DNA of 64,000 nucleotides, taken from IMG/VR virus record IMGVR_UViG_3300031851_000004, positions 1-64,000 of that record. One strand, written 5' to 3'. Under the pieces are notes generated by a model. That model had not been told where the DNA came from and searched no databases. It saw only the letters and a list, made by a program, of their open reading frames with translations. This document shows, piece after piece, positions 1 through 64,000 of this stretch. The translations under genes were made by a program, and so were the position numbers. The first letter of the stretch is position 1. Every line of letters starts with the position of its first letter. The stretch comes from a virus.

Positions 1-243
1 GAAAGCCTTTCTTTAGCTTTCCAGAGTGGTGTTTACATTACTGGTGGCGCAGACTTGCATGTAGAAGGTAGGATTTTCGCAGACGAAATCGAATCTCTAG
101 ATTCCATAGTTGGTGAGTCTGGAGCCATGGTTCTTACAGACGGTAGAGATTCTGCATTGTTTGAGGGCCCAGATGAAAGCCTTGCTTTGGCATTCAATAG
201 TGGGGTTTTCATTACGGGCGGAAGTGGGTTGTATATTGATGGC
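1..243 (+). repeat. 58-codon in-frame repeat in fibre gene
   Basis: Nucleotides 1-69 and 175-243 encode the same 23-residue motif with conservative changes, giving a 174-nt (58-codon) period. Earlier units probably lie to the left of the window. Confidence 0.7.
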
Positions 244-1209
244 GAGTTATTTATAAGCGGGAAGTCGATAGAATCCTATTTCCCCGCTAACTCCAACAAT
301 AACAACAACAACAGTTCCTTAGTTACTGACCCTGATGTAGTTTACATAACAGGAGCGCAAACGATTCAAGGCGGTAAGAAATTTTTAGAGCCAATCACAG
401 GTAGTTTGTCTGGAGAGGCTCTTTATGTTAAAAGCGGTGTTTACACTAGTGGAGATCAAACAATCAGCGGAAGAAAAGACTTTGAAGGAGATCTTTTTGT
501 TAGCGGTGTGCCTTTTACCGATTATATAAGTCCTAAGTTTTATGAAACTATAAATTCTAATTTTTGGTGGAATTTTAGTACTACAGGCGTTTATTTGCCT
601 ATTGCATCAGCAGGTCACTTTCATTACAAATCACAGGGTAATGCCTCAAAAGATGCCATGGGAGCAACTGCGGTAGAGTCTGGAATGAGAATGGAAAATA
701 TAAAACTAATGAATACCGCTGGTAAAGTTAAAGGAATTACATTTTCAGTAACAAAAACAAATCCCCATGGAATACCTAATCCGCAATTTGATATAATAAG
801 CGGAAAGGCAATTGATTATAATTGTCAATCTATTTCGCCCGAAAGAGTTGATACATTTTATTTTCTTGATGAATTGGGACGAGAATCAATTGAAACTATT
901 GAATCTACGAATTTTTCTTATCCCCAATGGGAAGACACTTACAATATTTACAAAAGTAGAGTTGAAAATGCTCAAATAACATATCCGTGTTGCTACCCAT
1001 TAAACCCTGCTGGTGGAACGCCTGCAAACTATAATTCTCCTCAAAAATATATTTCTTATACTTATGATTTTGTAGAACCTAAACATTTCGAAAAGGGAAC
1101 TTATTTAGCGGTCTTAATGAATAAAGGAGGAGTTACGGGAGTTGAATGTAATCAAGGAGATATAGATCAAGCTATATTTGTATCAATGATTATAGAGAAC
1201 GAAATATAA
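1..1209 (+). CDS. Tail-fibre-like virion protein, 5' end missing
   Basis: The reading frame is open from base 1, so the true start lies outside the window; at least 402 residues are present. The N-terminal part carries tandem repeats: residues beginning ESLSLAFQSGVYITGG at nt 1 recur as ESLALAFNSGVFITGG at nt 175. Two further related units (TGAQTIQGGKKF and SGDQTISGRKDF) follow a poly-Asn linker at about nt 292-315. Short QTI-x-G-x-K-x-F repeats of this kind are common in phage tail fibres and adhesins. The C-terminal 220 residues look globular and are rich in aromatic residues, as expected for a receptor-binding or capping domain. The gene ends facing the leftward block with only 10 nt between stop codons. 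The fibre role is an inference from repeat style; no specific family was recognised. Confidence 0.6.
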   Translation, partial: ESLSLAFQSGVYITGGADLHVEGRIFADEIESLDSIVGESGAMVLTDGRDSALFEGPDESLALAFNSGVFITGGSGLYIDGELFISGKSIESYFPANSNNNNNNSSLVTDPDVVYITGAQTIQGGKKFLEPITGSLSGEALYVKSGVYTSGDQTISGRKDFEGDLFVSGVPFTDYISPKFYETINSNFWWNFSTTGVYLPIASAGHFHYKSQGNASKDAMGATAVESGMRMENIKLMNTAGKVKGITFSVTKTNPHGIPNPQFDIISGKAIDYNCQSISPERVDTFYFLDELGRESIETIESTNFSYPQWEDTYNIYKSRVENAQITYPCCYPLNPAGGTPANYNSPQKYISYTYDFVEPKHFEKGTYLAVLMNKGGVTGVECNQGDIDQAIFVSMIIENEI

Positions 1210-1219
1210 ACAAAAAAAT

Positions 1220-1573
1220 CTAAAATATTTTTTTAACTAATCCGTAAAAAATAAAAGATACTAAAGGCCAAGAAAACATTGCGCACGGAATTATAAGAGG
1301 TGAGCATGTTGTAGTTAGAAAAATAATTAAAGACACTATCCAAGATAAGTGTGTCGATAAACATAGAGGACAGGCTAAAAGTTCTCCAATATAACCGTAG
1401 TTTAAAAGTAAATGATCTTCGAGATCTTCTGTTGTGTAAATTTCAGGCTTATTTTTTTTAAAAAATATAAAAAACTTAAAGAAGTGAACTGATATGTTGG
1501 TAAACTTCCAGACGACTATTAAGTTAGAAACTATGACAGCTCCTAAAATATAATAAATAGCCTCCTCAATCAT
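1220..1573 (-). CDS. Small membrane protein with CxxC-like motif
   Basis: This 117-residue protein has an N-terminal hydrophobic segment (about residues 7-23), a second hydrophobic patch near residues 29-39, and a hydrophobic C-terminal half (about 75-112), so it is almost certainly an inner-membrane protein. In the middle lies ACPLCLSTHLSW, a Cys-x-x-Cys motif next to a membrane segment, reminiscent of small phage membrane proteins of the DUF1360 type, but I cannot confirm that family. It is the last gene of the leftward block and its start overlaps the end of the upstream gene by 8 nt. The function is unknown; a holin or envelope role is possible but not shown. Confidence 0.6.
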   Translation of the reverse strand: MIEEAIYYILGAVIVSNLIVVWKFTNISVHFFKFFIFFKKNKPEIYTTEDLEDHLLLNYGYIGELLACPLCLSTHLSWIVSLIIFLTTTCSPLIIPCAMFSWPLVSFIFYGLVKKIF

Positions 1574-1781
1574 CCATTATGTTTCTCCAGACTATTGGTC
1601 TGTATTTTTGAAATACAGCTTTTTTCCTACAAGAAGAACATCCTCCTGGAACATTCATATCTTTATTGAAATTTTCCTTTATGGCTTCGCAGTCTTTTAT
1701 TTTTTTTCCTAATTTATCTTCGCATATATTTGGCCTCAACAAAAAGGCAGAAATTATTTCTTCTCTTTGGAAAGCTTCCAT
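1566..1781 (-). CDS. Hypothetical 71-aa protein with CxxC
   Basis: This small protein has a central charged helix and a GGCSSCRKKA motif near residue 48, where two cysteines could bind a metal or form a disulfide; no partner pair is evident apart from single cysteines at about 20 and 31. It sits between two leftward genes, one nt from the upstream stop and overlapping the downstream start, so translational coupling is likely. I do not recognise a family. The tight spacing and shared orientation support it being a real gene. Confidence 0.55.
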   Translation of the reverse strand: MEAFQREEIISAFLLRPNICEDKLGKKIKDCEAIKENFNKDMNVPGGCSSCRKKAVFQKYRPIVWRNIMDD

Positions 1782-1782
1782 A

Positions 1783-2163
1783 TTACAATTCTATTTTCCA
1801 ATTCTTAGTTTCCACAGTTTTAGGCTTGTCTTTTGGGTGTTTAGCTCCCCCTCTTTTTTTAGAATATTCTTTAAAGTATTTTTGTTTTATGGGGTCAACT
1901 CCTCCATTTTGATCTGCTCTTTTTTCTGAAAGCTCAGCGCTTCTATCCATCCTATCCCCAACAGTATCCTTGTCAGATGACTTTGACACAAAATCATTAG
2001 AGCTCCAGGGGTCAAAAGAACCAACAGTATTTAACTGGGAAGTCGTGAATTCTCTTTGCCACTTCAAGCCATCTTCATCTATATAAATATGTTCATCATT
2101 CATCGACTGGAAAACCTCAATCAAGTCTTCTGTAACTGGATTTTTGTAAATGTATATTGGCAT
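1783..2163 (-). CDS. FmdB-like N-terminal domain, cysteines lost
   Basis: The first 45 residues (MPIYIYKN...IEVFQSMNDEHIY) follow the layout of the FmdB-type small zinc-ribbon family, which usually begins MP-x-Y-x-Y-x-C and continues with an F-E-x-x-QS segment. Here the expected zinc-binding cysteines are absent, so the fold may persist without metal. The remaining 80 residues are charged and low in complexity, ending in a Lys-rich tail, and are probably disordered. Phages often carry FmdB-like proteins of unknown role. It lies in the leftward block between a 71-aa gene and a glycosyltransferase. Family assignment is tentative. Confidence 0.5.
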   Translation of the reverse strand: MPIYIYKNPVTEDLIEVFQSMNDEHIYIDEDGLKWQREFTTSQLNTVGSFDPWSSNDFVSKSSDKDTVGDRMDRSAELSEKRADQNGGVDPIKQKYFKEYSKKRGGAKHPKDKPKTVETKNWKIEL

Positions 2164-2183
2164 CTGTACTAGTTACACCTAAA

Positions 2184-3269
2184 CTACATAGAGATTATTT
2201 TCAAAATAGAATCTACAGTTTTGCTATAAGTAAATTCGTCTTTTAATTTAGCTCCTTCAATATTGTATTCTTTGCTAACTTCTTCTGCTTTTGTAAAAGA
2301 TTTTAAAATTTCTTCTTCTGTAATAGTGTTTATCTCTCCTTGATTTATTGGCGAGTTTTTATTAAAAAACACCCCGTCTTCGGCTGATTCTTTTCCAGAA
2401 GGTTCGACTAATATAGAATTGCTATTATTGGCCCAGTCTTTGTGCGAAGTACAATTCATGACTATGCTCCACTTACCTAAGCAAGTCGCATTGAATGCTG
2501 GAAGGTTCCATCCTTCTGCACCACTAAGTCCAGACAAGTCAATATCAATAGCATTTAGTACCTCATTAACTTCGGAGTTTGTCTTAAGCCTTGGAAGGAA
2601 ATTTATATTACCATAAACCTTGCCTTCTAAGGTTTGACCTATAATATTATTCATTTGATCTTGCTTAAAGAATGGGTTTAAAACACAGCATGTTAATTGA
2701 TAGTCAGGGTTATTTCCATATTTTTTAGCCCAAGCTTTTATAACTTTCCCAGTATGCTTTCTTTTTTCCCATTTACCTATAATCCCAAAATGGGTTTTAT
2801 TATTTAAATACTGTTTTTTTGTATCAAAAAAATCTTCATCAAACCCTAATGGCACAGAATGGACATTTTCGCAATTGACACTTTCAAAACATTTTCTAGC
2901 ATGAGAACTACTAAAAATTACTTTATCATGCATGTCGCATGTATTTTTTTCAGTAAAAGTTGGGTTGTCTAATTCATAAAAAGAATAAAGGAAACTTCTA
3001 GCAGAAGGGGTGGACTCGCTCCCACTTATATGCCATAAAGATAGACAAGGCGTATCTTTCTTCATAGAGGTAAGTCTATTATTAATAGAACTTTCAATCC
3101 AAGATTTAAAATCTTTATCTATTTTATCGAATGCAGACAGCTCAACCTGATCGCCTATCGGAAAAATTGATGTTTTTATTTCTTTTTTGTATAACTCTCT
3201 AGCTATATTATAGGAAACATTCCCGAAAGAGAGCGAATTAAAAGGTGCTTTTAGAATTATTTTATTCAT
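2184..3269 (-). CDS. GT-B fold glycosyltransferase
   Basis: This 361-residue protein has the two-domain plan of GT-B glycosyltransferases (GT4-like). A donor-domain start appears at about residue 158 with FGIIGKWEKRKH, followed by the acidic acceptor motif region SGAEGWNLPAFNA near residue 248, equivalent to the E-x7-E motif of GT4 enzymes. It probably transfers a sugar from a nucleotide-activated donor, but donor and acceptor are unknown. Unlike the main glycan clusters it lies on the minus strand among DNA-metabolism genes, 14 nt downstream of ssb, which makes a role in DNA or protein modification worth considering. The start is the ATG at 3269. Confidence 0.75.
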   Translation of the reverse strand: MNKIILKAPFNSLSFGNVSYNIARELYKKEIKTSIFPIGDQVELSAFDKIDKDFKSWIESSINNRLTSMKKDTPCLSLWHISGSESTPSARSFLYSFYELDNPTFTEKNTCDMHDKVIFSSSHARKCFESVNCENVHSVPLGFDEDFFDTKKQYLNNKTHFGIIGKWEKRKHTGKVIKAWAKKYGNNPDYQLTCCVLNPFFKQDQMNNIIGQTLEGKVYGNINFLPRLKTNSEVNEVLNAIDIDLSGLSGAEGWNLPAFNATCLGKWSIVMNCTSHKDWANNSNSILVEPSGKESAEDGVFFNKNSPINQGEINTITEEEILKSFTKAEEVSKEYNIEGAKLKDEFTYSKTVDSILKIISM

Positions 3270-3283
3270 TTTATTATATTAAT

Positions 3284-3685
3284 TTACCAAGGTATATCTT
3301 CAAGTTCTTTTTGCAACTCAGCATCATCTTTCATTATTTCAGAAACATTATGCTGCTTGCTTGAAGATTGAACTCCTTCGTTTGGGTTTTTAGATTTAAT
3401 GCTTTTGAAAAAATCACAGACACAGATCAATTTACTCCTACTAAATCCGTTTTTATCTTTCCATGAAGATGTTTTCATTTTTCCTTCAATAAAAATTAAA
3501 GAACCTTTTTGTAGAAAATTGTTTGCATTATCTGCGACCTTATCCCAGCATTCTACCTCAACCCAAGTAGTATCCTTTCCGTAATTTATTCCTATTGAGA
3601 ATGTTGTTTTTGCTTTACCCGAATCAAACTTTTTGTATTCTGGGTTTGACGATAAGTAACCTAACGCAAGATATCTATTGACCAT
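3284..3685 (-). CDS. ssb: Single-stranded DNA-binding protein
   Basis: This 133-residue OB-fold protein matches bacterial SSB layout: an N-terminal LGYLSSNPEYKKF strand, a central TTWVEVECWDKVADNANNF segment, then GSLIFIEGKMKTSSWKDKNG, which are the standard SSB core motifs. A polar linker follows and the protein ends in an acidic tail closing with ELEDIPW, equivalent to the DDDIPF tail that recruits replication and repair proteins. It should coat ssDNA during phage replication. It starts 3 nt after the stop of the sigma-like gene and is followed by the glycosyltransferase. A second, unrelated protein with an SSB-like tail lies at 52067-52690. Confidence 0.92.
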   Translation of the reverse strand: MVNRYLALGYLSSNPEYKKFDSGKAKTTFSIGINYGKDTTWVEVECWDKVADNANNFLQKGSLIFIEGKMKTSSWKDKNGFSRSKLICVCDFFKSIKSKNPNEGVQSSSKQHNVSEIMKDDAELQKELEDIPW

Positions 3686-3688
3686 GAT

Positions 3689-4261
3689 TTATATTATGTT
3701 TTTGTTTTTTATTTTTTTAATGAATCGATTATGTATATTTATGCATCCTTGAATGCTCATGTTTAATTCATTACTGATTTTTTTCCAAGAAGAAGTTTTG
3801 TCGTCATCAGCATCAAAGTATCTCATAGAGAATATTTTAGCAACCCTTAAATCTTCTTCCTGTCTAAGTTCGTCTCTGATTTGATTTAAAGTCTCTGATT
3901 TTATAATCCCTGGTATTAATGAATCAAGAGATTTTTGAGGGTTGAAGTCGTTTAAATTTAAATTACGCTCTATCATTTTCTCCCTATTGAAGAAATTCAA
4001 ACAAATCCATCTAGCTTTGCAACCCAAGTAAGATGAAAATTTTATGCTTTTATCAAATTTGAATTCGATTGCAGCAAAATACACGTGGTAAGAGCATTCG
4101 CTTATTAGTTCTTGCTTCTTCTCTTCGTGTCTCCCGTTTTGAAAATGGTTGTGAATTATTTTATAATAAACCCCAGAGTATAAATCGTAAAGGGTTCTTA
4201 GGCTTTGATCTACATTTACATTGTCTTTTATGTTTTGTATCAACTTTCTATCCCCATTCAT
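3689..4261 (-). CDS. Sigma-70-family-like transcription factor
   Basis: This 190-residue protein resembles a short sigma factor. Residues about 65-95 (FKFDKSIKFSSYLGCKARWICLNFFNRE) match region 2, in which an F-D-x-x-x-x-x-F-x-S/T-Y-x-x-x-x-x-x-x motif binds the -10 element and core polymerase. Residues about 140-185 (FSMRYFD...SWKKISNELNMSIQGCINIHNRFIKKIK) match region 4 with a helix-turn-helix. Region 1.1 and region 3 are absent, as in compact phage and ECF-type sigma factors. It may redirect host RNA polymerase to phage promoters; several AT-rich -10-like boxes in this window lack a good -35 and could be its targets. It overlaps the kinase gene upstream by 4 nt. Confidence 0.7.
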   Translation of the reverse strand: MNGDRKLIQNIKDNVNVDQSLRTLYDLYSGVYYKIIHNHFQNGRHEEKKQELISECSYHVYFAAIEFKFDKSIKFSSYLGCKARWICLNFFNREKMIERNLNLNDFNPQKSLDSLIPGIIKSETLNQIRDELRQEEDLRVAKIFSMRYFDADDDKTSSWKKISNELNMSIQGCINIHNRFIKKIKNKNII

Positions 4262-4800
4262 TGTAAAATATTTTTCTCCCTCAAAAACTTTTCAACAATT
4301 AATGCTGGATCTTGATTTTGATCGAAATCACTCCATTTGAAATTGTAATCGCTCTCTTTTTTAATAATTGGGTCATTCTCTTTTTCTTCCAAATTCGGGG
4401 GTTCATTACCCTCTCTTTCTACATGAATACAAAACCCGCCCATTTCTTTTATTTTTAAAACTTCGTTGGGGAACCTTACATCAGTTATGAATAAATTATA
4501 ATCATGACTGTTTCTGTTTACTTCTTTTTCTATTTTATTTATCCAATACAAACCATTAGAAATTAATCTTTTTTGCATTCCATATGCTACAAGAATAGGT
4601 CTTATTATTTTCTTCTCCTCTACATCTTCAGTGAAAGACCCAATTCCAAAACTCGACCTCAAAAAGTTATCTAGTTCTTTTTTGAGTTCGTCAGCAAAAG
4701 CTACCCTAATGTTAGGTTTTTCATTTAATTTTAAATATTCAAGAAAATTAAAGAAAGAATCTTTCCCACTCCTAGCTAACCCTGCAATTCCTACTATCAT
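4258..4800 (-). CDS. Deoxynucleoside monophosphate kinase-like P-loop protein
   Basis: The protein starts MIVGIAGLARSGKDSF, a P-loop (GLARSGKD) with Asp after Lys as in phage dNMP kinases and related adenylate-kinase-like proteins. Later segments FITDVRFPNEVLKIKEMGG (about residues 104-122) and HVEREGN resemble the second phosphate-binding and lid regions of the T4 gp1-like and dephospho-CoA-kinase-like group. It probably phosphorylates dNMPs to dNDPs for DNA synthesis. It lies between dut and the sigma-like gene with 4-nt overlaps on both sides, in line with a nucleotide-metabolism operon. Substrate range cannot be deduced from sequence. Confidence 0.75.
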   Translation of the reverse strand: MIVGIAGLARSGKDSFFNFLEYLKLNEKPNIRVAFADELKKELDNFLRSSFGIGSFTEDVEEKKIIRPILVAYGMQKRLISNGLYWINKIEKEVNRNSHDYNLFITDVRFPNEVLKIKEMGGFCIHVEREGNEPPNLEEKENDPIIKKESDYNFKWSDFDQNQDPALIVEKFLREKNILQ

Positions 4801-5336
4801 AGTCCTGTGCTTCCAAACCCTCCTTTATTTCTTTTAGATTTTTTCAAGTCTTTGTTTAAGAAAATTTTTGGATGCAAGTGGTTTGTGAAAATTAATTGAG
4901 CTATCTTGTCTCCTTTTTTGTATATCTTAGACTCATCTATTCCTATAAGTAAATTTTGCCCTTCCTTCATAATGTAATAATTTTCTGGTTGCGGAATATA
5001 TTTAAATCTTACTTTTATAGTGTCTCTATATCCAGAATCTATAACACCTACAGAATTGCATATTGAAAGATTGTAGTTGCTTATGCTTGATCTTGGAAAT
5101 AATAAAGAATAAAATTCATATTCTAGAAATTCATCTTGACTTGGTTCTATAGATAAATTAGTATCGTATTCTATGTAAGATATATTTTTGTATAAATTCT
5201 CAATATACATATCTCCGCACACTTTTGGAGCACTAGCAGCAATCAGATCATAACCAGCATCCCCAGGGTTTTGTGGTGTCTTTATTTCCCCTTTTCTCAT
5301 GTAGGAAACAGATGAATTATTTATATTAAGCCTCAT
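4797..5336 (-). CDS. dut: dUTP diphosphatase
   Basis: All five trimeric dUTPase motifs are visible in order: PGDAGYDL (motif 1, residues 24-31), FPRSSIS (2), NSVGVIDSGYRD (3, with the catalytic Asp and the Tyr that stacks on the base), YKKGDKIAQLIF (4) and RNKGGFGSTGL at the C-terminus (5). It hydrolyses dUTP to dUMP and PPi, keeping uracil out of DNA and supplying dUMP for thymidylate synthesis. At 179 residues it is slightly longer than the usual 145-155 because of a loop between motifs 1 and 2 (about residues 38-75). It is directly followed by the dNMP-kinase-like gene. Confidence 0.95.
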   Translation of the reverse strand: MRLNINNSSVSYMRKGEIKTPQNPGDAGYDLIAASAPKVCGDMYIENLYKNISYIEYDTNLSIEPSQDEFLEYEFYSLLFPRSSISNYNLSICNSVGVIDSGYRDTIKVRFKYIPQPENYYIMKEGQNLLIGIDESKIYKKGDKIAQLIFTNHLHPKIFLNKDLKKSKRNKGGFGSTGL

Positions 5337-5639
5337 TTAATCCATCAAATCTATTATTTTCGAATACTTCTTCGAGAGATCATGCATTCCCGCATCAGCC
5401 AACACATCAGGTGTTAAAAAAGTATACGTATCATCCAAAAACTTTACTTCCTTGAAAGACTTACTTATATTCATAACACAAAGAGTAGGTGATAAATTTA
5501 AATCTTTCCCATATTCTAAACTAGCTTTTTCTATAGAAATAGCCGCTGCATCAGATTCATCTGATGCTGCGACAACGGATTCCCAGTTGGCACATGTTAC
5601 AAAAAAGATTTGTGTCTCCTTGTTTAGTTTCCTTAGCAT
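5337..5639 (-). CDS. Hypothetical 100-aa protein
   Basis: This is the first gene of the leftward block. It is a soluble 100-residue protein with no cysteine or zinc pattern, rich in Ala, Ser, Asp and Lys, with an N-terminal beta segment (TQIFFVTCANWESVVAAS). No family was recognised. Its ATG at 5639 lies 5 nt downstream of a good -10 box on the minus strand, so the mRNA may start at or very near the start codon. It ends one nt before the dut start. Confidence 0.55.
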   Translation of the reverse strand: MLRKLNKETQIFFVTCANWESVVAASDESDAAAISIEKASLEYGKDLNLSPTLCVMNISKSFKEVKFLDDTYTFLTPDVLADAGMHDLSKKYSKIIDLMD

Positions 5640-5644
5640 GACCT

Positions 5645-5673
5645 ACATTAACCTTCAAAGTAGAAAAACTCAA
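5645..5673 (-). promoter_or_regulatory. Leftward promoter, leaderless layout
   Basis: Read on the minus strand: TTGAGT (complement of 5668-5673), 17-nt spacer, TAATGT (complement of 5645-5650), then 5 nt to the ATG at 5639. It should drive the whole leftward block. Confidence 0.6.
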
Positions 5674-5733
5674 GCATATTTATTATTTATATATTTTATG
5701 GATTATATTGATAATATAACATTTAAATTTAAT

Positions 5734-5755
5734 TATAATATATAATATATATAAT
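5734..5755 (+). promoter_or_regulatory. Tandem TATAAT boxes before glycan cluster
   Basis: TATAAT occurs at 5734-5739, 5741-5746 and 5750-5755; the last ends 5 nt before the ATG at 5761. The -35 is weak (TTGATA at 5708-5713 with a 20-nt spacer to the first box). Confidence 0.5.
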
Positions 5756-5760
5756 ATATA

Positions 5761-6651
5761 ATGCAAAATGAAAAAAATATCTGTCTAATCGATGATTCTG
5801 TTTCGGGTGTTGGTGGAACCAGTTTGACCTTAGATGCAATCATAGAGCCTCAAAAACAAAGGGTTGATGTTCGATCAACATTGGATTTTTCGTTAAAAGA
5901 TGTTTTCGGCTATGATTTTTTTGTATTAGGAAACACTTTGAGTTTTAATCAAAACTCATTCGACGCCATCAAAATGATGATGGATGAAGATAAAAGTTTT
6001 GTTAAAATAGAGTTCGACTATGGTTACTGTCAATACAGGGGAATTATTCCTCATAAAATTTTAGGAGGGGCTGATTGCAATTGCCCTAGTTCTGGTTCGA
6101 GTAACCATTTAACTGAAATCTATAAAAAAATAAGAACTCAAGCTGAGCATATTTTTTATATGTCCCAAGGTCAAATGGATATACACGACAAGCATTTAAT
6201 CGATTTTCCAAAGATCAAAAAGAGTGTTTTATCTTCTTGCTTTACTTCAGATACTTTGTTAAAGTTCAAATCATTAAGAAAAAAAAATAAAAATAGTAAA
6301 TATGCAATAATAGATGGCAACGGAGGGTGGCATACAGAAGCAAAGGGAATATCTCAAAGCATCAAGCATGCAGAAAAAAATAATTTAGAATACGATTTAA
6401 TAAAAACAAAAACTCACGAAGAGATGCTTAATATTTTATCCAACTACAAAGGCTTAATAACTTTACCAATCATACACGACACATGCCCAAGGATAACATT
6501 AGAAGCCAGGTACATGGGGCTAGAAGTTATCACGAACGAGTTCTCTCAACACATAACTGAAGATTGGTGGAAAGGCAGCGATACCAAGGCTTTGGATTTT
6601 ACAAAATCTAGACCTAATTACTTCTGGAATAAATTGAAATGCTTAAAATAA
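5761..6651 (+). CDS. Glycosyltransferase-like protein, first gene of glycan cluster
   Basis: This 296-residue protein shows a plausible GT-B arrangement: an N-terminal Rossmann-type half (KNICLIDDSVSGVGGTS, then LKDVFGYDFFVLGNTLSF) and a second half with IIDGNGGWHTEAKGISQS at about residue 180 and LPIIHDTCPRITLEARYMGLEVIT near residue 240, where a Glu-containing motif matches the donor-binding region of GT4 enzymes. It contains several cysteines (NCPSSGSS). Donor and acceptor are unknown. It opens the 20-kb rightward glycan cluster and overlaps the next gene by 13 nt. Assignment to a specific GT family is uncertain. Confidence 0.6.
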   Translation: MQNEKNICLIDDSVSGVGGTSLTLDAIIEPQKQRVDVRSTLDFSLKDVFGYDFFVLGNTLSFNQNSFDAIKMMMDEDKSFVKIEFDYGYCQYRGIIPHKILGGADCNCPSSGSSNHLTEIYKKIRTQAEHIFYMSQGQMDIHDKHLIDFPKIKKSVLSSCFTSDTLLKFKSLRKKNKNSKYAIIDGNGGWHTEAKGISQSIKHAEKNNLEYDLIKTKTHEEMLNILSNYKGLITLPIIHDTCPRITLEARYMGLEVITNEFSQHITEDWWKGSDTKALDFTKSRPNYFWNKLKCLK

Positions 6652-7373
6652 TAATTCCTTGCTCTGGAGATAAGTCTAAAAATTTAAAAGACTTAGTGGC
6701 TAGTATAGATTCTCAAATATTTGCTCCTAATGTTGAATGTTTTTTTCTTGAAGATGAAATATCAAAAAATTTTAGATTAAAATTGGAAAAGTTGTGCGGA
6801 GATACGAATAATAAATTTTTAGTAGAAAACAATTATGGAAAAAGGCTTTATGGGTTGTTTAATATATGTAGATTTTTAGATACTTGCGATTTTTCTAAAG
6901 AAAAAAATGATACAATTATTGGAATAATAGATTGCGATGACCAACTATGGGGAAATGACTGTTTTAGTAATATTAAAAATCAATATGATTTGGGTTTTGA
7001 TTGTGTCTGGACGAACAACGAGTTAAAGGGAGTTGGTGTTAGTTTTTCTGCCCCTCTTGCGGATAATGCAGACGTATATACTCACCCTTGGGTTTCTAGT
7101 CATTTTAAAACATTTAAGCTTTCTGACTACAAAGACATACCAAAATCTAACTTTAAAGGAGAAGATGGAAATTACTTTAAAGCTTGCTATGATCAGGCAT
7201 TAATGCTGCCAATACTTCATAACATAATAAAAAGAAAGGGGAAAACTAAATTTATAGACAAAATACATTACATATACAATGGTGATCTAAATCCAGACGA
7301 ATCTTCTGAGTACAGGAAAAACCAGTTATACAATGAACATTATATTAGATCGAGGGGATATTTAAATGAGTGA
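6639..7373 (+). CDS. GT-A glycosyltransferase-like protein
   Basis: The N-terminus MLKIIIPCSGDKSKNLKDLVASIDSQ is typical of GT2-like enzymes with a GT-A fold. An acidic metal-binding motif is visible as GIIDCDDQLW (about residues 101-110), equivalent to DxD, followed by the usual D-x-V-W-T-N segment. The C-terminal part carries ALMLPILHNIIKRKGK. It likely transfers a sugar from a nucleotide donor during glycan assembly. The gene overlaps both neighbours by 8-13 nt, suggesting coupled translation. Confidence 0.65.
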   Translation: MLKIIIPCSGDKSKNLKDLVASIDSQIFAPNVECFFLEDEISKNFRLKLEKLCGDTNNKFLVENNYGKRLYGLFNICRFLDTCDFSKEKNDTIIGIIDCDDQLWGNDCFSNIKNQYDLGFDCVWTNNELKGVGVSFSAPLADNADVYTHPWVSSHFKTFKLSDYKDIPKSNFKGEDGNYFKACYDQALMLPILHNIIKRKGKTKFIDKIHYIYNGDLNPDESSEYRKNQLYNEHYIRSRGYLNE

Positions 7374-8277
7374 TTTTTTTATAAACAATTATTCTAACAC
7401 CGATGGTCCTTCTATCTTTTCAAATAGATTAAAAATTGAATTAGAAAAACAAAATTATATTTTTGATTTAAACTCAAAAAATAGATTATCGATAACTACA
7501 GGTGAGCATAAAGAAGGAGCTAATAACATTCTTAGGTTAGATGGTTTGTATTTAGATTCAGGTAATACTTTGGGAGATACAGATACTCTTAATCAACCTA
7601 TATTTGAATGTTACAATAAATTTGATCGTATAGTATTTCAATCAGAGTATGCTAAGAAAGTTTACGAAGCTTTTACCGATAAAGAAAAACCTAATAAGAT
7701 TATTTACAATGGGGTACAAGATTTATTTTTTGACAACGATGAGAGTATAGATAAACCAGAAGGCTTCGACAAAGTTATCATAGCATCTTCAAAATGGAGG
7801 AGACACAAAAGAATCGAAGAATGCATAGAAGCCTTCAAGGATAAAAGACTAAAAAATATCGCTCTTGTAATATTAGGTGGATACAGAAACGTTGATATGA
7901 AGAATGTGTTCACCTTGCCAATGATTCCCCCCTCAGACTTGCCTATGTATTACAAAATGGCTGATGCTATGATACATATATCATGGCTTGATTGTTGTCC
8001 AAACTCTGTAGTTGAGGCTTTAGCTTGTAAACTTCCTGTCATATGTAGTCATAATGGAGGAACTCCAGAGTTGGTGAAAGGTGATGGAATTGTCCTACAA
8101 CTTGAAGAAGACTACAAGTACGGAGAAAAAGTCGATTTATATAACCCACCTAAAGTTGATATTGAAACTATAATATCTGGGATTTTAAAATGCTTAGAGA
8201 TAGGACCAATAGAAACGAGAAATGATCTGAGAATATCTACAGCATCAAAGCAATATTCTGAGCTTTTTACATATTGA
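7366..8277 (+). CDS. GT4-family glycosyltransferase
   Basis: This 303-residue GT-B enzyme has an N-terminal acceptor domain (DGPSIFSNRLKIELEKQNY) and a clear donor domain beginning IIASSKWRRHKRIEECIEAF at about residue 142. The GT4 signature appears as CCPNSVVEALACKLPVICSHNGGTPELV (written in parts: CCPNSVVEALACKLP, then SHNGGTPEL), containing the E-x7-E-like donor-ribose/phosphate contacts. It overlaps the next gene by 4 nt (ATGA). Three related GT4 genes follow one another here, consistent with stepwise extension of one oligosaccharide. Confidence 0.85.
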   Translation: MSDFFINNYSNTDGPSIFSNRLKIELEKQNYIFDLNSKNRLSITTGEHKEGANNILRLDGLYLDSGNTLGDTDTLNQPIFECYNKFDRIVFQSEYAKKVYEAFTDKEKPNKIIYNGVQDLFFDNDESIDKPEGFDKVIIASSKWRRHKRIEECIEAFKDKRLKNIALVILGGYRNVDMKNVFTLPMIPPSDLPMYYKMADAMIHISWLDCCPNSVVEALACKLPVICSHNGGTPELVKGDGIVLQLEEDYKYGEKVDLYNPPKVDIETIISGILKCLEIGPIETRNDLRISTASKQYSELFTY

Positions 8278-9173
8278 TGAAGATTTTTATAAATAATCCT
8301 GGGGAAGATTGGATCTGCGACAGAATTAGGTCAGAGTTTATAGAAAACAATAAAGATATTTGTGTCTCTTTTATTGAAGAAGCTGATACTGTTTGGGTTA
8401 TATCTCCATGGATGTTTCAAGATTATGAAAAGCTAAAAGGAAAGAAATCTATTTTTTCTATTTATCATATAGTTCCTAGTAAATTTGATAAACAGAATTT
8501 TGAATTAATAAATTTTTTCGCAACATCTATTCATACAATATGCGATTCTACTAAAGAATTCTTAAAAGACCATACTGAAAAACCCATAAGCACGATTCCT
8601 TTTTGGGTTAATCAAGAAATATGGAAAAATTTGGATAAAAAAAAATGCAGAGAAGAGTTGAACCTTCCTGTTGATAAATACATTGTAGGTTCTTTCCAAA
8701 GAGATACTGAAGGTCACGATTTAATTTCGCCTAAATTAGAAAAAGGTCCAGATCAATTTTGTGATATTGTAGAGTCGATCTACAATAAAAACAAAAATAC
8801 TCATGTTTTACTTGGTGGATGGAGAAGGCAGTATATAATATCTAGGCTTGAGTCAAAGAACATACCTTTTACTTATTTCGAAAAACCTGATTTTGATTTT
8901 GTAAATAAAATGTATAACAGTTTGGATTTATATGTTGTTTCGTCTAGAAACGAAGGTGGTCCTCAATCTATACCAGAAAGTTGTATAACCAAAACGCCAA
9001 TTATATCAACAGATGTTGGGTGTGCTAAAATTTTTTTAAACAAAAGCTCAATTTATACTTTTCCAGACTTCGAGTCAGCTTCTCCAGATGTCGAGCATGG
9101 ATCCACAATAGTTCAAGATTATTTAATCCCCAAAGGGTTTGAATCTTTTCATAAAATGTTTAATGAAAGTTAG
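8274..9173 (+). CDS. GT4-family glycosyltransferase
   Basis: This 299-residue protein has the GT-B donor domain starting near YIVGSFQRDTEGHD (about residue 136) and the donor-binding motif SSRNEGGPQSIPESCITKTP (about 223-242), with a glutamate in the E-x7-E-like position. The N-terminal domain is short and begins MMKIFINNPGEDWICDRI. It lies in a run of glycosyltransferase genes and overlaps both neighbours. Substrates are unknown. The start is the ATG at 8274 or the adjacent ATG three bases later. Confidence 0.8.
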   Translation: MMKIFINNPGEDWICDRIRSEFIENNKDICVSFIEEADTVWVISPWMFQDYEKLKGKKSIFSIYHIVPSKFDKQNFELINFFATSIHTICDSTKEFLKDHTEKPISTIPFWVNQEIWKNLDKKKCREELNLPVDKYIVGSFQRDTEGHDLISPKLEKGPDQFCDIVESIYNKNKNTHVLLGGWRRQYIISRLESKNIPFTYFEKPDFDFVNKMYNSLDLYVVSSRNEGGPQSIPESCITKTPIISTDVGCAKIFLNKSSIYTFPDFESASPDVEHGSTIVQDYLIPKGFESFHKMFNES

Positions 9174-10062
9174 TATCCTATATCCATTTGTTAATGCTGC
9201 TCATGGAGGAGGCAATCAATTTCTAAAAGCCTTACGAGATCAATTTGTTAATGCTAACATATATTCAGAAAACCCAGAAGATTCAAATGTTATTTTATTC
9301 AATGCTCACCAAGAAGCTGAAAAGGTAATAAAATTAAAACAGCTTTACCCAGACAAGTTGTTTGTACACAGGATGGATGGGCTGTACAAGCTATATAATC
9401 ATCCAGATGATTCGAGGCAAGATATAAGTTTGTACGTTAACGGGTTAGCTGACTGTACTATATTTCAAACAAAATGGGCTCTAGATGAGTACAAAAAAGT
9501 AGGATTTAATATTAAAAAACCTCATGAGGTAATAACAAATGCTCCAAATTGTAATATATTTAAACCTTCTAAAAACAAATCTTATTGCAGAAAAACTAGG
9601 CTCGTTTGCACTTCTTGGTCTATAAATAAAAACAAGGGTTTTGACTATTATGAATACTTGGATTACAATTTAAATTTCTCAAAATATAGTTTTACTTATA
9701 TTGGCAATGATCCAGGCATAAATTTTAAAAACATAAGAAAGCTTGATCCGCTTGATTCCAACGGGTTATCAAGAGAATTAGTCAATCATGATATTTTCAT
9801 TACAGCCAGCAAATATGAATGTTGCTCAAATTCCCTATTGGAAGCAATGTCATGCGGTCTTCCAGCAATTGGTTTAAACAGTGGGGGCACTCCAGAAATA
9901 ATAAATGATGGAGGGGAGTTATTCGATTCCAAACCAGATCTTTTAGAAAAAATAGAGAAGGTCTCTAAAAAACTTTTTTCTTACTCTGAGAAAGTTTCTG
10001 TAAAATCCATATCAGAAGTCTATAACGATTACTTGAATTTTATAAAATCTAATCTTGGTTGA
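9163..10062 (+). CDS. GT4-family glycosyltransferase
   Basis: I place the start at the ATG at 9163 (MKVSILYPFVNAAHGGGNQF), because the glycine-rich loop belongs at the N-terminus of the acceptor domain and this start overlaps the previous gene by only 11 nt. The 299-residue product has a donor domain beginning VCTSWSINKNKGFDYYEYL at about 148 and the motif CCSNSLLEAMSCGLPAIG followed by SGGTPEII, characteristic of GT4. It ends 29 nt before the next gene, which has its own promoter-like sequence. Confidence 0.85.
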   Translation: MKVSILYPFVNAAHGGGNQFLKALRDQFVNANIYSENPEDSNVILFNAHQEAEKVIKLKQLYPDKLFVHRMDGLYKLYNHPDDSRQDISLYVNGLADCTIFQTKWALDEYKKVGFNIKKPHEVITNAPNCNIFKPSKNKSYCRKTRLVCTSWSINKNKGFDYYEYLDYNLNFSKYSFTYIGNDPGINFKNIRKLDPLDSNGLSRELVNHDIFITASKYECCSNSLLEAMSCGLPAIGLNSGGTPEIINDGGELFDSKPDLLEKIEKVSKKLFSYSEKVSVKSISEVYNDYLNFIKSNLG

Positions 10063-10086
10063 TTTTAAACTTTATGTTTTTATAAT
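10059..10086 (+). promoter_or_regulatory. Promoter, leaderless layout
   Basis: TTGATT (10059-10064), 16-nt spacer, TATAAT (10081-10086), then 5 nt to the ATG at 10092. It lies in the only gap in this part of the glycan cluster. Confidence 0.6.
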
Positions 10087-10091
10087 ATATT

Positions 10092-10793
10092 ATGAGCAGT
10101 TTACCTGAAGAATTTTTTAGAAAAGGTTTTTGTCAGTTTGAATTGAAAGATTCTGATAATAAAAAAAGAATGCTTGACAAGGTTCAGCAGGCTAAAGATT
10201 CAAACTTTGAAGGGAGTGGTTTTGAATGGAAATCAAAATATCAAAACTCCGAAGATCTTAGACCAAGTGTCTTTGAATACGACAAATCTTTTGTCGATGT
10301 TCTTTTTGATAATGATATACCTCAAAAAGTTTACGAAGCATCGAACTACAAAAAAATGCACTTAAGTCATATTCAAATGAGAAGAGCATTCCCAGCAAGC
10401 TCATACATGGATTGGCATAGAGACAGTTACTATAGAAACGGTCAAAACATTGGTGCGATACCGCCTTCATTAAAATTAATTTATTATCCTTTATTTAAAG
10501 AGCCAGAGGCTTGCCTGCATGTTTTACCAGGGAGTCATATTCGTTTTTTTGAACACGAAGAAACAGACGCTAATATCAACCAGCAATTTGGTAAATTTAC
10601 AATTGATTCTTCTGATGATGTTATAACTCTTTTTGATGTCTCTATTTGGCATTCGGCTGTGAATGGAAACGATCCAGAGGGTAATGTGAGAATTATATAC
10701 GCATACTCTAACCCAGATCAGTATTCCGAAAACTGGAAAAAAAACCCAGTAAATAAATCTCTAAATGACTACTACGAAGAAAAGTTTAACTAG
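10092..10793 (+). CDS. Phytanoyl-CoA-dioxygenase-like Fe(II)/2OG oxygenase
   Basis: This 233-residue protein has the double-stranded beta-helix pattern of Fe(II)/2-oxoglutarate oxygenases. The iron-binding HxD motif is MDWHRDSY (His at about 128, Asp at 130), the distal histidine lies in DVSIWHSAVNGN near residue 190, and the 2OG-binding Arg follows in NVRIIYAYS. The CLHVLPGSHIRFFEH segment between them is typical of the PhyH branch. In a glycan cluster it might hydroxylate a sugar, lipid or other small substrate. Its own promoter-like region separates it from the preceding transferases, and its end overlaps the next gene by 29 nt. Confidence 0.8.
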   Translation: MSSLPEEFFRKGFCQFELKDSDNKKRMLDKVQQAKDSNFEGSGFEWKSKYQNSEDLRPSVFEYDKSFVDVLFDNDIPQKVYEASNYKKMHLSHIQMRRAFPASSYMDWHRDSYYRNGQNIGAIPPSLKLIYYPLFKEPEACLHVLPGSHIRFFEHEETDANINQQFGKFTIDSSDDVITLFDVSIWHSAVNGNDPEGNVRIIYAYSNPDQYSENWKKNPVNKSLNDYYEEKFN

Positions 10794-11793
10794 AGTAGGT
10801 ATTATTGGTTTTGGTAAAAGAGTAAAAACTTTTTATTCAAACATATTAAAAAAACTTAATGATGAATTTTATTTAGCAGGGTTTACAAAAAAAACAGATA
10901 TTGATGCATCCTCTATTTCGGAAGAGCATGACTTACCTTACTACAACGATATAAAATCATTATTAAACCAAGAGCTTGACATAATAATAGTATCAGTTCC
11001 TGCTGAATCAATAAACCAAGTTTTAACTTCTATATCAAATTTTAAAGGAGTGGTATTAATTGATACCCCCATATCATTCAACACTGAAGAGTTTGGATTA
11101 AGATCCTTTGCTATAGAGCAATGGCCTTTTCTACCAATAGAACAATTTAAAAAACAATTAATCTCATCGAAAGTGTTTGGCGGTACTGTTTTTGCTGAGA
11201 ATGATACCAGAACCTTTGAGTATCATTCAATCTCTCAACTCAAAAGTTATTTCGATAAGTCTGAACAAATTTCTAACATCTCAAATTCTCCAAATATTAT
11301 AGGAGGAAAAGATTGTTGGTCAATAGGGACAGTGAATTTTGCTAGCGGAAAAGGTTTCCTCTATAAGTTTAGTTATTTTTCTAAAAAATCTAAATTCAGA
11401 CCACAGCAGATAAAAGTTTATTTAGAAAACGGAGGTATTATAACTGGGTGTTTTGAAGAGAAAGGCAACGACTACGAAATAATGAAAGCCTTTACTGAAT
11501 CTCAGAATTGTCCAATCTCAATAAAAAGATCAAGTCAAGAAATTTCAAATAAAGAAACTTCTTTTCATAGCGGTAATAATTTTTTTGAGCTGGATTACAT
11601 CTCTTGCGAAACTCCAGAAAAAACAATTAAGTGGGTAAATCGTTTCAAAGGTTTAGGTTTTAACGATCAAGAAATTTCTATAGCTAGTATTTTTACTGAA
11701 GCTCAAAGAGAACTTTCTAATAAAGATTCAAGTTTAATTTCAACAAAGTCTTCTTTTGAGGATTATTTTATTTCAAGGACTTTATCCCAATGA
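10765..11793 (+). CDS. Gfo/Idh/MocA-like NAD(P) oxidoreductase
   Basis: The N-terminal RVGIIGFGKRVKTFYSN is a Rossmann dinucleotide-binding loop (G-x-G-x-x-V), followed by a second fold element LDIIIVSVPAESINQVLTS at about residues 71-89, as in Gfo/Idh/MocA proteins. The catalytic Lys of the usual E-K-P motif is not obvious: the equivalent LIDTPISFN has no lysine, and the middle region AIEQWPFLPIEQF matches proteins of this fold that act on sugars. It may oxidise or reduce a nucleotide sugar, but loss of the Lys makes catalysis uncertain. It overlaps the deacetylase gene by 4 nt. Confidence 0.6.
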   Translation: MTTTKKSLTRVGIIGFGKRVKTFYSNILKKLNDEFYLAGFTKKTDIDASSISEEHDLPYYNDIKSLLNQELDIIIVSVPAESINQVLTSISNFKGVVLIDTPISFNTEEFGLRSFAIEQWPFLPIEQFKKQLISSKVFGGTVFAENDTRTFEYHSISQLKSYFDKSEQISNISNSPNIIGGKDCWSIGTVNFASGKGFLYKFSYFSKKSKFRPQQIKVYLENGGIITGCFEEKGNDYEIMKAFTESQNCPISIKRSSQEISNKETSFHSGNNFFELDYISCETPEKTIKWVNRFKGLGFNDQEISIASIFTEAQRELSNKDSSLISTKSSFEDYFISRTLSQ

Positions 11794-12503
11794 ATTTAAA
11801 CATTAGCATAGATGATGTTTCGCCTCACCCGAAGTCATCAACTAAAGTGTTAGAGAGGTGTTTTTCTTTAATTCAAAAATTCGCAAATATAAAATTCACT
11901 CTTTTTGTACCTTTAGCTTATTGGAGGAGGAGGCCCTCCATAGCAACAGGCTCTCCTTTATATATTTCGGATTATCCTGAGTTTTGTAAAGAAATAAAAG
12001 ATCTACCTAAGAGTAATTTTGAAATAGGTTATCATTCCTATTATCATGGCGAATCAAAACAAAACGACAATGATGAATTTAAATCTTTATCATACGAAGA
12101 AGCTCTTGAAAGATTTAATTTAATGTTTAAGGAGGCTTCTAAAGCTGGGCTTAGAAAAGTTTTCTCCCCCCTGTTTCGTCCTCCCGCATGGAAAATAAGT
12201 GACGGCTCAGTAAAAGCAGCTCTAGATTCTGGAATAAAAACACTAGCTCTATTCTCGAAAGATCCATACTTACAAAAACAATTCTGCATACATTATCCCA
12301 ATATAGACAATGGTTTAAAAATTAATTACGCATCATCATTTCCTCCAATAAAAGAAATATTCCCTGAAGAGAATAATAATATAGTATATCATGCTTGTGA
12401 ATGGGATAAAAACTACTTTAGCGTTGAATTAGAAAATCAATTATCTACTTTTATAGAAACAAATATTTCTGATATAAAATTCAAATTCATTCATGAAAAG
12501 TAA
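11790..12503 (+). CDS. Polysaccharide deacetylase-like protein (NodB-type)
   Basis: This 237-residue protein carries NodB-type landmarks: SIDDVS near the N-terminus (catalytic and metal Asp pair), YHSYYHGE at about residue 82 (metal histidines H-x-x-x-H), and LFRPPAWKIS at about 125 (the R-x-P-x-W-like motif). It would remove an acetyl or related group from an amino sugar with a divalent metal. The short length and lone catalytic domain suggest a cytoplasmic enzyme acting on a nucleotide sugar or lipid-linked sugar. It overlaps the dehydratase gene by 11 nt. Confidence 0.75.
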   Translation: MNLNISIDDVSPHPKSSTKVLERCFSLIQKFANIKFTLFVPLAYWRRRPSIATGSPLYISDYPEFCKEIKDLPKSNFEIGYHSYYHGESKQNDNDEFKSLSYEEALERFNLMFKEASKAGLRKVFSPLFRPPAWKISDGSVKAALDSGIKTLALFSKDPYLQKQFCIHYPNIDNGLKINYASSFPPIKEIFPEENNNIVYHACEWDKNYFSVELENQLSTFIETNISDIKFKFIHEK

Positions 12504-13530
12504 TAGGATATTAATTTTTGGGGGCAGCGGCTCTTTGGGGAGCTATTTAATCAATGACTATATTAAAGATAATGAGGTTTTTGTTTTTTCAAGAGATGAA
12601 GCCAAACACTGGGCTTTGAAAAATAAGTTCAAGTCAGGGTCTTTAAATTTTTTTATTGGAGACATCAGGGACTATACTAGGGTAAAAGAATCGATTGATA
12701 AACTCAAACCAGATATTGTAATAATAGCTTCTGCATTAAAGCATGTAGATGTTTGCGAAAACAGTCCAAGCGAAAGCATACAAACAAACATTATTGGCCC
12801 CAAAAATGTATCCGAAGCTTGCTTTGGTAATGATTTCATAAAGACAGTCCTAATGGTTTCCACCGATAAAGCTTGCTCTCCAATTAATACTTATGGCTTA
12901 TGCAAAGGTGTTGCAGAAAAATATGTTTTAGAAAAATCGAAATACAACACTTATACTAAATTTATAGCGGTTAGGTACGGAAATGTTCTAGAGTCTAGAG
13001 GTAGTATTATACCTTTGTTTCATTACCAAGGTATGTTTGGGGACGAAATAACAATAACTGATCCATCAATGACTAGATTCATAATGACTCTCCCTGACAG
13101 TGTTTCTTTGATTAATAGGGCTATAAAAGAAGCCTCTAGTGGAGAAATGTTTATACCTAAGATAAAGTCTATGCGAATAAAAGATATTGCATCAATTTTT
13201 TCTGACCTTTACAATAAACCAATAAAGGAGATAGGAATGCGTGTTGGGGAAAAAATACATGAAGCGTTAATTAATGAAACCGAATCTCTTAGATCAACAG
13301 AAACCGAAAAAGATTTTATAATTAAATCGATATTTGATAAAAAAATATATAATGAACAAGCTTTTGATTTTAATAGCGGAATAGAGAATTCAATTTTAGA
13401 TAAAGAAGAACTTCGATCTTACCTATCAAGATTAAATATGTTAGAAAAAAATATTGATAAATTTGAAGAGGCTGAAGGTGCAAAATATTCAGCAATTAGA
13501 AAAATAAATTTAAATAAGCATAATGATTAA
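12493..13530 (+). CDS. CapD/PseB-like nucleotide-sugar 4,6-dehydratase
   Basis: This 345-residue extended SDR protein begins ILIFGGSGSLGSYL (NAD loop GxxGxxG), then IGDIRDYTRVKE, IIASALKHVDVCE and VSTDKACSPINTYGLCKGVAE. The T-D-K triad and the altered Tyr-x-x-x-Lys (YGLCK) are diagnostic of the CapD, FlaA1 and PseB family of UDP-GlcNAc 4,6-dehydratases. VRYGNVLESRGSIIPLF and TDPSMTRFIMTL follow, matching that family closely. It would convert a UDP-HexNAc into a 4-keto-6-deoxy sugar. It is followed by an N-formyltransferase and a DegT aminotransferase, the set needed for a formylated 4-amino sugar. Confidence 0.88.
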   Translation: MKSNRILIFGGSGSLGSYLINDYIKDNEVFVFSRDEAKHWALKNKFKSGSLNFFIGDIRDYTRVKESIDKLKPDIVIIASALKHVDVCENSPSESIQTNIIGPKNVSEACFGNDFIKTVLMVSTDKACSPINTYGLCKGVAEKYVLEKSKYNTYTKFIAVRYGNVLESRGSIIPLFHYQGMFGDEITITDPSMTRFIMTLPDSVSLINRAIKEASSGEMFIPKIKSMRIKDIASIFSDLYNKPIKEIGMRVGEKIHEALINETESLRSTETEKDFIIKSIFDKKIYNEQAFDFNSGIENSILDKEELRSYLSRLNMLEKNIDKFEEAEGAKYSAIRKINLNKHND

Positions 13531-14212
13531 CTGTGGTATACTTTGCGGAGGTCAATCATACTGGAATCCATACATAAATTGGATAAAGAAAGATTCCATT
13601 GACTCTAACTACACCCTGTGCGGTATATGGAATCCTCCTAGTGATGTTGGCTTGCTAGAAGAAAAACCCAGCAAACTTTTCGAAATTTCGGATGTGATTT
13701 TATCTTTTGGTTTTGACAAAATTATTTCCGAAAGCGATATATTAAAAGTCCCATTGGGAATAATAAATTTTCATAATTCTTATAGATTGAAACATAGAGG
13801 ATCCAACTGCTCTTCTTACCCTATATTAAATCAAGACGAAAAACATGGATCTTCAATGCATTTTATTAATAAAAAATTAGATGATGGAGCTATTATAGGT
13901 AGTGATTTTTTTGAAATAGAATGTAGTGATACAGCTGAAGATATTTTTTACAAAGCTCATGATCTAGGATTATCTCTACTTAAAAAAAATTTTAAAAAAA
14001 TAATAAACGGCTCTTACTTAAAACCAATACCCCCCTACAAAGAGAGCATCATGCATCGGAAAAAAGATTTAATTCACGAATTAAAATTTAAAGAATTAGA
14101 TGATGAAAAAAAATTCTTTAGAAAAGTTCGAGCTTTAACTTTCAAAGGAAAACCTTTGCCTTATATTAAAATGGGGAACCAAAAAATAGAATTTAAATTT
14201 TCTAAAATATGA
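13523..14212 (+). CDS. Sugar N-formyltransferase (Fmt-like)
   Basis: The 229-residue protein has the formyltransferase catalytic core: GIINFHNSYRLKHRGSNC (Asn and His of the N-x-H triad at about residues 76-78) and the loop MHFINKKLDDGAIIG (Asp of the triad at about 120), as in methionyl-tRNA formyltransferase and GART. It lacks the tRNA-binding C-terminal domain of Fmt, so a sugar amine is a better substrate than Met-tRNA. 10-formyl-tetrahydrofolate would be the donor. Its position between a CapD-like dehydratase and a DegT aminotransferase, with 8- and 4-nt overlaps, supports that role. Confidence 0.82.
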   Translation: MINCGILCGGQSYWNPYINWIKKDSIDSNYTLCGIWNPPSDVGLLEEKPSKLFEISDVILSFGFDKIISESDILKVPLGIINFHNSYRLKHRGSNCSSYPILNQDEKHGSSMHFINKKLDDGAIIGSDFFEIECSDTAEDIFYKAHDLGLSLLKKNFKKIINGSYLKPIPPYKESIMHRKKDLIHELKFKELDDEKKFFRKVRALTFKGKPLPYIKMGNQKIEFKFSKI

Positions 14213-15375
14213 AATTTCCACTCTTTAAAGTCCATACCGATAAAACCTTAGCCCTAAAAAATCTAGAAGAAGTTCTAGATAGCGGATTTCTTAATGAAGG
14301 TGAATGGGTAATAGAGTTAGAAAATCAATTTAAAAAGTATTTTAATTTCAATAATCTACTTGCTGTTAATTCTTGCACATCAGCTCTAACGCTTGCTTTA
14401 AAAATTTCTGGAGTTCAAGAGGGTGACGATGTATTAACTACATCTATGACATGTGTTGCTACAAATATGCCCATATGCAACTTGGGGGCTAATCCTGTCT
14501 GGGTTGATATTGACAGAAATACAGGAAATATCGATTTTAAAAATTTAGAAAAATCAATAACAAAAAAAACAAAAGCTTTAGTTTGTGTTAATTGGGCTGG
14601 TTACCCATGTGATTTAATAGAGTTGGATAAATTTTGTAAAGATAATAATATAAAATTAATTCAGGATGCAGCTCATTCCTTTGGATCGACTTACAAAGAA
14701 AAACAATTATGCCATTACTCCGACTTTACATGCTATAGCTTACAAGCCATCAAACATATCACTAGTGGAGATGGTGGTTTATTAATGTGCAGAAATGATG
14801 AAGATTTCAAAAGAGCTAAGTCATTAAAGTGGTTTGGTATAGATAGAGAGTCATCTAAAGATGAAAAAGGTGAATGGAAAGGCCAGAGGTGGGAGACTGA
14901 CATCAAAGAACCTGGATATAAGTTTCACATGAATAATATTTCAGCAGCTATTGGTTTGTCTCAAATACCTCATTTAGAAATAATAATCAATTCTCATAGA
15001 AAAAATGCATTACTATATGAGAGATTTTTATCAGACAATGATCTCTTATCTTTTTTGTCTAAACCTGATGAATGTAACCCTAGCTATTGGGTCTTTACAA
15101 TATTATTAAATAATAAAATTAATAGAGACAATGTTCTTGAGTCTTTAAATGAAATTGGAATAGGGGCTGGTGTTGTACATATACCAAATCATAATTACAG
15201 TTGTTTTTCTGAAAACAGCAAGGATCTACCAGAAACAGATTATTTTAGTAGGCATCAAATTTCCCTTCCTTGTGGATGGTGGCTAACCACTGAAGATATA
15301 GACTTGATATCCAATCACCTTTTAGGTATATTGAAAAATGAATACAATAAATATTTTTTGGAAAAGATACTATGA
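14209..15375 (+). CDS. DegT/DnrJ/EryC1 sugar aminotransferase
   Basis: This 388-residue PLP enzyme starts KFPLFKVHTDKTLALKNL and shows the classic family features: NSCTSALTLALKISGVQEGD (about residue 54), NWAGYPCDL, IQDAAHSFGS (Asp binding the pyridine nitrogen), and YSLQAIKHITSGDGGLL (the PLP lysine near residue 182). MNNISAAIGLSQ and the C-terminal CGWWLT complete the pattern. It transfers an amino group to a keto nucleotide sugar, most simply the product of the adjacent dehydratase. It is full length. Confidence 0.92.
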   Translation: MKFPLFKVHTDKTLALKNLEEVLDSGFLNEGEWVIELENQFKKYFNFNNLLAVNSCTSALTLALKISGVQEGDDVLTTSMTCVATNMPICNLGANPVWVDIDRNTGNIDFKNLEKSITKKTKALVCVNWAGYPCDLIELDKFCKDNNIKLIQDAAHSFGSTYKEKQLCHYSDFTCYSLQAIKHITSGDGGLLMCRNDEDFKRAKSLKWFGIDRESSKDEKGEWKGQRWETDIKEPGYKFHMNNISAAIGLSQIPHLEIIINSHRKNALLYERFLSDNDLLSFLSKPDECNPSYWVFTILLNNKINRDNVLESLNEIGIGAGVVHIPNHNYSCFSENSKDLPETDYFSRHQISLPCGWWLTTEDIDLISNHLLGILKNEYNKYFLEKIL

Positions 15376-16091
15376 TTAATTCTGAATATTTAATAAATCA
15401 TTATAGTAAACCGTACAATGTTTGGGTTATTGATGGTTTCTTAAAATCAGAAGTAAATGAATCAATTCTGAAAGATTGGCCTGATCCTAATTCAAGTGTT
15501 TGGCACGGAGGTCATAAGAATATAGGTGAAAAAGAAAATATTCTAGAAACAGGAATGATTGCGATTGATAAGAGAGAAGATATTCCTAACAGCTCTCTTC
15601 TTGTCTTGGATTATTTTCATTCAGAAAACTTTAAGAACATTATAGAGCAAATCACTAATATTCAAAACCTAATAATTGATGAAACGAGAAGGTGGGCAGG
15701 AGTGAGGTCTATGTTAAAAAACTCGAAACAAATGATACATAGCGACGCCGATATTCATCCAGAAAGCGGTCTTAAAAAGAAGTTGACTTTAATTTATTAT
15801 TTAAATAAAGATTATAACAGAGAAAGGGACGAAGGGTGTCTAGAAATATGGGACGATAATGTTTCGGAAAAAATTATAGAAATTGAACCTATAAATAACA
15901 GGTTATTAATCTTTGAGGATTCTTCGAAATCCTATCACGGAGTCCCTTTGGTCAAATCAGAAAGAAAATCTATTATATCAGCATTCCTCAAGAAAGAAGA
16001 AACTACAGATAGATCAAAAGCACTTTTTGTTTCTAGACCACAAGACTCAAAAAAGATTTCTGAATTAGGCTTAGCTAGAAGTAAAATATAA
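15372..16091 (+). CDS. Fe(II)/2OG oxygenase-like protein (prolyl 4-hydroxylase type)
   Basis: This 239-residue protein has an HxD iron site in QMIHSDADIHP (His at about 122, Asp at 124), a following LTLIYYLNKDYNRERDEGCLEIWDD strand typical of the prolyl-4-hydroxylase-like 2OG family, and a distal histidine in SKSYHGVPLVKSERKSII, where the Arg/Lys would bind 2-oxoglutarate. It is the second 2OG oxygenase in the glycan cluster. The substrate may be a sugar or peptide; nothing in the sequence distinguishes these. It overlaps the previous gene by 4 nt and the next by 1 nt. Confidence 0.75.
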   Translation: MINSEYLINHYSKPYNVWVIDGFLKSEVNESILKDWPDPNSSVWHGGHKNIGEKENILETGMIAIDKREDIPNSSLLVLDYFHSENFKNIIEQITNIQNLIIDETRRWAGVRSMLKNSKQMIHSDADIHPESGLKKKLTLIYYLNKDYNRERDEGCLEIWDDNVSEKIIEIEPINNRLLIFEDSSKSYHGVPLVKSERKSIISAFLKKEETTDRSKALFVSRPQDSKKISELGLARSKI

Positions 16092-16834
16092 TGATTGAGA
16101 ACGGAAGATATTACAATGATAGAGAAAAAATCTATCACGAAAAAAGAAAAGATTTTATATCTAAATATTCCCCTGAAGATATTGCTGAAAATCCAATGTT
16201 ATTTGCTTCGTATAATCAGATAACTGAGTTTTATACGACATTTAAAATATTCGAATTATGCAAGGATATTAGTGGAGATATAGTCGAATGTGGTGTTTTT
16301 TGCGGCAACAGCTTAATGCTGTACGCACATCTTTTAGAAAACTTACAACCTTATGTTTTAGATAAAAAAATTATAGGTTTTGATACTTTTGAAGGATTTG
16401 ATGATAGTTTTATAAACAAGGATAAAGATAAAGCTAGCCTTAACAAAATCACATCTTCTATGTTTAAAGACACTGATTACGAAAGGTTAAATCAATCTAT
16501 TAAAGTCCATGATTCCAGAAGAGCCTTGGGGCATATTGAAAAAATTAAATTGGTAAAAGGAGACGCATGTAAAACAATAAGAAAATATGTAGAAGAAAAT
16601 CAAGAATTAGTTATATCTCTTTTATATATAGATTTTGATTTGTATGAACCTACAAAAATTGCATTAGAATATTTATACCCTTGTGTCCCTAAAGGAGGTA
16701 TTGTAGTTTTTGATGAATTTAGTTATTCTAAATACCCAGGAGAGACAATAGCGGTTAAAGAAACCATAGGGTTAAACCATAGTTTTAAAAAAATACCAGG
16801 AGTTCCTTTTAAGTCTTATTTCATAAAAGAGTGA
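16091..16834 (+). CDS. TylF/MycF-like O-methyltransferase
   Basis: The 247-residue protein matches the macrocin O-methyltransferase (TylF/MycF) family: ISGDIVECGVFCGNSLML is the SAM-binding loop (about residues 58-75), KIIGFDTFEGFDDS follows, and SLLYIDFDLYEPTKIALEYLYP (about 178-199) carries the metal-binding aspartates before KGGIVVFDEFSYSKYPGE. Members methylate sugar hydroxyls using SAM and Mg2+. It likely adds a methyl ether to the phage glycan. It starts at the TAATG junction with the previous gene. Confidence 0.87.
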   Translation: MIENGRYYNDREKIYHEKRKDFISKYSPEDIAENPMLFASYNQITEFYTTFKIFELCKDISGDIVECGVFCGNSLMLYAHLLENLQPYVLDKKIIGFDTFEGFDDSFINKDKDKASLNKITSSMFKDTDYERLNQSIKVHDSRRALGHIEKIKLVKGDACKTIRKYVEENQELVISLLYIDFDLYEPTKIALEYLYPCVPKGGIVVFDEFSYSKYPGETIAVKETIGLNHSFKKIPGVPFKSYFIKE

Positions 16835-16840
16835 TCGTTG

Positions 16841-17632
16841 ATGACTGACCTACAAATCGTAATTCCTTGTGGAGTAAACAGCTCTAAATATTTAGAGTTT
16901 TTAGTAGATAGCATCGTAAAAAACACACCGAAATTTAAACTTTTAATAGGTGTAAAAAACAAATGCCTTCCTAAGGCAACGATCAAATCGGTAGAAAGCA
17001 AGGTAAAAGATGTTGAGTTTATTGATGTCGATTGCAAGTTTGGAACTACGTCCGCTGGACATGGCTTTATGCTAGACACTTTATGCAAGAATCTCGAATG
17101 TGAATATACTTGTTTTTTTGATTGTGATACCGCTTTACTTCATCCCGACTGGTTTAATATTTTATCTAAAGAATTAAAAGGGGATAATATCTGTATAGGA
17201 TCAGAGTATGACGGTAAAAAATATTACAATTTTCCCAATGTTGTTTTTTGTTTACTTAAAACTAAAGAGTTTAAATCTTTAGGTATATCGTTTGCTCCAG
17301 GAGGGAATCATATTGTAACAGAAGAAGATTATAATATATTCGGAAGAAAAAAAGGTGACACAATTTTTTTAGATGTTGGATGGGAATTTCCATATAAAAC
17401 TTTAAAAGCTGGATACAACGGAATATCTCTCCCTTTAATTTCTCCACGGATTCCAGAAACCGTAAAAGATCTAAAATTCATGGAACCAGACATGAGGGGA
17501 GAAGAGCATCAATATAAATCAATACCCATAGTAACTCATGTTGGAAGGTCTTCATCGAGACAATTCGAAGATCCTATTGTTGCGAGATGGGTAAAAAGGG
17601 TAAATCAATGGGCAGATCAAATGAATACATAA
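16841..17632 (+). CDS. GT-A glycosyltransferase-like protein
   Basis: The ATG at 16841 (MTDLQIVIPCGVNSSKYLEFL) is preferred to an upstream TTG. The N-terminal strand and the metal-binding motif CFFDCDTALLHPDW (about residues 91-104) indicate a GT2-like GT-A fold. Later, SFAPGGNHIVTEEDYNIFG and FLDVGWEFPYKTL resemble the acceptor half. The product is 263 residues. It sits between two methyltransferase-like genes and may add the residue they modify. Donor sugar is unknown. Confidence 0.65.
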   Translation: MTDLQIVIPCGVNSSKYLEFLVDSIVKNTPKFKLLIGVKNKCLPKATIKSVESKVKDVEFIDVDCKFGTTSAGHGFMLDTLCKNLECEYTCFFDCDTALLHPDWFNILSKELKGDNICIGSEYDGKKYYNFPNVVFCLLKTKEFKSLGISFAPGGNHIVTEEDYNIFGRKKGDTIFLDVGWEFPYKTLKAGYNGISLPLISPRIPETVKDLKFMEPDMRGEEHQYKSIPIVTHVGRSSSRQFEDPIVARWVKRVNQWADQMNT

Positions 17633-18207
17633 TACCCTTCTATCATGAACACATAAAACCAGAAGGTAAAACTGCATTATTAGGTTTTTCTGAAAATTCT
17701 ATCTTCGAAGGGGATCTTTATGATTTATCTTTAGGTAACTGGAATATCAATGATGATTGGCATTTAAATAAAAAATACGATACCATTATATGTACAAGAT
17801 GTGCATATTTCGCAAAAGACCCGCAAGGTTTCATATTGAAATGCATGAATCATCTTGAAAAAAATGGAACACTTTATGTAGATTGGGGGTTAGGCGATCA
17901 TTGGAGATTTGAAAACTATAAGATAGGTTGGGTAAAAGATGGAGAGCACGAATATGCATATGCTAATGATAATTTTTTATGGTCTGCCGTGTGGAGCGAT
18001 AAATTTTTAAACGACGATCAATTTAAATTATTCGAAAAAAGGGTTCAAAAATTTGGATACAATAATGTAAAAGATGCAATCAAAAAAGAAGTTCCAAGTG
18101 TTTTAATGGTTAATTATATTGAAAAACAATATACTACGCGTTATTATAATATTTGTTTATGGGATGATCTTCCTCAATTGTATACATTACTGTCTTTAAC
18201 AAAATGA
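17608..18207 (+). CDS. SAM-methyltransferase-like protein
   Basis: I start the gene at the second in-frame ATG (17608, MGRSNEYIIPFYHEH), which limits overlap with the previous gene to 25 nt; an ATG at 17587 is also possible. The 199-residue product has KTALLGFSENSIFEGDLYDLS, where a SAM-binding strand would lie, then KYDTIICTRCAYFAKDPQGF and LEKNGTLYVDWGLGDHW, matching the later strands of class I methyltransferases. The glycine-rich loop is poorly conserved. Substrate unknown; context suggests a sugar or lipid carrier. Confidence 0.55.
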   Translation: MGRSNEYIIPFYHEHIKPEGKTALLGFSENSIFEGDLYDLSLGNWNINDDWHLNKKYDTIICTRCAYFAKDPQGFILKCMNHLEKNGTLYVDWGLGDHWRFENYKIGWVKDGEHEYAYANDNFLWSAVWSDKFLNDDQFKLFEKRVQKFGYNNVKDAIKKEVPSVLMVNYIEKQYTTRYYNICLWDDLPQLYTLLSLTK

Positions 18208-19046
18208 AAATAACAACATATGTTACGGTAACCGATCCCATATCGATGGGGTTCCCTGTATTCGAAGCAGTTAAATCCTATTTAAGTTTTTCAGACGAAG
18301 TGTTACTTATCGTCGGGAGAGATACAGAAAATTTTTGCAAACAAGTAAGTGAAGTTTCCGATAAGGTTGTATGCCTTGAGACAAACCTTTGGCCCAAAGA
18401 CTGGAATTATAATCATATGACATATCATATGAATTTTGGTCTACAGAAAGCAGAAGGTGATATAATTGTCCACATGGGGGCGGATTGTATTTTTGCAGAT
18501 CAGCATGGTGGACAAATAAGGGATAAATTAATAGATATTTTGCATAACAAAAATTTTTGTCACTTTGATCGATTAAACTATTACCACGGATATGGCTATG
18601 GATTAAAATCTGGAATCACATTATTCGCTATAAACAAAAAAAGAATGCTAGACAATAGTACAAAGTTTGAAATAAGTGCTCCTAATGGCTCAAATGTTTT
18701 GCTTATTGATGGTGCAGAGCCAGCGCTAGAATCTGAAACTAGGATAAAGGAAGTCAATCTATTACCTAGAAATTTCGATGATACTTTTTGTAGCTTAGAT
18801 CAAGGTCTTAAAAAATGGTTTGCGTGGGGTGTGGCTCATGAAAAAACAAAAGGCATTCAAGTTGGGACTAAATCATGGTATTCAGATTTAGACATATCAG
18901 AAAGCAAATCTTATGAAGAGGTAAAAAATGATTGGTTATCCTATAAAGCCAGAAAAGCTTCTTCATGCACGAGTCAATACGAACACCCTGATATTGTTAA
19001 AGAAAAATTATTAATAGCTGATAAAAAATTTCATAATGGAATTTAA
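18204..19046 (+). CDS. GT2-like glycosyltransferase
   Basis: This 280-residue protein begins KITTYVTVTDPISMGFPVFEAVKSYLSFSDEVLLIV, in line with a GT-A nucleotide-binding half, and contains GDIIVHMGADCIFAD (about residues 86-100), where Asp-Cys replaces the usual DxD spacing. HFDRLNYYHGYGYGLKSG and LLPRNFDDTF follow. The fold assignment is moderate because the metal motif is atypical. It is coupled to both neighbours by 4- and 11-nt overlaps. Confidence 0.55.
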   Translation: MKITTYVTVTDPISMGFPVFEAVKSYLSFSDEVLLIVGRDTENFCKQVSEVSDKVVCLETNLWPKDWNYNHMTYHMNFGLQKAEGDIIVHMGADCIFADQHGGQIRDKLIDILHNKNFCHFDRLNYYHGYGYGLKSGITLFAINKKRMLDNSTKFEISAPNGSNVLLIDGAEPALESETRIKEVNLLPRNFDDTFCSLDQGLKKWFAWGVAHEKTKGIQVGTKSWYSDLDISESKSYEEVKNDWLSYKARKASSCTSQYEHPDIVKEKLLIADKKFHNGI

Positions 19047-19848
19047 ACAGGATATTTTTCAATGCTATATATCCCCTACCTTGGGTTTTTTTAAAAATGA
19101 CTGGATGGCTAGATGGAACCTTTCTGATTATGTAGATCCTAATAAACCCTGTCTTTTCTTTGGTGTCTACAAACAATACGAGCTTGAATATTTATTAAAT
19201 CATAATTCTGAATCTGTAGTGGTTTGGGCTGGAGGTGATATTTGTGATGAGAATGAAGATGTTTATTTAGATAAAATAAAGAGGGCTTGCCTCAAGCCTA
19301 GTTGCTATCACTTTCCCCATTGGTTTTCTGAAATTTTTATTAACCTTGGGGCTAATGTAATTAAGCAGCCGATGGAAGCTAAAGATTATTCAATGTTCAA
19401 ATCGGTTCCTTTAGGTGATAAGATATATGTATACATGGGTTGTCAAGTTTACAGAAAAGAACAATTCAATTGGGAATCTGTAATAGTTCCAATTATTGAA
19501 CATTTTGGGAAAGACAAGGTTATTTTTACAAGAGAATCTTCTATAGAAGATCTCTACGAAAATTTTTATAAAAAAAGTTTTGTTTGCCTTAAACCTAACT
19601 GTGGTGGAGGTAATCAAAGCATGCTAGAATTAGCTCATATGGGGATAAAAACTATTACTCCAAAAAATCAGGGGCCAAGCTCTCTTGTATATAAAAACAT
19701 TGAGGACATTATATCTCTAATAAATCAAGAGTCGTCCAAAATAGGTTCTATTCAAAATAAATTAATCCAAGAAGTTAAAAAATATTGGATCAATGATTTT
19801 AGATGGTTAAACTTAGATTGGCTTAAATCAAACAAGATAAGTAAATGA
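19036..19848 (+). CDS. GT-B glycosyltransferase-like protein
   Basis: The 270-residue protein shows a GT-B-like second half: DKIYVYMGCQVYRKEQFNWE at about residue 127, FVCLKPNCGGGNQSMLELAHMGIKTITP at about 186-213 (donor-binding motif with Glu before an A-x-x-G turn). The first half contains VVVWAGGDICDE. It is short for a GT4 enzyme, which usually exceeds 300 residues. Substrates are unknown. It overlaps both neighbours, so it belongs to the same transcript. Confidence 0.55.
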   Translation: MEFKQDIFQCYISPTLGFFKNDWMARWNLSDYVDPNKPCLFFGVYKQYELEYLLNHNSESVVVWAGGDICDENEDVYLDKIKRACLKPSCYHFPHWFSEIFINLGANVIKQPMEAKDYSMFKSVPLGDKIYVYMGCQVYRKEQFNWESVIVPIIEHFGKDKVIFTRESSIEDLYENFYKKSFVCLKPNCGGGNQSMLELAHMGIKTITPKNQGPSSLVYKNIEDIISLINQESSKIGSIQNKLIQEVKKYWINDFRWLNLDWLKSNKISK

Positions 19849-20549
19849 AAAGCATAATGATCAATCAATCTAACTATATTCCTTGGAAAGGATATATAGA
19901 TTCGATATCTTTAGTTGATGAATTTGTTGTTTATGATTGTGTCCAGTATACAAAAAATGATTGGCGAAATCGAAATAAAATAAAAACCCCCAAAGGTGTC
20001 GAATGGATTACAATTCCTGTTTCATCTAATTTTGGTCAGTCTATATCTGATGCTGTTGTCTCAACAAACAGGTGGAATATAAAGCATTTAAAAACTATTT
20101 CAGCTAATTATTCTAAAGCTGTTTTTTTTGACGAAGTTTATCCGATAGTTAAAAATTGGTATAATGAAATTGAAGGTGAAAATAATTTAAGCAAGATTAA
20201 TTTATTTTTTTTAAAAAAAATATTAGATTATTTGTTTATTAAAACTAGAATAATTCATCATGATGATATTATAATAGAAGGAGACAGGAACGAAAGGTTA
20301 TTGAATATATGCAAACAAAGAAATTGTACCGACTACTTTAGTGGCCCCGCTGCAAAATGCTATTTAGATGTAAAAAAATTAAATAATGAAAATATAAATG
20401 TTCATTGGTTTGATTTTTCTAATTATAAACAGTACAACCAATGCTGGGGAGGGTTTGATCATGCGGTATCTATTTTTGATATGTTTTTTAATTTAGGAAT
20501 TAAGGAAACAAAAAATTATTTAAAATATGGAAATCGAAAACAAAGTTAG
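19845..20549 (+). CDS. WbqC-like protein
   Basis: The N-terminal half MINQSNYIPWKGYIDSISLVDEFVVYDCVQYTKNDWRNRNKI is a strong match to the WbqC family (quoted here as motifs: NYIPWKGYID, DCVQYTKNDWRNRN, and VEWITIPVSS). Members are found in O-antigen and capsule clusters, where they are thought to help form amino-acid-like decorations on sugars, but the reaction is not settled. The C-terminal part contains YFSGPAAKCYLD and VHWFDFSNYKQY. It is followed directly by a methyltransferase gene. Confidence 0.88.
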   Translation: MKSIMINQSNYIPWKGYIDSISLVDEFVVYDCVQYTKNDWRNRNKIKTPKGVEWITIPVSSNFGQSISDAVVSTNRWNIKHLKTISANYSKAVFFDEVYPIVKNWYNEIEGENNLSKINLFFLKKILDYLFIKTRIIHHDDIIIEGDRNERLLNICKQRNCTDYFSGPAAKCYLDVKKLNNENINVHWFDFSNYKQYNQCWGGFDHAVSIFDMFFNLGIKETKNYLKYGNRKQS

Positions 20550-21153
20550 AGATTTTTTTTCTCAAGCAATTAAAGAGCATGGAGCAACTCCAAAAGGGGT
20601 GGTATGGAATGATTTAGATAGAATTTATACTAGCTTTGATCAGTTAGTAAAAATAATCAATCCTTCCTTAAATAAATTCTCGATCAATGACTTGGGCTGC
20701 GGTTATGGAGAATTAGTAAAGTTCTTAAAAAACAAAACAGAAATTTTATCCTCATTTAAATATTACGGATCTGATATTTCTCCAGAAATGATCAGGCATG
20801 CCAAAATTTATTGTGAAGGTGAACCTAATTGTTCCTTTAAAGTTTCAAATACCTTAGAACATGTTTGTGATTATAGCGTGGCTAATGGTATTTTCAATAT
20901 GAAGCTTGATGCCAATGAAGAAGATTGGGTAGATTATGTAAAATCCTCATTGCATACATTAAATGATTACAGTAAATTAGGTTTTTCTTTTAATGCCTTA
21001 ACATCTTATTCAGATAAAGAAAAAATGAAAGATGAATTATTTTATGCTAACCCTTGTAATTTTTTTGATTTTTGCAAAAACAATTTTTCAAAAAATGTAT
21101 CATTAATACATGATTATGGTTGCTATGAATTCACCATAAGGGTAATCAAATGA
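20527..21153 (+). CDS. Class I SAM methyltransferase
   Basis: This 208-residue protein has a clear SAM-binding motif I, FSINDLGCGYGELVKFLKNK (about residues 50-69, D-x-G-x-G-x-G), followed by YYGSDISPEMIRHAKIYC (motif post-I with the acidic ribose ligand). It is therefore a small-molecule or sugar methyltransferase of the type common in O-antigen clusters. It overlaps the WbqC-like gene by 23 nt and the next gene by 4 nt. Substrate is not evident. Confidence 0.8.
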   Translation: MEIENKVRDFFSQAIKEHGATPKGVVWNDLDRIYTSFDQLVKIINPSLNKFSINDLGCGYGELVKFLKNKTEILSSFKYYGSDISPEMIRHAKIYCEGEPNCSFKVSNTLEHVCDYSVANGIFNMKLDANEEDWVDYVKSSLHTLNDYSKLGFSFNALTSYSDKEKMKDELFYANPCNFFDFCKNNFSKNVSLIHDYGCYEFTIRVIK

Positions 21154-21638
21154 TTAATAAATATTATGTAGCATACTCCCCCTGTGCTGAAGATGTAAAA
21201 ACACACGACCCTGATACTTTATTTCGTATTGTTTGGGTTTCGCCTGAAAATTATGATGAATTAGGTAAAGAGTTAGGGGGAAAAGAGGTTGGTTTATGCG
21301 GATATTTACATATGACTAATGTTAGTTTTGAGTATATGCCAATGCCTTCTGTAGCAAGCAGAGGTAAGCAATGTAAAAACCAAAACAATAGAGGTTATGC
21401 GAAAGGTAACATTTCAGACATGGATGAAAAAGCCAAAAACAACTATCCTTCTATAACATTAACAAAAGAATCTTATGTGAAGAATGATTCTTTTCCATTA
21501 AGATGGATCTGGATTGAAAGTCAGAGTAAATTTATGTTTTGTTGTTTAAAAGATAAATTAATGCAACCCATTTCTAATGCGCAGCATTTGTTTACGGTAT
21601 CGGGCGAAGCTCATGTATGTGGAAAAATAAATCTTTAA
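21150..21638 (+). CDS. Hypothetical 162-aa protein in glycan cluster
   Basis: I do not recognise this protein. It contains a beta-rich N-terminus (INKYYVAYSPCAEDV), seven cysteines spread along the chain, and two aromatic stretches (RWIWIESQSKFMFCCLKDK). There is no signal peptide or membrane segment. It sits between a methyltransferase and a DegT-like aminotransferase with an ATGA overlap upstream and 8 nt downstream, so a role in the same modification pathway is likely. Confidence 0.5.
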   Translation: MINKYYVAYSPCAEDVKTHDPDTLFRIVWVSPENYDELGKELGGKEVGLCGYLHMTNVSFEYMPMPSVASRGKQCKNQNNRGYAKGNISDMDEKAKNNYPSITLTKESYVKNDSFPLRWIWIESQSKFMFCCLKDKLMQPISNAQHLFTVSGEAHVCGKINL

Positions 21639-21646
21639 CTTAAAAG

Positions 21647-22276
21647 ATGACGTACAACCCATATAAAATTGTTAAAGAATTTGAAGATGCAATTGCTTCT
21701 TACACAAAATCGCCTTTTGCTGTTGCGGTTGATAGTTGTACAAATGCATTGTTTCTATGTTGTAAATATTTAAATGCTAAGGATGTAACAATACCTTCAA
21801 AGACATACCTTTCAGTACCCATGAGTATAATTCATTCTGGAGGAAATGTTATATTCGACAAGACTGTGGAAACTAATGACTGGGATGGTATTTATCAATT
21901 AAAACCTTATCCGATTTATGATGCTGCAAAAAGATTAACATCAAACATGTATATCCCTAAATCTTATATGTGCTTGTCTTTTCATATAAAAAAACAATTA
22001 CCCATAGGTAAAGGTGGAATGATTCTAACTGACAATAAGGATGCGGTAGAATGGTTTAAAAAAGCTAGATACGAAGGTCGTAGTGAAAAGTTTTATAAAG
22101 ATGATAACATAGATATGCTTGGTTGGAATATGTACATGACACCACAACAAGCATCTGTTGGTCTAGCTTTAATGCAAAATTACCCTGAACATAATACTGA
22201 CCAAGAAGAGAGGAATGGTTATCGAAATTTAACTGAATTTGAAATTTTTAAAAACAACACTATTATAGGCAATTAA
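21647..22276 (+). CDS. Short DegT/DnrJ-like aminotransferase
   Basis: The 209-residue product covers the N-terminal and catalytic part of a DegT-type aminotransferase: SPFAVAVDSCTNALFLCCKYLNAKDV (about residues 22-47), YPIYDAAKRLTSNMYIP and SFHIKKQLPIGKGGMILTD (about 106-124), which includes the lysine position expected for PLP. It then continues to MTPQQASVGLALMQNYPEHN and stops, about 160 residues shorter than the full family. The C-terminal domain that shapes the active site is missing. It may be a compact enzyme or a truncated relic. A full-length relative lies at 14209. Confidence 0.7.
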   Translation: MTYNPYKIVKEFEDAIASYTKSPFAVAVDSCTNALFLCCKYLNAKDVTIPSKTYLSVPMSIIHSGGNVIFDKTVETNDWDGIYQLKPYPIYDAAKRLTSNMYIPKSYMCLSFHIKKQLPIGKGGMILTDNKDAVEWFKKARYEGRSEKFYKDDNIDMLGWNMYMTPQQASVGLALMQNYPEHNTDQEERNGYRNLTEFEIFKNNTIIGN

Positions 22277-22279
22277 GTT

Positions 22280-22405
22280 ATGAAAGATTACATCAGTCCT
22301 AACTATCAAGATACTGTCATGAGGGCGGTTGACGAATTCGTAGGAGGCACTTCTTTTAAAAAAATAGGTCTAGAAAGAAGTTTAATTGCATTTAGGAATG
22401 AATAA
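22280..22405 (+). CDS. Small hypothetical protein, 41 aa
   Basis: A 41-codon reading frame starts at the ATG at 22280 (MKDYISPNYQDTVMRAVDEF) and ends at a TAA at 22405, overlapping the next gene start by 8 nt. The spacing, orientation and filling of an otherwise empty gap favour a real gene. No family recognised; it could be a small partner of the short aminotransferase, or a displaced remnant of its C-terminus. Confidence 0.4.
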   Translation: MKDYISPNYQDTVMRAVDEFVGGTSFKKIGLERSLIAFRNE

Positions 22406-23252
22406 AATTGGAATAATAGGAAATGGATTTGTTGGGTCAGCAATTTCTGCGGGTTTTATTCACCATGTAGATGACTTAAAGGTTTTCGACAAGGATCCCA
22501 AGCGATCCGCAAATACCCTCAAGGAATGTGTAGGGCAAGATATTGTTTTTGTTTGCTTGCCCACTCCCATGTCACTTTCTGAAAATGGAAAGTGCGACCT
22601 TTCGATTATAAAATCTTGTTTCAATGAGGTTAATAATCTTGGATCTTCTTCAATTTTTGTGATTAAATCAACAGTTCCAATTGGGACTACGTTGTCCTTG
22701 CAAGAGGAGTTTCCTAAGCTAAAAATATTTCACTCTCCAGAATTCCTAACCGCCAGAACGGCTCGTTTGGATTTTATCACGCCCTCCAGGAATATTGTTG
22801 GGTTCCCCAAAGGTTTTTACTCTAACATACATGGAGTTCCTGCGCAAATCGTGTCTTTATATGAAAGTCGTTTCCCTGGAGTTAAGACGTTCTTAATGGA
22901 TAGCAACTCTACGGAAATGATAAAATATATTGCTAATTGTTTTTTTGCGACAAAAATTAGTTACTTCAATGAAGTAAAGCTTTTGTGTGATAAGATGGAT
23001 ATTGATTATGATCAAGTGATGGAGGGAGTGCTTTCAGACGGAAGGATAGGTATAAGCCACTTTCAAGTTCCTGGGCATGATGGGAAGTCTGGATTCGGTG
23101 GTACATGCTTCCCCAAAGACATTAATTCTTTTATCAACTTAATGATTGACAACGAAATTGATCCAAATGTATTAAAAGGGGCATGGGAAACAAACTTAAA
23201 TGTTAGACCAGAAAAAGATTGGGAGAATTTTTCATCAGCAGTAACGCAATAA
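22398..23252 (+). CDS. UDP-glucose/GDP-mannose dehydrogenase, short form
   Basis: The ATG at 22398 ([17 protein letters not shown]) places the NAD loop at the very N-terminus as in the family, so the upstream TTG was rejected. [48 protein letters not shown] and [13 protein letters not shown] (the catalytic Cys of the F-G-G-x-C-x-x-K-D motif) are all present. It would oxidise a UDP-sugar to its uronic acid with 2 NAD+. At 284 residues it lacks the C-terminal UDP-binding domain found in 380-450-residue members. It precedes an epimerase gene. Confidence 0.85.
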
Positions 23253-23256
23253 ACAT

Positions 23257-24165
23257 ATGAAATATATAGTAACAGGAGGAGCAGGTTTTATAGGTAGTAA
23301 TTTGATTGATTTATTAATAGATGAAGGGCATGAAGTTTCAGTAATTGATAATTTATCAACAGGAAAAAAAGAAAACATCAATCCTAAAGCGGATTTATAT
23401 GTGTTAGACATATCTGATCCAATTAATTTTAATGCCATGATTCATATAATGAGGGGCTCAAATGGAATCTTTCATTTAGCTGCATTAGCTAGAGTTCAAC
23501 CTTCAATAGAAGACCCTCACGAGTTTAATAAAATAAATGTAACAGGAACATTAAATGTTTTGCATTGTGCTAAAGAGGCTGGGACAAAAAGAGTTGTTTA
23601 TAGCGCCAGTTCTTCTGCATATGGAAATGCTTCAATTTTCCCCACTCCAGAAGATCATCCAACAGATCCCCTAAGTCCATATGGTTTACAAAAACTAATA
23701 GGCGAGCAGTACTGTACAGTTTTTAATCATTGTTACGATTTAGAAACGGTTAGCCTTAGGTACTTTAATGTTTTTGGAGAGCGTCAAGCTTTAACTGGTG
23801 CTTATTGTTTGGTTATGGGTATTTTTGCAAAGCAAAAGCTAGAAGGAAAGCCAATGACTATATATGGAGATGGAGAGCAAAAAAGAGACTTTACATATGT
23901 TAAAGATGTAGCCAGAGCTAACCTATTAGCTATGGAGTCTCCCAATGTTGGATCTGGAGAAGTCATAAATGTCGGTAATGGAGACAATAGGTCTGTCAAT
24001 CAAATAGCTGATCTAATCGGTGGAGAAAGAGAGTACTTGCCTGAAAGGCTTGAACCGAAGCAAACATTGGCAGATAATTCGAAAGCAAAAAAACTTTTAG
24101 GCTGGAAACCTACGGTTCTAGTCGAAGACTGGATACCTAATTGGATTAAAAACATAAACATATAA
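23257..24165 (+). CDS. NAD-dependent UDP-sugar epimerase (WbpP/GalE-like)
   Basis: This 302-residue extended SDR enzyme has [28 protein letters not shown], the catalytic S-x-x-Y-x-x-x-K as SSSAYGNA followed by [14 protein letters not shown], and YFNVFGERQ. The later [21 protein letters not shown] and [18 protein letters not shown] are characteristic of UDP-GlcNAc/UDP-GlcA 4-epimerases of the WbpP and GalE type. With the adjacent dehydrogenase it could make UDP-GalA- or UDP-GalNAcA-type donors. It starts 4 nt after the dehydrogenase and is complete. Confidence 0.9.
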
Positions 24166-24166
24166 C

Positions 24167-25240
24167 ATGAAAAAAATATTAGTAACTGGAATAACAGGTC
24201 AAGACGGAAGTCTTATGTGTGATTATTTGATAAATTTATTCACTAAAGAATTTGGAAAAACTGATTTTAAAATTTACGGATCAGTTAGAAGGTTGAGCGT
24301 AAAAAATCATGAAAATATAGCTCATCTTGAGGGTAATCCTTATTTTGAGATTATTGATCTTGACTTGAATGATGCGCATAGTATTAGAGATTGCATAATA
24401 GATATAGATCCTGATTATTTTATTAATTTTGCCGCTCAGTCTTTTGTTGCTGGAAGCTGGAAGTACCCCATTCAAACATGGGGTACGGACGCAGATGCAG
24501 TTTTACATATACTAGAATCAATAAGAAGGTTTGCCCCTAAATGCAGATTCTATAATGCTGGTTCTTCTGAGGAGTTTGGGGATGTAGTTTATAGCCCTCA
24601 AAATGATGAGCACCCTCTTCGGCCCCAATCCCCCTACGGAGCAGCCAAGTGTGCTGCTAGGCATATAGTTAGAGTCTACAAAGAGTCCTACAATTTATAC
24701 GCGGTTCAGGGGTGGTTATTCAACCATGAAGGAATTAGGCGAGGCATTGATTTTGTTACTAGAAAAATTACTTATAATATTGCTAAATTTAAAATAGCTT
24801 TAGAAAAATCGAACTTACATTCTGTAGAGATCCCATATTTTTCTCTAGGAAACTTAGACGCTCAAAGAGATTGGAGTGATGCAGAAGATTTCATGGAGGG
24901 TGTTTGGTTAATGTTGAATCAAACTGGTGACCCTCGCAATTATGTTTTAGCTAGCGGAGAAATGCACACTATAAGAGAATTTTTAGAAGAATCATTAAAA
25001 TGCGCAAACATAGATTTTTACAAAACAGGCGAAAGCGATTCTGAAAAATATTATAGTAAGAAAGGGGGACACTTAATCATGTCGGTTGATCCTAAATTTT
25101 ACAGACCAGCGGAGGTTTATGAGCTCTGTGGCGACCCTACTAAAGCGGAAGAAGAATTGAACTGGAAAAGAAAAACAGATTTTAAAGGTTTAGTAAACAA
25201 AATGTATCAAAGCGATTATACAAAATTATCTAGTGAGTAA
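24167..25240 (+). CDS. gmd: GDP-mannose 4,6-dehydratase
   Basis: This 357-residue SDR enzyme begins ILVTGITGQDGSLMCDYL and has the family signatures YFINFAAQSFVAGSW, NAGSSEEFGDVVYSPQNDEHPLRPQSPYGAAK (quoted parts: SSEEFGD, SPYGAAKCAAR), LFNHEGIRRGIDFVTRKI and LGNLDAQRDWSDAEDFMEG. It converts GDP-D-mannose to GDP-4-keto-6-deoxy-D-mannose, the first step toward GDP-L-fucose and related sugars. GDP-mannose would have to come from the host. It is 1 nt after the epimerase and overlaps fcl by 8 nt, matching the gmd-fcl order seen in bacteria. Confidence 0.94.
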   Translation: MKKILVTGITGQDGSLMCDYLINLFTKEFGKTDFKIYGSVRRLSVKNHENIAHLEGNPYFEIIDLDLNDAHSIRDCIIDIDPDYFINFAAQSFVAGSWKYPIQTWGTDADAVLHILESIRRFAPKCRFYNAGSSEEFGDVVYSPQNDEHPLRPQSPYGAAKCAARHIVRVYKESYNLYAVQGWLFNHEGIRRGIDFVTRKITYNIAKFKIALEKSNLHSVEIPYFSLGNLDAQRDWSDAEDFMEGVWLMLNQTGDPRNYVLASGEMHTIREFLEESLKCANIDFYKTGESDSEKYYSKKGGHLIMSVDPKFYRPAEVYELCGDPTKAEEELNWKRKTDFKGLVNKMYQSDYTKLSSE

Positions 25241-26174
25241 AACTATATTTCTTGCAGGCCATGGAGGTATGGTGGGATCTGCCGTACACAAAAAACTTAC
25301 CGAATCTGGCTACTCAAATATAATAACAAGGTCTAGATGCGAGCTAGATTTGAGAAAACAATCTGATGTTCTAAATTTCTTTAAGAATATTAATTTTGAT
25401 ACAGTGATACTCTGCGCTGCTAAAGTTGGTGGGATACTTGCTAATAACAATTACAAAGCAGATTTCATCTCAGATAATATATCAATAGGAGCAAACATAG
25501 TTAATGCTTGTCATGCTTATGGAATAAAAAAACTTATCAACTTAGGGTCGTCTTGTATATATCCAAACACATTTAAGGAACCCATAAAAGAGGAAGACTT
25601 ACTCTCTGGATATTTGGAGCCTACAAATGAAGCTTATGCTATAGCTAAAATTGCAACTTTAAAAATGTGTGAAAGTTTTTATAATCAACATGGGTCTAAT
25701 TTTTATTCAATAATGCCCTGTAATCTATATGGACCAAATGACAATTTTGATTTAAAATCTTCACATGTTCTCCCTGCGTTAATTAATAAAGTTCATTCAG
25801 CTAAGGTCGAAAACAAAAAATCAATAGAACTTTGGGGGAGCGGAAAACCTTTAAGAGAGTTTTTGTTTTGCGAAGATTTGGCTGATGCTATATTATATTG
25901 CATAGAGAATGTAGATGCAGAACAGATTTATTCTCAAAAAATTTCTCATATAAACTGTGGATCAGATGAAGAACTTTCCATCCTAGATCTTTTATTAAAA
26001 ATTAAAAAAATTTTAAAATATAAAGGGGATATTATTTTTGATAAAAATAAACCTGACGGAACTTTTAGAAAAAAAATGGACAACTCAAGAATTAACGGTT
26101 TAGGTTTTTATCCGCAAACCTCTCTTGAAGAAGGAATTACTAAAACATATTCATGGTTTCTGAATAATTTGTAA
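25233..26174 (+). CDS. fcl: GDP-L-fucose synthase
   Basis: The gene uses a GTG start at 25233 overlapping gmd. The 313-residue protein starts TIFLAGHGGMVGSAVHKKL (NADP loop GxxGxxG), continues with ILCAAKVGGILANNNYKADF, LGSSCIYP, NEAYAIAKIATLKMCESF (Tyr-x-x-x-Lys) and MPCNLYGPNDNFDLKSSHVLPALI, then LWGSGKPLREFLFCEDLADA; these are the hallmark motifs of GMER/WcaG. It epimerises and reduces the Gmd product to GDP-L-fucose with NADPH. It ends the main glycan cluster, followed by the nrdA promoter. Confidence 0.94.
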   Translation: MSKTIFLAGHGGMVGSAVHKKLTESGYSNIITRSRCELDLRKQSDVLNFFKNINFDTVILCAAKVGGILANNNYKADFISDNISIGANIVNACHAYGIKKLINLGSSCIYPNTFKEPIKEEDLLSGYLEPTNEAYAIAKIATLKMCESFYNQHGSNFYSIMPCNLYGPNDNFDLKSSHVLPALINKVHSAKVENKKSIELWGSGKPLREFLFCEDLADAILYCIENVDAEQIYSQKISHINCGSDEELSILDLLLKIKKILKYKGDIIFDKNKPDGTFRKKMDNSRINGLGFYPQTSLEEGITKTYSWFLNNL

Positions 26175-26183
26175 TTTATTTTC

Positions 26184-26212
26184 TTGACTTTGTTGGGTCT
26201 TTTGTATAAGAT
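26184..26212 (+). promoter_or_regulatory. Sigma70-like promoter for nrdA
   Basis: TTGACT (26184-26189), 17-nt spacer, TAAGAT (26207-26212). The leader to the ATG at 26275 is about 55 nt, longer than at other promoters here. Confidence 0.6.
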
Positions 26213-26274
26213 TCAAACATGTCAGTTTTAAATTCGTCAACAAAATAACCCCGCCTATTGGTGTAAACAATTTT

Positions 26275-28743
26275 ATGGAAATAAATGTAAAAAAAAGAAA
26301 CGGAAGGTTGGAAAAATTTCAAGTAGAAAAAATAAATTTAAGCACTCAGAGAGCGTGTCAAGACATAGAGGATGTTTCAGCTAGCGAAATAGTGTTAGAT
26401 GCTCAACTTCAATTGTTCGATAAGATCACTACTAAAGAAATCGACCAAGCTTTAATATTATCAGCAAGAGAAAAGATAGAAAAGGAGCCTAACTATTCCA
26501 AAGCAACAGCTCAGTTACTTCTCAATACTTTATATAAAGAAGTATTTAAGGAAGGGGTTGATTCCGACACATTCAAGCTACAATATAGAAAAAGTTTTAT
26601 TCAAGGAATTAAAAAGTTAGTAAAAGAAGACAGGTTAAACGAAAAGCTTTTAGATTTTGATCTTGTAAAATTATCAGAAGCTCTAAAAATCAGAAGAGAT
26701 TATAATTTTAAATATCTAGGAATACAAATTCTATCAGATCGATACTTTATCAGATCTGATAACAAGATAATGGAGGCTCCTCAATCTTTTTGGATGAGGG
26801 TTGCTATGGGTTTATCTTTAAACGAAATTAATAAAGAAGAAAAAGCTATAGAGTTTTATGATTTGTTTAGTAAAATGCTATATACCCCATCAACACCGAC
26901 TCTTTTTAATAGTGGAACAAAACATTCTCAATTAAGCTCTTGTTATCTTAATACTTTTGACGATAGCATAGATGGCATTTTTGATGGAGCTTGGCAAGAG
27001 GCTCGTAAATCAAAATTTGCTGGAGGACTTGGTCTCGATGTTACCCCCTTTCGTTCAACAGGCTCTCATATTCAAGGGACTAATGGTATATCTAGCGGAC
27101 TTGTTCCTTGGCTTAAAATATATAATGATTTACTAGTTGCGGTAAATCAAGGGGGCAAGCGTCCAGGTGCTGGCTGTGCATATTTAGAGCCTTGGCATCT
27201 AGATTTTGAAGATTTCTTAAACCTAAGAAGGAATACTGGCGATGAGAGACTTAGGTGTCATGATATGAACACTGCTTCTTGGGTTCCCGATGAATTCATG
27301 CGTAGGGTAGAGGAAGAAGATGTTTGGTATTTTTTCGACCCAAGAGATACTGCAGGTGAAGATGGAAAAACTTTACACGATTGTTTTGGGAAAGATTTCG
27401 ATGATCGCTATAATAAGCTATGTGATGATGCGAAAAAAGGTTTGATAAAAAACTATCGAATAATTCCTGCAAAAGAATTGTGGAAAAAAATGTTAAAAGT
27501 TCTTTTTGAAACATCTCACCCTTGGAACACTTTTAAAGACCCATGCAACATCCGTTACACAAATCAGCACGAAGGAGTGGTTCACAGTTCAAACCTATGC
27601 ACGGAAATCACTTTGCACACAAAAGCTTCTGAATACAAAAGCGGGGAAAAAACAAAAATAGGAGAAACTGCTGTTTGTAATCTTGGTTCTATTAATCTAT
27701 TAAATCACTTAATAGAGAAAGAAATTCACGGACAACCTAAGTGGGTTATTGATTATGAAAAATTAGAATCTACCATTCATACGGCTATTAGAATATTAGA
27801 TAACGTTATTGATCTTAACTTTTACCCAACTAAAGAGGCGTCTAGTTCAAATTTAAAACATCGCCCGATTGGATTGGGAATGATGGCTGTTCACGACGTT
27901 CTCCATAAATTAAATATAAAAATAGACAGCGATGAGTCTGTAAAATTTAATGATAATCTTTTTGAGTTTTATTCAATGAATGCAATTTATGCGAGTTCTT
28001 TGTTGGCAAAAGAAAGGGGTTTTTACAAAACTTACGAAGGTTCTTTGTGGAGCTCGAATATATTACCTATTGATTCTTATAATAACTTAATGAGCTACAG
28101 AGGTAAAAAAGAAAAAGGCTCTGAAACATTTAAAAAATGGGAAGAAGTTAGGAAACACATTAGTCAATACGGAATGAGGAATTCCAATGTAATGGCGATA
28201 GCTCCAACAGCAACTATCGGTTATATTAACGGAGTTGAACAGAGTATAGAGCCCAACTTTTCGGTATTATTTGTTTATGAAAACAAAAGTGGTAATTTCT
28301 ATATAACAAATGAACATTTCATAAAAGACATGAAAGAAAAAGGTATTTGGAATGCGGAGATGTCTTCTTTTATAAAAAGCATAGACGGAGACTTGTCTTT
28401 AGCAAGCGAAAATATCCCAGAAGATCTTAAGGAAAAATATAAAACTGCATTCGATAGAGATATGTTTAAACTTATAGAATGTAATTCTTCTCGCCAAAAA
28501 TGGATAGATCAAGCTGTCAGTTTTAATCTTTATAATAAAACTACATCTTTAAAATACTTAAATGATATTTACTTTGCTAGCTGGAAAGCTGGATTAAAAA
28601 CTACATATTATTTGAGAAATAGAGCGGCAAGTAAAGTGGAGAAGTCTAATAAAGAAAATTCTAAAGAAGTAGAGAATGATGAACCTTCTGCATGTAGTAT
28701 AAATGCTATGCAATCTGGCGAGAGCTGCGAATCATGTCAGTAA
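26275..28743 (+). CDS. nrdA: Class I ribonucleotide reductase large subunit
   Basis: This 822-residue protein starts with an ATP-cone (KKRNGRLEKFQVEKINLSTQRA, about residues 6-27), the allosteric activity site. Catalytic landmarks follow: LSSCYLNTFDD (first redox Cys), CAYLEPWHLDFEDFLNLRRN, SNLCTEITL (thiyl-radical Cys), TAVCNLGSINLLN (second redox Cys), MAIAPTATIGYINGVEQS and TTYYLRNRAAS (the Tyr pair of the radical path). The C-terminus ends SCESCQ, a C-x-x-C pair that reduces the active site, one residue group shorter than the C-x4-C of E. coli. It makes dNDPs with NrdB, encoded 2.8 kb downstream. Confidence 0.96.
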   Translation: MEINVKKRNGRLEKFQVEKINLSTQRACQDIEDVSASEIVLDAQLQLFDKITTKEIDQALILSAREKIEKEPNYSKATAQLLLNTLYKEVFKEGVDSDTFKLQYRKSFIQGIKKLVKEDRLNEKLLDFDLVKLSEALKIRRDYNFKYLGIQILSDRYFIRSDNKIMEAPQSFWMRVAMGLSLNEINKEEKAIEFYDLFSKMLYTPSTPTLFNSGTKHSQLSSCYLNTFDDSIDGIFDGAWQEARKSKFAGGLGLDVTPFRSTGSHIQGTNGISSGLVPWLKIYNDLLVAVNQGGKRPGAGCAYLEPWHLDFEDFLNLRRNTGDERLRCHDMNTASWVPDEFMRRVEEEDVWYFFDPRDTAGEDGKTLHDCFGKDFDDRYNKLCDDAKKGLIKNYRIIPAKELWKKMLKVLFETSHPWNTFKDPCNIRYTNQHEGVVHSSNLCTEITLHTKASEYKSGEKTKIGETAVCNLGSINLLNHLIEKEIHGQPKWVIDYEKLESTIHTAIRILDNVIDLNFYPTKEASSSNLKHRPIGLGMMAVHDVLHKLNIKIDSDESVKFNDNLFEFYSMNAIYASSLLAKERGFYKTYEGSLWSSNILPIDSYNNLMSYRGKKEKGSETFKKWEEVRKHISQYGMRNSNVMAIAPTATIGYINGVEQSIEPNFSVLFVYENKSGNFYITNEHFIKDMKEKGIWNAEMSSFIKSIDGDLSLASENIPEDLKEKYKTAFDRDMFKLIECNSSRQKWIDQAVSFNLYNKTTSLKYLNDIYFASWKAGLKTTYYLRNRAASKVEKSNKENSKEVENDEPSACSINAMQSGESCESCQ

Positions 28744-29162
28744 AAAACGATGCTGCAGGTGTTTTTGTTGTAAGTGAAAACAAAATTTTATTAGTAAAAA
28801 GGTCTGAAATTTGCCCTATTTCAAAAAATAAAATTTCATACGGCGGGTATTGGTCTTTTTTGTGCGGTTCTCAAGAAGATGGGGAGGCTAGCATTGATTG
28901 CGCAATAAGAGAATCTTACGAAGAGGCTCGTATAAAAATAAAACCAAGTTCTATTGAATATTTTTCTAGCATTTGCAACTCTTCTGGGTGGAATCTTCAT
29001 ATTCATTTTGCGGAGCTAAGAAAAACCCCAAAGGTTAAATTAAACTTTGAGCATGTTGCTTATTTATGGTGGGACATTGGCTCTCTTGATTCCTTTCCTT
29101 ACAAAAAAGAAGAAAAACTTTGGGGGGAATTAAAAAAATATGTTGAAAAAAATAACAACTAG
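28734..29162 (+). CDS. Nudix hydrolase
   Basis: The 142-residue protein carries a Nudix box, GSQEDGEASIDCAIRESYEEA followed by RIKI (written as G-x5-E-x7-R-E-x-x-E-E), at about residues 43-66; the final Gly of the consensus is Ala. DAAGVFVVSENKILLVKRS is the preceding first strand. Such enzymes cleave nucleoside diphosphates linked to another group; in this setting it may clean dNTPs or act on nucleotide sugars. It overlaps the end of nrdA by 10 nt, hinting at nucleotide-pool duty. Confidence 0.88.
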   Translation: MSVKNDAAGVFVVSENKILLVKRSEICPISKNKISYGGYWSFLCGSQEDGEASIDCAIRESYEEARIKIKPSSIEYFSSICNSSGWNLHIHFAELRKTPKVKLNFEHVAYLWWDIGSLDSFPYKKEEKLWGELKKYVEKNNN

Positions 29163-29198
29163 TATACTATACACAAGAAGGACAACCCAAAAAATAAT

Positions 29199-29387
29199 AT
29201 GATTGAATTTTATAATGTAAGAAAAAAAGCTAAAGTAAGTGTTGACGAATCTAAAGTGGAAAAGAAAACTTATGAAAGAACTTCGAAAGCTGGAAAAAAG
29301 ACCACTAGATATGCTTTTGCTGCTGTTGATGAAGATGGAACAAAATTGACTAAGTTTTGCAGTAAAGAAGCTTTCGACAGCATTTAA
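29199..29387 (+). CDS. Hypothetical 62-aa basic protein
   Basis: A small, Lys-rich soluble protein (KKTYERTSKAGKKTTRYAF) with a likely beta-hairpin. A TATACT box at 29163-29168 lies 30 nt before its ATG, though its -35 is weak. It is placed between the Nudix and a small membrane protein. No family recognised. Confidence 0.5.
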   Translation: MIEFYNVRKKAKVSVDESKVEKKTYERTSKAGKKTTRYAFAAVDEDGTKLTKFCSKEAFDSI

Positions 29388-29393
29388 ACTGTA

Positions 29394-29828
29394 ATGGGTC
29401 CTATCCTAAATACTGTTTTAGGTGCGGGGATAAAACTCGCTTGCAACCTCGTAAATGCGTGGTTGGAGCAAAAAAGGCAAGATCAAATGATGCTTGCCTT
29501 AAGAGACGAAAAGATGTTTGAAGCTATGGCTAAGAATCAAGCCTCGCAAGCTTCAGATCCTTTTGTAAAAGTAACTCGTAGAATTTTATTTATGAGTATT
29601 ACTTTTACATTATGCTATCTCATGATTTACTATGCTCATAATCCATATATAACTTATGATATCATAGTGCCAAGAGGTGAAAATTCCAAGTGGGGGTTTT
29701 TTAGTTGGATTGTTGGTGGAAAAGATTGGGAGGTTGTCACCCTGACAGGCGGGTTAATGCTTAGCTCTTTTATAGATTTATGCTTCATGGTTGTTGGATT
29801 TTACGCTATTCCTAGCAAGAGGCGCTGA
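29394..29828 (+). CDS. Two-helix membrane protein, holin candidate
   Basis: The 144-residue protein has a charged amphipathic N-terminal third (LEQKRQDQMMLALRDEKMFEAMAKNQ) and two membrane segments, about residues 63-81 (ILFMSITFTLCYLMIYYA) and 117-138 (LTGGLMLSSFIDLCFMVVGFYA), ending in PSKRR. Size, two transmembrane helices and a basic C-terminus fit many phage holins or GTA-type holin-like proteins, but no lysis enzyme was seen nearby. Function as a holin is therefore an inference. Confidence 0.55.
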   Translation: MGPILNTVLGAGIKLACNLVNAWLEQKRQDQMMLALRDEKMFEAMAKNQASQASDPFVKVTRRILFMSITFTLCYLMIYYAHNPYITYDIIVPRGENSKWGFFSWIVGGKDWEVVTLTGGLMLSSFIDLCFMVVGFYAIPSKRR

Positions 29829-29846
29829 TTTCGTGTAATATCTCAC

Positions 29847-30890
29847 ATGAACCTTCAGGAATTAAATAACACAATACACCAAGCTTCTAAATCTGAATTT
29901 ATCTCCAAGAGAGCTACTTGGGTCACTACTGCAAAAAACTTACTGAACGGAGCTTCTGAAGGGGATATAGAATATTTCGAGAACCATACAGGTAGAGAGC
30001 TTTTTAGAAAAGCTAATCTTTTTGGTGATAATGGTTTTATACAAGACAGTTTTGATGAAGGTTTTAGACCATCAAGATTCAACCCTAAGTCAAATTCATT
30101 AAGCGGAAATATTATTTCGTGGTATGATGCGGCAGACCCTCGATCTTATGAATTAAATTCAGATGGAAGAATTTTGAGTGCTAATGATAAATCTGGCTCT
30201 TATGATCTTGCCCCTAGCAAGGGGATAGATAGATCACCAACAATTGATAAAATAAAATTTGATGATGGTGGGTTTAGAAATGTTTTCTTTTATGACAGAG
30301 GAGTCAGCCATGATAATTGTACATTTAGAAGTTATGGTTTTTCTCACGATTTCACTTCTGGTGAATTAAATATACTGATGGTTTTACATCATATGAAATC
30401 TAATCTAGGAGATATTGATTCTCAAGATTTTATTTTTGAAGCGGCTCAAAATGGAGTTCATAATTCTGGAACTCCTAGATTCTTTTTGAGAAAAGGCGGC
30501 GAAAGCGGAGCAAATCCTGCTTACTCTAATGCGGGATTAGGCAACGCATTTAATTTCACTGAGACTGAGGCTGGAAAACAATTTGATAACCCAGTAAATT
30601 TATTGTTAAATTTTCACATTAAAAATGGTAAACAAATCTCTCGATTAAATGGTGCAGAAATTAAGACAACCACTAGAGCTTCTGTTCAAAATGTAACCAA
30701 TGAAGAAACAGGTAATGGAGGGATTTTTTGGGGAAGTAATATCCATGGGGGACAAACTTTAGAAGGAGGATTCGGAGAAATTATATTGTATGATGATTTT
30801 GCACAAGATGGAGAGTTTTTAGAATCTTATCTTGCGAAAAAGTGGGGTTTCGATATTCCCACCATAAAACATTTTAAAACTTTTGTATAG
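29847..30890 (+). CDS. LamG/concanavalin-like virion surface protein
   Basis: This 347-residue protein has an alpha-helical N-terminal 80 residues and then a lectin-type beta-sandwich domain. NIISWYDAADPRSYELNSDGRILSANDKSG and the closing GEIILYDDFAQDGEFLESYLAKKWGF (given as motifs GEIILYDDF and YLAKKWG) are the typical edges of LamG-like domains found in phage decoration and fibre proteins. It may bind glycans on host or virion. It sits among metabolic genes rather than with other structural genes. Confidence 0.65.
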   Translation: MNLQELNNTIHQASKSEFISKRATWVTTAKNLLNGASEGDIEYFENHTGRELFRKANLFGDNGFIQDSFDEGFRPSRFNPKSNSLSGNIISWYDAADPRSYELNSDGRILSANDKSGSYDLAPSKGIDRSPTIDKIKFDDGGFRNVFFYDRGVSHDNCTFRSYGFSHDFTSGELNILMVLHHMKSNLGDIDSQDFIFEAAQNGVHNSGTPRFFLRKGGESGANPAYSNAGLGNAFNFTETEAGKQFDNPVNLLLNFHIKNGKQISRLNGAEIKTTTRASVQNVTNEETGNGGIFWGSNIHGGQTLEGGFGEIILYDDFAQDGEFLESYLAKKWGFDIPTIKHFKTFV

Positions 30891-30893
30891 CTT

Positions 30894-31484
30894 GTGGACT
30901 TGATACTTTGTTTCTTAACAATATTCTCTTCTATTTTTGCTATTTCATTCTATTTAAAATTTAAAAAAACTTTTAAATATTTAAAAGGTATAGAAAATGA
31001 TAATTTTTTAATCGAAGCTAGATTTAAAGATTTAGAAAAAAATTTAGAGCTAAAAGAAAGTCAGCATAGAATTAGTATGGAATCATTAAAAGAATCTTTT
31101 AATCATGAAAGAAATTCTATGGAGGAAAAGAAGAGAGAAATACAAACTAAAGAAAAATATTTTGAGGTTTCTATAGCAAAGATTACAGAAGATTTGGAAG
31201 AACAAAGAGGTTTAAAAACTAAAGTCACCTCTCAGAAAAAAAGTAGTGAAGTCAGGCTTGGTCATATTGCAGAAACACTAGCCCCTTTCTTAGATCAATT
31301 TGAATTCGAGCCAGAAGAATGTAGCTTTCTAGGTCAGCCGATTGATTATATTTCTTTTGGTCAAGATGAAGTTACATTCATAGAAGTCAAAAGCGGCAAA
31401 AGTCAGTTAAGCACTAAGCAAAGAAAAATTAGAGATCAAATTTTAGATGGAAAAGTTGCTTGGAAAGAAGTTCGTATAAAATAA
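30894..31484 (+). CDS. Membrane-anchored Holliday-junction-resolvase-related nuclease
   Basis: The start is a GTG at 30894. The 196-residue protein has a transmembrane helix at about residues 2-22, a coiled coil (about 35-115, rich in KEEKRE), and a C-terminal nuclease domain. The end PFLDQFEFEPEECSFLGQPIDYISFGQDEVTFIEVKSGKSQLS (motifs FLGQPIDYI, FIEVKSGKSQLS) matches the family of endonucleases related to archaeal Holliday junction resolvase, with the D and E-x-K catalytic residues in place. It lies between nrdA and nrdB. A membrane-tethered DNA nuclease could act on incoming or host DNA. Confidence 0.75.
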   Translation: MDLILCFLTIFSSIFAISFYLKFKKTFKYLKGIENDNFLIEARFKDLEKNLELKESQHRISMESLKESFNHERNSMEEKKREIQTKEKYFEVSIAKITEDLEEQRGLKTKVTSQKKSSEVRLGHIAETLAPFLDQFEFEPEECSFLGQPIDYISFGQDEVTFIEVKSGKSQLSTKQRKIRDQILDGKVAWKEVRIK

Positions 31485-31491
31485 ATACAGC

Positions 31492-31520
31492 TTGACTTGA
31501 ACCTTAATATGCGTTATAGT
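31492..31520 (+). promoter_or_regulatory. Sigma70-like promoter for nrdB
   Basis: TTGACT (31492-31497), 17-nt spacer, TATAGT (31515-31520), 16 nt before the ATG at 31537. Confidence 0.75.
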
Positions 31521-31536
31521 CGTTATATTAATAATT

Positions 31537-32550
31537 ATGAATGATAAATCAACAAACCTTTTAGGTAAAGATGTAGCTGGAGTCAACCGAATCTTACCTC
31601 ACAAACATAAATTTGCATGGGATTTATTCCTAAAAAGTTGCGCAAATAATTGGATGCCTACGGAAATATCTATGCAAAATGATATAGCTCAATGGAAAAA
31701 TAATGAAATTACTGAAGATGAAAAATTACTTGTCAAACGTTGTCTTGGATTTTTTGCTGGAAGCGAGTCTTTGGTTGGTAACAATTTGCTTCTTTCTGCC
31801 TTTCGATATATTACGGATGCTGAGTGTCGCCAGTACATCCTTCGTCAAGCTTTTGAAGAAAGCCTTCACAACCTTACGATAGTTTATATATGTGATAGTC
31901 TAGACTTAGACATAGATGAAGTGTTTGCTGCTTATGAGACGATACCAAGTATAAAAGCTAAAGATGATTTCTTAATGGAAATCACTAATGATATTACTAG
32001 TGTAGACTTTCAACCTCACACAAAAGAGGGTAAACAAGACATACTTAGAAACTTTTTAACATATTGGGTCGTCTGCGAAGGCACTTTCTTTTTTAGTGGT
32101 TTTGCTATGTTACTAGCTCTCGGCAGGCAAAATAAACTTCAAGGAATTTCTGACCAAATAAAATATACTCTACGAGACGAAAGTTCCCATATATCATTTG
32201 GGATATATTTAATTAATACATTAATAGAGCAAAACCCATCGATATGGACTAAAAAAATTCAAGACGAATTTGTGGATCATATTAAAAAAGCGGTTGATCT
32301 TGAAATTGCGTATGCTCATGACGTTCTTCCAACAGGAATATTAGGTTTAAACGCGGAGATGTTCATAGATTACATGCATTATATAGGCAATAGAAGGTTG
32401 GAGGCTATAGGTTTAGAATATAGATTTCCTAGCGATAAGAACCCATTCCCTTGGTTGGGTGAGGCTGTAGATGTTCAAGCGATGGGTAACTTTTTCGAAC
32501 GCAGGGTTAGGGAATATCAACAAAGCGGTTCTTTGGAAGATGATTTTTAA
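31537..32550 (+). CDS. nrdB: Class I RNR small subunit lacking the radical Tyr
   Basis: This 337-residue ferritin-like protein supplies the radical for NrdA. The six metal ligands are visible at E77, E108, H111, E181, E215 and H218. Their spacing equals that of the Chlamydia R2 of subclass Ic (E89, E120, H123, E193, E227, H230), and ligand 1 is Glu instead of the Asp of E. coli NrdB. The site four residues after H111, where the radical Tyr normally sits, is Ile115. This points to a Tyr-independent Mn/Fe-type cofactor. The radical-path Trp (W29) and C-terminal Tyr (Y327) are kept. It has its own promoter. Confidence 0.93.
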   Translation: MNDKSTNLLGKDVAGVNRILPHKHKFAWDLFLKSCANNWMPTEISMQNDIAQWKNNEITEDEKLLVKRCLGFFAGSESLVGNNLLLSAFRYITDAECRQYILRQAFEESLHNLTIVYICDSLDLDIDEVFAAYETIPSIKAKDDFLMEITNDITSVDFQPHTKEGKQDILRNFLTYWVVCEGTFFFSGFAMLLALGRQNKLQGISDQIKYTLRDESSHISFGIYLINTLIEQNPSIWTKKIQDEFVDHIKKAVDLEIAYAHDVLPTGILGLNAEMFIDYMHYIGNRRLEAIGLEYRFPSDKNPFPWLGEAVDVQAMGNFFERRVREYQQSGSLEDDF

Positions 32551-32559
32551 AAAATCATA

Positions 32560-33798
32560 ATGTTGAGAACAAAAGACAAGGCGACTGTTGTAATATCTTA
32601 TTTAAGGTCTTGTTCATTCAGAGAAAAAAATTTAAGATTAGTCCTTTCTTTACTTAATCAAACAAATATACCAGTTGTCGTCGTTGAGCAAATAAACGAA
32701 AATAATTCTAAAAAAATAAAAGTAATAAGTGGTGAAAAATTAACACATATTTCTTACTTTTGCAAATCAGTTTTTCATAAATCTAAATTGTATAACATTT
32801 CAGTTGATTATGTTAAAACAGAATATGTTTGGTTCTTAGATGCCGATGTTATCTTACCTTTCGAAGATATAATATCTAGAATATCTTCTCAAGAATTAAT
32901 AAGACCTGTTGGTGGTGTATATCTCTTAAACAAAGAAGACAGTTTAAAAGTTATAAGTAATAAAAGCATAGATATATCAGAAAAACAAGCATGTAAATAT
33001 TTTGGAAAACATTCTTTTATAATAAAAAAATCAAGCTTGATTAGTTGTGGGATGTTTGATGATAAATTTCTTGGATGGGGATGGGAAGACTTAGATTTTG
33101 TTCAAACAAAAGCTTCCCACATAGACCCTTTTGTCTTTGAAGACTTAAAAGGTTTTCATCTCTTTCACCCTCCTGCTGGACGAGAAAACGAAAGAGCTAA
33201 TTATAATGTTTATATAGAAAACAAAAAATCAAGAAAACAGCTCAGCTATTGCTTTGTCATAAATAGTTGCTATTCGATAAATAGTAACGATTTAAAATCC
33301 ATATTAGATACAAATAGAATAAACGAACGGGCCATAAATTTTAATTTTGTTTTTTTTGGAGACGATATTGATATTAGTTGGATTGATTTTTCATTAAGTG
33401 AGGATATTAGATCAAGTTATGTATCTATATTTAGGTATAAAAATGTTAAAGATAAAATTCGCATGATTAATAGTTGTATTTACTCAAGCCAAGGAAAAAT
33501 ATTTTCATATTTTGATGATTTTAATAAAGTCTCTAGTTCTAATATCATTCGCCCTAAAATAACAAACGAAATAATCTTAACAATGCAGGGTGGTTCTGTA
33601 GATTTTTATTCAAATAAAAATAATACATTATTTGCTTACAACAGGTCCGACTTTAATTCCTTTGGAGGTTTTAGTGAAAATATAAAAATCAATGACTCTT
33701 CTTTTAGCGGATCATACTCTAAGGTTAAAGGGAGATACAATAACAAAGAGGATTTAATGTATTTCGATGTGGAAAAGAATTGCTTTCTCAGCGTTTGA
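32560..33798 (+). CDS. Glycosyltransferase with galactosyltransferase-type C motif
   Basis: The first 260 residues form a GT-A domain: ATVVISYLRSCSFREKNLRL at the start, EYVWFLDADVILPFEDI (D-x-D at about residues 95-97), and LGWGWEDLDFVQTKAS (about 175-190), a W-G-W/G-E-D-x-D motif seen in GT7-type C-terminal regions. A further 150 residues of unknown fold contain FVFFGDDIDISW and many Asn/Ser. It directly follows nrdB with 9 nt between. The sugar donor is unknown. Confidence 0.75.
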   Translation: MLRTKDKATVVISYLRSCSFREKNLRLVLSLLNQTNIPVVVVEQINENNSKKIKVISGEKLTHISYFCKSVFHKSKLYNISVDYVKTEYVWFLDADVILPFEDIISRISSQELIRPVGGVYLLNKEDSLKVISNKSIDISEKQACKYFGKHSFIIKKSSLISCGMFDDKFLGWGWEDLDFVQTKASHIDPFVFEDLKGFHLFHPPAGRENERANYNVYIENKKSRKQLSYCFVINSCYSINSNDLKSILDTNRINERAINFNFVFFGDDIDISWIDFSLSEDIRSSYVSIFRYKNVKDKIRMINSCIYSSQGKIFSYFDDFNKVSSSNIIRPKITNEIILTMQGGSVDFYSNKNNTLFAYNRSDFNSFGGFSENIKINDSSFSGSYSKVKGRYNNKEDLMYFDVEKNCFLSV

Positions 33799-33800
33799 GC

Positions 33801-33829
33801 TTGACTATTAATCGATATCTAGTTATAGT
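33801..33829 (+). promoter_or_regulatory. Sigma70-like promoter, near-leaderless
   Basis: TTGACT (33801-33806), 17-nt spacer, TATAGT (33824-33829), then 10 nt to the ATG at 33840. Confidence 0.75.
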
Positions 33830-33839
33830 ATTTTATAAA

Positions 33840-34184
33840 ATGAAACTTAAGCAAGGAGAAAAAAAGTCCATAATATTAAAACTACTCTATGAGCCTAAAA
33901 ATAATAAAAGAAATTTCTGGGCAAGGGAAATTAAATTCTTAAACGAACTTTACGAGCTTTTCCCCGACATGGACTTCTGGAAACTTTTAAATTTTAAAAA
34001 AAAATACGATTCACTTCTTTTTTTGAAAGGCGATTATGGGTTGAGGACTTTAAAGCGTAAATTTCTAGAATTTTCATACGTTATACCAGAAAACAAAGAA
34101 GTCATTATTGGAGATAAGTCAGGAAAAGATTACGGAAAAATAATAAAACCAAAAACAATCAAACAATTTTTAACAAATGAGTGA
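33840..34184 (+). CDS. Hypothetical 114-aa basic protein upstream of recombinase
   Basis: I use the ATG at 33840 (MKLKQGEKKSIILKLLYEPK), because a complete promoter lies directly before it and would be inside the gene if an upstream start were used. The product is Lys-rich and helical, with no known domain: NFWAREIKFLNELYELFPDMDFWKLLNF. It overlaps the recombinase gene by 8 nt, so a role as a recombination accessory or mediator is possible by position only. Confidence 0.6.
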   Translation: MKLKQGEKKSIILKLLYEPKNNKRNFWAREIKFLNELYELFPDMDFWKLLNFKKKYDSLLFLKGDYGLRTLKRKFLEFSYVIPENKEVIIGDKSGKDYGKIIKPKTIKQFLTNE

Positions 34185-35259
34185 AACATTAAAAAAAATA
34201 GAATCATTTCTGGAAGCTAAAGAAAACAAAGGTTTTCATTATAATAATTACGAAGAAGAGCATTATAAAATTTCATCAGGTAGCATTAATCTTGATTTAG
34301 CTTTAGGAGGAGGTCTGCCTTCTGGAGCACATCGCTTTACAGGAGTAAATGAGGGTGGCAAAACTAGCTGTGCCTTGACGGTAGCAAAGAACTTTCAAGA
34401 ACATTTCGGCAAGAAAGGTATGGTAATTTATGTCAGAAGCGAGGGTCGTCTTTCTCCAGAAATATTAGAAAGAAGTGGTATCAATACAGATAAGGAAAGT
34501 TTTTTTAGATTTGATTGTAATGTTTTTGAAAAAGTTTTCCAATTAATAAGGATGCTGGTTGAGGAAAATGATGATAATAAAAAATATTTATTTGTTATAG
34601 ATAGTGTCGATGCTTTATGTAGAATTGGCGACATCGATAAACCTTTTGATGAAAGCGAACAGGTTGCTGGAGGAGCTTTAGTCACTTCTGTTTTCTTGAA
34701 AAAAATGGTTTTACCTATAACTAAAATGGGTCACATGATGATATTAACATCTCAAGTTAGAGTAGAAGTTGCAACTAATCCTTATGCTAGCAGGGGCGGT
34801 CCGAAGGTAAAACAAGCAGGGGGTAATGCAGTGAAACACTATTCAAATTTTATCCTAGAATTTCAAGAAAGATATAGCTCTGATATTATTTTCCCAAACC
34901 CAAGTGCATCAAAGCTTGAAGACAAAGGTCAACCTATAGGCCATTTTTGTAAAATAATTTTCAGGAAAAGTATTAATGAAAAAACGGGTGCAGTAGTTAG
35001 GTATCCTATAAGATATGGCAAGACCAAAGGAAATAGCATTTGGATAGAAAGAGAAATTATAGACATGATGAAACTGTGGGGCTTCATAGAGCAGAAAGGG
35101 TCTTGGATATCTTTTGATCAAGAAATAATCGATCTGGCAAAATCTAAAAAAATAGATTGTCTAGAAAAAATACAAGGGGAGGCTAAATTAGTACAATTCA
35201 TAGAGGATAATAAAGAATTTGCTGACTTTATATTAGAACATATCACCTCTAACTTTTAA
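34177..35259 (+). CDS. RecA/UvsX-like recombinase
   Basis: The 360-residue ATPase begins with a short helix-rich N-terminus and KISSGSINLDLALGGGLPSGAHRFTG; Walker A is GVNEGGKT (residues 56-63), Walker B is KKYLFVIDSVDALC (about 134-147), and loop regions ARG GPKVKQAGGNAVKHYS (about 205-222) match the L2 region of RecA/UvsX. It forms a filament on ssDNA for strand exchange. Proportions and loops suggest the phage UvsX branch. It stands next to nuclease, helicase and primase genes. Confidence 0.9.
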   Translation: MSETLKKIESFLEAKENKGFHYNNYEEEHYKISSGSINLDLALGGGLPSGAHRFTGVNEGGKTSCALTVAKNFQEHFGKKGMVIYVRSEGRLSPEILERSGINTDKESFFRFDCNVFEKVFQLIRMLVEENDDNKKYLFVIDSVDALCRIGDIDKPFDESEQVAGGALVTSVFLKKMVLPITKMGHMMILTSQVRVEVATNPYASRGGPKVKQAGGNAVKHYSNFILEFQERYSSDIIFPNPSASKLEDKGQPIGHFCKIIFRKSINEKTGAVVRYPIRYGKTKGNSIWIEREIIDMMKLWGFIEQKGSWISFDQEIIDLAKSKKIDCLEKIQGEAKLVQFIEDNKEFADFILEHITSNF

Positions 35260-35670
35260 ATGAAATTTAAAACGCTTCACGGAAATTTAAAAAGAGTCGC
35301 AAAGATAAGAAAATATATAATTGACTGGGAGGCTAAAAGCAAAAGTAAAATACAATTCAGCACAAAGCAATTTCTTAAAAAATATTGGGAAAACCATGTG
35401 GTATTTGAAGAGTTTCCTGTCGCAGGAACTAGACTTAGCTTAGATTTTTATAATGCGACAAAGAAAATATCTATAGAAGTTCAGGGAGCTCAACACAGGA
35501 GATATGTTAAATTTTTTCACGGAGGTCATAAAATGAATTATATGGATCAGCTAAGAAGGGATCAGCAGAAACGAGAGTTTTGTGAATTAAATGATATTAA
35601 GTTGGTCGAAGTTTATGACAACGACACTCTAAGCGAATCTCTTTTTGAAAAGTTTGGAATTAATTTATAG
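35260..35670 (+). CDS. Vsr/DUF559-like PD-(D/E)XK nuclease
   Basis: The 136-residue protein contains VVFEEFPVAGTRLSLDFYNATKKISIEVQGAQHRRY: an F-x-E-x-x-x-x-x-x-R-L-S-L-D-F element supplies Asp, followed by E-V-Q-G as the third catalytic element, then RRDQQKREFCELNDIKLVEVYD. This pattern is shared by Vsr-like and DUF559 endonucleases. It should cleave DNA with Mg2+. It starts immediately after the recombinase stop codon, consistent with a recombination or repair role. Confidence 0.7.
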   Translation: MKFKTLHGNLKRVAKIRKYIIDWEAKSKSKIQFSTKQFLKKYWENHVVFEEFPVAGTRLSLDFYNATKKISIEVQGAQHRRYVKFFHGGHKMNYMDQLRRDQQKREFCELNDIKLVEVYDNDTLSESLFEKFGINL

Positions 35671-35682
35671 TGTATATATTAT
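35654..35682 (+). promoter_or_regulatory. Promoter, near-leaderless
   Basis: TTGGAA (35654-35659), 17-nt spacer, TATTAT (35677-35682), 13 nt before the ATG at 35696; an overlapping TATAAC at 35682-35687 lies 8 nt before it. Confidence 0.45.
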
Positions 35683-35695
35683 ATAACACTATACA

Positions 35696-35959
35696 ATGAA
35701 AGATTCATTCAATCCAGAAAGCGAGTTTAAATTCCAAATCCCTAAAGAATTTCTTGATAAATTATATGAATTTACAGGAGGTGCGGAAGGAAACTCTGGT
35801 TTTGTTTTAAGTTATGTAGACGATCAAGGTAAGGCTATGGTATATTGCAGGGCTAGTTCTCAAATAATAGAAATGGGATTAAGAAAAAGTCTTGAAAAGT
35901 ATTTAATACAGATGGAAGAAGGTGAAACTTCTTTAGACATCTCAGAAAACCAAGATTGA
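35696..35959 (+). CDS. Hypothetical 87-aa acidic protein
   Basis: A small acidic protein (EFKFQIPKEFLDKLYEFTGGAEGNSGFVLSYVDD quoted in part) with a predicted helix at residues 45-75 and an acidic tail (EEGETSLDISENQD). It is bracketed by two promoters, one before it and one between it and the helicase gene. No family is recognised; a helicase-associated role would be positional inference only. Confidence 0.5.
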   Translation: MKDSFNPESEFKFQIPKEFLDKLYEFTGGAEGNSGFVLSYVDDQGKAMVYCRASSQIIEMGLRKSLEKYLIQMEEGETSLDISENQD

Positions 35960-35961
35960 AC

Positions 35962-35990
35962 TTGACTTTTAAGTTCTTATATGTTAGCAT
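35962..35990 (+). promoter_or_regulatory. Sigma70-like promoter for dnaB, leaderless layout
   Basis: TTGACT (35962-35967), 17-nt spacer, TAGCAT (35985-35990), 6 nt before the ATG at 35997. Confidence 0.7.
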
Positions 35991-35996
35991 TAATGA

Positions 35997-37517
35997 ATGC
36001 GATTATATAATTACGACTTAGAAGCACACTTGCTCAGTGGATTAATACAATTTCCAGATATTTTTTTTGAAATATCTGCATTTGTCTCTGAAAAAGATTT
36101 TTACTCAGAATATAGTAGTGTTAATAAATCTATATTTTTAATAACAAAGTCTTTCATAGAGGAAGGTAAACCTTTGGACGAGGTCTTGATAGCGGAAAAA
36201 ATAAAACTATTGGGAATTAAATTCGAAGAGGGTCTTGACTGCCTTGAATATATACAAGGTCTCGTTATGAGAAAGATCGGTCAAAAATCAATAATACAAA
36301 CGGCAAAAGAGCTAAAACTCCTTACTGTTAGAAGAGGCATTTGTGATGTTGGCAAGGATTTAAATAAATCCATGCAGTCAAGTAATGCCGATTCATATCA
36401 AGAGATAGTAGAAATTGCAGACAAAATTTACCACGACAATATTAATGTTTATGAATCAGGAGAAGGTGCTCCTCAAAACATTTACGAAACAATGGAGGAG
36501 ATAATTGAAGAAAGGGGAGATAACCCAATTGATGACTTTGGTCTTGAAGGGCCTCACCAAAGACTTCATGAGATTTATGGATCCTTACTTAGGCCAGGAA
36601 ATATAACTGTGATTGTCGCTAGATCTGGTATAGGCAAAACTCAATTTTGCATGGATTTCTGCACTAAAGTCTCAGCTATGAATGATCATGTTCCTGTGCT
36701 CCATTTTGATAATGGAGAAATGAGCCTTGAGGAATTAACCATGAGGCAGTGTGCAGCTTTATCTGGAGTTCAATTAAGCTTGCTTGAAACTGGAAGGTGG
36801 AGGCAGGCTGGAGATGAGGTTGTTAATAAAATAAGAAAAGTCTGGAAAACAATAAAATCTATGCAATTTTATTATTATAATTGCGGTGGTTTATCAACAG
36901 AAGAAATGGTGAATGTAATAAAAAGGTTTTACTATTCAAAAGTCGGAAGAGGAAATCAGATGGTTTTTAGTTTTGATTACATAAAAACAACTTTCGAAAA
37001 ACAGTCTAATAAAAACGAATGGCAAATCGTTGGCGAAATGGTAGATAGGTTTAAAAAACTTATATCAAAAGAGATACTGCAAGACAGCAAGCCTTTAATA
37101 TCAATGATAACAAGTGTTCAGATGAATAGGACAGGAACAAGTAGAAATAGAAGCTCAGATAACATAGTAGAGGATGAGACGGTAGTTTCCTTGTCAGATA
37201 GAATAACTCAATTCTGTTCTCACATGTTCTTGTTAAGAGGCAAAGAGCCAGCAGAAATAGCTGAACATAGTAATTTCGGAACACACAAATTGACGAATAT
37301 AAAATCTAGGCATTTAGGGCAAGACCCAATGGGAGAGATTCAACCAGTTCGAATGGCTGATGGTGGCTTAAGAAGGAATTATGTAAATTTTGATTTTAAT
37401 AACTTCAACATAACGGAAAGAGGGGATTTGAGAGATTTGGTTGAGCATTTAAGAGTTGAAGGAATCAGCCCAGAAGAAGATGGAGAAGATTCCTTACCTT
37501 CTTTATTTAACGACTAG
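35997..37517 (+). CDS. dnaB: DnaB-like replicative helicase
   Basis: The 506-residue protein has the DnaB N-terminal helical domain (EAHLLSGLIQFPDIFFEI, then RKIGQKSIIQTAKELK) and a RecA-like motor. Walker A is ARSGIGKT at residues 208-215; the DnaB-specific HFDNGEMSLEELTMRQ at about 238-253 corresponds to the S-L-E-M motif with Asn-Gly-Glu; Walker B is MVFSFDYIKTT near 325. A hexameric 5'-3' helicase that opens the phage fork is expected. The TOPRIM primase follows 8 nt downstream, so primase and helicase are separate proteins. Confidence 0.9.
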   Translation: MRLYNYDLEAHLLSGLIQFPDIFFEISAFVSEKDFYSEYSSVNKSIFLITKSFIEEGKPLDEVLIAEKIKLLGIKFEEGLDCLEYIQGLVMRKIGQKSIIQTAKELKLLTVRRGICDVGKDLNKSMQSSNADSYQEIVEIADKIYHDNINVYESGEGAPQNIYETMEEIIEERGDNPIDDFGLEGPHQRLHEIYGSLLRPGNITVIVARSGIGKTQFCMDFCTKVSAMNDHVPVLHFDNGEMSLEELTMRQCAALSGVQLSLLETGRWRQAGDEVVNKIRKVWKTIKSMQFYYYNCGGLSTEEMVNVIKRFYYSKVGRGNQMVFSFDYIKTTFEKQSNKNEWQIVGEMVDRFKKLISKEILQDSKPLISMITSVQMNRTGTSRNRSSDNIVEDETVVSLSDRITQFCSHMFLLRGKEPAEIAEHSNFGTHKLTNIKSRHLGQDPMGEIQPVRMADGGLRRNYVNFDFNNFNITERGDLRDLVEHLRVEGISPEEDGEDSLPSLFND

Positions 37518-37525
37518 GAATACTC

Positions 37526-38563
37526 ATGCTTGATATTGAAAACACCCTCTTATCTTTGGGGTATAAACTTAACGATAGAGGTCCATACTGGCAGACTAAT
37601 GCGGTATTCAGGCAAGGGGACAATCAAACAGCAATACAAATTTATAAAAATAGCGGGGTTTGGAAAGATTATGTAAATCAAACACCATATATGCCTTTTA
37701 AGAAGCTTATTCAATTAACAGTGGGCACAAATGATGATGATATAGCGTCTGGATATATAAAAGAAATTAATCAATTGGATTTTTCCTCCTACAATCCCCT
37801 AAAAGAAAGAGTTACAATGGAAAAAACATATAATAAAGATTGCTTAAATAGGCTTTTACCCCATTATGATTTTTATGAGAAGCGCGGCATCTCTAGTAAA
37901 ACTTTATCTACCTTTCAAGCAGGGTTATGTACTGAGGGGAAAATGTACCAGAGGTTTGTTTTTCCAATATACAACAAGCAGAATAAAATACATGGTTTTT
38001 CTGGTAGATACATGGGCGTTAGTGAAAACTCGCCTAAATGGAAACACATGGGAATAAAGAGTAAATGGTTATACCCTCATCATATTAGTCAAAAATTCAT
38101 AACAGACTCGAAAGAAGTTATTCTTGTTGAGAGTATAGGGGATGTTTTATCTTTATATGAGAACGATTACAAGAATACGTTATGCTGTTTTGGTGCAGAT
38201 ATATCTCCATCCCTCTGCTCGTACCTTGTTCAATGTAATCCTTCTAAAATTTTCATAAGCTTAAACAATGACAATTCTAAAGATTTCAATGTGGGTCTTT
38301 TTGGTGCTGTAAAAATATTCTTCAAACTCTTTACTATGTTTGATTATGATAAAATTTTTATATGCTTGCCAGACAAAAATGATTTTGGAGATATGTCTAT
38401 GTCCGACTTTGCTTCTTGGGATAAGAAAAGATATAGTATTAAAGGAAGTTCGCATTATAATAACATAGTAAGGCAAGCGGAAAAATTCTGCGAATCTAGA
38501 GATCAACCAGAAAGTTTTATTAAAAAAATTAAAAAATTTAAAAAGGAAATTAATAATGAGTGA
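37526..38563 (+). CDS. dnaG: DnaG-like DNA primase, TOPRIM core
   Basis: The 345-residue protein contains the primase catalytic region: YEKRGISSKTLSTFQAGLCTEGKMYQRFVFPIYNKQNKIHGFSGRY (motifs RGISSKTL, RFVFPIYN, GFSGRYMG) before the TOPRIM fold. TOPRIM motifs are VILVESIGDVLSLYEN (Glu at about 203) and FISLNNDNSKDFN at about 248, where the D-x-D of DnaG becomes N-D-N. An N-terminal zinc-binding domain is reduced: there is no Cys4 cluster in residues 1-60. It overlaps the next gene by 8 nt. Confidence 0.85.
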   Translation: MLDIENTLLSLGYKLNDRGPYWQTNAVFRQGDNQTAIQIYKNSGVWKDYVNQTPYMPFKKLIQLTVGTNDDDIASGYIKEINQLDFSSYNPLKERVTMEKTYNKDCLNRLLPHYDFYEKRGISSKTLSTFQAGLCTEGKMYQRFVFPIYNKQNKIHGFSGRYMGVSENSPKWKHMGIKSKWLYPHHISQKFITDSKEVILVESIGDVLSLYENDYKNTLCCFGADISPSLCSYLVQCNPSKIFISLNNDNSKDFNVGLFGAVKIFFKLFTMFDYDKIFICLPDKNDFGDMSMSDFASWDKKRYSIKGSSHYNNIVRQAEKFCESRDQPESFIKKIKKFKKEINNE

Positions 38564-39620
38564 TTTATTCTTATCAGCTAGTAAAATAAAAACAGCACAG
38601 GGCTGCTCTTGGAAGTATTGGGCCAATTATGTATTAAAGTTGCCTCAAACTGGGAACGAAGGATCAAGCAGGGGGTGGATTTGCCATTTGATTTTTGAGC
38701 TATTAGGAGAGAAGAAGCACAAAAAACATTATAATGCAATAATAAAATCTGGAAGCATTAATTCGTCTAAAGCTGTTTATAGATTAATCAAGTACCATGC
38801 TAAAAAATTATTGGTTGCTGATGATGAAAACATGGAGTTGATGGATATGATGATACTGAAAGGTCTTTTGTATGATTTTTTTGGTGCAAAGAATAAAAAA
38901 CCGACAAAAGGAATTTCAGAAGAATCTTTTGAGCTTAAAATATCGGAAGGGGGAAAGTCTTATAAGACTAGGGGTTTCATAGATAAGCTTTTTCTTTATG
39001 ATAGAGGCAAGAAGGCTGTAATTAGGGATTTTAAAACCAGTAAGCAATTATTTAAAGGAAAAGAAATAACTGATAACTTGCAAAACTTAATGTATTGCTT
39101 GGCGGTAAGAAAACTTTATCCAAAAGTAAAAGAAATAGAGGTGGAGTTTTTATTTTTAAAATTCAATTTAGAGGAAGACTTGCTAGGAGTCCCAGGTCCT
39201 GGGGTTGTAAAAATGGAAAGAATTTCTGAGCAAGAATTAGAGGGTTTTGAATATCAACTTTCAACAATACAAAATTACTTAGAAAATTTTGACGAAAATG
39301 ATGCAATGGGAGATTATGCAGCTAACCAAGAATACCCTTCCGATAAAACATTCGGAGGGCCTTTGATGTGCGGCAGAGAGGGGTTCAAGAAATCAAAAGG
39401 AGAATATGTGCTTACTGCAGATGGAAGCAAGATTCCTAGTTATATATGCGAACACAGGTTGCCTTTTAAATATTATGCAGTTTTGGACTCGGAAAACGAA
39501 ATATTAAAAACATACAAAACCAAAAGCGATATAAAACTTAAAGAAGGTCAATCTATTGAAGAGAGGGATTACGAAGGCTGCCCCCATTTTAACAAAAGCA
39601 AACAAAGTTTTTTGGTGTAA
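38556..39620 (+). CDS. RecB/Cas4-like PD-(D/E)XK nuclease
   Basis: The 354-residue protein starts LFLSASKIKTAQGCSWKYW and has the RecB-nuclease set: a catalytic His in WICHLIFE (H44), GFIDKLF (D143), and VIRDFKTSK (D158, K160). Cysteines at 17, 272, 298 and 342 resemble the one-plus-three pattern of the 4Fe-4S cluster in Cas4 and AddB, though the spacing of the last three is wide. It would trim or resect DNA ends in recombination or host-DNA breakdown. It follows the primase gene. Confidence 0.8.
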   Translation: MSDLFLSASKIKTAQGCSWKYWANYVLKLPQTGNEGSSRGWICHLIFELLGEKKHKKHYNAIIKSGSINSSKAVYRLIKYHAKKLLVADDENMELMDMMILKGLLYDFFGAKNKKPTKGISEESFELKISEGGKSYKTRGFIDKLFLYDRGKKAVIRDFKTSKQLFKGKEITDNLQNLMYCLAVRKLYPKVKEIEVEFLFLKFNLEEDLLGVPGPGVVKMERISEQELEGFEYQLSTIQNYLENFDENDAMGDYAANQEYPSDKTFGGPLMCGREGFKKSKGEYVLTADGSKIPSYICEHRLPFKYYAVLDSENEILKTYKTKSDIKLKEGQSIEERDYEGCPHFNKSKQSFLV

Positions 39621-39628
39621 TTTAATTC

Positions 39629-39736
39629 ATGGCGACTTTAAAAGATAAGGATAGCAATAATTTAATTTTTGTAAAAGGACATTTGCTTTTAAAAAAGAAA
39701 AGTAATAAAATAAAATTTAAAACAGTAAAGGTTTAA
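39629..39736 (+). CDS. Small basic protein, 35 aa
   Basis: The ATG at 39629 begins a 35-residue Lys-rich peptide (MATLKDKDSNNLIFVKGHLL) ending one nt before the next gene. It fills the gap between nuclease and structural gene. Position and orientation are its main support; function unknown. Confidence 0.4.
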   Translation: MATLKDKDSNNLIFVKGHLLLKKKSNKIKFKTVKV

Positions 39737-39737
39737 T

Positions 39738-41600
39738 ATGGGAGCTGGAATTAGACGGAATTTTGGAAGCAGGCAAGTTGGCAAAATAGGAAATACTACA
39801 CCTAAAGTATTTTTCTCCAATCCTGCGGGTGAAAATTCGTTTGCTTCAGAGACTTACACAAATAAGTATGGTCAAAATACATTGCCCGAAAGTTTAAGAA
39901 GGCACGGGTATCCTGTTATAAAGAACGAATTAGCTCCCAAGCCTTTTTATGAAAAACAGGAAGTTAGATATCCAGCTAAAGACTTCCATGATCTGGGGTT
40001 TTTTAACGGATTTCCGTTTTTATTATCTAAAGAAATGGATCATTTGCATTGCCCCATGGATGAAGTTCAAATTGGTAGCGATTTTTCCTTTCTCCCAAGC
40101 GGTATTTCACAAAGAAACGCAACAAATGTTGTTGTTGATGTGTCTGACAATAATTCAAAGGTCTTGGGTGGTGGGTTTGACCTAGCTCCAGCAATTAATA
40201 CTTTCACCCCAGAAACACACCCTAGGGTTGTTGCTAGTAATCATTATTGGAATCTTGCTTGTATAGAAACTGATTGGGCTATACATACAACAAATGCTCC
40301 AGCGACCTATGAGACAGGTTATTGTTATAATCCAGATGGCACATCAAGTAGCGGCATTCAGCTAGTGACCCAAGATTTTGAAGTTGTTGAGAGCTACAAC
40401 GAAGAGAGTTTCCCCCCTCATATGAGGCAATATCTTGACCCAACTGGATCACGTCAAACTCAAAGCATTGATGAAGACGGTTTAATAGTTGGTTCTGGCC
40501 AGTCTTTTTCTTCTTGTTTTTTTCTTGGAGATAACACGGGTAATTATGCTAATGTTTTCTTCCCGTTAACAATACAGCCAGAAAACACAGGAGCTTTTGT
40601 TATTACTTTAGACGAGGGTGTGGCTGAGTATTTTGACGGTCACTCAGATTATTCATCAAAAAAAGCTTTTAATTGTAACATGATGTTTGATTTCAACATT
40701 CAAAGTAGAGACGAAGAAGGTTTTGAAAGAAACGCTATTGAATATCACTCATTCCCTACAAAAGCCTATATAATACCAGCAGCAGGATGGGACTTTGAAG
40801 TTATTTGTTCGAAAGTAAAAGGGATTTATTATCAATATGATTTTAATCCAGCAAAAAGATATGTTGGTGACCAAGCTAGTTATCGTAATTATAGACCAAA
40901 ATCAGATGGGGATTTAAAATTAATACACCCAAGAACTACGACTAGAGATCGTGGGCACAATGACATCATTTATAATGGAACAAGTTACACACACATGCCT
41001 TTTGAGCCTGCTCCTTCTTGGGCTTCAAATGCATCTGATTTTATTTATGGAAATTATTTTAAATTAGAAAAAGATAAAACTTATTTAGATCCCAAGCAGG
41101 GTGAAGATGGAGATGATTCTATATATAGACAATCATTTACAGTATCAGGCTCTTACTCTACAGAAGGTAGTTACAATCAAACAAAACCTTTTGATGTTGT
41201 AACGGCAGAAGGAGCTACTAGAGAAAGGGATACTATTGTTATAGACGATAATGTAATAGTATCTCATTACGATAAAGAAAAAGAAATTCCAGTGATGCCT
41301 ACTGTCTTTAAAATTGTTCCAGCGACTCATTTTACTAATACTCCCTATAAAGGCACTACTCCAAATTCTTATCCCAAAGGAGTTAATCCAAGGAAGTTAA
41401 AAGATAAGATGGGTAGACTGATAGAGGAGGAGGGGATAACATCGAGCAGAACTCTTAATGTTAAAATAGGAGATTTGGTAGTTCAAAAAGTTAGTAAAAA
41501 CCCACAAGTAGGATGTGGTATAAGGAAGGCGGTTCCAGTGTCTGATAGTTTTCCAGGTTTCCAATCGACATCGCTTCCTTTTAAACGTCTAATCCGTTAA
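39738..41600 (+). CDS. Large hypothetical protein, probable virion component
   Basis: The 620-residue protein lacks membrane segments and recognisable catalytic motifs. It is beta-rich with many Asn, Thr, Tyr and Pro and contains segments typical of structural proteins: FGSRQVGKIGNTTPKVFFSNPAGENS, TGNYANVFFPLTIQPENTGAF, and a C-terminal LPFKRLIR. It begins MGAGIRRNFG, a basic N-terminus that could bind a partner or nucleic acid. It is followed by other non-enzymatic proteins. A virion role is inferred, not shown. Confidence 0.55.
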   Translation: MGAGIRRNFGSRQVGKIGNTTPKVFFSNPAGENSFASETYTNKYGQNTLPESLRRHGYPVIKNELAPKPFYEKQEVRYPAKDFHDLGFFNGFPFLLSKEMDHLHCPMDEVQIGSDFSFLPSGISQRNATNVVVDVSDNNSKVLGGGFDLAPAINTFTPETHPRVVASNHYWNLACIETDWAIHTTNAPATYETGYCYNPDGTSSSGIQLVTQDFEVVESYNEESFPPHMRQYLDPTGSRQTQSIDEDGLIVGSGQSFSSCFFLGDNTGNYANVFFPLTIQPENTGAFVITLDEGVAEYFDGHSDYSSKKAFNCNMMFDFNIQSRDEEGFERNAIEYHSFPTKAYIIPAAGWDFEVICSKVKGIYYQYDFNPAKRYVGDQASYRNYRPKSDGDLKLIHPRTTTRDRGHNDIIYNGTSYTHMPFEPAPSWASNASDFIYGNYFKLEKDKTYLDPKQGEDGDDSIYRQSFTVSGSYSTEGSYNQTKPFDVVTAEGATRERDTIVIDDNVIVSHYDKEKEIPVMPTVFKIVPATHFTNTPYKGTTPNSYPKGVNPRKLKDKMGRLIEEEGITSSRTLNVKIGDLVVQKVSKNPQVGCGIRKAVPVSDSFPGFQSTSLPFKRLIR

Positions 41601-41634
41601 TCAGATGAAAATAATAAATCAAATTTTAATCAAT

Positions 41635-41642
41635 AGGAGGGG
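41635..41642 (+). promoter_or_regulatory. Strong Shine-Dalgarno before GC-rich gene
   Basis: AGGAGGGG at 41635-41642 lies 6 nt before the ATG at 41649. It is the clearest Shine-Dalgarno sequence seen in the window; most other genes have none. Confidence 0.75.
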
Positions 41643-41648
41643 TAAATA

Positions 41649-42197
41649 ATGCCCCCACCACCAGGAGGACCAGGAACAGGAGGAGGAGGAGCGGACGCCG
41701 CTCCAGAGGACGACGGCAAGGCGCCGTACTACGTGCCATTGCTCATACCCCCAGCCCCCACAACAGCGTCAGGCGGAGCGGTTCCCGCTTCTTCTGACCA
41801 AGACGATGCTACTGGAGATCAATCTGGAAGCTCTACCACCAGCAGTCCAATCTACCAGATTACCCCAACGCTTAAATTCGGCTCGATGAATCCGAATAAC
41901 AGTAGAGGTTTTGGAATGAGTCTCGCGTTAATGAAACAAAAACAAATGACCTATAATTGGCAATCATGTAGTGCTAATAATGCTGGAAACAGAGGTGGCT
42001 CTAGCTATACTTACAATAGTCAGACCAGCAGAAAAAGCAACTATGGTATCTGTATTGGTGTTCAATATAGTTGGGACGATGCAGCTAGGGATATTGACGT
42101 AACTCTTTACGGAGAGGTTACCTTAATGCAAGATGAATTCGCGGACCTTGGCTTTGATGTTCCTGCTTTTGAGGTAGGCGTTGCCATCGGTTTTTAA
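41649..42197 (+). CDS. Pro/Gly-rich hypothetical virion-like protein, GC-rich 5' end
   Basis: The 182-residue protein starts MPPPPGGPGTGGGGADAAPE, a disordered Pro/Gly/Ala-rich region of about 70 residues, followed by a beta-rich domain (LKFGSMNPNNSRGFGMSLALM; ICIGVQYSWDDAARDIDVTLYGEV) that ends VGVAIGF. The first 150 nt are strongly GC-rich in an AT-rich genome, with a perfect Shine-Dalgarno. No signal peptide is visible. High expression or recent acquisition would explain these features. Function unknown; a virion or surface protein is plausible. Confidence 0.6.
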   Translation: MPPPPGGPGTGGGGADAAPEDDGKAPYYVPLLIPPAPTTASGGAVPASSDQDDATGDQSGSSTTSSPIYQITPTLKFGSMNPNNSRGFGMSLALMKQKQMTYNWQSCSANNAGNRGGSSYTYNSQTSRKSNYGICIGVQYSWDDAARDIDVTLYGEVTLMQDEFADLGFDVPAFEVGVAIGF

Positions 42198-42231
42198 TTC
42201 TTAGCCATTACTTTAAAATCTAAAGCTCCGA

Positions 42232-42244
42232 TATATTATATAAT
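42232..42244 (+). promoter_or_regulatory. AT-rich -10-like boxes at start codon
   Basis: TATATT (42232-42237) ends 9 nt before, and TATAAT (42239-42244) ends 2 nt before, the ATG at 42247. No convincing -35. Part of the recurring near-start-codon pattern. Confidence 0.4.
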
Positions 42245-42246
42245 AT

Positions 42247-42504
42247 ATGCCAGCACCTATAATTAGTGAAGATGGAACATTTGAAAAAAGCAGCTCTTCT
42301 GCAACTCGCGCCAAATCCGTAGAAGATCCGATTGAACCTCCGCCAGTTATCTTTTTTCCAGACAGGGCTATAGAAAAATTAAAACAAACTTCTGATCATA
42401 GCGAAGGTTTAACCAACCCAACCTTTCATCAAACAGTAATGAGAAGTAAGTATCATAAAGAAACATATGGGCCTGATACATCACTTATAGTTCCAGAAGA
42501 ATGA
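42247..42504 (+). CDS. Hypothetical 85-aa protein
   Basis: A small soluble protein beginning [18 protein letters not shown], low in complexity at its N-terminus and containing a central charged helix ([15 protein letters not shown]). It overlaps the membrane protein gene downstream by 4 nt, suggesting coupled translation. No family recognised. Confidence 0.5.
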
Positions 42505-44039
42505 CATACGCCTTACTACTCTCAGCTCTTTCCTTGTCAGCAATAGCTGCCTATTTTAGTATAATAGGTCTTTCTAATATATTTCCAGGGTCTATATATT
42601 CGATAATTACAATGGCTGTCGCTCTTGAGGTAGCAAAAATAATAGTTGCAGTCTGGGCTCATAGAAACTGGAAATCTATATCTATATTAACTAAATTTTA
42701 TTTATGTTTCTCTGTTGTAACTCTAATGGGGATAACTAGTACTGGAATCTTCGGTTTCTTAAGTAAGTCTCATGTAGAGCATGGTGCTAGTTCTAAATTC
42801 ATAAAACAAGAAATTTCAGAAATAGAAAGAAAGACTGCTCTCGAAGAAGAAAAGATAACGCGAGAAAGAGAATCTATTATCAAAAAAAATTCCTCTAAAG
42901 AAGAGGATTCAGAAACAAGATTAGAAATTAAAAAAACCTTAACTTCTGATATATCTTTAATATACTCAAGGTTAGATTTAGAGATAAATAATAACGCACT
43001 TGAATTAGAAAAACTAAGAGAAAGATTAAAAGGGTTAGACGGTTCTATGGATGACTTAAGAAATCAAAAACAAGGTTTCTTTTCTAGTAGTTCAAAAAAA
43101 ATACAAGCACTTGAGCTTTCTCAAAAAGAGGAGAGAGATTTTATCTCTAGTGAAATTAAAAAAATAAGTGAAAGAAATTCTAAATCTAAAGAATCTGCCA
43201 ATGCTAAAGTGGATTCTTTAAGGTTAAAAATTTCTGAGGCTCAAAACTCAAGACCCGAAACAAGCACTTCGGATTTAAACTTAATAGCAATTCATGAGAA
43301 AAATATAAAAGATGCTCTTTCGGCTATAGAATCCTTAAGTGTCCTTAAGTTTGATTTAGAATCAAAAAACATGGCAATAGAGAATGAGCTTGGCCCAATA
43401 AAATATATAGCGGAATTGATAGTTGAATTTGGAGGTCCAGAAGTAGGAACAGATAGGTCGATAAGAATTGTAATACTTTTAATAGTTCTAGTATTTGATC
43501 CTTTAGCTATTGTTATGATTATCTGTGCGTCTTCGGGTTTTATTACAAAGACTCCTAATCCCAAACCTAAACCAGAGCCTAAACCAGAGCCTAAGCCTAA
43601 ACCAGAGCCTAAACCAGAGCCTAAACCAGAGCCTAAACCAGAGCCTAAACCAGAGCCTAAGCCTAAACCTAAGCCTAAACCAGAGCCTAAGCCTAAACCA
43701 AAGCCTAGGCCAGAGCCTAAACCAGAGCCAAAGCCTAAGCCCAAACCAGAGCCTGATCTAGTTTGGATTTCAAACAGGGATCTTATCATAAAAGCTATCA
43801 AGGACAATAGCTACTCAAACGAACAGCTTCAATGGTTCTACAGGTGGGTTTATTCAGGCAAACCAGACACTCATAAAAACATGATAAGTGTTAAAAAGTT
43901 TAACTCTTTCACGGAAGAAGAAAAGCGAAAAATAATACTTGAATGCAAAGCTGCTATTCTAAAAAATGTTTATAGGCATAAAGATGGATATCAATATTTG
44001 GAAAAAATAATCGTCCCAAATATTGATTTTGACAAATAG
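42501..44039 (+). CDS. Membrane coiled-coil protein with PKPE repeat
   Basis: This 512-residue protein has about three N-terminal membrane helices (residues 1-17, 25-50, 65-90), a long coiled coil (about 95-285, rich in Glu and Lys), then a fourth helix ([26 protein letters not shown], about 325-350). A 65-residue stretch alternating Pro with Lys/Glu follows, then a soluble C-terminal domain of about 95 residues ([15 protein letters not shown]). The helix with FDPLAI resembles coil-containing membrane proteins reported from marine phages. The Pro-rich stretch could span the periplasm, as in TonB. The topology and function are unknown. Confidence 0.7.
43560..43754 (+). repeat. Pro-Lys/Glu coding repeat
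   Basis: 65 codons alternate Pro with Lys or Glu (PKPE and PKPK units, with one Arg). At the DNA level the 12-nt unit CCTAAACCAGAG recurs many times. The repeat probably varies in length between relatives. Confidence 0.9.
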
Positions 44040-44041
44040 GC

Positions 44042-44071
44042 TTGACTTTTATATAGGTTCCATGCTATGAT
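44042..44071 (+). promoter_or_regulatory. Sigma70-like promoter, leaderless layout
   Basis: TTGACT (44042-44047), 18-nt spacer, TATGAT (44066-44071), 6 nt before the ATG at 44078. It would drive the polymerase block. Confidence 0.7.
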
Positions 44072-44077
44072 ATATAC

Positions 44078-44821
44078 ATGTTACCTTTATTTAAATCTGA
44101 TTTTTCTATAGGGAAAAGTATACTTCGCTTGGATTTAAAATCAATTTCCGAAAAACCAGATTCCAGCATTTTCAATATTTTATCCGAAAACAGTTTATCA
44201 AAACTAGTATTGGTTGAAGACTCCATGATCGGATTTATGGAAGCTTTTAGTAACTGCAAAGAGTTAGGTATTGATTTAATATATGGCATCAAAATAACCG
44301 TGGCAGAAAATTTAGATCCTAAAACATCTCATAAAATTATAATTTTTGCTAAAAACGAATTCGGATGTAAGTCTTTAAGTAAAATTTATACTTATTCTCA
44401 GGTTGATGGTGGAGGTTTTATAGATTATAAAAATTTAAAAAAACTTTGGAGTGATAACCTTTTTTTAGCTATACCGTTTTATGATTCTTTTATATTTAAT
44501 AACATTATGTATTTCAATGAATGTATTCCTGAGTTTTCTTTTGTTGAGCCAACCTTCTTTATAGAGTCGAACAATCTTCCTTTTGATGATTTAATAAAGA
44601 CTCATGTTCTCAATTATTGTGAAGTTAATAAATTTAAAACAAACGATGTTAAAAGTATTTATTATAATAAAAGATCAGATTTTTCCGCCTATCAGACTTA
44701 TAAATGTTTGTGCAACAGAGGTCCATCCACAAGATCGCTTAGCTTGGAAACCCCTAATTTGAACCACTGCTCTAGTGATGAGTTTTGCTTTGAAAGTTAT
44801 TTAGATCATGAAAGCTCTTAA
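44078..44821 (+). CDS. Separate PHP-like domain of DNA polymerase III alpha, degenerate
   Basis: The 247-residue protein lines up with the PHP domain of bacterial PolIII alpha: KLVLVEDSMIGFMEAFSNCKELGIDLIYGIKITV corresponds to the family's T-D-H-x-x-x-x-G-x-x-x-F-x-x-x-C-x-x-x-G-I-x-P-I-x-G-x-E region, and LPLFKSDFSIGKS to its N-terminal H-x-H strand. The metal-binding His residues are replaced (K/S and E-D), so it is probably catalytically inactive and may serve as a structural platform. The polymerase core lies downstream as a separate gene. It overlaps the next gene by 14 nt. Confidence 0.65.
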   Translation: MLPLFKSDFSIGKSILRLDLKSISEKPDSSIFNILSENSLSKLVLVEDSMIGFMEAFSNCKELGIDLIYGIKITVAENLDPKTSHKIIIFAKNEFGCKSLSKIYTYSQVDGGGFIDYKNLKKLWSDNLFLAIPFYDSFIFNNIMYFNECIPEFSFVEPTFFIESNNLPFDDLIKTHVLNYCEVNKFKTNDVKSIYYNKRSDFSAYQTYKCLCNRGPSTRSLSLETPNLNHCSSDEFCFESYLDHESS

Positions 44822-45776
44822 ATACTCAGATATATGCTTAATACCTAATTACAGTGAGGTTCATAGTAGAGCTGACTGCGATACTTCCATAGATTTATTT
44901 GGTAAAAAATATTTACTACCAATTATCCCTGCAAATATGAAATCGGTAATAGATATGAACATTTCTAAGTGGATGAGTTCTCATGGTTATTTTTATATTA
45001 TGCATAGATTTGATAGCAACTTGTCGGACGATGTAGCCTTAGCAAATTCTGAAGGCTGGGATACAATATCTTTTAGTGTTGGTGTAAAACTCAAAGATAA
45101 GCTTGAAATAACCAAAATCTCAAAGTGTTCTAATTTAAGAGTTGACTTTATCACTATAGATATAGCTCATGGTTATTGTCAAAGAATGAAAGGGATGATT
45201 AATCACATAAAAAAACATTTACCTAAGACAAGAATTATTGCTGGTAATGTGGCTAGCTCATGTGCGGTTAAAGAGTTGGCTAATTGGGGGGCAGACATAG
45301 TTAAAGTCGGAATAGGTCAGGGCTCTCCATGTACTACTAAAGATAAAACTGGATTTACTATGCCTATGTTTACATGCGTTCAAGAATGCTCTAATGTTAT
45401 ATCAGATAATAGAACATTTGTTCCAATAATTGCTGATGGAGGAATAAAATGCAACGGAGATATAGCAAAGTCTCTAGTTGCTGGAGCTAGGATGGCTATG
45501 GCTGGAGGTTTATTTGCCGCTTGTACAGATAGCCCAGCAGTTACAAGTACTATTAATGATGTCCCTCACAAAGCATACTTTGGTTCTGCGAGTGCAGAAA
45601 ACAAAGGTCACAGTAATAATATAGAAGGAAGATTAACAAACATTACTTGCAATAGCATGACTATAGGCGAAAAGTTTGGCGAAATAACTCAAGACTTACA
45701 AAGTTCCATAAGTTATGCTGGTGGAAGCTCTTTGAAATCATTAAAAGAAGGGGTTAAATACAGAGAAATATTATGA
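44808..45776 (+). CDS. guaC: GMP reductase-like IMPDH/GMPR enzyme
   Basis: The 322-residue TIM-barrel protein has no CBS domains. IIPANMKSVIDMNISKW, FITIDIAHGYCQRMK and ADIVKVGIGQGSPCTTKDKTGF (catalytic C175) are followed by FVPIIADGGIKCNGDIAKSLVAGARMAMAGGLFA. The K-T-G after the C-T-T loop, with E-C downstream, fits GMP reductase better than IMP dehydrogenase. GMP reductase converts GMP to IMP with NADPH, shifting guanine toward adenine nucleotides. It interrupts the polymerase genes, between the PHP and exonuclease parts. Confidence 0.8.
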   Translation: MKALKYSDICLIPNYSEVHSRADCDTSIDLFGKKYLLPIIPANMKSVIDMNISKWMSSHGYFYIMHRFDSNLSDDVALANSEGWDTISFSVGVKLKDKLEITKISKCSNLRVDFITIDIAHGYCQRMKGMINHIKKHLPKTRIIAGNVASSCAVKELANWGADIVKVGIGQGSPCTTKDKTGFTMPMFTCVQECSNVISDNRTFVPIIADGGIKCNGDIAKSLVAGARMAMAGGLFAACTDSPAVTSTINDVPHKAYFGSASAENKGHSNNIEGRLTNITCNSMTIGEKFGEITQDLQSSISYAGGSSLKSLKEGVKYREIL

Positions 45777-45946
45777 ATAAGCAAAAAGTATCACAAATAA
45801 AAAAGATAATTAACTACGACCCTTCTATAAAAGAACATAAAAGGATGCTAAGAAGACTTAAAAAAGAATATCAAAAACTTCCTAAAGGAAGCAAGGTTAA
45901 TTTAATAGAAGACTTAAAGAAAACTTTTAAAACAGAAGATGAATGA
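45773..45946 (+). CDS. Small basic protein, 57 aa
   Basis: A 57-codon gene starts at the ATG overlapping the previous stop (ATGA, 45773) and ends 8 nt into the next gene. The product is Lys/Arg-rich and helical (EHKRMLRRLKKEYQKLPKG). Its overlaps at both ends indicate a real, translationally coupled gene. It could be a replisome accessory by position. Confidence 0.5.
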   Translation: MNKQKVSQIKKIINYDPSIKEHKRMLRRLKKEYQKLPKGSKVNLIEDLKKTFKTEDE

Positions 45947-46580
45947 AGAATTATTAAGATTTAAAAAGAATCAAAAGTATTTAATATTTGATTATGAAAC
46001 ATGTAATTTGAACCTTAATCATTACAGTAATAAGCCTTGGCAGTTAGGGTTCATTATTGCAAAGGGCAGTAAGGTAATAAACAAGTATGATTTCTACTTA
46101 AGTTGGGATGATTTAAAAATGTCTAAAGAAGCAGAAAGAATAACTCAATTTTCTAAATCCAAATACGACAAACTAAAGCAAGACTCAAAAAAATGTTTAA
46201 ATGAATTTGAAAAATATTTATATGATGAAGAGTATTTAATTGTAGGCCACAATATTCTTGGGTTTGATGTTTATATGCATAACATACATAGAGCGTTGCT
46301 TGGGTTAAAATCAGACTACTCTTATATAAATAGAATTTTAGATACTAATTGTTTGGCTAGAGGCATAAAAAATGATATTGCTTTCTCTAAAAACGACAGT
46401 ATAATAAGCTATCAATACAAACTTCATCACTTGAGAACTAGAGGTATAAAAACTAATTTAAAACAACTTTGCAAAGATTACTCGTTAGAGTTTGATGATA
46501 AAAAACTTCACGAAGCTCTTTATGATGTTGAAAAAACTTTTGAAGTATTGAATAAGATATTATGGCAGCTAGAGATTTAA
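45939..46580 (+). CDS. DnaQ-like 3'-5' exonuclease
   Basis: The 213-residue protein shows the DEDD exonuclease motifs: Exo I YLIFDYETCNL (Asp18, Glu20), Exo II LIVGHNILGFDVYMHN (Asp at about 110), and Exo III LHEALYDVEKTFEVL (His and Asp near residues 190-195), making it DEDDh. It would proofread the polymerase encoded next, with which its coding sequence overlaps by 19 nt. No helicase or polymerase domain is attached. Confidence 0.87.
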   Translation: MNEELLRFKKNQKYLIFDYETCNLNLNHYSNKPWQLGFIIAKGSKVINKYDFYLSWDDLKMSKEAERITQFSKSKYDKLKQDSKKCLNEFEKYLYDEEYLIVGHNILGFDVYMHNIHRALLGLKSDYSYINRILDTNCLARGIKNDIAFSKNDSIISYQYKLHHLRTRGIKTNLKQLCKDYSLEFDDKKLHEALYDVEKTFEVLNKILWQLEI

Positions 46581-49129
46581 ACAATAAATTTTACGAAAAC
46601 TTCTCTTCGTATGAAGGTTGTATTCCTCCAGGAGTTAGATTGCCAGAAATCATAATAGATGATAAGTACTATAATGATTTAAAAATAAAACCTAAATCAA
46701 TATCCAACTTCAATTTTTTAAAAAAAATATGTACAGAAGGTTTTAAGTTAAAAAATATAGATGAAAATAATAATATTTATTTAAATAGGCTAAACTCAGA
46801 GCTTAATACGTTAAAATCTCTTGGTTTTATAGATTACATCTTACTCAACTGGGATATAATAAATTATTGTCATATTGAGGGTATTCCAACAGGCCCTGGA
46901 AGGGGCTCCGCAGCAGGCTCTCTAGTTTTATTCTTAATAGGTGTAACAAAAGTAGACCCAATTAAGTATGAACTTTTCTTTGAAAGGTTTGTCTCAAAAA
47001 GCAGGGCAAAAAAGACAGAAAAAGATGGAATTGTTTATTTGGATGGAAGCTTGCTGGCTGATATAGATAATGACATTGCTTATGAGCATAGGCAAAAAGT
47101 TATTGAATATATAGAAAAAAAATACCCATCAAGAACTGCTAAAATTTTAACACTTAATACTCTTAGCGGAAAGCTTTGCGTTAAAGAATGCGGGAAAATT
47201 GCTGGGCAAATGTCTGAACAAGAGGTTAATGTAATTAGCGACATGATCCCTAAAGAGTATGGAGTAGTAATGAAGCTAGGTAAAGCGATTAACGAAAGTG
47301 AAAAATTTAAAGAATTCTCTCAGAAAAATGAAGCAATATACGATATTTGTTTAAAGATAGAAGGTTTAAAGAAAAACGTGGGAGTGCATCCTTCTGGAAT
47401 AGCTATATCCTATGATAAGATTTCGGAAATATGTCCGTTACAAAAAACGAATGATGGCTCCCTCGTTAGCGGTTATGACATGAATTGGGTCTCTGAGTTA
47501 ATGGTGAAGTTTGATATATTAGGCTTACGTACTTTATCCGCAATTCATCACACTTGCCGATCTATAAACATAGAACCTGGCGATATAGACTTATCTTCCG
47601 ATAAAATATTTGCTCACTTATCTAAGTTAGAAAATCCTCATGGATTGTTTCAGATAGAAGCTAGTGCAAACTATATGGTTTGTAAAAAAATAAAACCAAG
47701 GAGCTTGGAAGAGCTTAGCGCTGTAATTGCTATAGCGAGACCAGGAGCTATGGATTTTGTTGACCATTACCAGAGATATGTAGAGACTGGTAACTCACAA
47801 AGTATTCATCCCTTCTTTGATGATGTTCTGGGCTATACAGGAGGAATACCTCTATACCAAGAGCAGTTGATGAAAATGGCTGTAAAAGTCGGCTTCAGTC
47901 TGGAAGAGTCAGAAGAATTGAGGCGTATAGTTGGAAAGAAAAAGGTAGATCAAATGCCTAAATGGAAGAAAAAGATAGATAAAAAAGTAAAAGAAAAAAA
48001 TCTTGATCAATCTGTGTCTGATATTTTATGGAAGGTAGCTGAAGATAGTGCTAACTATTCATTTAATAAAAGCCACTCAATATCTTATTCTTTTTTGGCG
48101 GCTTGGACTTGTTATTTAAAATTTAATTTCCCACAAGAGTTCTTTTTAAGCTTACTTAGGATGACTAAATACGAACCCAGTCCTCAAGAAGAGATAAGTA
48201 AAATAAGCCAAGAGTTATCCTTCTTTGGGATAGAGTTGCTTCCTCCAGATCTAGCTTTATCGGACATGGACTTCTCTAAAGAGGGAAAAAACATTAGGTT
48301 TGGGCTGAATAGTATAAAAGGCATAAGTGAGAAATCTTTATCTTATTTGAAAGACTTTAGATCATCAAATCAACCTAATAAATATGAAACTTTTATGTCG
48401 GCAAAAGATTCTGGTTTAAATATAGGAGTTCTTTCTGCGTTGATACAAGCAGGAGCTTTGTCTTCTTTTAAAACCAATAGACCTAGGTTAGTTCTTGAAG
48501 CACAGGTTTTTAACCTTTTAACCGACAGAGAAAAAAGAAATTTCACTTCGATTGGCGATGAGTATAGTTTTGATATATTAAGCTCTATTGATGTTGCCGT
48601 AAAAAATCAAAAGGTAGGTGATGACGGCAAACCTATAATTAAACCTTCAAGATTTGAGACTTTGAAGAAAAAATACCAGTCTTACAAAAAAATATATGAG
48701 CAAAATAAAAAATATGAAGACTTTGCTAATTGGTATTTTGAAAAATCTTTACTTGGATTTAGTTATAGTAATGAGTTAAGAAACTGTTTTGGTAATAATA
48801 AAAATTTAAAAAATTCGCTAGATGTTTACTCGGCAAGCAAGGGTGATAAGATAAAATGTATAGCTGTTGTTGAAGATTCCTTTTCTAGAAAAAGTAAAAA
48901 TGGAAATGATTACTTAAAACTAACATTAAGTGATGAATTCGGGAGGTATGATGCTATATTGGTTGACGGTAGGTTTAAAAATTTTACTAAATTTAAAAAT
49001 AAATCTAAGATGCCAGAAAAAACAAGTATAGTTATATTTTTAGGCTCAAAAGGAGAAGATATTATCTTCTTAGAAGAACTTTCTATTGTCGATGAAAAAA
49101 TTTATATGAAACTGTCCGATTTAAGATAA
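46562..49129 (+). CDS. dnaE: DNA polymerase III alpha core, PHP-less
   Basis: The 855-residue protein begins directly at the polymerase palm. GPGRGSAAGSLVLFLIGVTKVDPIKYELFFERFVS (about residues 111-145) is the DnaE signature; LADIDNDIAYEHR carries the catalytic pair D167 and D169, and MVKFDILGLRTL supplies D318. A finger domain, HhH-type region (LGLNIGVLSALIQAGALSSF) and OB fold (KIKCIAVVEDSFSRKSKNG, C-terminal) follow. The usual N-terminal PHP domain is absent and lies in a separate gene at 44078. It replicates phage DNA with the separate exonuclease. Confidence 0.93.
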   Translation: MAARDLNNKFYENFSSYEGCIPPGVRLPEIIIDDKYYNDLKIKPKSISNFNFLKKICTEGFKLKNIDENNNIYLNRLNSELNTLKSLGFIDYILLNWDIINYCHIEGIPTGPGRGSAAGSLVLFLIGVTKVDPIKYELFFERFVSKSRAKKTEKDGIVYLDGSLLADIDNDIAYEHRQKVIEYIEKKYPSRTAKILTLNTLSGKLCVKECGKIAGQMSEQEVNVISDMIPKEYGVVMKLGKAINESEKFKEFSQKNEAIYDICLKIEGLKKNVGVHPSGIAISYDKISEICPLQKTNDGSLVSGYDMNWVSELMVKFDILGLRTLSAIHHTCRSINIEPGDIDLSSDKIFAHLSKLENPHGLFQIEASANYMVCKKIKPRSLEELSAVIAIARPGAMDFVDHYQRYVETGNSQSIHPFFDDVLGYTGGIPLYQEQLMKMAVKVGFSLEESEELRRIVGKKKVDQMPKWKKKIDKKVKEKNLDQSVSDILWKVAEDSANYSFNKSHSISYSFLAAWTCYLKFNFPQEFFLSLLRMTKYEPSPQEEISKISQELSFFGIELLPPDLALSDMDFSKEGKNIRFGLNSIKGISEKSLSYLKDFRSSNQPNKYETFMSAKDSGLNIGVLSALIQAGALSSFKTNRPRLVLEAQVFNLLTDREKRNFTSIGDEYSFDILSSIDVAVKNQKVGDDGKPIIKPSRFETLKKKYQSYKKIYEQNKKYEDFANWYFEKSLLGFSYSNELRNCFGNNKNLKNSLDVYSASKGDKIKCIAVVEDSFSRKSKNGNDYLKLTLSDEFGRYDAILVDGRFKNFTKFKNKSKMPEKTSIVIFLGSKGEDIIFLEELSIVDEKIYMKLSDLR

Positions 49130-51541
49130 ATGAATAAATTCAACTTAACCCCTAGGGTTCAAAAAATAATCAACCTGTCCAGAGAAACTTCTCTGAATTT
49201 AAACTCAACAAATATTTGTTTAAACCATCTCCTTCATTCTATTTTGGATACGGATCAATCAACTATACTTAACTTTTTTCAAGATTTAAATATACCACTA
49301 GAAGATTTTAAAATTTTTGTATACAACGAAATTGATAATGATTTCGAAGACACCGCTGCTGCAGATAAAAAACCTTCTGTTTTTTGTTCTGACTTTAAGG
49401 AGGTTTTTACTTCAGCTAAGGATTTCTCTGAAGAGTTAGATCACAACTATATAGGGGTTGAACATTTATTTTATGTCCTACTTACCTTTGATGCTTCTCC
49501 TCTACCTGGCTTCTTAAAAACTTTTGATGTTGACCTAAAGAAAGCGATTAAAAAGTTGAGGAATTTTTTCTCCACTGGGGAGTGGAAACAGAACAGGATT
49601 CCTAAAAACTTCGAATCCACCCCTCAAACAAAAGACCCATCCAGTTCAACAAATTTAGAACTTTATGCTAAAAATTATAATATATTAGCACAACAAGGTG
49701 CTTTTGATAAAGTAATAAGTAAGGAACAAGAGATAGAAAAAATATCTGAAATATTATGCAGAAGAAATAAAAATAATCCCATATTAGTAGGACCTCCAGG
49801 TACTGGAAAAACTTCTCTTGTAGAGGGGCTTGCTCAATCAATAGTAAATGGAAGTTGTACTAATTTTTTGGGAAATAAAACCATTTACGAAATTGATCTT
49901 GCTGGAATAATAGCTGGGACAAAATATCGTGGTCAATTTGAAGAAAGAATAAAAGGTATTATCCAAGAGGTCGAATCAAACCAGAATATTATTTTATTTA
50001 TAGATGAAATACATACAATAATAGGTGCTGGTGCTGCTGAAGGAAGTATGGATGCTGCAAATATACTTAAACCAGCTTTAGCTAGAAGCAGAATAAAGTG
50101 CATTGGAGCTACCACCCCTAAAGAATACAAAAAATTTACTACAAAAGACTCTGCCTTAGAAAGAAGGTTTGAAAGAATAGAGATAAACCAGCCATCACAG
50201 ACTCAAACATACAAAATTATTAATGGAATCATCGAGCAATATGAAAAATTCCATCATGTTTCTTATAGAAAAAATTCTATAAAATTAGCTGTTGATATGT
50301 CGGTCAGATATATACCAGATAGACAGCTCCCAGATAAAGCTATAGATATAATAGATCAAGCGGGAGCAAAAGTTAAAATGAAAAACTTCACAAAACCTCA
50401 GTCGGCAAAAGATCTAGAGGAACAAATAGAGTTGTTGATGCTGGAGGAGGATAATGCAGAAAGTACTGATAATAAATTTGCAATGAAGCAGGATAAGTTG
50501 ATAGAGAAATATAAATCTGTTTTAGATAAATGGGCTAGTAAATACGAAAAAACAAGATTCTTTGTTACTAAAGAGGATATCTTTGATGTGATCTCTTCTA
50601 GAACTGGAATCCCCGTAGGAAACTTAACCCAAAAAGACTCTGAAAAACTCATAAATTTAAGCAAATCTTTAAACAAAACAGTCTTCTCTCAGGAAGAAGC
50701 TGTGCTAACAATTTCAGATTGCTTAATTAGATCAAAAAGTGGTCTTTCTGATGAGAATAAACCAATGGGTTCCTTTTTGTTTTTGGGTCGAACAGGTGTA
50801 GGTAAAACATATTTAGCAAAAACAATCGCTAAAGAATATTTTGGGAGCGAAGATAATTTAATACATATAGATATGTCAGAATACTCTGAAAAGATAAACA
50901 TATCAAGGCTCATAGGGTCAGCTCCTGGATACGTTGGTTACGATGATGGAGGGCAACTTACAGACAAGATAAAATTAAAACCTTACTCAGTTTTATTATT
51001 TGATGAGGTTGAAAAAGCTCACCCTGAAGTTTTAAATATATTGCTTCAGTTGCTTGAAGAAGGTAGGTTGACTGACAACTTCGGAAGGCTATCTGATTTT
51101 AGTAATTGTATAGTTATAATGACTGGAAATATTGGAGCCCTCAACTTATCAAAAGGGGGGTCCTTCGGCTTCAACCAGACCTCAAGCTCAGATGGAATAA
51201 GGTTAAAAATTAGAGAAGAGGCTGAAAAAACATTAACACCAGAGCTTATAAACCGACTAGATGAAATTGTAGTTTTTAATGATTTCGACAAAGATCAATT
51301 AAAGAATGTTTTAAAATTAAAAGTAAAAGCCTTGCAATTAAAACTAAAACAGAGTAAGATAGAATTGATTGTATCGGAAGAGGCTATGGATTACATGACA
51401 GACCTTGCTCTTAAAGAAGAATTAGGAGCCAGACCAGTAAAAAGAATATTGCAAAAAAAAGTTGAAAACATAGCATCTAGATGGATTATAATCAATAAAA
51501 CTGGCACATTAAAAATAAACAAAGAAGATATAAATGACTGA
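49130..51541 (+). CDS. ClpC/ClpA-like double AAA+ unfoldase
   Basis: The 803-residue protein has a Clp N-domain (residues 1-145), D1 with Walker A GPPGTGKT (221-228) and FIDEIHTIIGAG, a short middle region of about 50 residues (about 427-475), and D2 with Walker A GRTGVGKT (553-560) and LLFDEVEKAHPE. Pore loops KYRGQFEER and GYVGYDD are present. A short middle region excludes ClpB. FGF at 679-681 sits where ClpC has the V-G-F ClpP-contact loop, so it may unfold proteins into host ClpP. It starts one nt after dnaE. Confidence 0.9.
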   Translation: MNKFNLTPRVQKIINLSRETSLNLNSTNICLNHLLHSILDTDQSTILNFFQDLNIPLEDFKIFVYNEIDNDFEDTAAADKKPSVFCSDFKEVFTSAKDFSEELDHNYIGVEHLFYVLLTFDASPLPGFLKTFDVDLKKAIKKLRNFFSTGEWKQNRIPKNFESTPQTKDPSSSTNLELYAKNYNILAQQGAFDKVISKEQEIEKISEILCRRNKNNPILVGPPGTGKTSLVEGLAQSIVNGSCTNFLGNKTIYEIDLAGIIAGTKYRGQFEERIKGIIQEVESNQNIILFIDEIHTIIGAGAAEGSMDAANILKPALARSRIKCIGATTPKEYKKFTTKDSALERRFERIEINQPSQTQTYKIINGIIEQYEKFHHVSYRKNSIKLAVDMSVRYIPDRQLPDKAIDIIDQAGAKVKMKNFTKPQSAKDLEEQIELLMLEEDNAESTDNKFAMKQDKLIEKYKSVLDKWASKYEKTRFFVTKEDIFDVISSRTGIPVGNLTQKDSEKLINLSKSLNKTVFSQEEAVLTISDCLIRSKSGLSDENKPMGSFLFLGRTGVGKTYLAKTIAKEYFGSEDNLIHIDMSEYSEKINISRLIGSAPGYVGYDDGGQLTDKIKLKPYSVLLFDEVEKAHPEVLNILLQLLEEGRLTDNFGRLSDFSNCIVIMTGNIGALNLSKGGSFGFNQTSSSDGIRLKIREEAEKTLTPELINRLDEIVVFNDFDKDQLKNVLKLKVKALQLKLKQSKIELIVSEEAMDYMTDLALKEELGARPVKRILQKKVENIASRWIIINKTGTLKINKEDIND

Positions 51542-52061
51542 AGAAATCAAACAAAATGTAACTGAAAAGTATCAACTATCAATTCTTAAAGACCGAATTG
51601 TTGAGTATAATAAAATTGACGATTCCTATGTAGCTAGAGAATGGGACATTCATTCAGATGTTGAGAGTCTTTGTAAATTCCTTAAAAAAAATAAGGTAAC
51701 TGGCTTTTCGGAATCGAAAATAAGCACTGTAATTCAAAAAGGTAGTAATAAACTGGTTCAACTTGTGTTGGTTCCAAATTATGCGGATCCTCTGGAGGAG
51801 CTTCTTTTTAATTCTCGTAAAGAGGTAGAGGATTACATTAAATCTAAGGGCTTAAAGCCTAGCTCTAGCATTGCTCCAGACGAATACAAAGAGCAGTTAA
51901 GTAATTTCTTCGAAGGCAAAGAGTGCTTTTTTTCTGGAGCAAAAGATTTGCGTCTTAAGTTTGAGGAGGAAGCTTCTGAAATAGAACCAGCAGAAGAAGC
52001 TCAATTTAACTTGCAAAAAAAGTACGAACATATTATACTAGATATACTTTATAACCTATAA
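51534..52061 (+). CDS. Hypothetical 175-aa acidic protein after Clp gene
   Basis: A soluble protein with alternating helices and an acidic patch (KFEEEASEIEPAEEAQF). No motif or family was recognised. It overlaps the Clp gene by 8 nt and precedes the SSB-like gene by 5 nt. A role as an adaptor for the unfoldase is suggested only by position. Confidence 0.5.
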   Translation: MTEEIKQNVTEKYQLSILKDRIVEYNKIDDSYVAREWDIHSDVESLCKFLKKNKVTGFSESKISTVIQKGSNKLVQLVLVPNYADPLEELLFNSRKEVEDYIKSKGLKPSSSIAPDEYKEQLSNFFEGKECFFSGAKDLRLKFEEEASEIEPAEEAQFNLQKKYEHIILDILYNL

Positions 52062-52066
52062 TTAAA

Positions 52067-52690
52067 ATGTCACTACAAATATATAAACCTAATAGTAAAA
52101 ATACTGGATCAGCTTTCACTTTCCAAAAATCAACAGACAAAAAAAGCGGTGCTCCTGTTTTTTACATCAGCGCAATATCTCAATTTTCATGGGATGATTC
52201 AAAAAAGACAGGGTCTTTTTCGGGAAATGCAAAAAACCCGCAAAAAACTATTAATGTAAAAATTAGTGAAACTGAAGCTGGCTCTTTTGTTAGTGCCTTC
52301 AATTCTAGATATGAGTATACTGCTTTTCATTCCTTTGATGGCAACAGTACGACAATAAAATTTACTCCATGGGATAAATCTACAAAAGTTTCTAAATACA
52401 ACCCTTCCTCAAAGACGTATGAAGAGGATTTTATTAATGTTCCAGCTTTTGGAATTACCCTCTCAAAAGGAAAAGGCAACTCTATTAAAATTGCTCTGGA
52501 TCCTGGAGAAGTGGAGGTCGTAAAAAACCTTTTTGAAATTTTCATAAAGAGTTCTTTGGAGAATAAAATACAGGAAGCCGCTAATAGTTATGCGGCCTCT
52601 AGGCTCAACCCGCCAGAAGCTAAAAGCAAAAAGGAAAAAACTCCCGAAGCTTCCGAAGCTTCCGAAGAATTTGAAGATGTACCGTTCTAA
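52067..52690 (+). CDS. Second ssDNA-binding-like protein, Whirly-type candidate
   Basis: The 207-residue protein begins SLQIYKPNSKNTGSAFTFQKSTDK, followed by beta strands VFYISAISQFSWDDSKKTGSFSGNAKNP and a segment ending in a helix, then a disordered Lys/Glu linker and the acidic tail SEEFEDVPF. The tail is nearly identical to the SSB C-terminal recruitment peptide. The N-terminal pattern resembles Whirly-like ssDNA-binding proteins described in some phages, but it is not the OB fold of the ssb at 3284. It probably binds ssDNA and recruits the same partners. Confidence 0.65.
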   Translation: MSLQIYKPNSKNTGSAFTFQKSTDKKSGAPVFYISAISQFSWDDSKKTGSFSGNAKNPQKTINVKISETEAGSFVSAFNSRYEYTAFHSFDGNSTTIKFTPWDKSTKVSKYNPSSKTYEEDFINVPAFGITLSKGKGNSIKIALDPGEVEVVKNLFEIFIKSSLENKIQEAANSYAASRLNPPEAKSKKEKTPEASEASEEFEDVPF

Positions 52691-54600
52691 TGGGAAAAAA
52701 GAAAGTTTTATACCATAGTAATTTTTCTAAAATTTTAAGCGGTTTTGGGAAAAATGCAAAAAATATATTAAAATATCTTCAGTCAACTGGTAAGTATGAT
52801 TTAATTGAAGTTAGTAATGGTGTGTCTGAAAACCATAAAGACTTAAAAAAATTACCATGGAAAGCTATAGGTGGAGTCCCTGAAGATCAAAGTCTTGTAG
52901 ACAAAATAAATAAAGATCCTAATTTAGCTCGTAGTGCCCAGTATGGTTTTCTTAATATTGATAAAATAGTAAAAGAAGAAAAGCCAGATGTTTATTTGGG
53001 TGTTGAAGATATATGGGGCATATCTCCTTTGACTAAAAAACCTTGGTGGAATAAGATAAACTGTATGGCTTGGACTACTTTAGATAGTTTGCCGATACTT
53101 GCTGACGCAGTAAAATCCGCTCCTAAAATAAAAAATTATTACGTCTGGGCTAGTTTTGCGGAAAAATCTATGAAAAAAGATCATGGACTCGATCACATAA
53201 AAACTCTGCATGGAGCTGTCGATACTAAAAACTTTTCCAACCTAGGCGATGAAGCAAAAAGCTCGTTAAGATCAAAGTTTAATATTGACCCTGAATCATT
53301 CATTATAGGTTTTGTTTTTAGAAATCAACTAAGAAAAAGTGTTCCAAATTTAATTGAAGGTTTTAAGCTTTTTAAAAAAGAGTTTCCTCAAAGCAAAGCC
53401 AAACTACTTCTTCATACTAATTTTTCAGAAGGTTGGAGTATACCGTCGTTAGTAGAAGAGAAGGGTATTGACCCGTCAGACATTCTTTGTACGTACTATT
53501 GCCCTAAGTGCAAGAATTATGAAGTTAAACCCTTTTCTGGTCAAAATCTTACATGCCCATTCTGTAAATCTGAAAAATCTCAAAACACAGTTTCTATAAC
53601 TGCAGGAGTAAATGAGACTCAGTTAAATGAAGTGTATAATTTAATGGATGTTTATTGTCATCCGTTTACATCTGGAGGTCAAGAGATTCCAATTCAAGAA
53701 GCAAAACTTTGCGAGCTTATAACTTTAGTTACAAATTACTCTTGTGGCGAAGATTGTTCTACTTCTGAAAGCGGCGGGATGCCCTTAGATTGGTCTGAGT
53801 ATAGAGAGCCAGGAACCCAATTCATAAAGGCTAGCACATATGCTTCTAGCATTTCCAAAAACCTTAAAAAAGTTTTTAAAATGGATTTGCTTAAAAGAAG
53901 CTCTATAGGTAAAAAAGCTAGAGATTTCGTAATAAATAATTATTCAATCGAAGTTATTGGTAAGAAGCTAGAAGACATAATAGATGCCTTCCCACAAGTT
54001 GATTATGATTTCAAATTTGAGCAAGAAAAAAGGAATGAAAATTACAATCCGCCAGAGATAAAAGATGACTCTTCATGGCTTATTGATATATATAAAGGTG
54101 TCCTTAAGGTGGATCTGGACCACAACGATGAAGGGCATAAACATTGGATGTCTTCAATTAAGAATGGTGCAAAAAGATTGGATATTTTAAATCATTTTAA
54201 ATCGGTAGCTGTTGGTGAAAATTCTAAAATTGATTCTAGCAAATCTTCTGCTCCAGTTGATTTTAGTGCGATCCTAAAAACTTCAAACAAGAAAAAAGCT
54301 TTGTTTTGCATAAACTCTGACCCAGAAGACGTCCTACTAGTGACTTCTTTGCTGGGTGATTTTAATAAAAAAAACCCAGACTTTGATATCTTTTTCGCAA
54401 CAGATCCTAAGTTCTTTCAAATGGTCTCAACAAATCCTAATATATTTAAGGTAATCCCTTTTCAACCAGAGATGAACGATGAAAAAATTATGCTTGGTGC
54501 GGGGTTAGAAGATAATTACTTTGATGCTTGTTACAACTTCAACAATGTATTATCTAACTATTTAGCTATAGAAAATAAATCTTTTACTACCTATGAATAA
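52690..54600 (+). CDS. Large glycosyltransferase with zinc-ribbon insertion
   Basis: The 636-residue protein starts VLYHSNFSKILSGFGKNAKNILKYL, a GT-B acceptor domain. The donor domain begins FIIGFVFRNQLRKSVPNLIEGF (about 197) and the GT4-like donor motif is SGGQEIPIQEAKLCELITLV (about 328). Between them, YYCPKCKNY ... LTCPFCKSEKS (about 275-300) is a Cys4 zinc-ribbon insertion not usual in GT4. The C-terminal 120 residues start a separate domain (KKALFCINSDPEDVLLVTSLLGDF) of GT9-like appearance that may continue in the next gene. Confidence 0.75.
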   Translation: MGKKKVLYHSNFSKILSGFGKNAKNILKYLQSTGKYDLIEVSNGVSENHKDLKKLPWKAIGGVPEDQSLVDKINKDPNLARSAQYGFLNIDKIVKEEKPDVYLGVEDIWGISPLTKKPWWNKINCMAWTTLDSLPILADAVKSAPKIKNYYVWASFAEKSMKKDHGLDHIKTLHGAVDTKNFSNLGDEAKSSLRSKFNIDPESFIIGFVFRNQLRKSVPNLIEGFKLFKKEFPQSKAKLLLHTNFSEGWSIPSLVEEKGIDPSDILCTYYCPKCKNYEVKPFSGQNLTCPFCKSEKSQNTVSITAGVNETQLNEVYNLMDVYCHPFTSGGQEIPIQEAKLCELITLVTNYSCGEDCSTSESGGMPLDWSEYREPGTQFIKASTYASSISKNLKKVFKMDLLKRSSIGKKARDFVINNYSIEVIGKKLEDIIDAFPQVDYDFKFEQEKRNENYNPPEIKDDSSWLIDIYKGVLKVDLDHNDEGHKHWMSSIKNGAKRLDILNHFKSVAVGENSKIDSSKSSAPVDFSAILKTSNKKKALFCINSDPEDVLLVTSLLGDFNKKNPDFDIFFATDPKFFQMVSTNPNIFKVIPFQPEMNDEKIMLGAGLEDNYFDACYNFNNVLSNYLAIENKSFTTYE

Positions 54601-55771
54601 ACTTGAAAGGTTTAGTTTGCACTCAGCTCTTAAAGCTGGAAAACCATTTTTTAATGAGTGTTTTTTTCCCATCACTTATGATAAATATATAACCTTTGAG
54701 GCTTCAGCTTTAACCCCAGCATTAGATTATAAAAATTGGCAGGAAGTTATTGATTTCATGAAGCCTTTCCTAGATAGAGCTGGCATAAAAATTATAAGAT
54801 TAGGTCACGCCAAAAGCCCAGAAATAACTGGAGTCATTGATCATAGAGGAAAAGGGTTCAATCAAGACGCTTATATTATTAGCAAATCTTCGTTGCACTT
54901 AGGTTCAGAAAGGACTCTCTCTCTAACCGCTTATCATTTCAACGTGAAACAAGTCTGCCTTTTTTCCTCTTTTGAATCTAAACTTTATCCATTTAAGAAA
55001 AATAAATCTGATAAATTTATAGACTCAGATAAGAAGGGTAGGTTGCCTAGTTATTCTGAAATGGACACAGGGGAAACTGTAAACAACATATCGCCTTGTG
55101 TAATAGCCGAAAGAACTCTAAGTTCTCTTAAAATAAAAAATGACTTAGGAGAATTAAACCATATTTTCGCAGGAAAACTTTGTAATACAAAAACCATAGA
55201 GTTGGTTCCTGATTTCTCTCCAGATCCTAATTTTCTAAAAGGATCTTTGGTTAATTTGCGAGCTGATTTAGCCTTTGATGAGCAAAACATTTTTCAGTTT
55301 TCGCAGGGCAGGAGGCTGGGAATAATAACAGACAAAACCCTTTCAGTAGAACTTCTTAATGCCATAAAAGGCTCCGTTTCTAGAGTGTCGATAAATGCAG
55401 ATGCTGGAATAGAAGAAAGTTTTATAAAAAATCTTAATGATTTGAATATAGCTTACGAAATTTTTGTAAGTAAAAAGGATATACTCTCTGAAATTAGGCT
55501 AAAATTTATAGATGAGATTATCGAGTACTATCCTAAGACAACTAAAAAAGACGTTGATTTTTCTATTGATTCGAGTTACTCTAATTTAATCAATTCATCC
55601 AAAATATTAATATCTAAGGGAAAAAACTATGCAAGTAAAGCTCACTGGATTACAGGTAAAGAAATTAAACCTGGCTTGCAAGAGTTTATAGATACTTCTG
55701 ATTTTTGGGAAGACATTGATTTTATGAATATATACTCAATAAAACAAAATAATGGAAGTAAAAATAAGTAA
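54593..55771 (+). CDS. Glycan-related hypothetical, possible GT9-like partner
   Basis: The 392-residue protein has two Rossmann-like halves: an N-terminal part with KPFLDRAGIKIIRLGHAKSPEI and YIISKSSLHLGSERTLSLTAYH (about 105-125), typical of the GT9/heptosyltransferase acceptor and donor regions, and a C-terminal part of unclear fold. It overlaps the preceding gene by 8 nt. A role beside the large glycosyltransferase is likely by position. No certain family. Confidence 0.45.
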   Translation: MNKLERFSLHSALKAGKPFFNECFFPITYDKYITFEASALTPALDYKNWQEVIDFMKPFLDRAGIKIIRLGHAKSPEITGVIDHRGKGFNQDAYIISKSSLHLGSERTLSLTAYHFNVKQVCLFSSFESKLYPFKKNKSDKFIDSDKKGRLPSYSEMDTGETVNNISPCVIAERTLSSLKIKNDLGELNHIFAGKLCNTKTIELVPDFSPDPNFLKGSLVNLRADLAFDEQNIFQFSQGRRLGIITDKTLSVELLNAIKGSVSRVSINADAGIEESFIKNLNDLNIAYEIFVSKKDILSEIRLKFIDEIIEYYPKTTKKDVDFSIDSSYSNLINSSKILISKGKNYASKAHWITGKEIKPGLQEFIDTSDFWEDIDFMNIYSIKQNNGSKNK

Positions 55772-56570
55772 AGATATTGAAGCTTCAATGAAAGAAGCTG
55801 TCGTAAAAATAAAAAGAAAAGTTAAGGGTTCTGGAGTTGGTCCAGATTTATACAAAAGAGACGAAAACGGCTTATTAGAAAATGTAGATTACATTTTTAA
55901 TGATGACGGATCTGTTGATTGGAGGTCAATGATAAAAGATGAACACCTTTTCCCTAACAAAGGTTGGTTTGAGTCTAGAAAAAAATCAGTACCAAGATCG
56001 GTTGAGGGTTTAAAAGATTATCAATTGTTGATAAAATTAAGTGGAATAAAAGAGTTGGCTAGGTTAAGGGGTTTTGAAAGCGTTAGTTATTATTCTGACA
56101 AATGTGAACTCAATCATGTCGCTGTTTGTTGTACCATGACCTTTATAGGTAATTACGAAACAGGTGGCGGATCTATTGTTTTTCAAGACATGGCTAATGC
56201 AACTCTAGAAAACACAAGCAGTTTTGCTACAAAATTCCTAGAGACAATCGCTTGCAATAGAGCATTCGTTAGATGCGTTAGAAATTTTCTTAATATACAT
56301 ATTGTTGGAGATGACGAGATAGATAAATCAGATTCGCTTCAGCCTGTGAAATTTGGATCAGAGTCTTTGTCGCCGCAGGGCATACTCAAAAACGAAGCCG
56401 CTTTGTCTGGTATTTCTAATTTTGAATCTTTCATAAATACATTAAGAGGTTGGCATCGTGATGAGGTTTTTAAGGTTCCTTCTTCGATTGATCCTTCGTC
56501 TTGGTCTGGTTATACCGACATACCGCCAAAGTATGCTAGAGAATTTTTAAAAATTTTAAAAAATAATTAA
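55752..56570 (+). CDS. Possible single-strand annealing protein
   Basis: The 272-residue protein has a helical region LATKFLETIACNRAFVRCVRNFLNIHIVGDDEID (motifs ACNRAFVRCVRNFL, IHIVGDDEI) that resembles the A-x-x-RA-x-x-R-x-x-R segment of Rad52/RecT-type annealing proteins, preceded by beta strands (VCCTMTFIGNYETGGGSIVFQDMAN). The surrounding set of recombinase, nucleases and SSB is in keeping. I cannot assign it to a named family with certainty. It overlaps the preceding gene by 20 nt. Confidence 0.4.
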   Translation: MEVKISKDIEASMKEAVVKIKRKVKGSGVGPDLYKRDENGLLENVDYIFNDDGSVDWRSMIKDEHLFPNKGWFESRKKSVPRSVEGLKDYQLLIKLSGIKELARLRGFESVSYYSDKCELNHVAVCCTMTFIGNYETGGGSIVFQDMANATLENTSSFATKFLETIACNRAFVRCVRNFLNIHIVGDDEIDKSDSLQPVKFGSESLSPQGILKNEAALSGISNFESFINTLRGWHRDEVFKVPSSIDPSSWSGYTDIPPKYAREFLKILKNN

Positions 56571-56573
56571 TAC

Positions 56574-57137
56574 ATGTCTAATAATAAGTGTGGAAAAGGT
56601 TTTAATTTGTTAAAAAAAACCAAGACCTACTTAGTAGGTCACATGCAATACAAAAGCGGTAGGGATTGGAGGTCTGAAGTAACTAAAAGCCTTAACCCTA
56701 TAGGAGTTACTTGCTTTGATCCGTATAAAAAACCATTTGTAAAAGACGTTGAAGAAGATGAAGATTCGAGGCGAGAGATGGAAATATGGATGGATACAAA
56801 ACAATACGACAGGGTTTCTGATAAAATGAAAACCGTGAGATCTTATGATCTTAACTTAGTTGACAGATCTGATTTTATAATAGCTCATTTGGTTCCAGAA
56901 GTGGCTTCGTGGGGTTCCGCAGAAGAAATAGTGACTGCGGTTAAGATGAAAAAACCTATTTTCATAAGCATGGAGGGTGGAAAATCAAAAACACCTCTTT
57001 GGATGCTTGGAATGCTACCGCATAAGTATATCTATAACAGCATAGATGAAATTGTAAAAATGCTTTTCGCTATAAATGAAGGTAGTAAGCCTATTGATTC
57101 TGACCGTTGGAGGTTATTGAGGGCAGAGTATAGATAG
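56574..57137 (+). CDS. Nucleoside deoxyribosyltransferase-like protein
   Basis: The 187-residue protein has TYLVGHMQYKSGRDWRSEVTKSL and NLVDRSDFIIAHLVPEVASWGSAEEIVTAVKMKKPIF (motifs DRSDFIIAHL, WGSAEEI), matching the nucleoside 2-deoxyribosyltransferase-like fold, where a G-S-x-E-E motif supplies the catalytic Glu. Such enzymes move deoxyribose between bases or act as hydrolases. With RNR, dUTPase and GMP reductase it suggests active remodelling of the nucleotide pool. It converges on the leftward gene with a 24-nt overlap of coding regions. Confidence 0.7.
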   Translation: MSNNKCGKGFNLLKKTKTYLVGHMQYKSGRDWRSEVTKSLNPIGVTCFDPYKKPFVKDVEEDEDSRREMEIWMDTKQYDRVSDKMKTVRSYDLNLVDRSDFIIAHLVPEVASWGSAEEIVTAVKMKKPIFISMEGGKSKTPLWMLGMLPHKYIYNSIDEIVKMLFAINEGSKPIDSDRWRLLRAEYR

Positions 57138-57428
57138 CCTACTGATTATATCATTTAAATTATTATAATTTATAGATTCTATTCGTATGTTTGCTATTTC
57201 TTTTTTGGTTCTTATAGATATTCCGTATTCTGATTTGGGTTTTATGAAATCATATACAAAATCATAAGCTCCTGTATTTTTCAACCACTTATAATAGAAG
57301 TCTCTATATTCTTTTTTGCATTCCAAGAGCACTTGGCGACCCAATAAACAATTTGAATATAGAGTAATGTCTCTAAACAAGACCACCTCGCTAGGCGGTT
57401 CGCAAAGCTCTGCTTCTATTATTAACAA
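57114..57428 (-). CDS. Hypothetical 104-aa protein
   Basis: A soluble protein with mixed alpha/beta content, containing VLLECKKEYRDFYYKWLKNTG and a C-terminal helix. Not recognised. It is the second gene of a short leftward pair and its 3' end overlaps the rightward gene before it by 24 nt, so convergent transcripts may overlap. Confidence 0.5.
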   Translation of the reverse strand: MLIIEAELCEPPSEVVLFRDITLYSNCLLGRQVLLECKKEYRDFYYKWLKNTGAYDFVYDFIKPKSEYGISIRTKKEIANIRIESINYNNLNDIISRLSILCPQ

Positions 57429-57431
57429 AAT

Positions 57432-57629
57432 TTAAACTTTTTGCCAGGTATTGTTTTCTTTCTTGAAATATACAGCTTTTAATTCTGCATTTTCGCCTGT
57501 TAACGACCCCGAATCACATGTTGCTTTGAACATTTCTATCGCAGTCTCAGGGTTTAAGGCTTTATAATATCTGGAGCTATGGGTTATTGATTTTTTGTTT
57601 TCTAATAGATAATCTACTTTATACGTCAT
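57432..57629 (-). CDS. Hypothetical 65-aa protein
   Basis: A small protein with pattern TYKVDYLLENKKSITHSSRYYKAL followed by a helix and TWQKV tail, reminiscent of small single-domain alpha/beta proteins of unknown role. Its ATG at 57629 lies 5 nt after a minus-strand TATAAT. It is transcribed away from the tmRNA. Confidence 0.5.
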   Translation of the reverse strand: MTYKVDYLLENKKSITHSSRYYKALNPETAIEMFKATCDSGSLTGENAELKAVYFKKENNTWQKV

Positions 57630-57634
57630 TATTA

Positions 57635-57640
57635 ATTATA
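57635..57640 (-). promoter_or_regulatory. TATAAT box, leaderless layout (minus)
   Basis: TATAAT on the minus strand (complement of 57635-57640) ends 5 nt before the ATG at 57629. The -35 is weak (TTAAAA-like at 17 nt). Confidence 0.45.
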
Positions 57641-57698
57641 TTACACTTCTTATCGTCTTTTAAAAAACTTATTGCTTTTTTTTAAAACTACTGTAATC

Positions 57699-57704
57699 TA
57701 TATT
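57699..57704 (+). promoter_or_regulatory. Candidate -10 for tmRNA
   Basis: TATATT (57699-57704), about 18 nt before the tmRNA 5' end, which host RNase P would trim. The -35 is poor: TTGCTT at 57672-57677 with a 21-nt spacer. Confidence 0.3.
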
Positions 57705-57722
57705 AGATCTTTGAAAATTTAT

Positions 57723-58143
57723 GGGGGTGTTCTGGATTCGACTAAAGTTAGATTCTTGCACCGCAAGTCGGAGACGCACTTGGCTCCGCAAAAAAGTGCA
57801 ACTTGTACATGGCAAGACTAAAAATCGTGTTAGAGCTTTAAGTTTCAAGAGCCGCATCGCTTCCAAGCGTGTTGGTTTTAGAAGCCGCAAGCTCGCCTTA
57901 GCAGCTTAATCTGCTAACCTCTTACCTTTTGACGCAGATATTAAGGATAAGGGGTCATCAATCTGCAAAAACAGAAAAAGTTTACCTGTTAATAAACTGT
58001 AGTCCGCTGAGTATTCGGAGGCAAATAATTGTAATAGGAAGTTGGATGTTAATATCACAACTTTAAAAAAAATTAACTAAACTTGTAGACGTGTCTGATT
58101 GAAGGCTATTAGGACGCGGGTTCAAATCCCGCCACCTCCACCA
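57723..58143 (+). ncRNA. ssrA: One-piece tmRNA (transfer-messenger RNA)
   Basis: The 421-nt RNA begins GGGGGTG (57723-57729), which pairs with CACCTCC at 58133-58139 to give a seven-base-pair acceptor stem, and ends in encoded ACCA (58140-58143). TTCTGGATTCGAC near the 5' end and GGACGCGGGTTCAAATCCCGCC near the 3' end are the standard tRNA-like elements. Pseudoknot 1 is 57769-57799 (CGGAG/CTCCG with GCACTT/AAGTGC). Eleven nt later, as in E. coli, comes the probable resume codon GGC (57811), opening a 32-residue tag ending KLALAA before the TAA at 57907-57909; TTAGCAG/CTGCTAA closes helix 5. It should rescue stalled ribosomes and tag proteins for degradation. Confidence 0.95.
57811..57909 (+). 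other. tmRNA tag reading frame, 32 codons
   Basis: From GGC at 57811 to TAA at 57907-57909. The tag starts GKTKNRVR, contains 11 Lys/Arg in 32 residues, and ends in the degron-like KLALAA. The start is chosen from the 11-nt distance to pseudoknot 1 and the A four bases upstream of the codon; another start cannot be excluded. Confidence 0.6.
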
Positions 58144-58146
58144 TTT

Positions 58147-58216
58147 AAAGCAACCAAAAAACAAAACTGATAAAAAATTCGGGATTTCTCGTTGAAGTTT
58201 CTTGGTTGCTTTTTTG
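58147..58216 (+). terminator. Terminator after tmRNA
   Basis: AAAGCAACCAA (58147-58157) pairs with TTGGTTGCTTT (58202-58212), followed by a T-run. The 44-nt loop is long for an intrinsic terminator. Confidence 0.6.
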
Positions 58217-58234
58217 TTGCATAATACATATATA
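58206..58234 (+). promoter_or_regulatory. Promoter overlapping the tmRNA terminator
   Basis: TTGCTT (58206-58211), 17-nt spacer, TATATA (58229-58234), 5 nt before the GTG at 58240; TATAAT also occurs at 58233-58238. Confidence 0.4.
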
Positions 58235-58239
58235 TAATA

Positions 58240-58419
58240 GTGAAAAATTTTGACAAAAAGTATTTGCTAAAGATGGCTGAAGAGCTTATAGAACTTGCTT
58301 GTAGAATACTACAGCATGTAAATAAAACAAAAGACTATTCTGAAAAAATTTTGGAAGAGGTTGATGATGTCAAGTTCAGAATTTCCGAATTTGAAAAAAA
58401 AATTTCCGAATCAAAGTAA
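58240..58419 (+). CDS. Small coiled-coil protein, 59 aa
   Basis: The gene uses a GTG at 58240; an internal ATG at 58273 is an alternative. The product is a helical, charged peptide (MAEELIELACRILQHVNKTK, then EEVDDVKFRISEFEKKISES) with heptad spacing of hydrophobic residues, so probably a coiled coil. It lies between the tmRNA terminator and a glycosyltransferase gene. Function unknown. Confidence 0.5.
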   Translation: MKNFDKKYLLKMAEELIELACRILQHVNKTKDYSEKILEEVDDVKFRISEFEKKISESK

Positions 58420-58437
58420 ACATAAGTTCGAATCTTC

Positions 58438-59310
58438 ATGACGCACCATAACAGTTCTATAACTATAGCTATATGTACGCGCGATAACCCAGAGTACATA
58501 AAACATTTGGTTGAAGATTTAAAAAACCAATCAGATAAAGATTTCGAACTAATCATTCAAAATAATGGCTTAAAGATAGATGTGGATTTGTCTGGATTCA
58601 ATAATGCAATTTTTTTAAATAAAAAGTGTTTTGGTCTTTCTGAATCAAGGAATTTATGTGTTAATTCGTGCAAGACAGAATATATTCATTTTCTTGACGA
58701 TGATTTAACGATTAAAAAAGATTTCACAAGCTCATTAAAAGGCTTTGTGGCGAAAAATCCCAATGTTTCTGCTGCGGGGGGAAAGGTTCTACCAGATTGG
58801 ACTTATGTTGATCGACCAAGTTGGGTAACTAATAATTGTTTGGTTTTGCTTTCTATGCTTGATTTTGGTCCTGAAAAAAAACGCTTAGGAAGCGAGGTGT
58901 CTTGGCTTGTTGGAGCTAATCTATTAATAAAAACAAAAAAAATAATAGATTATGGTTTTTTTAAGCCTTACTTGGGTAGAATAGGAGGCAACGAATCTCT
59001 TCTCGGCTCAGAAGAGAACGAGCTTCTTCATAGAATAGCTAAGGATGAAGACGTGTTTTACTGCCCAGACTTCACGGTGCATCATTATGTCTCGCCTAAT
59101 CAATTAAACAGAAAATGGTTTGTGAAAAGGGTTGCTTGGCAAGCTGTTTCAGACATGTTATCAAATCAAAATTGGCTGTCATCTCTTCCAGATCAAGAAG
59201 AAAGGTTTTTAAGATCTATAAATTGTATAAAAAATGATAACTCTAATATAGATGAACTTCTACACTCTGTACATTTCTTAACTCATAATCTTTTAAAAGG
59301 CGATGGTTAA
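58438..59310 (+). CDS. GT2-family glycosyltransferase
   Basis: The 290-residue protein begins SITIAICTRDNPEYIKHLVEDLKNQSDKDFELIIQNNG, a typical GT2 start, with a metal motif YIHFLDDDLTIKKDF (about residues 82-96) and a later GLSESRNLCVNSC. RIGGNESLLGSEENELLHRIAKDE (about 180-205) is the E-D-x-E-like acceptor-binding helix region common to GT2. It opens the second glycan block and overlaps the next gene by 8 nt. Confidence 0.88.
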   Translation: MTHHNSSITIAICTRDNPEYIKHLVEDLKNQSDKDFELIIQNNGLKIDVDLSGFNNAIFLNKKCFGLSESRNLCVNSCKTEYIHFLDDDLTIKKDFTSSLKGFVAKNPNVSAAGGKVLPDWTYVDRPSWVTNNCLVLLSMLDFGPEKKRLGSEVSWLVGANLLIKTKKIIDYGFFKPYLGRIGGNESLLGSEENELLHRIAKDEDVFYCPDFTVHHYVSPNQLNRKWFVKRVAWQAVSDMLSNQNWLSSLPDQEERFLRSINCIKNDNSNIDELLHSVHFLTHNLLKGDG

Positions 59311-60199
59311 AAATTTAATTTTATGTTTTAGGCATGAGGCTTTAGTTAATGGAAGCTTACAGCCCACTTTTTGTGGCATGGGGGATATTATAAGAGGGTT
59401 CGTGCATTGCTTTCTCTTATGCGAGAGTTTGGGGATAAAATTTCATATAAATTTTGACGATCACTCGTTAAGCAAATTCATGAATCCATCTTGTTTTTCT
59501 TTTGAGGGTATTGTCCCTGATGAAATTCTTTTTGTGGAGGGGTCTGAATTAAACACTTTAGTACATAATTCAACCGAAAAAAACTTATATTTAATGACTA
59601 ATGGGGATTTTTCATTAAAATTTATAGCAAAAGATAGCCTCTCCTCTGCATTTGAATATATATTTCTTTCAGACTGTAATGTTTTAAATTTTGTAAAATC
59701 TAATTTCAATTTCTCTGGAAAAACCCTTCATGCTAGGTTCGGAGACGGAATGATGGTCGATAGTAAATTTATTGACGACTTTTATTTGAAATACTCCACC
59801 CACCCTTTTTCGCCTTCTTCTTGGTTTAAAATATTGCCAGATTCAAGCAAATATAAAATAGTTTACAAAGGTTTTGAGGGTTCAATTTCTAGTTTCGACT
59901 TTGTTTCTTCGGATCATTTGAGTTTTAAATATTTTTTAAAAAATAAAATCGATATAGACTTTATAGATTCACCGCCTTGTCACTTGGGCATGCAGAACTT
60001 AGATCAAGCTGATATTTTTTACACATTATGTGATTTTTATTTAATTTACTATTCTAAAATAGTTGTTAGTGTCGGGTCATATCCATTTGGAAATAGACCA
60101 TCTGGCTTCGCTTTTTGGTGCCACTTTTTTAATAAAAACGACTGTTCTTTTTACTCTTTTGACTCCTTCAGGTCTGAAATAAAGCTTTTAGAACTTTAA
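59303..60199 (+). CDS. Fucosyltransferase-like protein
   Basis: The 298-residue protein has a GT-B-like pattern: FCGMGDIIRGFVHCFLLCESLG near the N-terminus, TLHARFGDGMM (H-x-R-x-G-D-like motif) at about residue 137, and YYSKIVVSVGSYPFGNRPSGFAF near 254. H-x-R-x-G-D and a C-terminal S-x-x-S-G motif are features of alpha-1,2/1,6 and O-fucosyltransferases that use GDP-fucose. Because the phage encodes GDP-fucose synthesis, fucose transfer is an attractive reading but the match is partial. Confidence 0.5.
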   Translation: MVKNLILCFRHEALVNGSLQPTFCGMGDIIRGFVHCFLLCESLGIKFHINFDDHSLSKFMNPSCFSFEGIVPDEILFVEGSELNTLVHNSTEKNLYLMTNGDFSLKFIAKDSLSSAFEYIFLSDCNVLNFVKSNFNFSGKTLHARFGDGMMVDSKFIDDFYLKYSTHPFSPSSWFKILPDSSKYKIVYKGFEGSISSFDFVSSDHLSFKYFLKNKIDIDFIDSPPCHLGMQNLDQADIFYTLCDFYLIYYSKIVVSVGSYPFGNRPSGFAFWCHFFNKNDCSFYSFDSFRSEIKLLEL

Positions 60200-60221
60200 T
60201 GGTTATGTCTTATTATATATA

Positions 60222-60830
60222 ATGTTTGACGAAGGGAAGAAATATATATTTACGCACCCCCCGAAGTGCGCTGGAGCTAGCATTGCAATAGGGATAGGTT
60301 TATGGAAGCATCAGGGTGGTGAAATGTTTAAAAGATATAAAAACTTATTACATAGATCTTTGACTGAAAATATAATTGAAATAGAAAAGTTAAACCTAAA
60401 TTATGAAGATTTTTTTAAGTTTAGTTTGGTTAGAAATCCGTGGGATCGATTCGTTTCTCGATATTTCTTTGAATTAACTCATAATTTAGATTTTTATAAA
60501 AAAAATAATTTAGATACTTTTGATGAATTTGTTAAATCACAGTATGATAAGTTTAAATCTAAAGGCGACAGGGGTTTTCTAAAAATAGAACCATTCTATT
60601 ATCATAATGGTAAATATTGCATGGATTTCATAGTGAAACAAGAAAATTTTGAGAATGATTTCCTTCATGTTTGCGGCAAAATAGATATTAAAGACCCAGA
60701 AATAACTCGTTATGATCAGGGAACGAAACGAATTAGCCGTGATTACAAAAACATGTATAATCTGGAAACAAAAAAAATGATTGAAGACATGGGTTCAGAT
60801 TCAATAGAGATGTTTGAGTACTCTTTTTAA
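60222..60830 (+). CDS. Sulfotransferase-family protein
   Basis: The 202-residue protein shows the two PAPS-binding motifs of the Sulfotransfer_2 family: the 5'-phosphosulfate loop FTHPPKCAGASIAIGIG (about residues 9-25, P-K-C/T-A-G-x-S) and the 3'-phosphate motif FSLVRNPWDRFVSRYFFE (about 66-83). It would transfer sulfate from PAPS to a hydroxyl or amine on a glycan. It has an AT-rich -10-like sequence at its start codon (TATTAT at 60211-60216) and is followed by the WcbI-like gene at a TAATG junction. Confidence 0.82.
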   Translation: MFDEGKKYIFTHPPKCAGASIAIGIGLWKHQGGEMFKRYKNLLHRSLTENIIEIEKLNLNYEDFFKFSLVRNPWDRFVSRYFFELTHNLDFYKKNNLDTFDEFVKSQYDKFKSKGDRGFLKIEPFYYHNGKYCMDFIVKQENFENDFLHVCGKIDIKDPEITRYDQGTKRISRDYKNMYNLETKKMIEDMGSDSIEMFEYSF

Positions 60831-61684
60831 TGAAAAATATACTTTTTTACGGGAATTGTCAATTAGGAATATTGTGCGAAAGATATTTACTCAAAAACGA
60901 AGAGTTTAAATCTAAATATAATGTATTAAAGCCTGAAAGTTTCGGGATTAATCTTGATTATGACTGGGAGAGATTTCAATTCTTTCCAGAAACAGTATTT
61001 AAAAGTAATTTAGTTAATTTTAAGAAGGCTTTAGACTCTTCTGATATTATTATATTTCATGAAATTAAATCAGATAATTTTCCAAGAGAGTTGTGTACGG
61101 AAAATATTGTTAATGAACATAATAAGAAAAGCTTATGTCTTACTAACTTTTGGTTTGATCCGTACAATCAAGCCAACGAAATCATAGAACATCTATACGA
61201 TAATAAAATAGCCGAAACCCCAAGCTCTATATTAGATTTCCTATATAATGGTTTTGATCTTTTTGTTGAAGACCTCGTGAAAGAAGAGTATAAAAAATCA
61301 ATAGAAGAGTTAAAAAATAGAGAATCTCGCCAAAACTTTGTATATTCAAAAATTTTAAGTTCTGTAAAATTTATTGAGAACAACTGGAAAAAACTTTTAT
61401 TAACCGAAAATAATTTCCCGCATCCCTCTTTCGAGTATTTTAACAATTTATCTTTATTGGTGTTAAATGAGTTGGGGATAAACTCTTTTAAACAGCTTCA
61501 AGACCCCAGACCTCTTGGTCACAAAAGATGGAATCCATTTAATCTTTATGATTTAAATTATTTCAAAAAACTCTTTCCTGATATAAAAAAACATAATAGA
61601 ATAGATGCCTATAAAGAAGATGTTATCCTTGATTATATATCAAAACAGATTAAAAAAGAGTGGAAACCAAAAGCTTTTAATTAA
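60830..61684 (+). CDS. WcbI-like capsule biosynthesis protein
   Basis: The 284-residue protein starts NILFYGNCQLGILCERYLLK; the G-N-C-Q element is characteristic of the WcbI family found in capsule and polysaccharide clusters, where it is thought to act as an acyl- or CoA-binding transferase. LTNFWFDPYN and KRWNPFNLYDLN follow. It completes the second glycan block. The biochemical reaction is not known for certain in this family. Confidence 0.75.
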   Translation: MKNILFYGNCQLGILCERYLLKNEEFKSKYNVLKPESFGINLDYDWERFQFFPETVFKSNLVNFKKALDSSDIIIFHEIKSDNFPRELCTENIVNEHNKKSLCLTNFWFDPYNQANEIIEHLYDNKIAETPSSILDFLYNGFDLFVEDLVKEEYKKSIEELKNRESRQNFVYSKILSSVKFIENNWKKLLLTENNFPHPSFEYFNNLSLLVLNELGINSFKQLQDPRPLGHKRWNPFNLYDLNYFKKLFPDIKKHNRIDAYKEDVILDYISKQIKKEWKPKAFN

Positions 61685-61689
61685 AAACG

Positions 61690-61717
61690 TTGCTTTATTT
61701 AATATTTTTTTTATACT
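61690..61717 (+). promoter_or_regulatory. Promoter, leaderless layout
   Basis: TTGCTT (61690-61695), 16-nt spacer, TATACT (61712-61717), then 7 nt to the ATG at 61725. Confidence 0.5.
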
Positions 61718-61724
61718 GAAATAA

Positions 61725-62234
61725 ATGTTTACCCATAAATACGACAAAAGGAATGCAGCTTCGATTGGGAACAAGGCTGAGAGGATATTTATATGCCTAG
61801 CGGGCAACAGGGGATATAGGGTAAAACCATCCACAATACATGAAAATAAAATAAAAAGAGTAGATTATTATTTAGAAAAAGATTCTCAAACAAAAGGTTT
61901 TGATGTAAAGTCCAGAAAGAAAGTATGCGCATATGATAAAGATTATAACGACGAATGGACTTGGGTTGAATTTAAAACTGCTGATGGGTTTCATGGGTGG
62001 ATGTACGGAGAGTCAGACTACATTGCATTTGAGAAAAAAGATTACTTCCTTGTTGTCAACACAATCTCCTTGCGTAATTTAGCCGAACACCTTATAGATA
62101 GAAATAAAGAATATGTCGGATCTTGCAAATATGCTAAATATAGAATATACCAGCGAAGAGATAATGAAGAAATATCTTTGATAAAAACTTCCGATATTAA
62201 AAAATTAAAAAGAACAGCTATTTGGAAAAAGTAA
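61725..62234 (+). CDS. PD-(D/E)XK nuclease-like protein
   Basis: The 169-residue protein has the arrangement GNKAERIFICLAGNRGYRVKPS (E at about 19), KIKRVDYYLEKDSQTKGFDVKSRKKV (D, then D-V-K) and WVEFKTADGF: the G-x-x-x-E, D and D/E-x-K elements of small PD-(D/E)XK nucleases seen in restriction-like and archaeal resolvase relatives. It should act on DNA; whether it cuts host or phage DNA cannot be told. It overlaps the next gene at a TAATG junction. Confidence 0.6.
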   Translation: MFTHKYDKRNAASIGNKAERIFICLAGNRGYRVKPSTIHENKIKRVDYYLEKDSQTKGFDVKSRKKVCAYDKDYNDEWTWVEFKTADGFHGWMYGESDYIAFEKKDYFLVVNTISLRNLAEHLIDRNKEYVGSCKYAKYRIYQRRDNEEISLIKTSDIKKLKRTAIWKK

Positions 62235-62458
62235 TGGATTTTAACGAACAAACAGATGCATTTAGGTTTGATTTAGACGATCTTACCAGAAGATATTTAG
62301 AAGAGTTTGATATTAACACTTTTACTTTGGTTGGAGCTTTGGAAGAAAAAAAACTAGAAATTCTTAATATAATAAACATTATAGAGGACAAAAAGTCAGA
62401 ATTATTAGGAGAAGACTGCGATTTTGAAGTAGATGACAATTTTTTTGACGAAGAATAA
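62234..62458 (+). CDS. Acidic helical hypothetical, 74 aa
   Basis: The ATG at 62234 is preferred over an upstream TTG because it forms a TAATG junction with the previous gene. The product is acidic (about one third Asp/Glu) with a helix EEKKLEILNIINIIEDKKSE and an acidic tail VDDNFFDEE. No family recognised. It may be a small inhibitor or partner of the nuclease, by position only. Confidence 0.5.
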   Translation: MDFNEQTDAFRFDLDDLTRRYLEEFDINTFTLVGALEEKKLEILNIINIIEDKKSELLGEDCDFEVDDNFFDEE

Positions 62459-62474
62459 TTTTTAATTACATAAT
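62445..62474 (+). promoter_or_regulatory. Promoter, leaderless layout
   Basis: TTGACG (62445-62450), 18-nt spacer, CATAAT (62469-62474), then 6 nt to the ATG at 62481. Confidence 0.5.
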
Positions 62475-62480
62475 TAAATC

Positions 62481-63128
62481 ATGAAAACAAAAACATACAT
62501 TACGGCACTTTTGTGTCTAATTTCTAACGTCGCAATAGCAGGTTCTACCTCTATTGGCTATACATCTGATTTTTTCAGAAGAGGGGCAATCCTTTCGGGT
62601 GAAGCTGTTCAAGCGTCAGCATCAGTCGGAGCAGATGTCGCTGGTTTTGATGCCTCCGTTGGAGCATCAACAAACCAATCAGTCTCAGGAGGTTCTGATG
62701 CATATACCATTGAATTTGGTGCTTCTAAGCAATTAGGAGAGCTATTAAATGTTTATGTAGGTCTAGAGCATTTTGAAGAACCAGCAGGGAATTCAGTTCT
62801 TGATGCAAGAGTTTCTCTTGGACTCGATACTGTTTTGTCTCCATCCGCAACTGTTTATAGGAATACTAGCGATGACCTATATACTTTTGAGTTGTCTGTA
62901 AAACACGGTTTAGATCTTGAGATTGCTGACATTTGTGTCCATGGTTTGTATGGCAACACAGATTCAAGTACTTCTGTTAATGAAGATTATTACGGAATTG
63001 GGGCGATTGCCTCAAGATCTGTTTCTGAAAATGCAGAACTTTCCTTGTCTTACGATTATTATGATTCTGATTTGATTGCCGATGGCGATGAATCTGTTGT
63101 GGGAATTTCTTTATCGGTTTCTTTCTAA
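62481..63128 (+). CDS. Outer-membrane beta-barrel protein
   Basis: The 215-residue protein starts with a signal peptide (MKTKTYITALLCLISNVAIAG, cleavage after A20), then alternating hydrophobic/polar beta strands of porin-like type (GSTSIGYTSDFFRRGAIL, LNVYVGLEHFE, LSLSYDYYDSD) and ends GISLSVSF, with the C-terminal Phe that BAM uses to recognise outer-membrane proteins. It should be exported by the Sec system and inserted in the outer membrane. A phage-encoded barrel may alter host surface or block superinfection. It has its own promoter. Confidence 0.82.
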   Translation: MKTKTYITALLCLISNVAIAGSTSIGYTSDFFRRGAILSGEAVQASASVGADVAGFDASVGASTNQSVSGGSDAYTIEFGASKQLGELLNVYVGLEHFEEPAGNSVLDARVSLGLDTVLSPSATVYRNTSDDLYTFELSVKHGLDLEIADICVHGLYGNTDSSTSVNEDYYGIGAIASRSVSENAELSLSYDYYDSDLIADGDESVVGISLSVSF

Positions 63129-63161
63129 TTGATAGAAACTTTAACATAAAAATAAAACAAA

Positions 63162-63413
63162 ATGAACGAAGTAGTAAATAAAATTAAGTGTGCCGTTTGT
63201 GGCATTAGCGCCGTACTGGTTTCCGTAATTGGACTCCTGGTACTATCCCAAGTTGTCTTTGGAGCAGGTTCAGGTATCGATATAATCGGCAATCTCCAGG
63301 CGATTGTTGCTGGATTCGTAGGTCCAGGAGCGAGCCTCGCAGGTATCGTTACCCTTGTCTTGCTTGTTTCCGTTTTAGGAAAACAGGTTGATGGAAACTG
63401 CTCCAAGAAGTAG
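63162..63413 (+). CDS. Small hydrophobic protein with two membrane helices
   Basis: The 83-residue protein has two hydrophobic segments (about residues 13-32 and 50-73) separated by a short Gly-rich loop and ends GNCSKK. Three cysteines occur (C10, C13, C81). The N-terminus and loop are basic-to-neutral. Codons are less AT-rich than in neighbouring genes, and the gene is followed by a hairpin and a very strong terminator, both signs of high expression. It resembles small phage envelope or membrane-channel proteins in form, but no family is certain. Confidence 0.6.
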   Translation: MNEVVNKIKCAVCGISAVLVSVIGLLVLSQVVFGAGSGIDIIGNLQAIVAGFVGPGASLAGIVTLVLLVSVLGKQVDGNCSKK

Positions 63414-63435
63414 AATTTCCTGTCGCAAGGTTGAA

Positions 63436-63466
63436 GGTTAATAGACTTTCTTATGTTCTATTAGCC
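63436..63466 (+). other. mRNA hairpin downstream of membrane gene
   Basis: GGTTAATAGA (63436-63445) pairs with TCTATTAGCC (63457-63466), ten pairs with one G-U, 11-nt loop. It may protect the mRNA 3' end. Confidence 0.6.
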
Positions 63467-63470
63467 ATCT

Positions 63471-63497
63471 AACCCCCCTCGAAAGAGGGGGGTTTTT
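63471..63497 (+). terminator. Strong intrinsic terminator
   Basis: AACCCCCCTC pairs perfectly with GAGGGGGGTT around a GAAA tetraloop, followed by a T-run. A canonical rho-independent terminator after the small membrane protein gene. Confidence 0.95.
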
Positions 63498-63504
63498 GTT
63501 TGGG

Positions 63505-63533
63505 TTGATTTTTGGCTGTTTTATTGTCATAAT
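63505..63533 (+). promoter_or_regulatory. Promoter, leaderless layout
   Basis: TTGATT (63505-63510), 17-nt spacer, CATAAT (63528-63533), then 7 nt to the ATG at 63541. Confidence 0.5.
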
Positions 63534-63540
63534 ATAGTAT

Positions 63541-64000
63541 ATGAAAAAAGACAAAGATTATTTGTTCATAATCTATTTTAGTGTAACTATAGACAAGAAA
63601 CGCTTTTATAAATCATTAATAAATACAGATTCAAAATCAAAGTCTAAAGAAATTTTTTTAAAAAAAATAAAAAAAGACCTAAAAGGGTTTTTGATAAAAA
63701 ACATAAGAATTGAAACAATAAAAAAGTCAAAATATAGAGGGAGAAAAATCACAGACAAACAATGGGAAAGGCTTTTGGGTCTATCCTACCCCAACACCAG
63801 ACACAAACTTAGTAAAATCCCCAAAAACCAGTGGTTTAAACCGAAAAAACACAAAAGAAGAAATTTCAATGGAACCTTCAAAAAAGGTTTCGTTCCTTGG
63901 AATAAAGGTTTAAAGCTAAAAGTTTTCAAGAAAGATGAAAACGGGAGATTCATTAGCAGCAGAGATACACTTGGAAGGTTCACCAAAGGTATTCAAGTAG
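63541..64000 (+). CDS. Basic protein with PWNKG motif, cut at right edge
   Basis: From the ATG at 63541 the frame is open to the window end; 153 residues are visible, so the gene continues outside. It is highly basic and has GTFKKGFVPWNKGLK (about residues 113-127) followed by DENGRFISSRDTLGRFTKG. P-W-N-K-G preceded by basic residues occurs in phage HNH and GIY-YIG homing endonucleases (NUMOD-like motifs). The N-terminal part (YLFIIYFSVTIDKKRFYKSL) is not recognised. A DNA-binding or endonuclease role is possible. Confidence 0.45.
   Translation, partial: MKKDKDYLFIIYFSVTIDKKRFYKSLINTDSKSKSKEIFLKKIKKDLKGFLIKNIRIETIKKSKYRGRKITDKQWERLLGLSYPNTRHKLSKIPKNQWFKPKKHKRRNFNGTFKKGFVPWNKGLKLKVFKKDENGRFISSRDTLGRFTKGIQV

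What the first reader, a model, noticed from the sequence alone, without database searches (positions are those of the whole stretch)
57723..58143. Phage-encoded tmRNA with a long, very basic tag
Acceptor stem, encoded CCA, T-arm, pseudoknot 1 at the right distance from the resume codon, and helix 5 are all present, so the gene looks intact. The inferred tag is 32 residues with 11 Lys/Arg, whereas typical tmRNA tags are about 8-20 residues and neutral to acidic apart from the C-terminus. It keeps the LALAA-type end. A long basic tag could send products to nucleic acid, change proteolysis, or favour a phage protease. tmRNAs have been reported in few phages.
Basis: partly seen in the sequence, partly recalled or inferred. 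Interest (0 to 1): 0.85.

Follow-up and report, generated by a model that had tools for sequence, protein, structure and literature searches.

The report
Phage tmRNA with long swappable tags
A large uncultured (probably marine) phage carries its own intact copy of the bacterial ribosome-rescue RNA, whose peptide tag is three times the usual length and strongly positively charged; related phages carry the same RNA with tags ranging from strongly negative to strongly positive, so the tag looks like a fast-changing, selected module.

Summary
Window 57723-58143 (+) holds an intact one-piece tmRNA (ARAGORN; Rfam RF00023 133.3 bits, full length) whose resume codon (57811) opens the tag GKTKNRVRALSFKSRIASKRVGFRSRKLALAA: 32 aa, 11 Lys/Arg, no Asp/Glu. 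It is not a lone oddity. With the window's own, I compared 47 tmRNAs sharing this backbone. Their tags are 19-40 aa (41 in one further locus), with net charge from -11 (GEGYDSIEELLEAAREEYDNLVQFEQAEELEMVA) through -1..+7 (GNKSRIKAYSPQSESLALAA) to +10..+12. In-frame purifying selection (pN/pS 0.19 for the 31-aa basic class, about 1 or more in the other frames) and covarying PK1 helices show that RNA and tag are maintained. Tag classes change on the RNA tree, disagree with the phages' Clp tree, and one acidic tag sits on the other acceptor type, so tags appear to be exchanged. 32 of 48 related phage records also encode a ClpC-type unfoldase, sometimes directly upstream of the tmRNA; none of 52 encodes SmpB or ClpP. 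Best reading: functional phage trans-translation using host SmpB, with a phage-customised degron, possibly read by the phage's own Clp. Basic charge as a nucleic-acid-targeting signal is not supported. New variant of a known kind.

The parts
57723..58143 (+). tmRNA (ssrA) gene, one-piece, 421 nt
   Evidence: ARAGORN; Rfam RF00023 133.3 bits, model 1-374; sequence
57811..57909 (+). tag reading frame: resume codon GGC 57811-57813, tag GKTKNRVRALSFKSRIASKRVGFRSRKLALAA, stop UAA 57907-57909
   Evidence: conserved frame in relatives, pN/pS 0.19
57723..57729 (+). acceptor stem 5' strand GGGGGUG (pairs with 58133-58139; G57725-U58137 = G3-U alanine identity pair)
   Evidence: sequence; identity rule is established knowledge
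58116..58143 (+). T-arm GCGGG-UUCAAAU-CCCGC (58116-58132), acceptor 3' strand 58133-58139, discriminator A58140, encoded CCA 58141-58143
   Evidence: sequence
57769..57799 (+). pseudoknot 1: CGGAG 57769-57773 / CUCCG 57784-57788 and GCACUU 57776-57781 / AAGUGC 57794-57799; 11 nt before the resume codon
   Evidence: covariation in 23 sequences: 98.7% of cells paired, 6 of 10 pairs with double changes
57918..57966 (+). pseudoknot 2 region: CCUCUUACCUU / AAGGAUAAGGGG and GCAGAU / AUCUGC
   Evidence: sequence; pairing assigned by eye; pattern used to find relatives
58040..58077 (+). pseudoknot 4: AGUUG 58040-58044 / CAACU 58058-58062 and GUUAAU 58048-58053 / AUUAAC 58072-58077
   Evidence: sequence; pairing assigned by eye
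57672..57699 (+). promoter-like element TTGCTT-16 nt-TAATCT with TG before the -10, 23 nt upstream of the tmRNA
   Evidence: several relatives have TTGACA/T-17-TATACT/TAATAT at the same place; not reported by the stricter scan
57706..57721 (+). boxA-like leader GATCTTTGAAAATTTA ending 1 nt before the tmRNA
   Evidence: relatives match the gamma-proteobacterial boxA consensus GYTCTTTAANA (PMC5725501)
58147..58216 (+). inverted repeat AAAGCAACCAA ... TTGGTTGCTTTTTTG just after the CCA end, terminator-like
   Evidence: sequence; the consensus scan allows only loops of 3-8 nt and so could not report it
49130..51541 (+). ClpC-type AAA+ unfoldase (803 aa) with Clp_N domain and a ClpP-docking-like loop GGSFGFN
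   Evidence: Pfam; nearest solved structures B. subtilis / S. aureus ClpC, E ~1e-190, loop aligned with YVGFN
56574..57137 (+). nucleoside 2-deoxyribosyltransferase-like gene upstream; its homologue also lies next to the tmRNA in L070 and in the same contig in L069

Best explanation
It is a working phage tmRNA. The RNA is charged with alanine by the host AlaRS, bound by host SmpB and EF-Tu, and enters ribosomes stalled on truncated mRNAs during infection. It adds Ala plus a 32-aa tag and lets the ribosome terminate. The tag ends in LALAA, so tagged fragments go to Clp proteolysis. The long variable part before LALAA is a phage-specific module, kept by purifying selection within a class but replaced between classes. 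It most likely tunes who degrades the product (host ClpXP/ClpAP, or the phage's own ClpC-type unfoldase docked on host ClpP) rather than acting by its positive charge as such. Shown here: intact RNA, tag frame under selection, tag-class exchange, presence and frequent genomic linkage of the Clp unfoldase, no SmpB or ClpP in the phage records. Inferred: charging, SmpB use, expression, tagging, and which protease reads the tag.
For: RF00023 full-length match and tRNA-Ala-type acceptor. PK1 covariation 98.7% paired, score 0.546 against 0.04-0.15 when slid. Tag pN/pS 0.19 (31-aa basic class, 8 distinct sequences) and 0.32 (34-aa acidic class, 4 distinct), against 0.96-2.64 in the other two frames. 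Tags end LALAA or a similar small hydrophobic end (EMVA, PMAA) in all classes. Tag classes mixed inside one supported clade of the backbone tree and discordant with the Clp tree. Acidic tag on the GGGCGTG/CACGTCC acceptor type in L042. Clp unfoldase in 32 of 48 related records, same strand in 22 of 24 cases, tmRNA 105-227 nt downstream of the Clp match in four and directly beside it in L070. Clp closest to ClpC with an aligned ClpP loop. No SmpB and no ClpP in the phage records.
Against: No expression, charging or tagging data. The host is unknown, so host SmpB and ClpP compatibility is assumed. Most records are fragments, so absence of SmpB/ClpP is not proof. Clp and tmRNA are not always together: 16 of 48 records lack a Clp match, and three sizeable Clp-bearing relatives without a detected tmRNA were found. 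Only 24 pairs were measured for linkage and they are phylogenetically dependent.
Confidence: 0.72

Rival explanations
1. The tmRNA rescues ribosomes, but the tag body is selected for something other than proteolysis: a basic or acidic helix that carries fragments to nucleic acid, membrane or virions, or neutralises them.
For: Strong charge in both long classes; AlphaFold predicts the window tag as one helix, pLDDT 84.6, though single-sequence peptides are easily predicted helical; purifying selection on the tag body.
Against: The same backbone carries tags of opposite charge and of 19-21 aa with lower charge, so no one charge-based target fits all; the LALAA-like degron end is kept.
Confidence: 0.12
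2. The phage tmRNA interferes with host trans-translation: it competes for SmpB/AlaRS and replaces host tags, to spare phage products or block host quality control.
For: A tmRNA-like-domain fragment (phage DS6A) is reported to inhibit tmRNA (PMC4131195, PMC11915505); no phage SmpB; own promoter-like and boxA-like leader suggest independent expression.
Against: The tag frame, stop codon and degron end are under selection, which a pure decoy would not need.
Confidence: 0.1
3. An ordinary host tmRNA captured by the phage; the long tag is inherited from the host and has no phage-specific meaning.
For: Phages do acquire tmRNAs (PMC9004378); the host is unknown, so the donor has not been excluded.
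Against: A scan of one genome for each of 84,980 species for the backbone pattern found tmRNAs only on two phage contigs inside MAGs; usable chromosomal tags of the Halobacteriovorax family are 9-16 aa; modal tag length is 10 aa (PMC11915505).
Confidence: 0.05
4. The resume codon is elsewhere and the real tag is short.
For: ARAGORN itself picks other frames in several relatives.
Against: Position 11 nt after PK1, UA at -5/-4, the Rfam alignment, and selection only in this frame. The ARAGORN calls in relatives ignore the conserved TACAT|GGC.
Confidence: 0.01

Closest known systems
tmRNA / ssrA, standard one-piece form (Rfam RF00023)
   Same: Whole architecture: tRNA-Ala-like domain, PK1, tag frame with resume codon, further pseudoknots, LALAA-type tag end
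   Different: Tag of 32 aa (+11), against a modal 10 aa; relatives reach 41 aa and -11; boxA-like leader; phage-borne
Phage tmRNAs of mycobacteriophages (Bxz1 group, Wildcat) and Bacillus phage G (PMC4131195)
   Same: Phage-encoded ssrA
   Different: Different phage groups. No match to the window tmRNA beyond a 47-nt 3' stretch in one Alcaligenes phage, and no match to the basic tag, in 50,697 phage records
Two-piece tmRNA of marine phage Melnitz and pelagimyophages (PMC9004378)
   Same: Aquatic-phage tmRNA; suggested roles in ribosome upkeep or host protein turnover
   Different: Melnitz is permuted, of SAR11-like origin and has a glutamine riboswitch; this one is one-piece with a boxA-like leader; sequences were not compared directly
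ClpC unfoldase (B. subtilis, S. aureus)
   Same: Nearest solved relative of the phage Clp over residues 6-785, with Clp_N domain and loop aligned to YVGFN
   Different: Phage protein, 803 aa, no phage ClpP found; activity unknown

Membership tests
tmRNA (RF00023) | Covariance-model match over the whole molecule above the gathering score | tested here: met
   133.3 bits vs 47, model 1-374
tmRNA (RF00023) | tRNA-Ala-like domain: G3-U pair, T-arm, discriminator A, CCA | tested here: met
   Sequence
tmRNA (RF00023) | PK1 about 11 nt upstream of the resume codon, maintained by covariation | tested here: met
tmRNA (RF00023) | Tag frame with hydrophobic Ala-rich end and stop codon, conserved as protein | tested here: met
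   Tag ends LALAA then UAA; pN/pS 0.19 in the 31-aa class
tmRNA (RF00023) | Works with SmpB; is charged with Ala; tags peptides in vivo | not testable with these tools
   No SmpB in the 99-kb record or in the 52 records searched; a host SmpB must be assumed
Phage-borne gene | Lies in a phage genome, not a bacterial contig | tested here: met
   IMG/VR virus record; UvsX-like recombinase, DnaB, primase, RNR, Pol III and a weak virion-structural hit; terminase in 10 of 12 related records, none in this 99-kb record, which is probably partial
ClpC-type ClpP-partner unfoldase | Two AAA+ modules, Clp_N, no long ClpB M-domain, [ILV]GF-like ClpP loop | tested here: met
   loop SFGF here and LGF/IGF/VGF in relatives
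ClpC-type ClpP-partner unfoldase | Docks on ClpP and degrades tagged substrates | not testable with these tools
   No ClpP in the phage records; NCBIfam ClpA/ClpB curated cut-offs not reached
boxA antitermination element | Match to GYTCTTTAANA in the transcript leader | tested here: inconclusive
   Window has 9 of 11; 11 of 47 are perfect by eye; consensus from PMC5725501 is for gamma-proteobacteria and the host is unknown

The most novel reading that the evidence does not exclude
A family of uncultured large phages runs its own trans-translation branch: a tmRNA expressed from its own boxA-led transcript writes long, exchangeable tags of +12 to -11 charge that are read by a co-encoded, often adjacent ClpC-type unfoldase using host ClpP. 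Infection would then re-route stalled products away from the host's ssrA proteolysis, and the tag would diversify in an arms race.
Probability: 0.3. Interest if true: 0.85.

Novelty: new variant of a known kind. Interest (0 to 1): 0.62.

Why it matters
tmRNA tags in bacteria are short and conservative. Here one RNA backbone carries tags from -11 to +12, up to 41 aa, conserved within a class and apparently exchanged between phages. That is a natural experiment on what a tmRNA tag may be, and on whether phages customise protein turnover. It also makes testable an open question, why some phages carry a tmRNA, by linking it to a phage-borne Clp unfoldase.

Tried and rejected
Short ordinary tag from another resume codon: rejected. 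Host-derived long tag: not found in genomes; the two genome hits with a tmRNA are phage contigs in MAGs, and the other two pattern hits hold no tmRNA. Phage SmpB or ClpP: none found. Cultured relatives: tag and tmRNA searches of the phage collection gave no homologue. Similarity of the window's 5' tmRNA part in 241 genomes of the Halobacteriovorax phylum: only the phage contig. Origin of the basic tag by internal duplication (NRVRALGFK / NRIAAKRFGFK, 33 nt apart): suggestive in L019 and L069 but not significant in most members, so left open.

Full report
What was claimed and whether it is there. Rfam's tmRNA model matches it from position 1 to 374 at 133.3 bits. In the sequence, the acceptor stem pairs 57723-57729 with 58133-58139 and has the G3-U pair that marks tRNA-Ala (identity rule: established knowledge). 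The CCA is encoded, and the T-arm and GGAUUCGAC segment are normal. PK1 ends 11 nt before the resume codon GGC at 57811, and UA stands at -5/-4 as in E. coli (E. coli comparison from general knowledge). The tag has 5 Lys, 6 Arg and no acidic residue.

Is it phage? The record is an IMG/VR virus contig of 99,270 bases. The window holds a DnaB helicase, ribonucleotide reductase, Pol III alpha, a UvsX-like recombinase, primase and a weak virion-structural hit. Terminase was found in 10 of 12 related records but not in this one, so this contig is probably a partial genome of a larger phage. No relative is close in the cultured-phage collection. The host is unknown. Marine origin is my inference, not a tool result.

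Relatives. A pattern for the 5' end and one for the PK2 region gave 10 and 51 viral contigs; phage relatives found through the Clp protein led to two of the same tmRNAs independently. With the window's own and two phage contigs in MAGs, 47 tmRNAs with the same backbone were extracted, and some more by eye. Nearly all open the tag after TACAT (a few TAAAT, TATTT or TACTC). The tags fall into three kinds: basic 31-33 aa, +10 to +12 (10 of the 47, including the window); acidic 34-40 aa, -9 to -11 (6, and a 41-aa one in L141); and 19-21 aa, -1 to +7 (31). ARAGORN alone gets several of these wrong, so automated tables would hide part of this diversity.

Both RNA and tag are maintained. On 23 distinct PK1 regions, 98.7% of cells pair, 6 of 10 pairs show changes on both sides, and sliding the partner destroys the signal. 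For the 31-aa basic tags, pN/pS is 0.19 in frame and 0.96 and 2.35 in the other two frames; for the 34-aa acidic tags 0.32 against 1.32 and 2.64. The pairs are not independent and the acidic set has only four distinct sequences, so the ratios are rough, but the direction is clear. The 20-21-aa sets are more relaxed (0.48, 0.72).

The tag behaves as a module. On a tree of the backbone without the tag, basic, acidic and some 20-aa tags share one supported clade (95/98), and the three classes together need three changes. On the Clp protein tree, the four basic rows need four changes and the four acidic rows need four: the window phage's nearest Clp relatives with a known tag carry acidic or 20-aa tags. 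L042 has an acidic tag on an RNA with the GGGCGTG/CACGTCC acceptor of the other clade. Exchange of tags, or of tmRNA parts, between phages is the simplest reading. Codon patterns for the basic tag body hit only tmRNA loci in 2.9 million viral contigs.

A proteolysis partner. The window encodes an 803-aa AAA+ protein at 49130-51541. Its nearest solved relatives are ClpC; it has a Clp_N domain and a loop GGSFGFN aligned with ClpC's YVGFN, the ClpP-docking loop (loop role from general knowledge). Relatives mostly have LGF, IGF or VGF there. Of 48 related records, 32 encode it. In 22 of 24 measured records tmRNA and Clp are on the same strand, and in G068, G069, G086 and G095 the tmRNA begins 105-227 nt after the Clp match; in the phage contig L070 it lies directly beside Clp. 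None of 52 records has SmpB or ClpP, so both must come from the host if the system works. The linkage is suggestive, not proof: distances elsewhere are 1.4-19 kb (73 kb in one record), and the records are related.

Expression signals. In 46 of 47 tmRNAs a GWTCTTTRAMAWTTTA-like element ends within a few nt of the tmRNA start, although the DNA further upstream is unrelated. It resembles rRNA boxA; 11 of 47 match the published gamma-proteobacterial consensus GYTCTTTAANA (PMC5725501) perfectly by eye, the window at 9 of 11. The Halobacteriovorax-family tmRNAs examined lack it at this place. Promoter-like hexamers stand 22-27 nt upstream in many members. Antitermination or RNA-folding help by Nus factors is an inference.

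How it most likely works. Host AlaRS, EF-Tu and SmpB load the phage tmRNA onto ribosomes stalled on broken mRNA during infection; the ribosome switches to the phage tag and terminates; the tagged fragment, ending in LALAA, goes to Clp proteolysis. The long body may make the product specific for the phage Clp, or let it avoid a host adaptor. The RNA, frame, selection and linkage are shown; every biochemical step is inferred. Charge as a nucleic-acid address is unlikely as a general role because the opposite charge occurs on the same backbone.

Known or new. tmRNA in phages is known: 402 of 18,146 genomes (PMC9004378), 79 phage sequences of 97,179 (PMC11915505, which gives a modal tag of 10 aa). 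I found no report of long tags of this kind in the open-access library, but subscription papers and the tag tables behind those databases were not searched. I file it as a new variant of a known kind.

Noticed in passing
window 57706-57721; same place in 46 of 47 tmRNAs of the family: boxA-like leader directly before the tmRNA 5' end, conserved while the DNA further upstream is not.
   Followed up: partly
L017 10411-10987; L015 1-352: A different viral tmRNA whose T-loop appears to be interrupted by a group I intron (Rfam Intron_gpI 10748-10987 in L017). The intron form is known in bacteria (PMC11915505).
   Followed up: no
L069 (Halobacteriovorax MAG) and L070 (Proteobacteria MAG): Two MAG contigs carrying this tmRNA family are phage contigs by gene content; the MAG names are not host evidence.
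   Followed up: yes
G007 C14 895606-895971 and C25 4159-4521 (L074, L076): The Halobacteriovorax MAG holds two further tmRNAs with ordinary short tags (ANNDFAPAMAA, ANNNDNFEYALAA), one of them on a 101-kb contig.
   Followed up: no
window 5761-26174: A run of some 20 ORFs mostly on one strand; three at its end match phage nucleotide-sugar epimerase; most of the run was not annotated.
   Followed up: no
window 44808-45776 and 56574-57137: IMP dehydrogenase/GMP reductase-like and nucleoside deoxyribosyltransferase-like genes; together with RNR they suggest reworked nucleotide metabolism.
   Followed up: no
L011, L013, L018, L020, L021, L069, L070: ARAGORN misplaces the resume codon or misses the gene in several of these tmRNAs, so databases built on it will under-report them.
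   Followed up: partly
G004 38822-41209: The Clp homologue has one in-frame TAA over the matched region in one relative; sequencing error, decay or recoding not examined.
   Followed up: no
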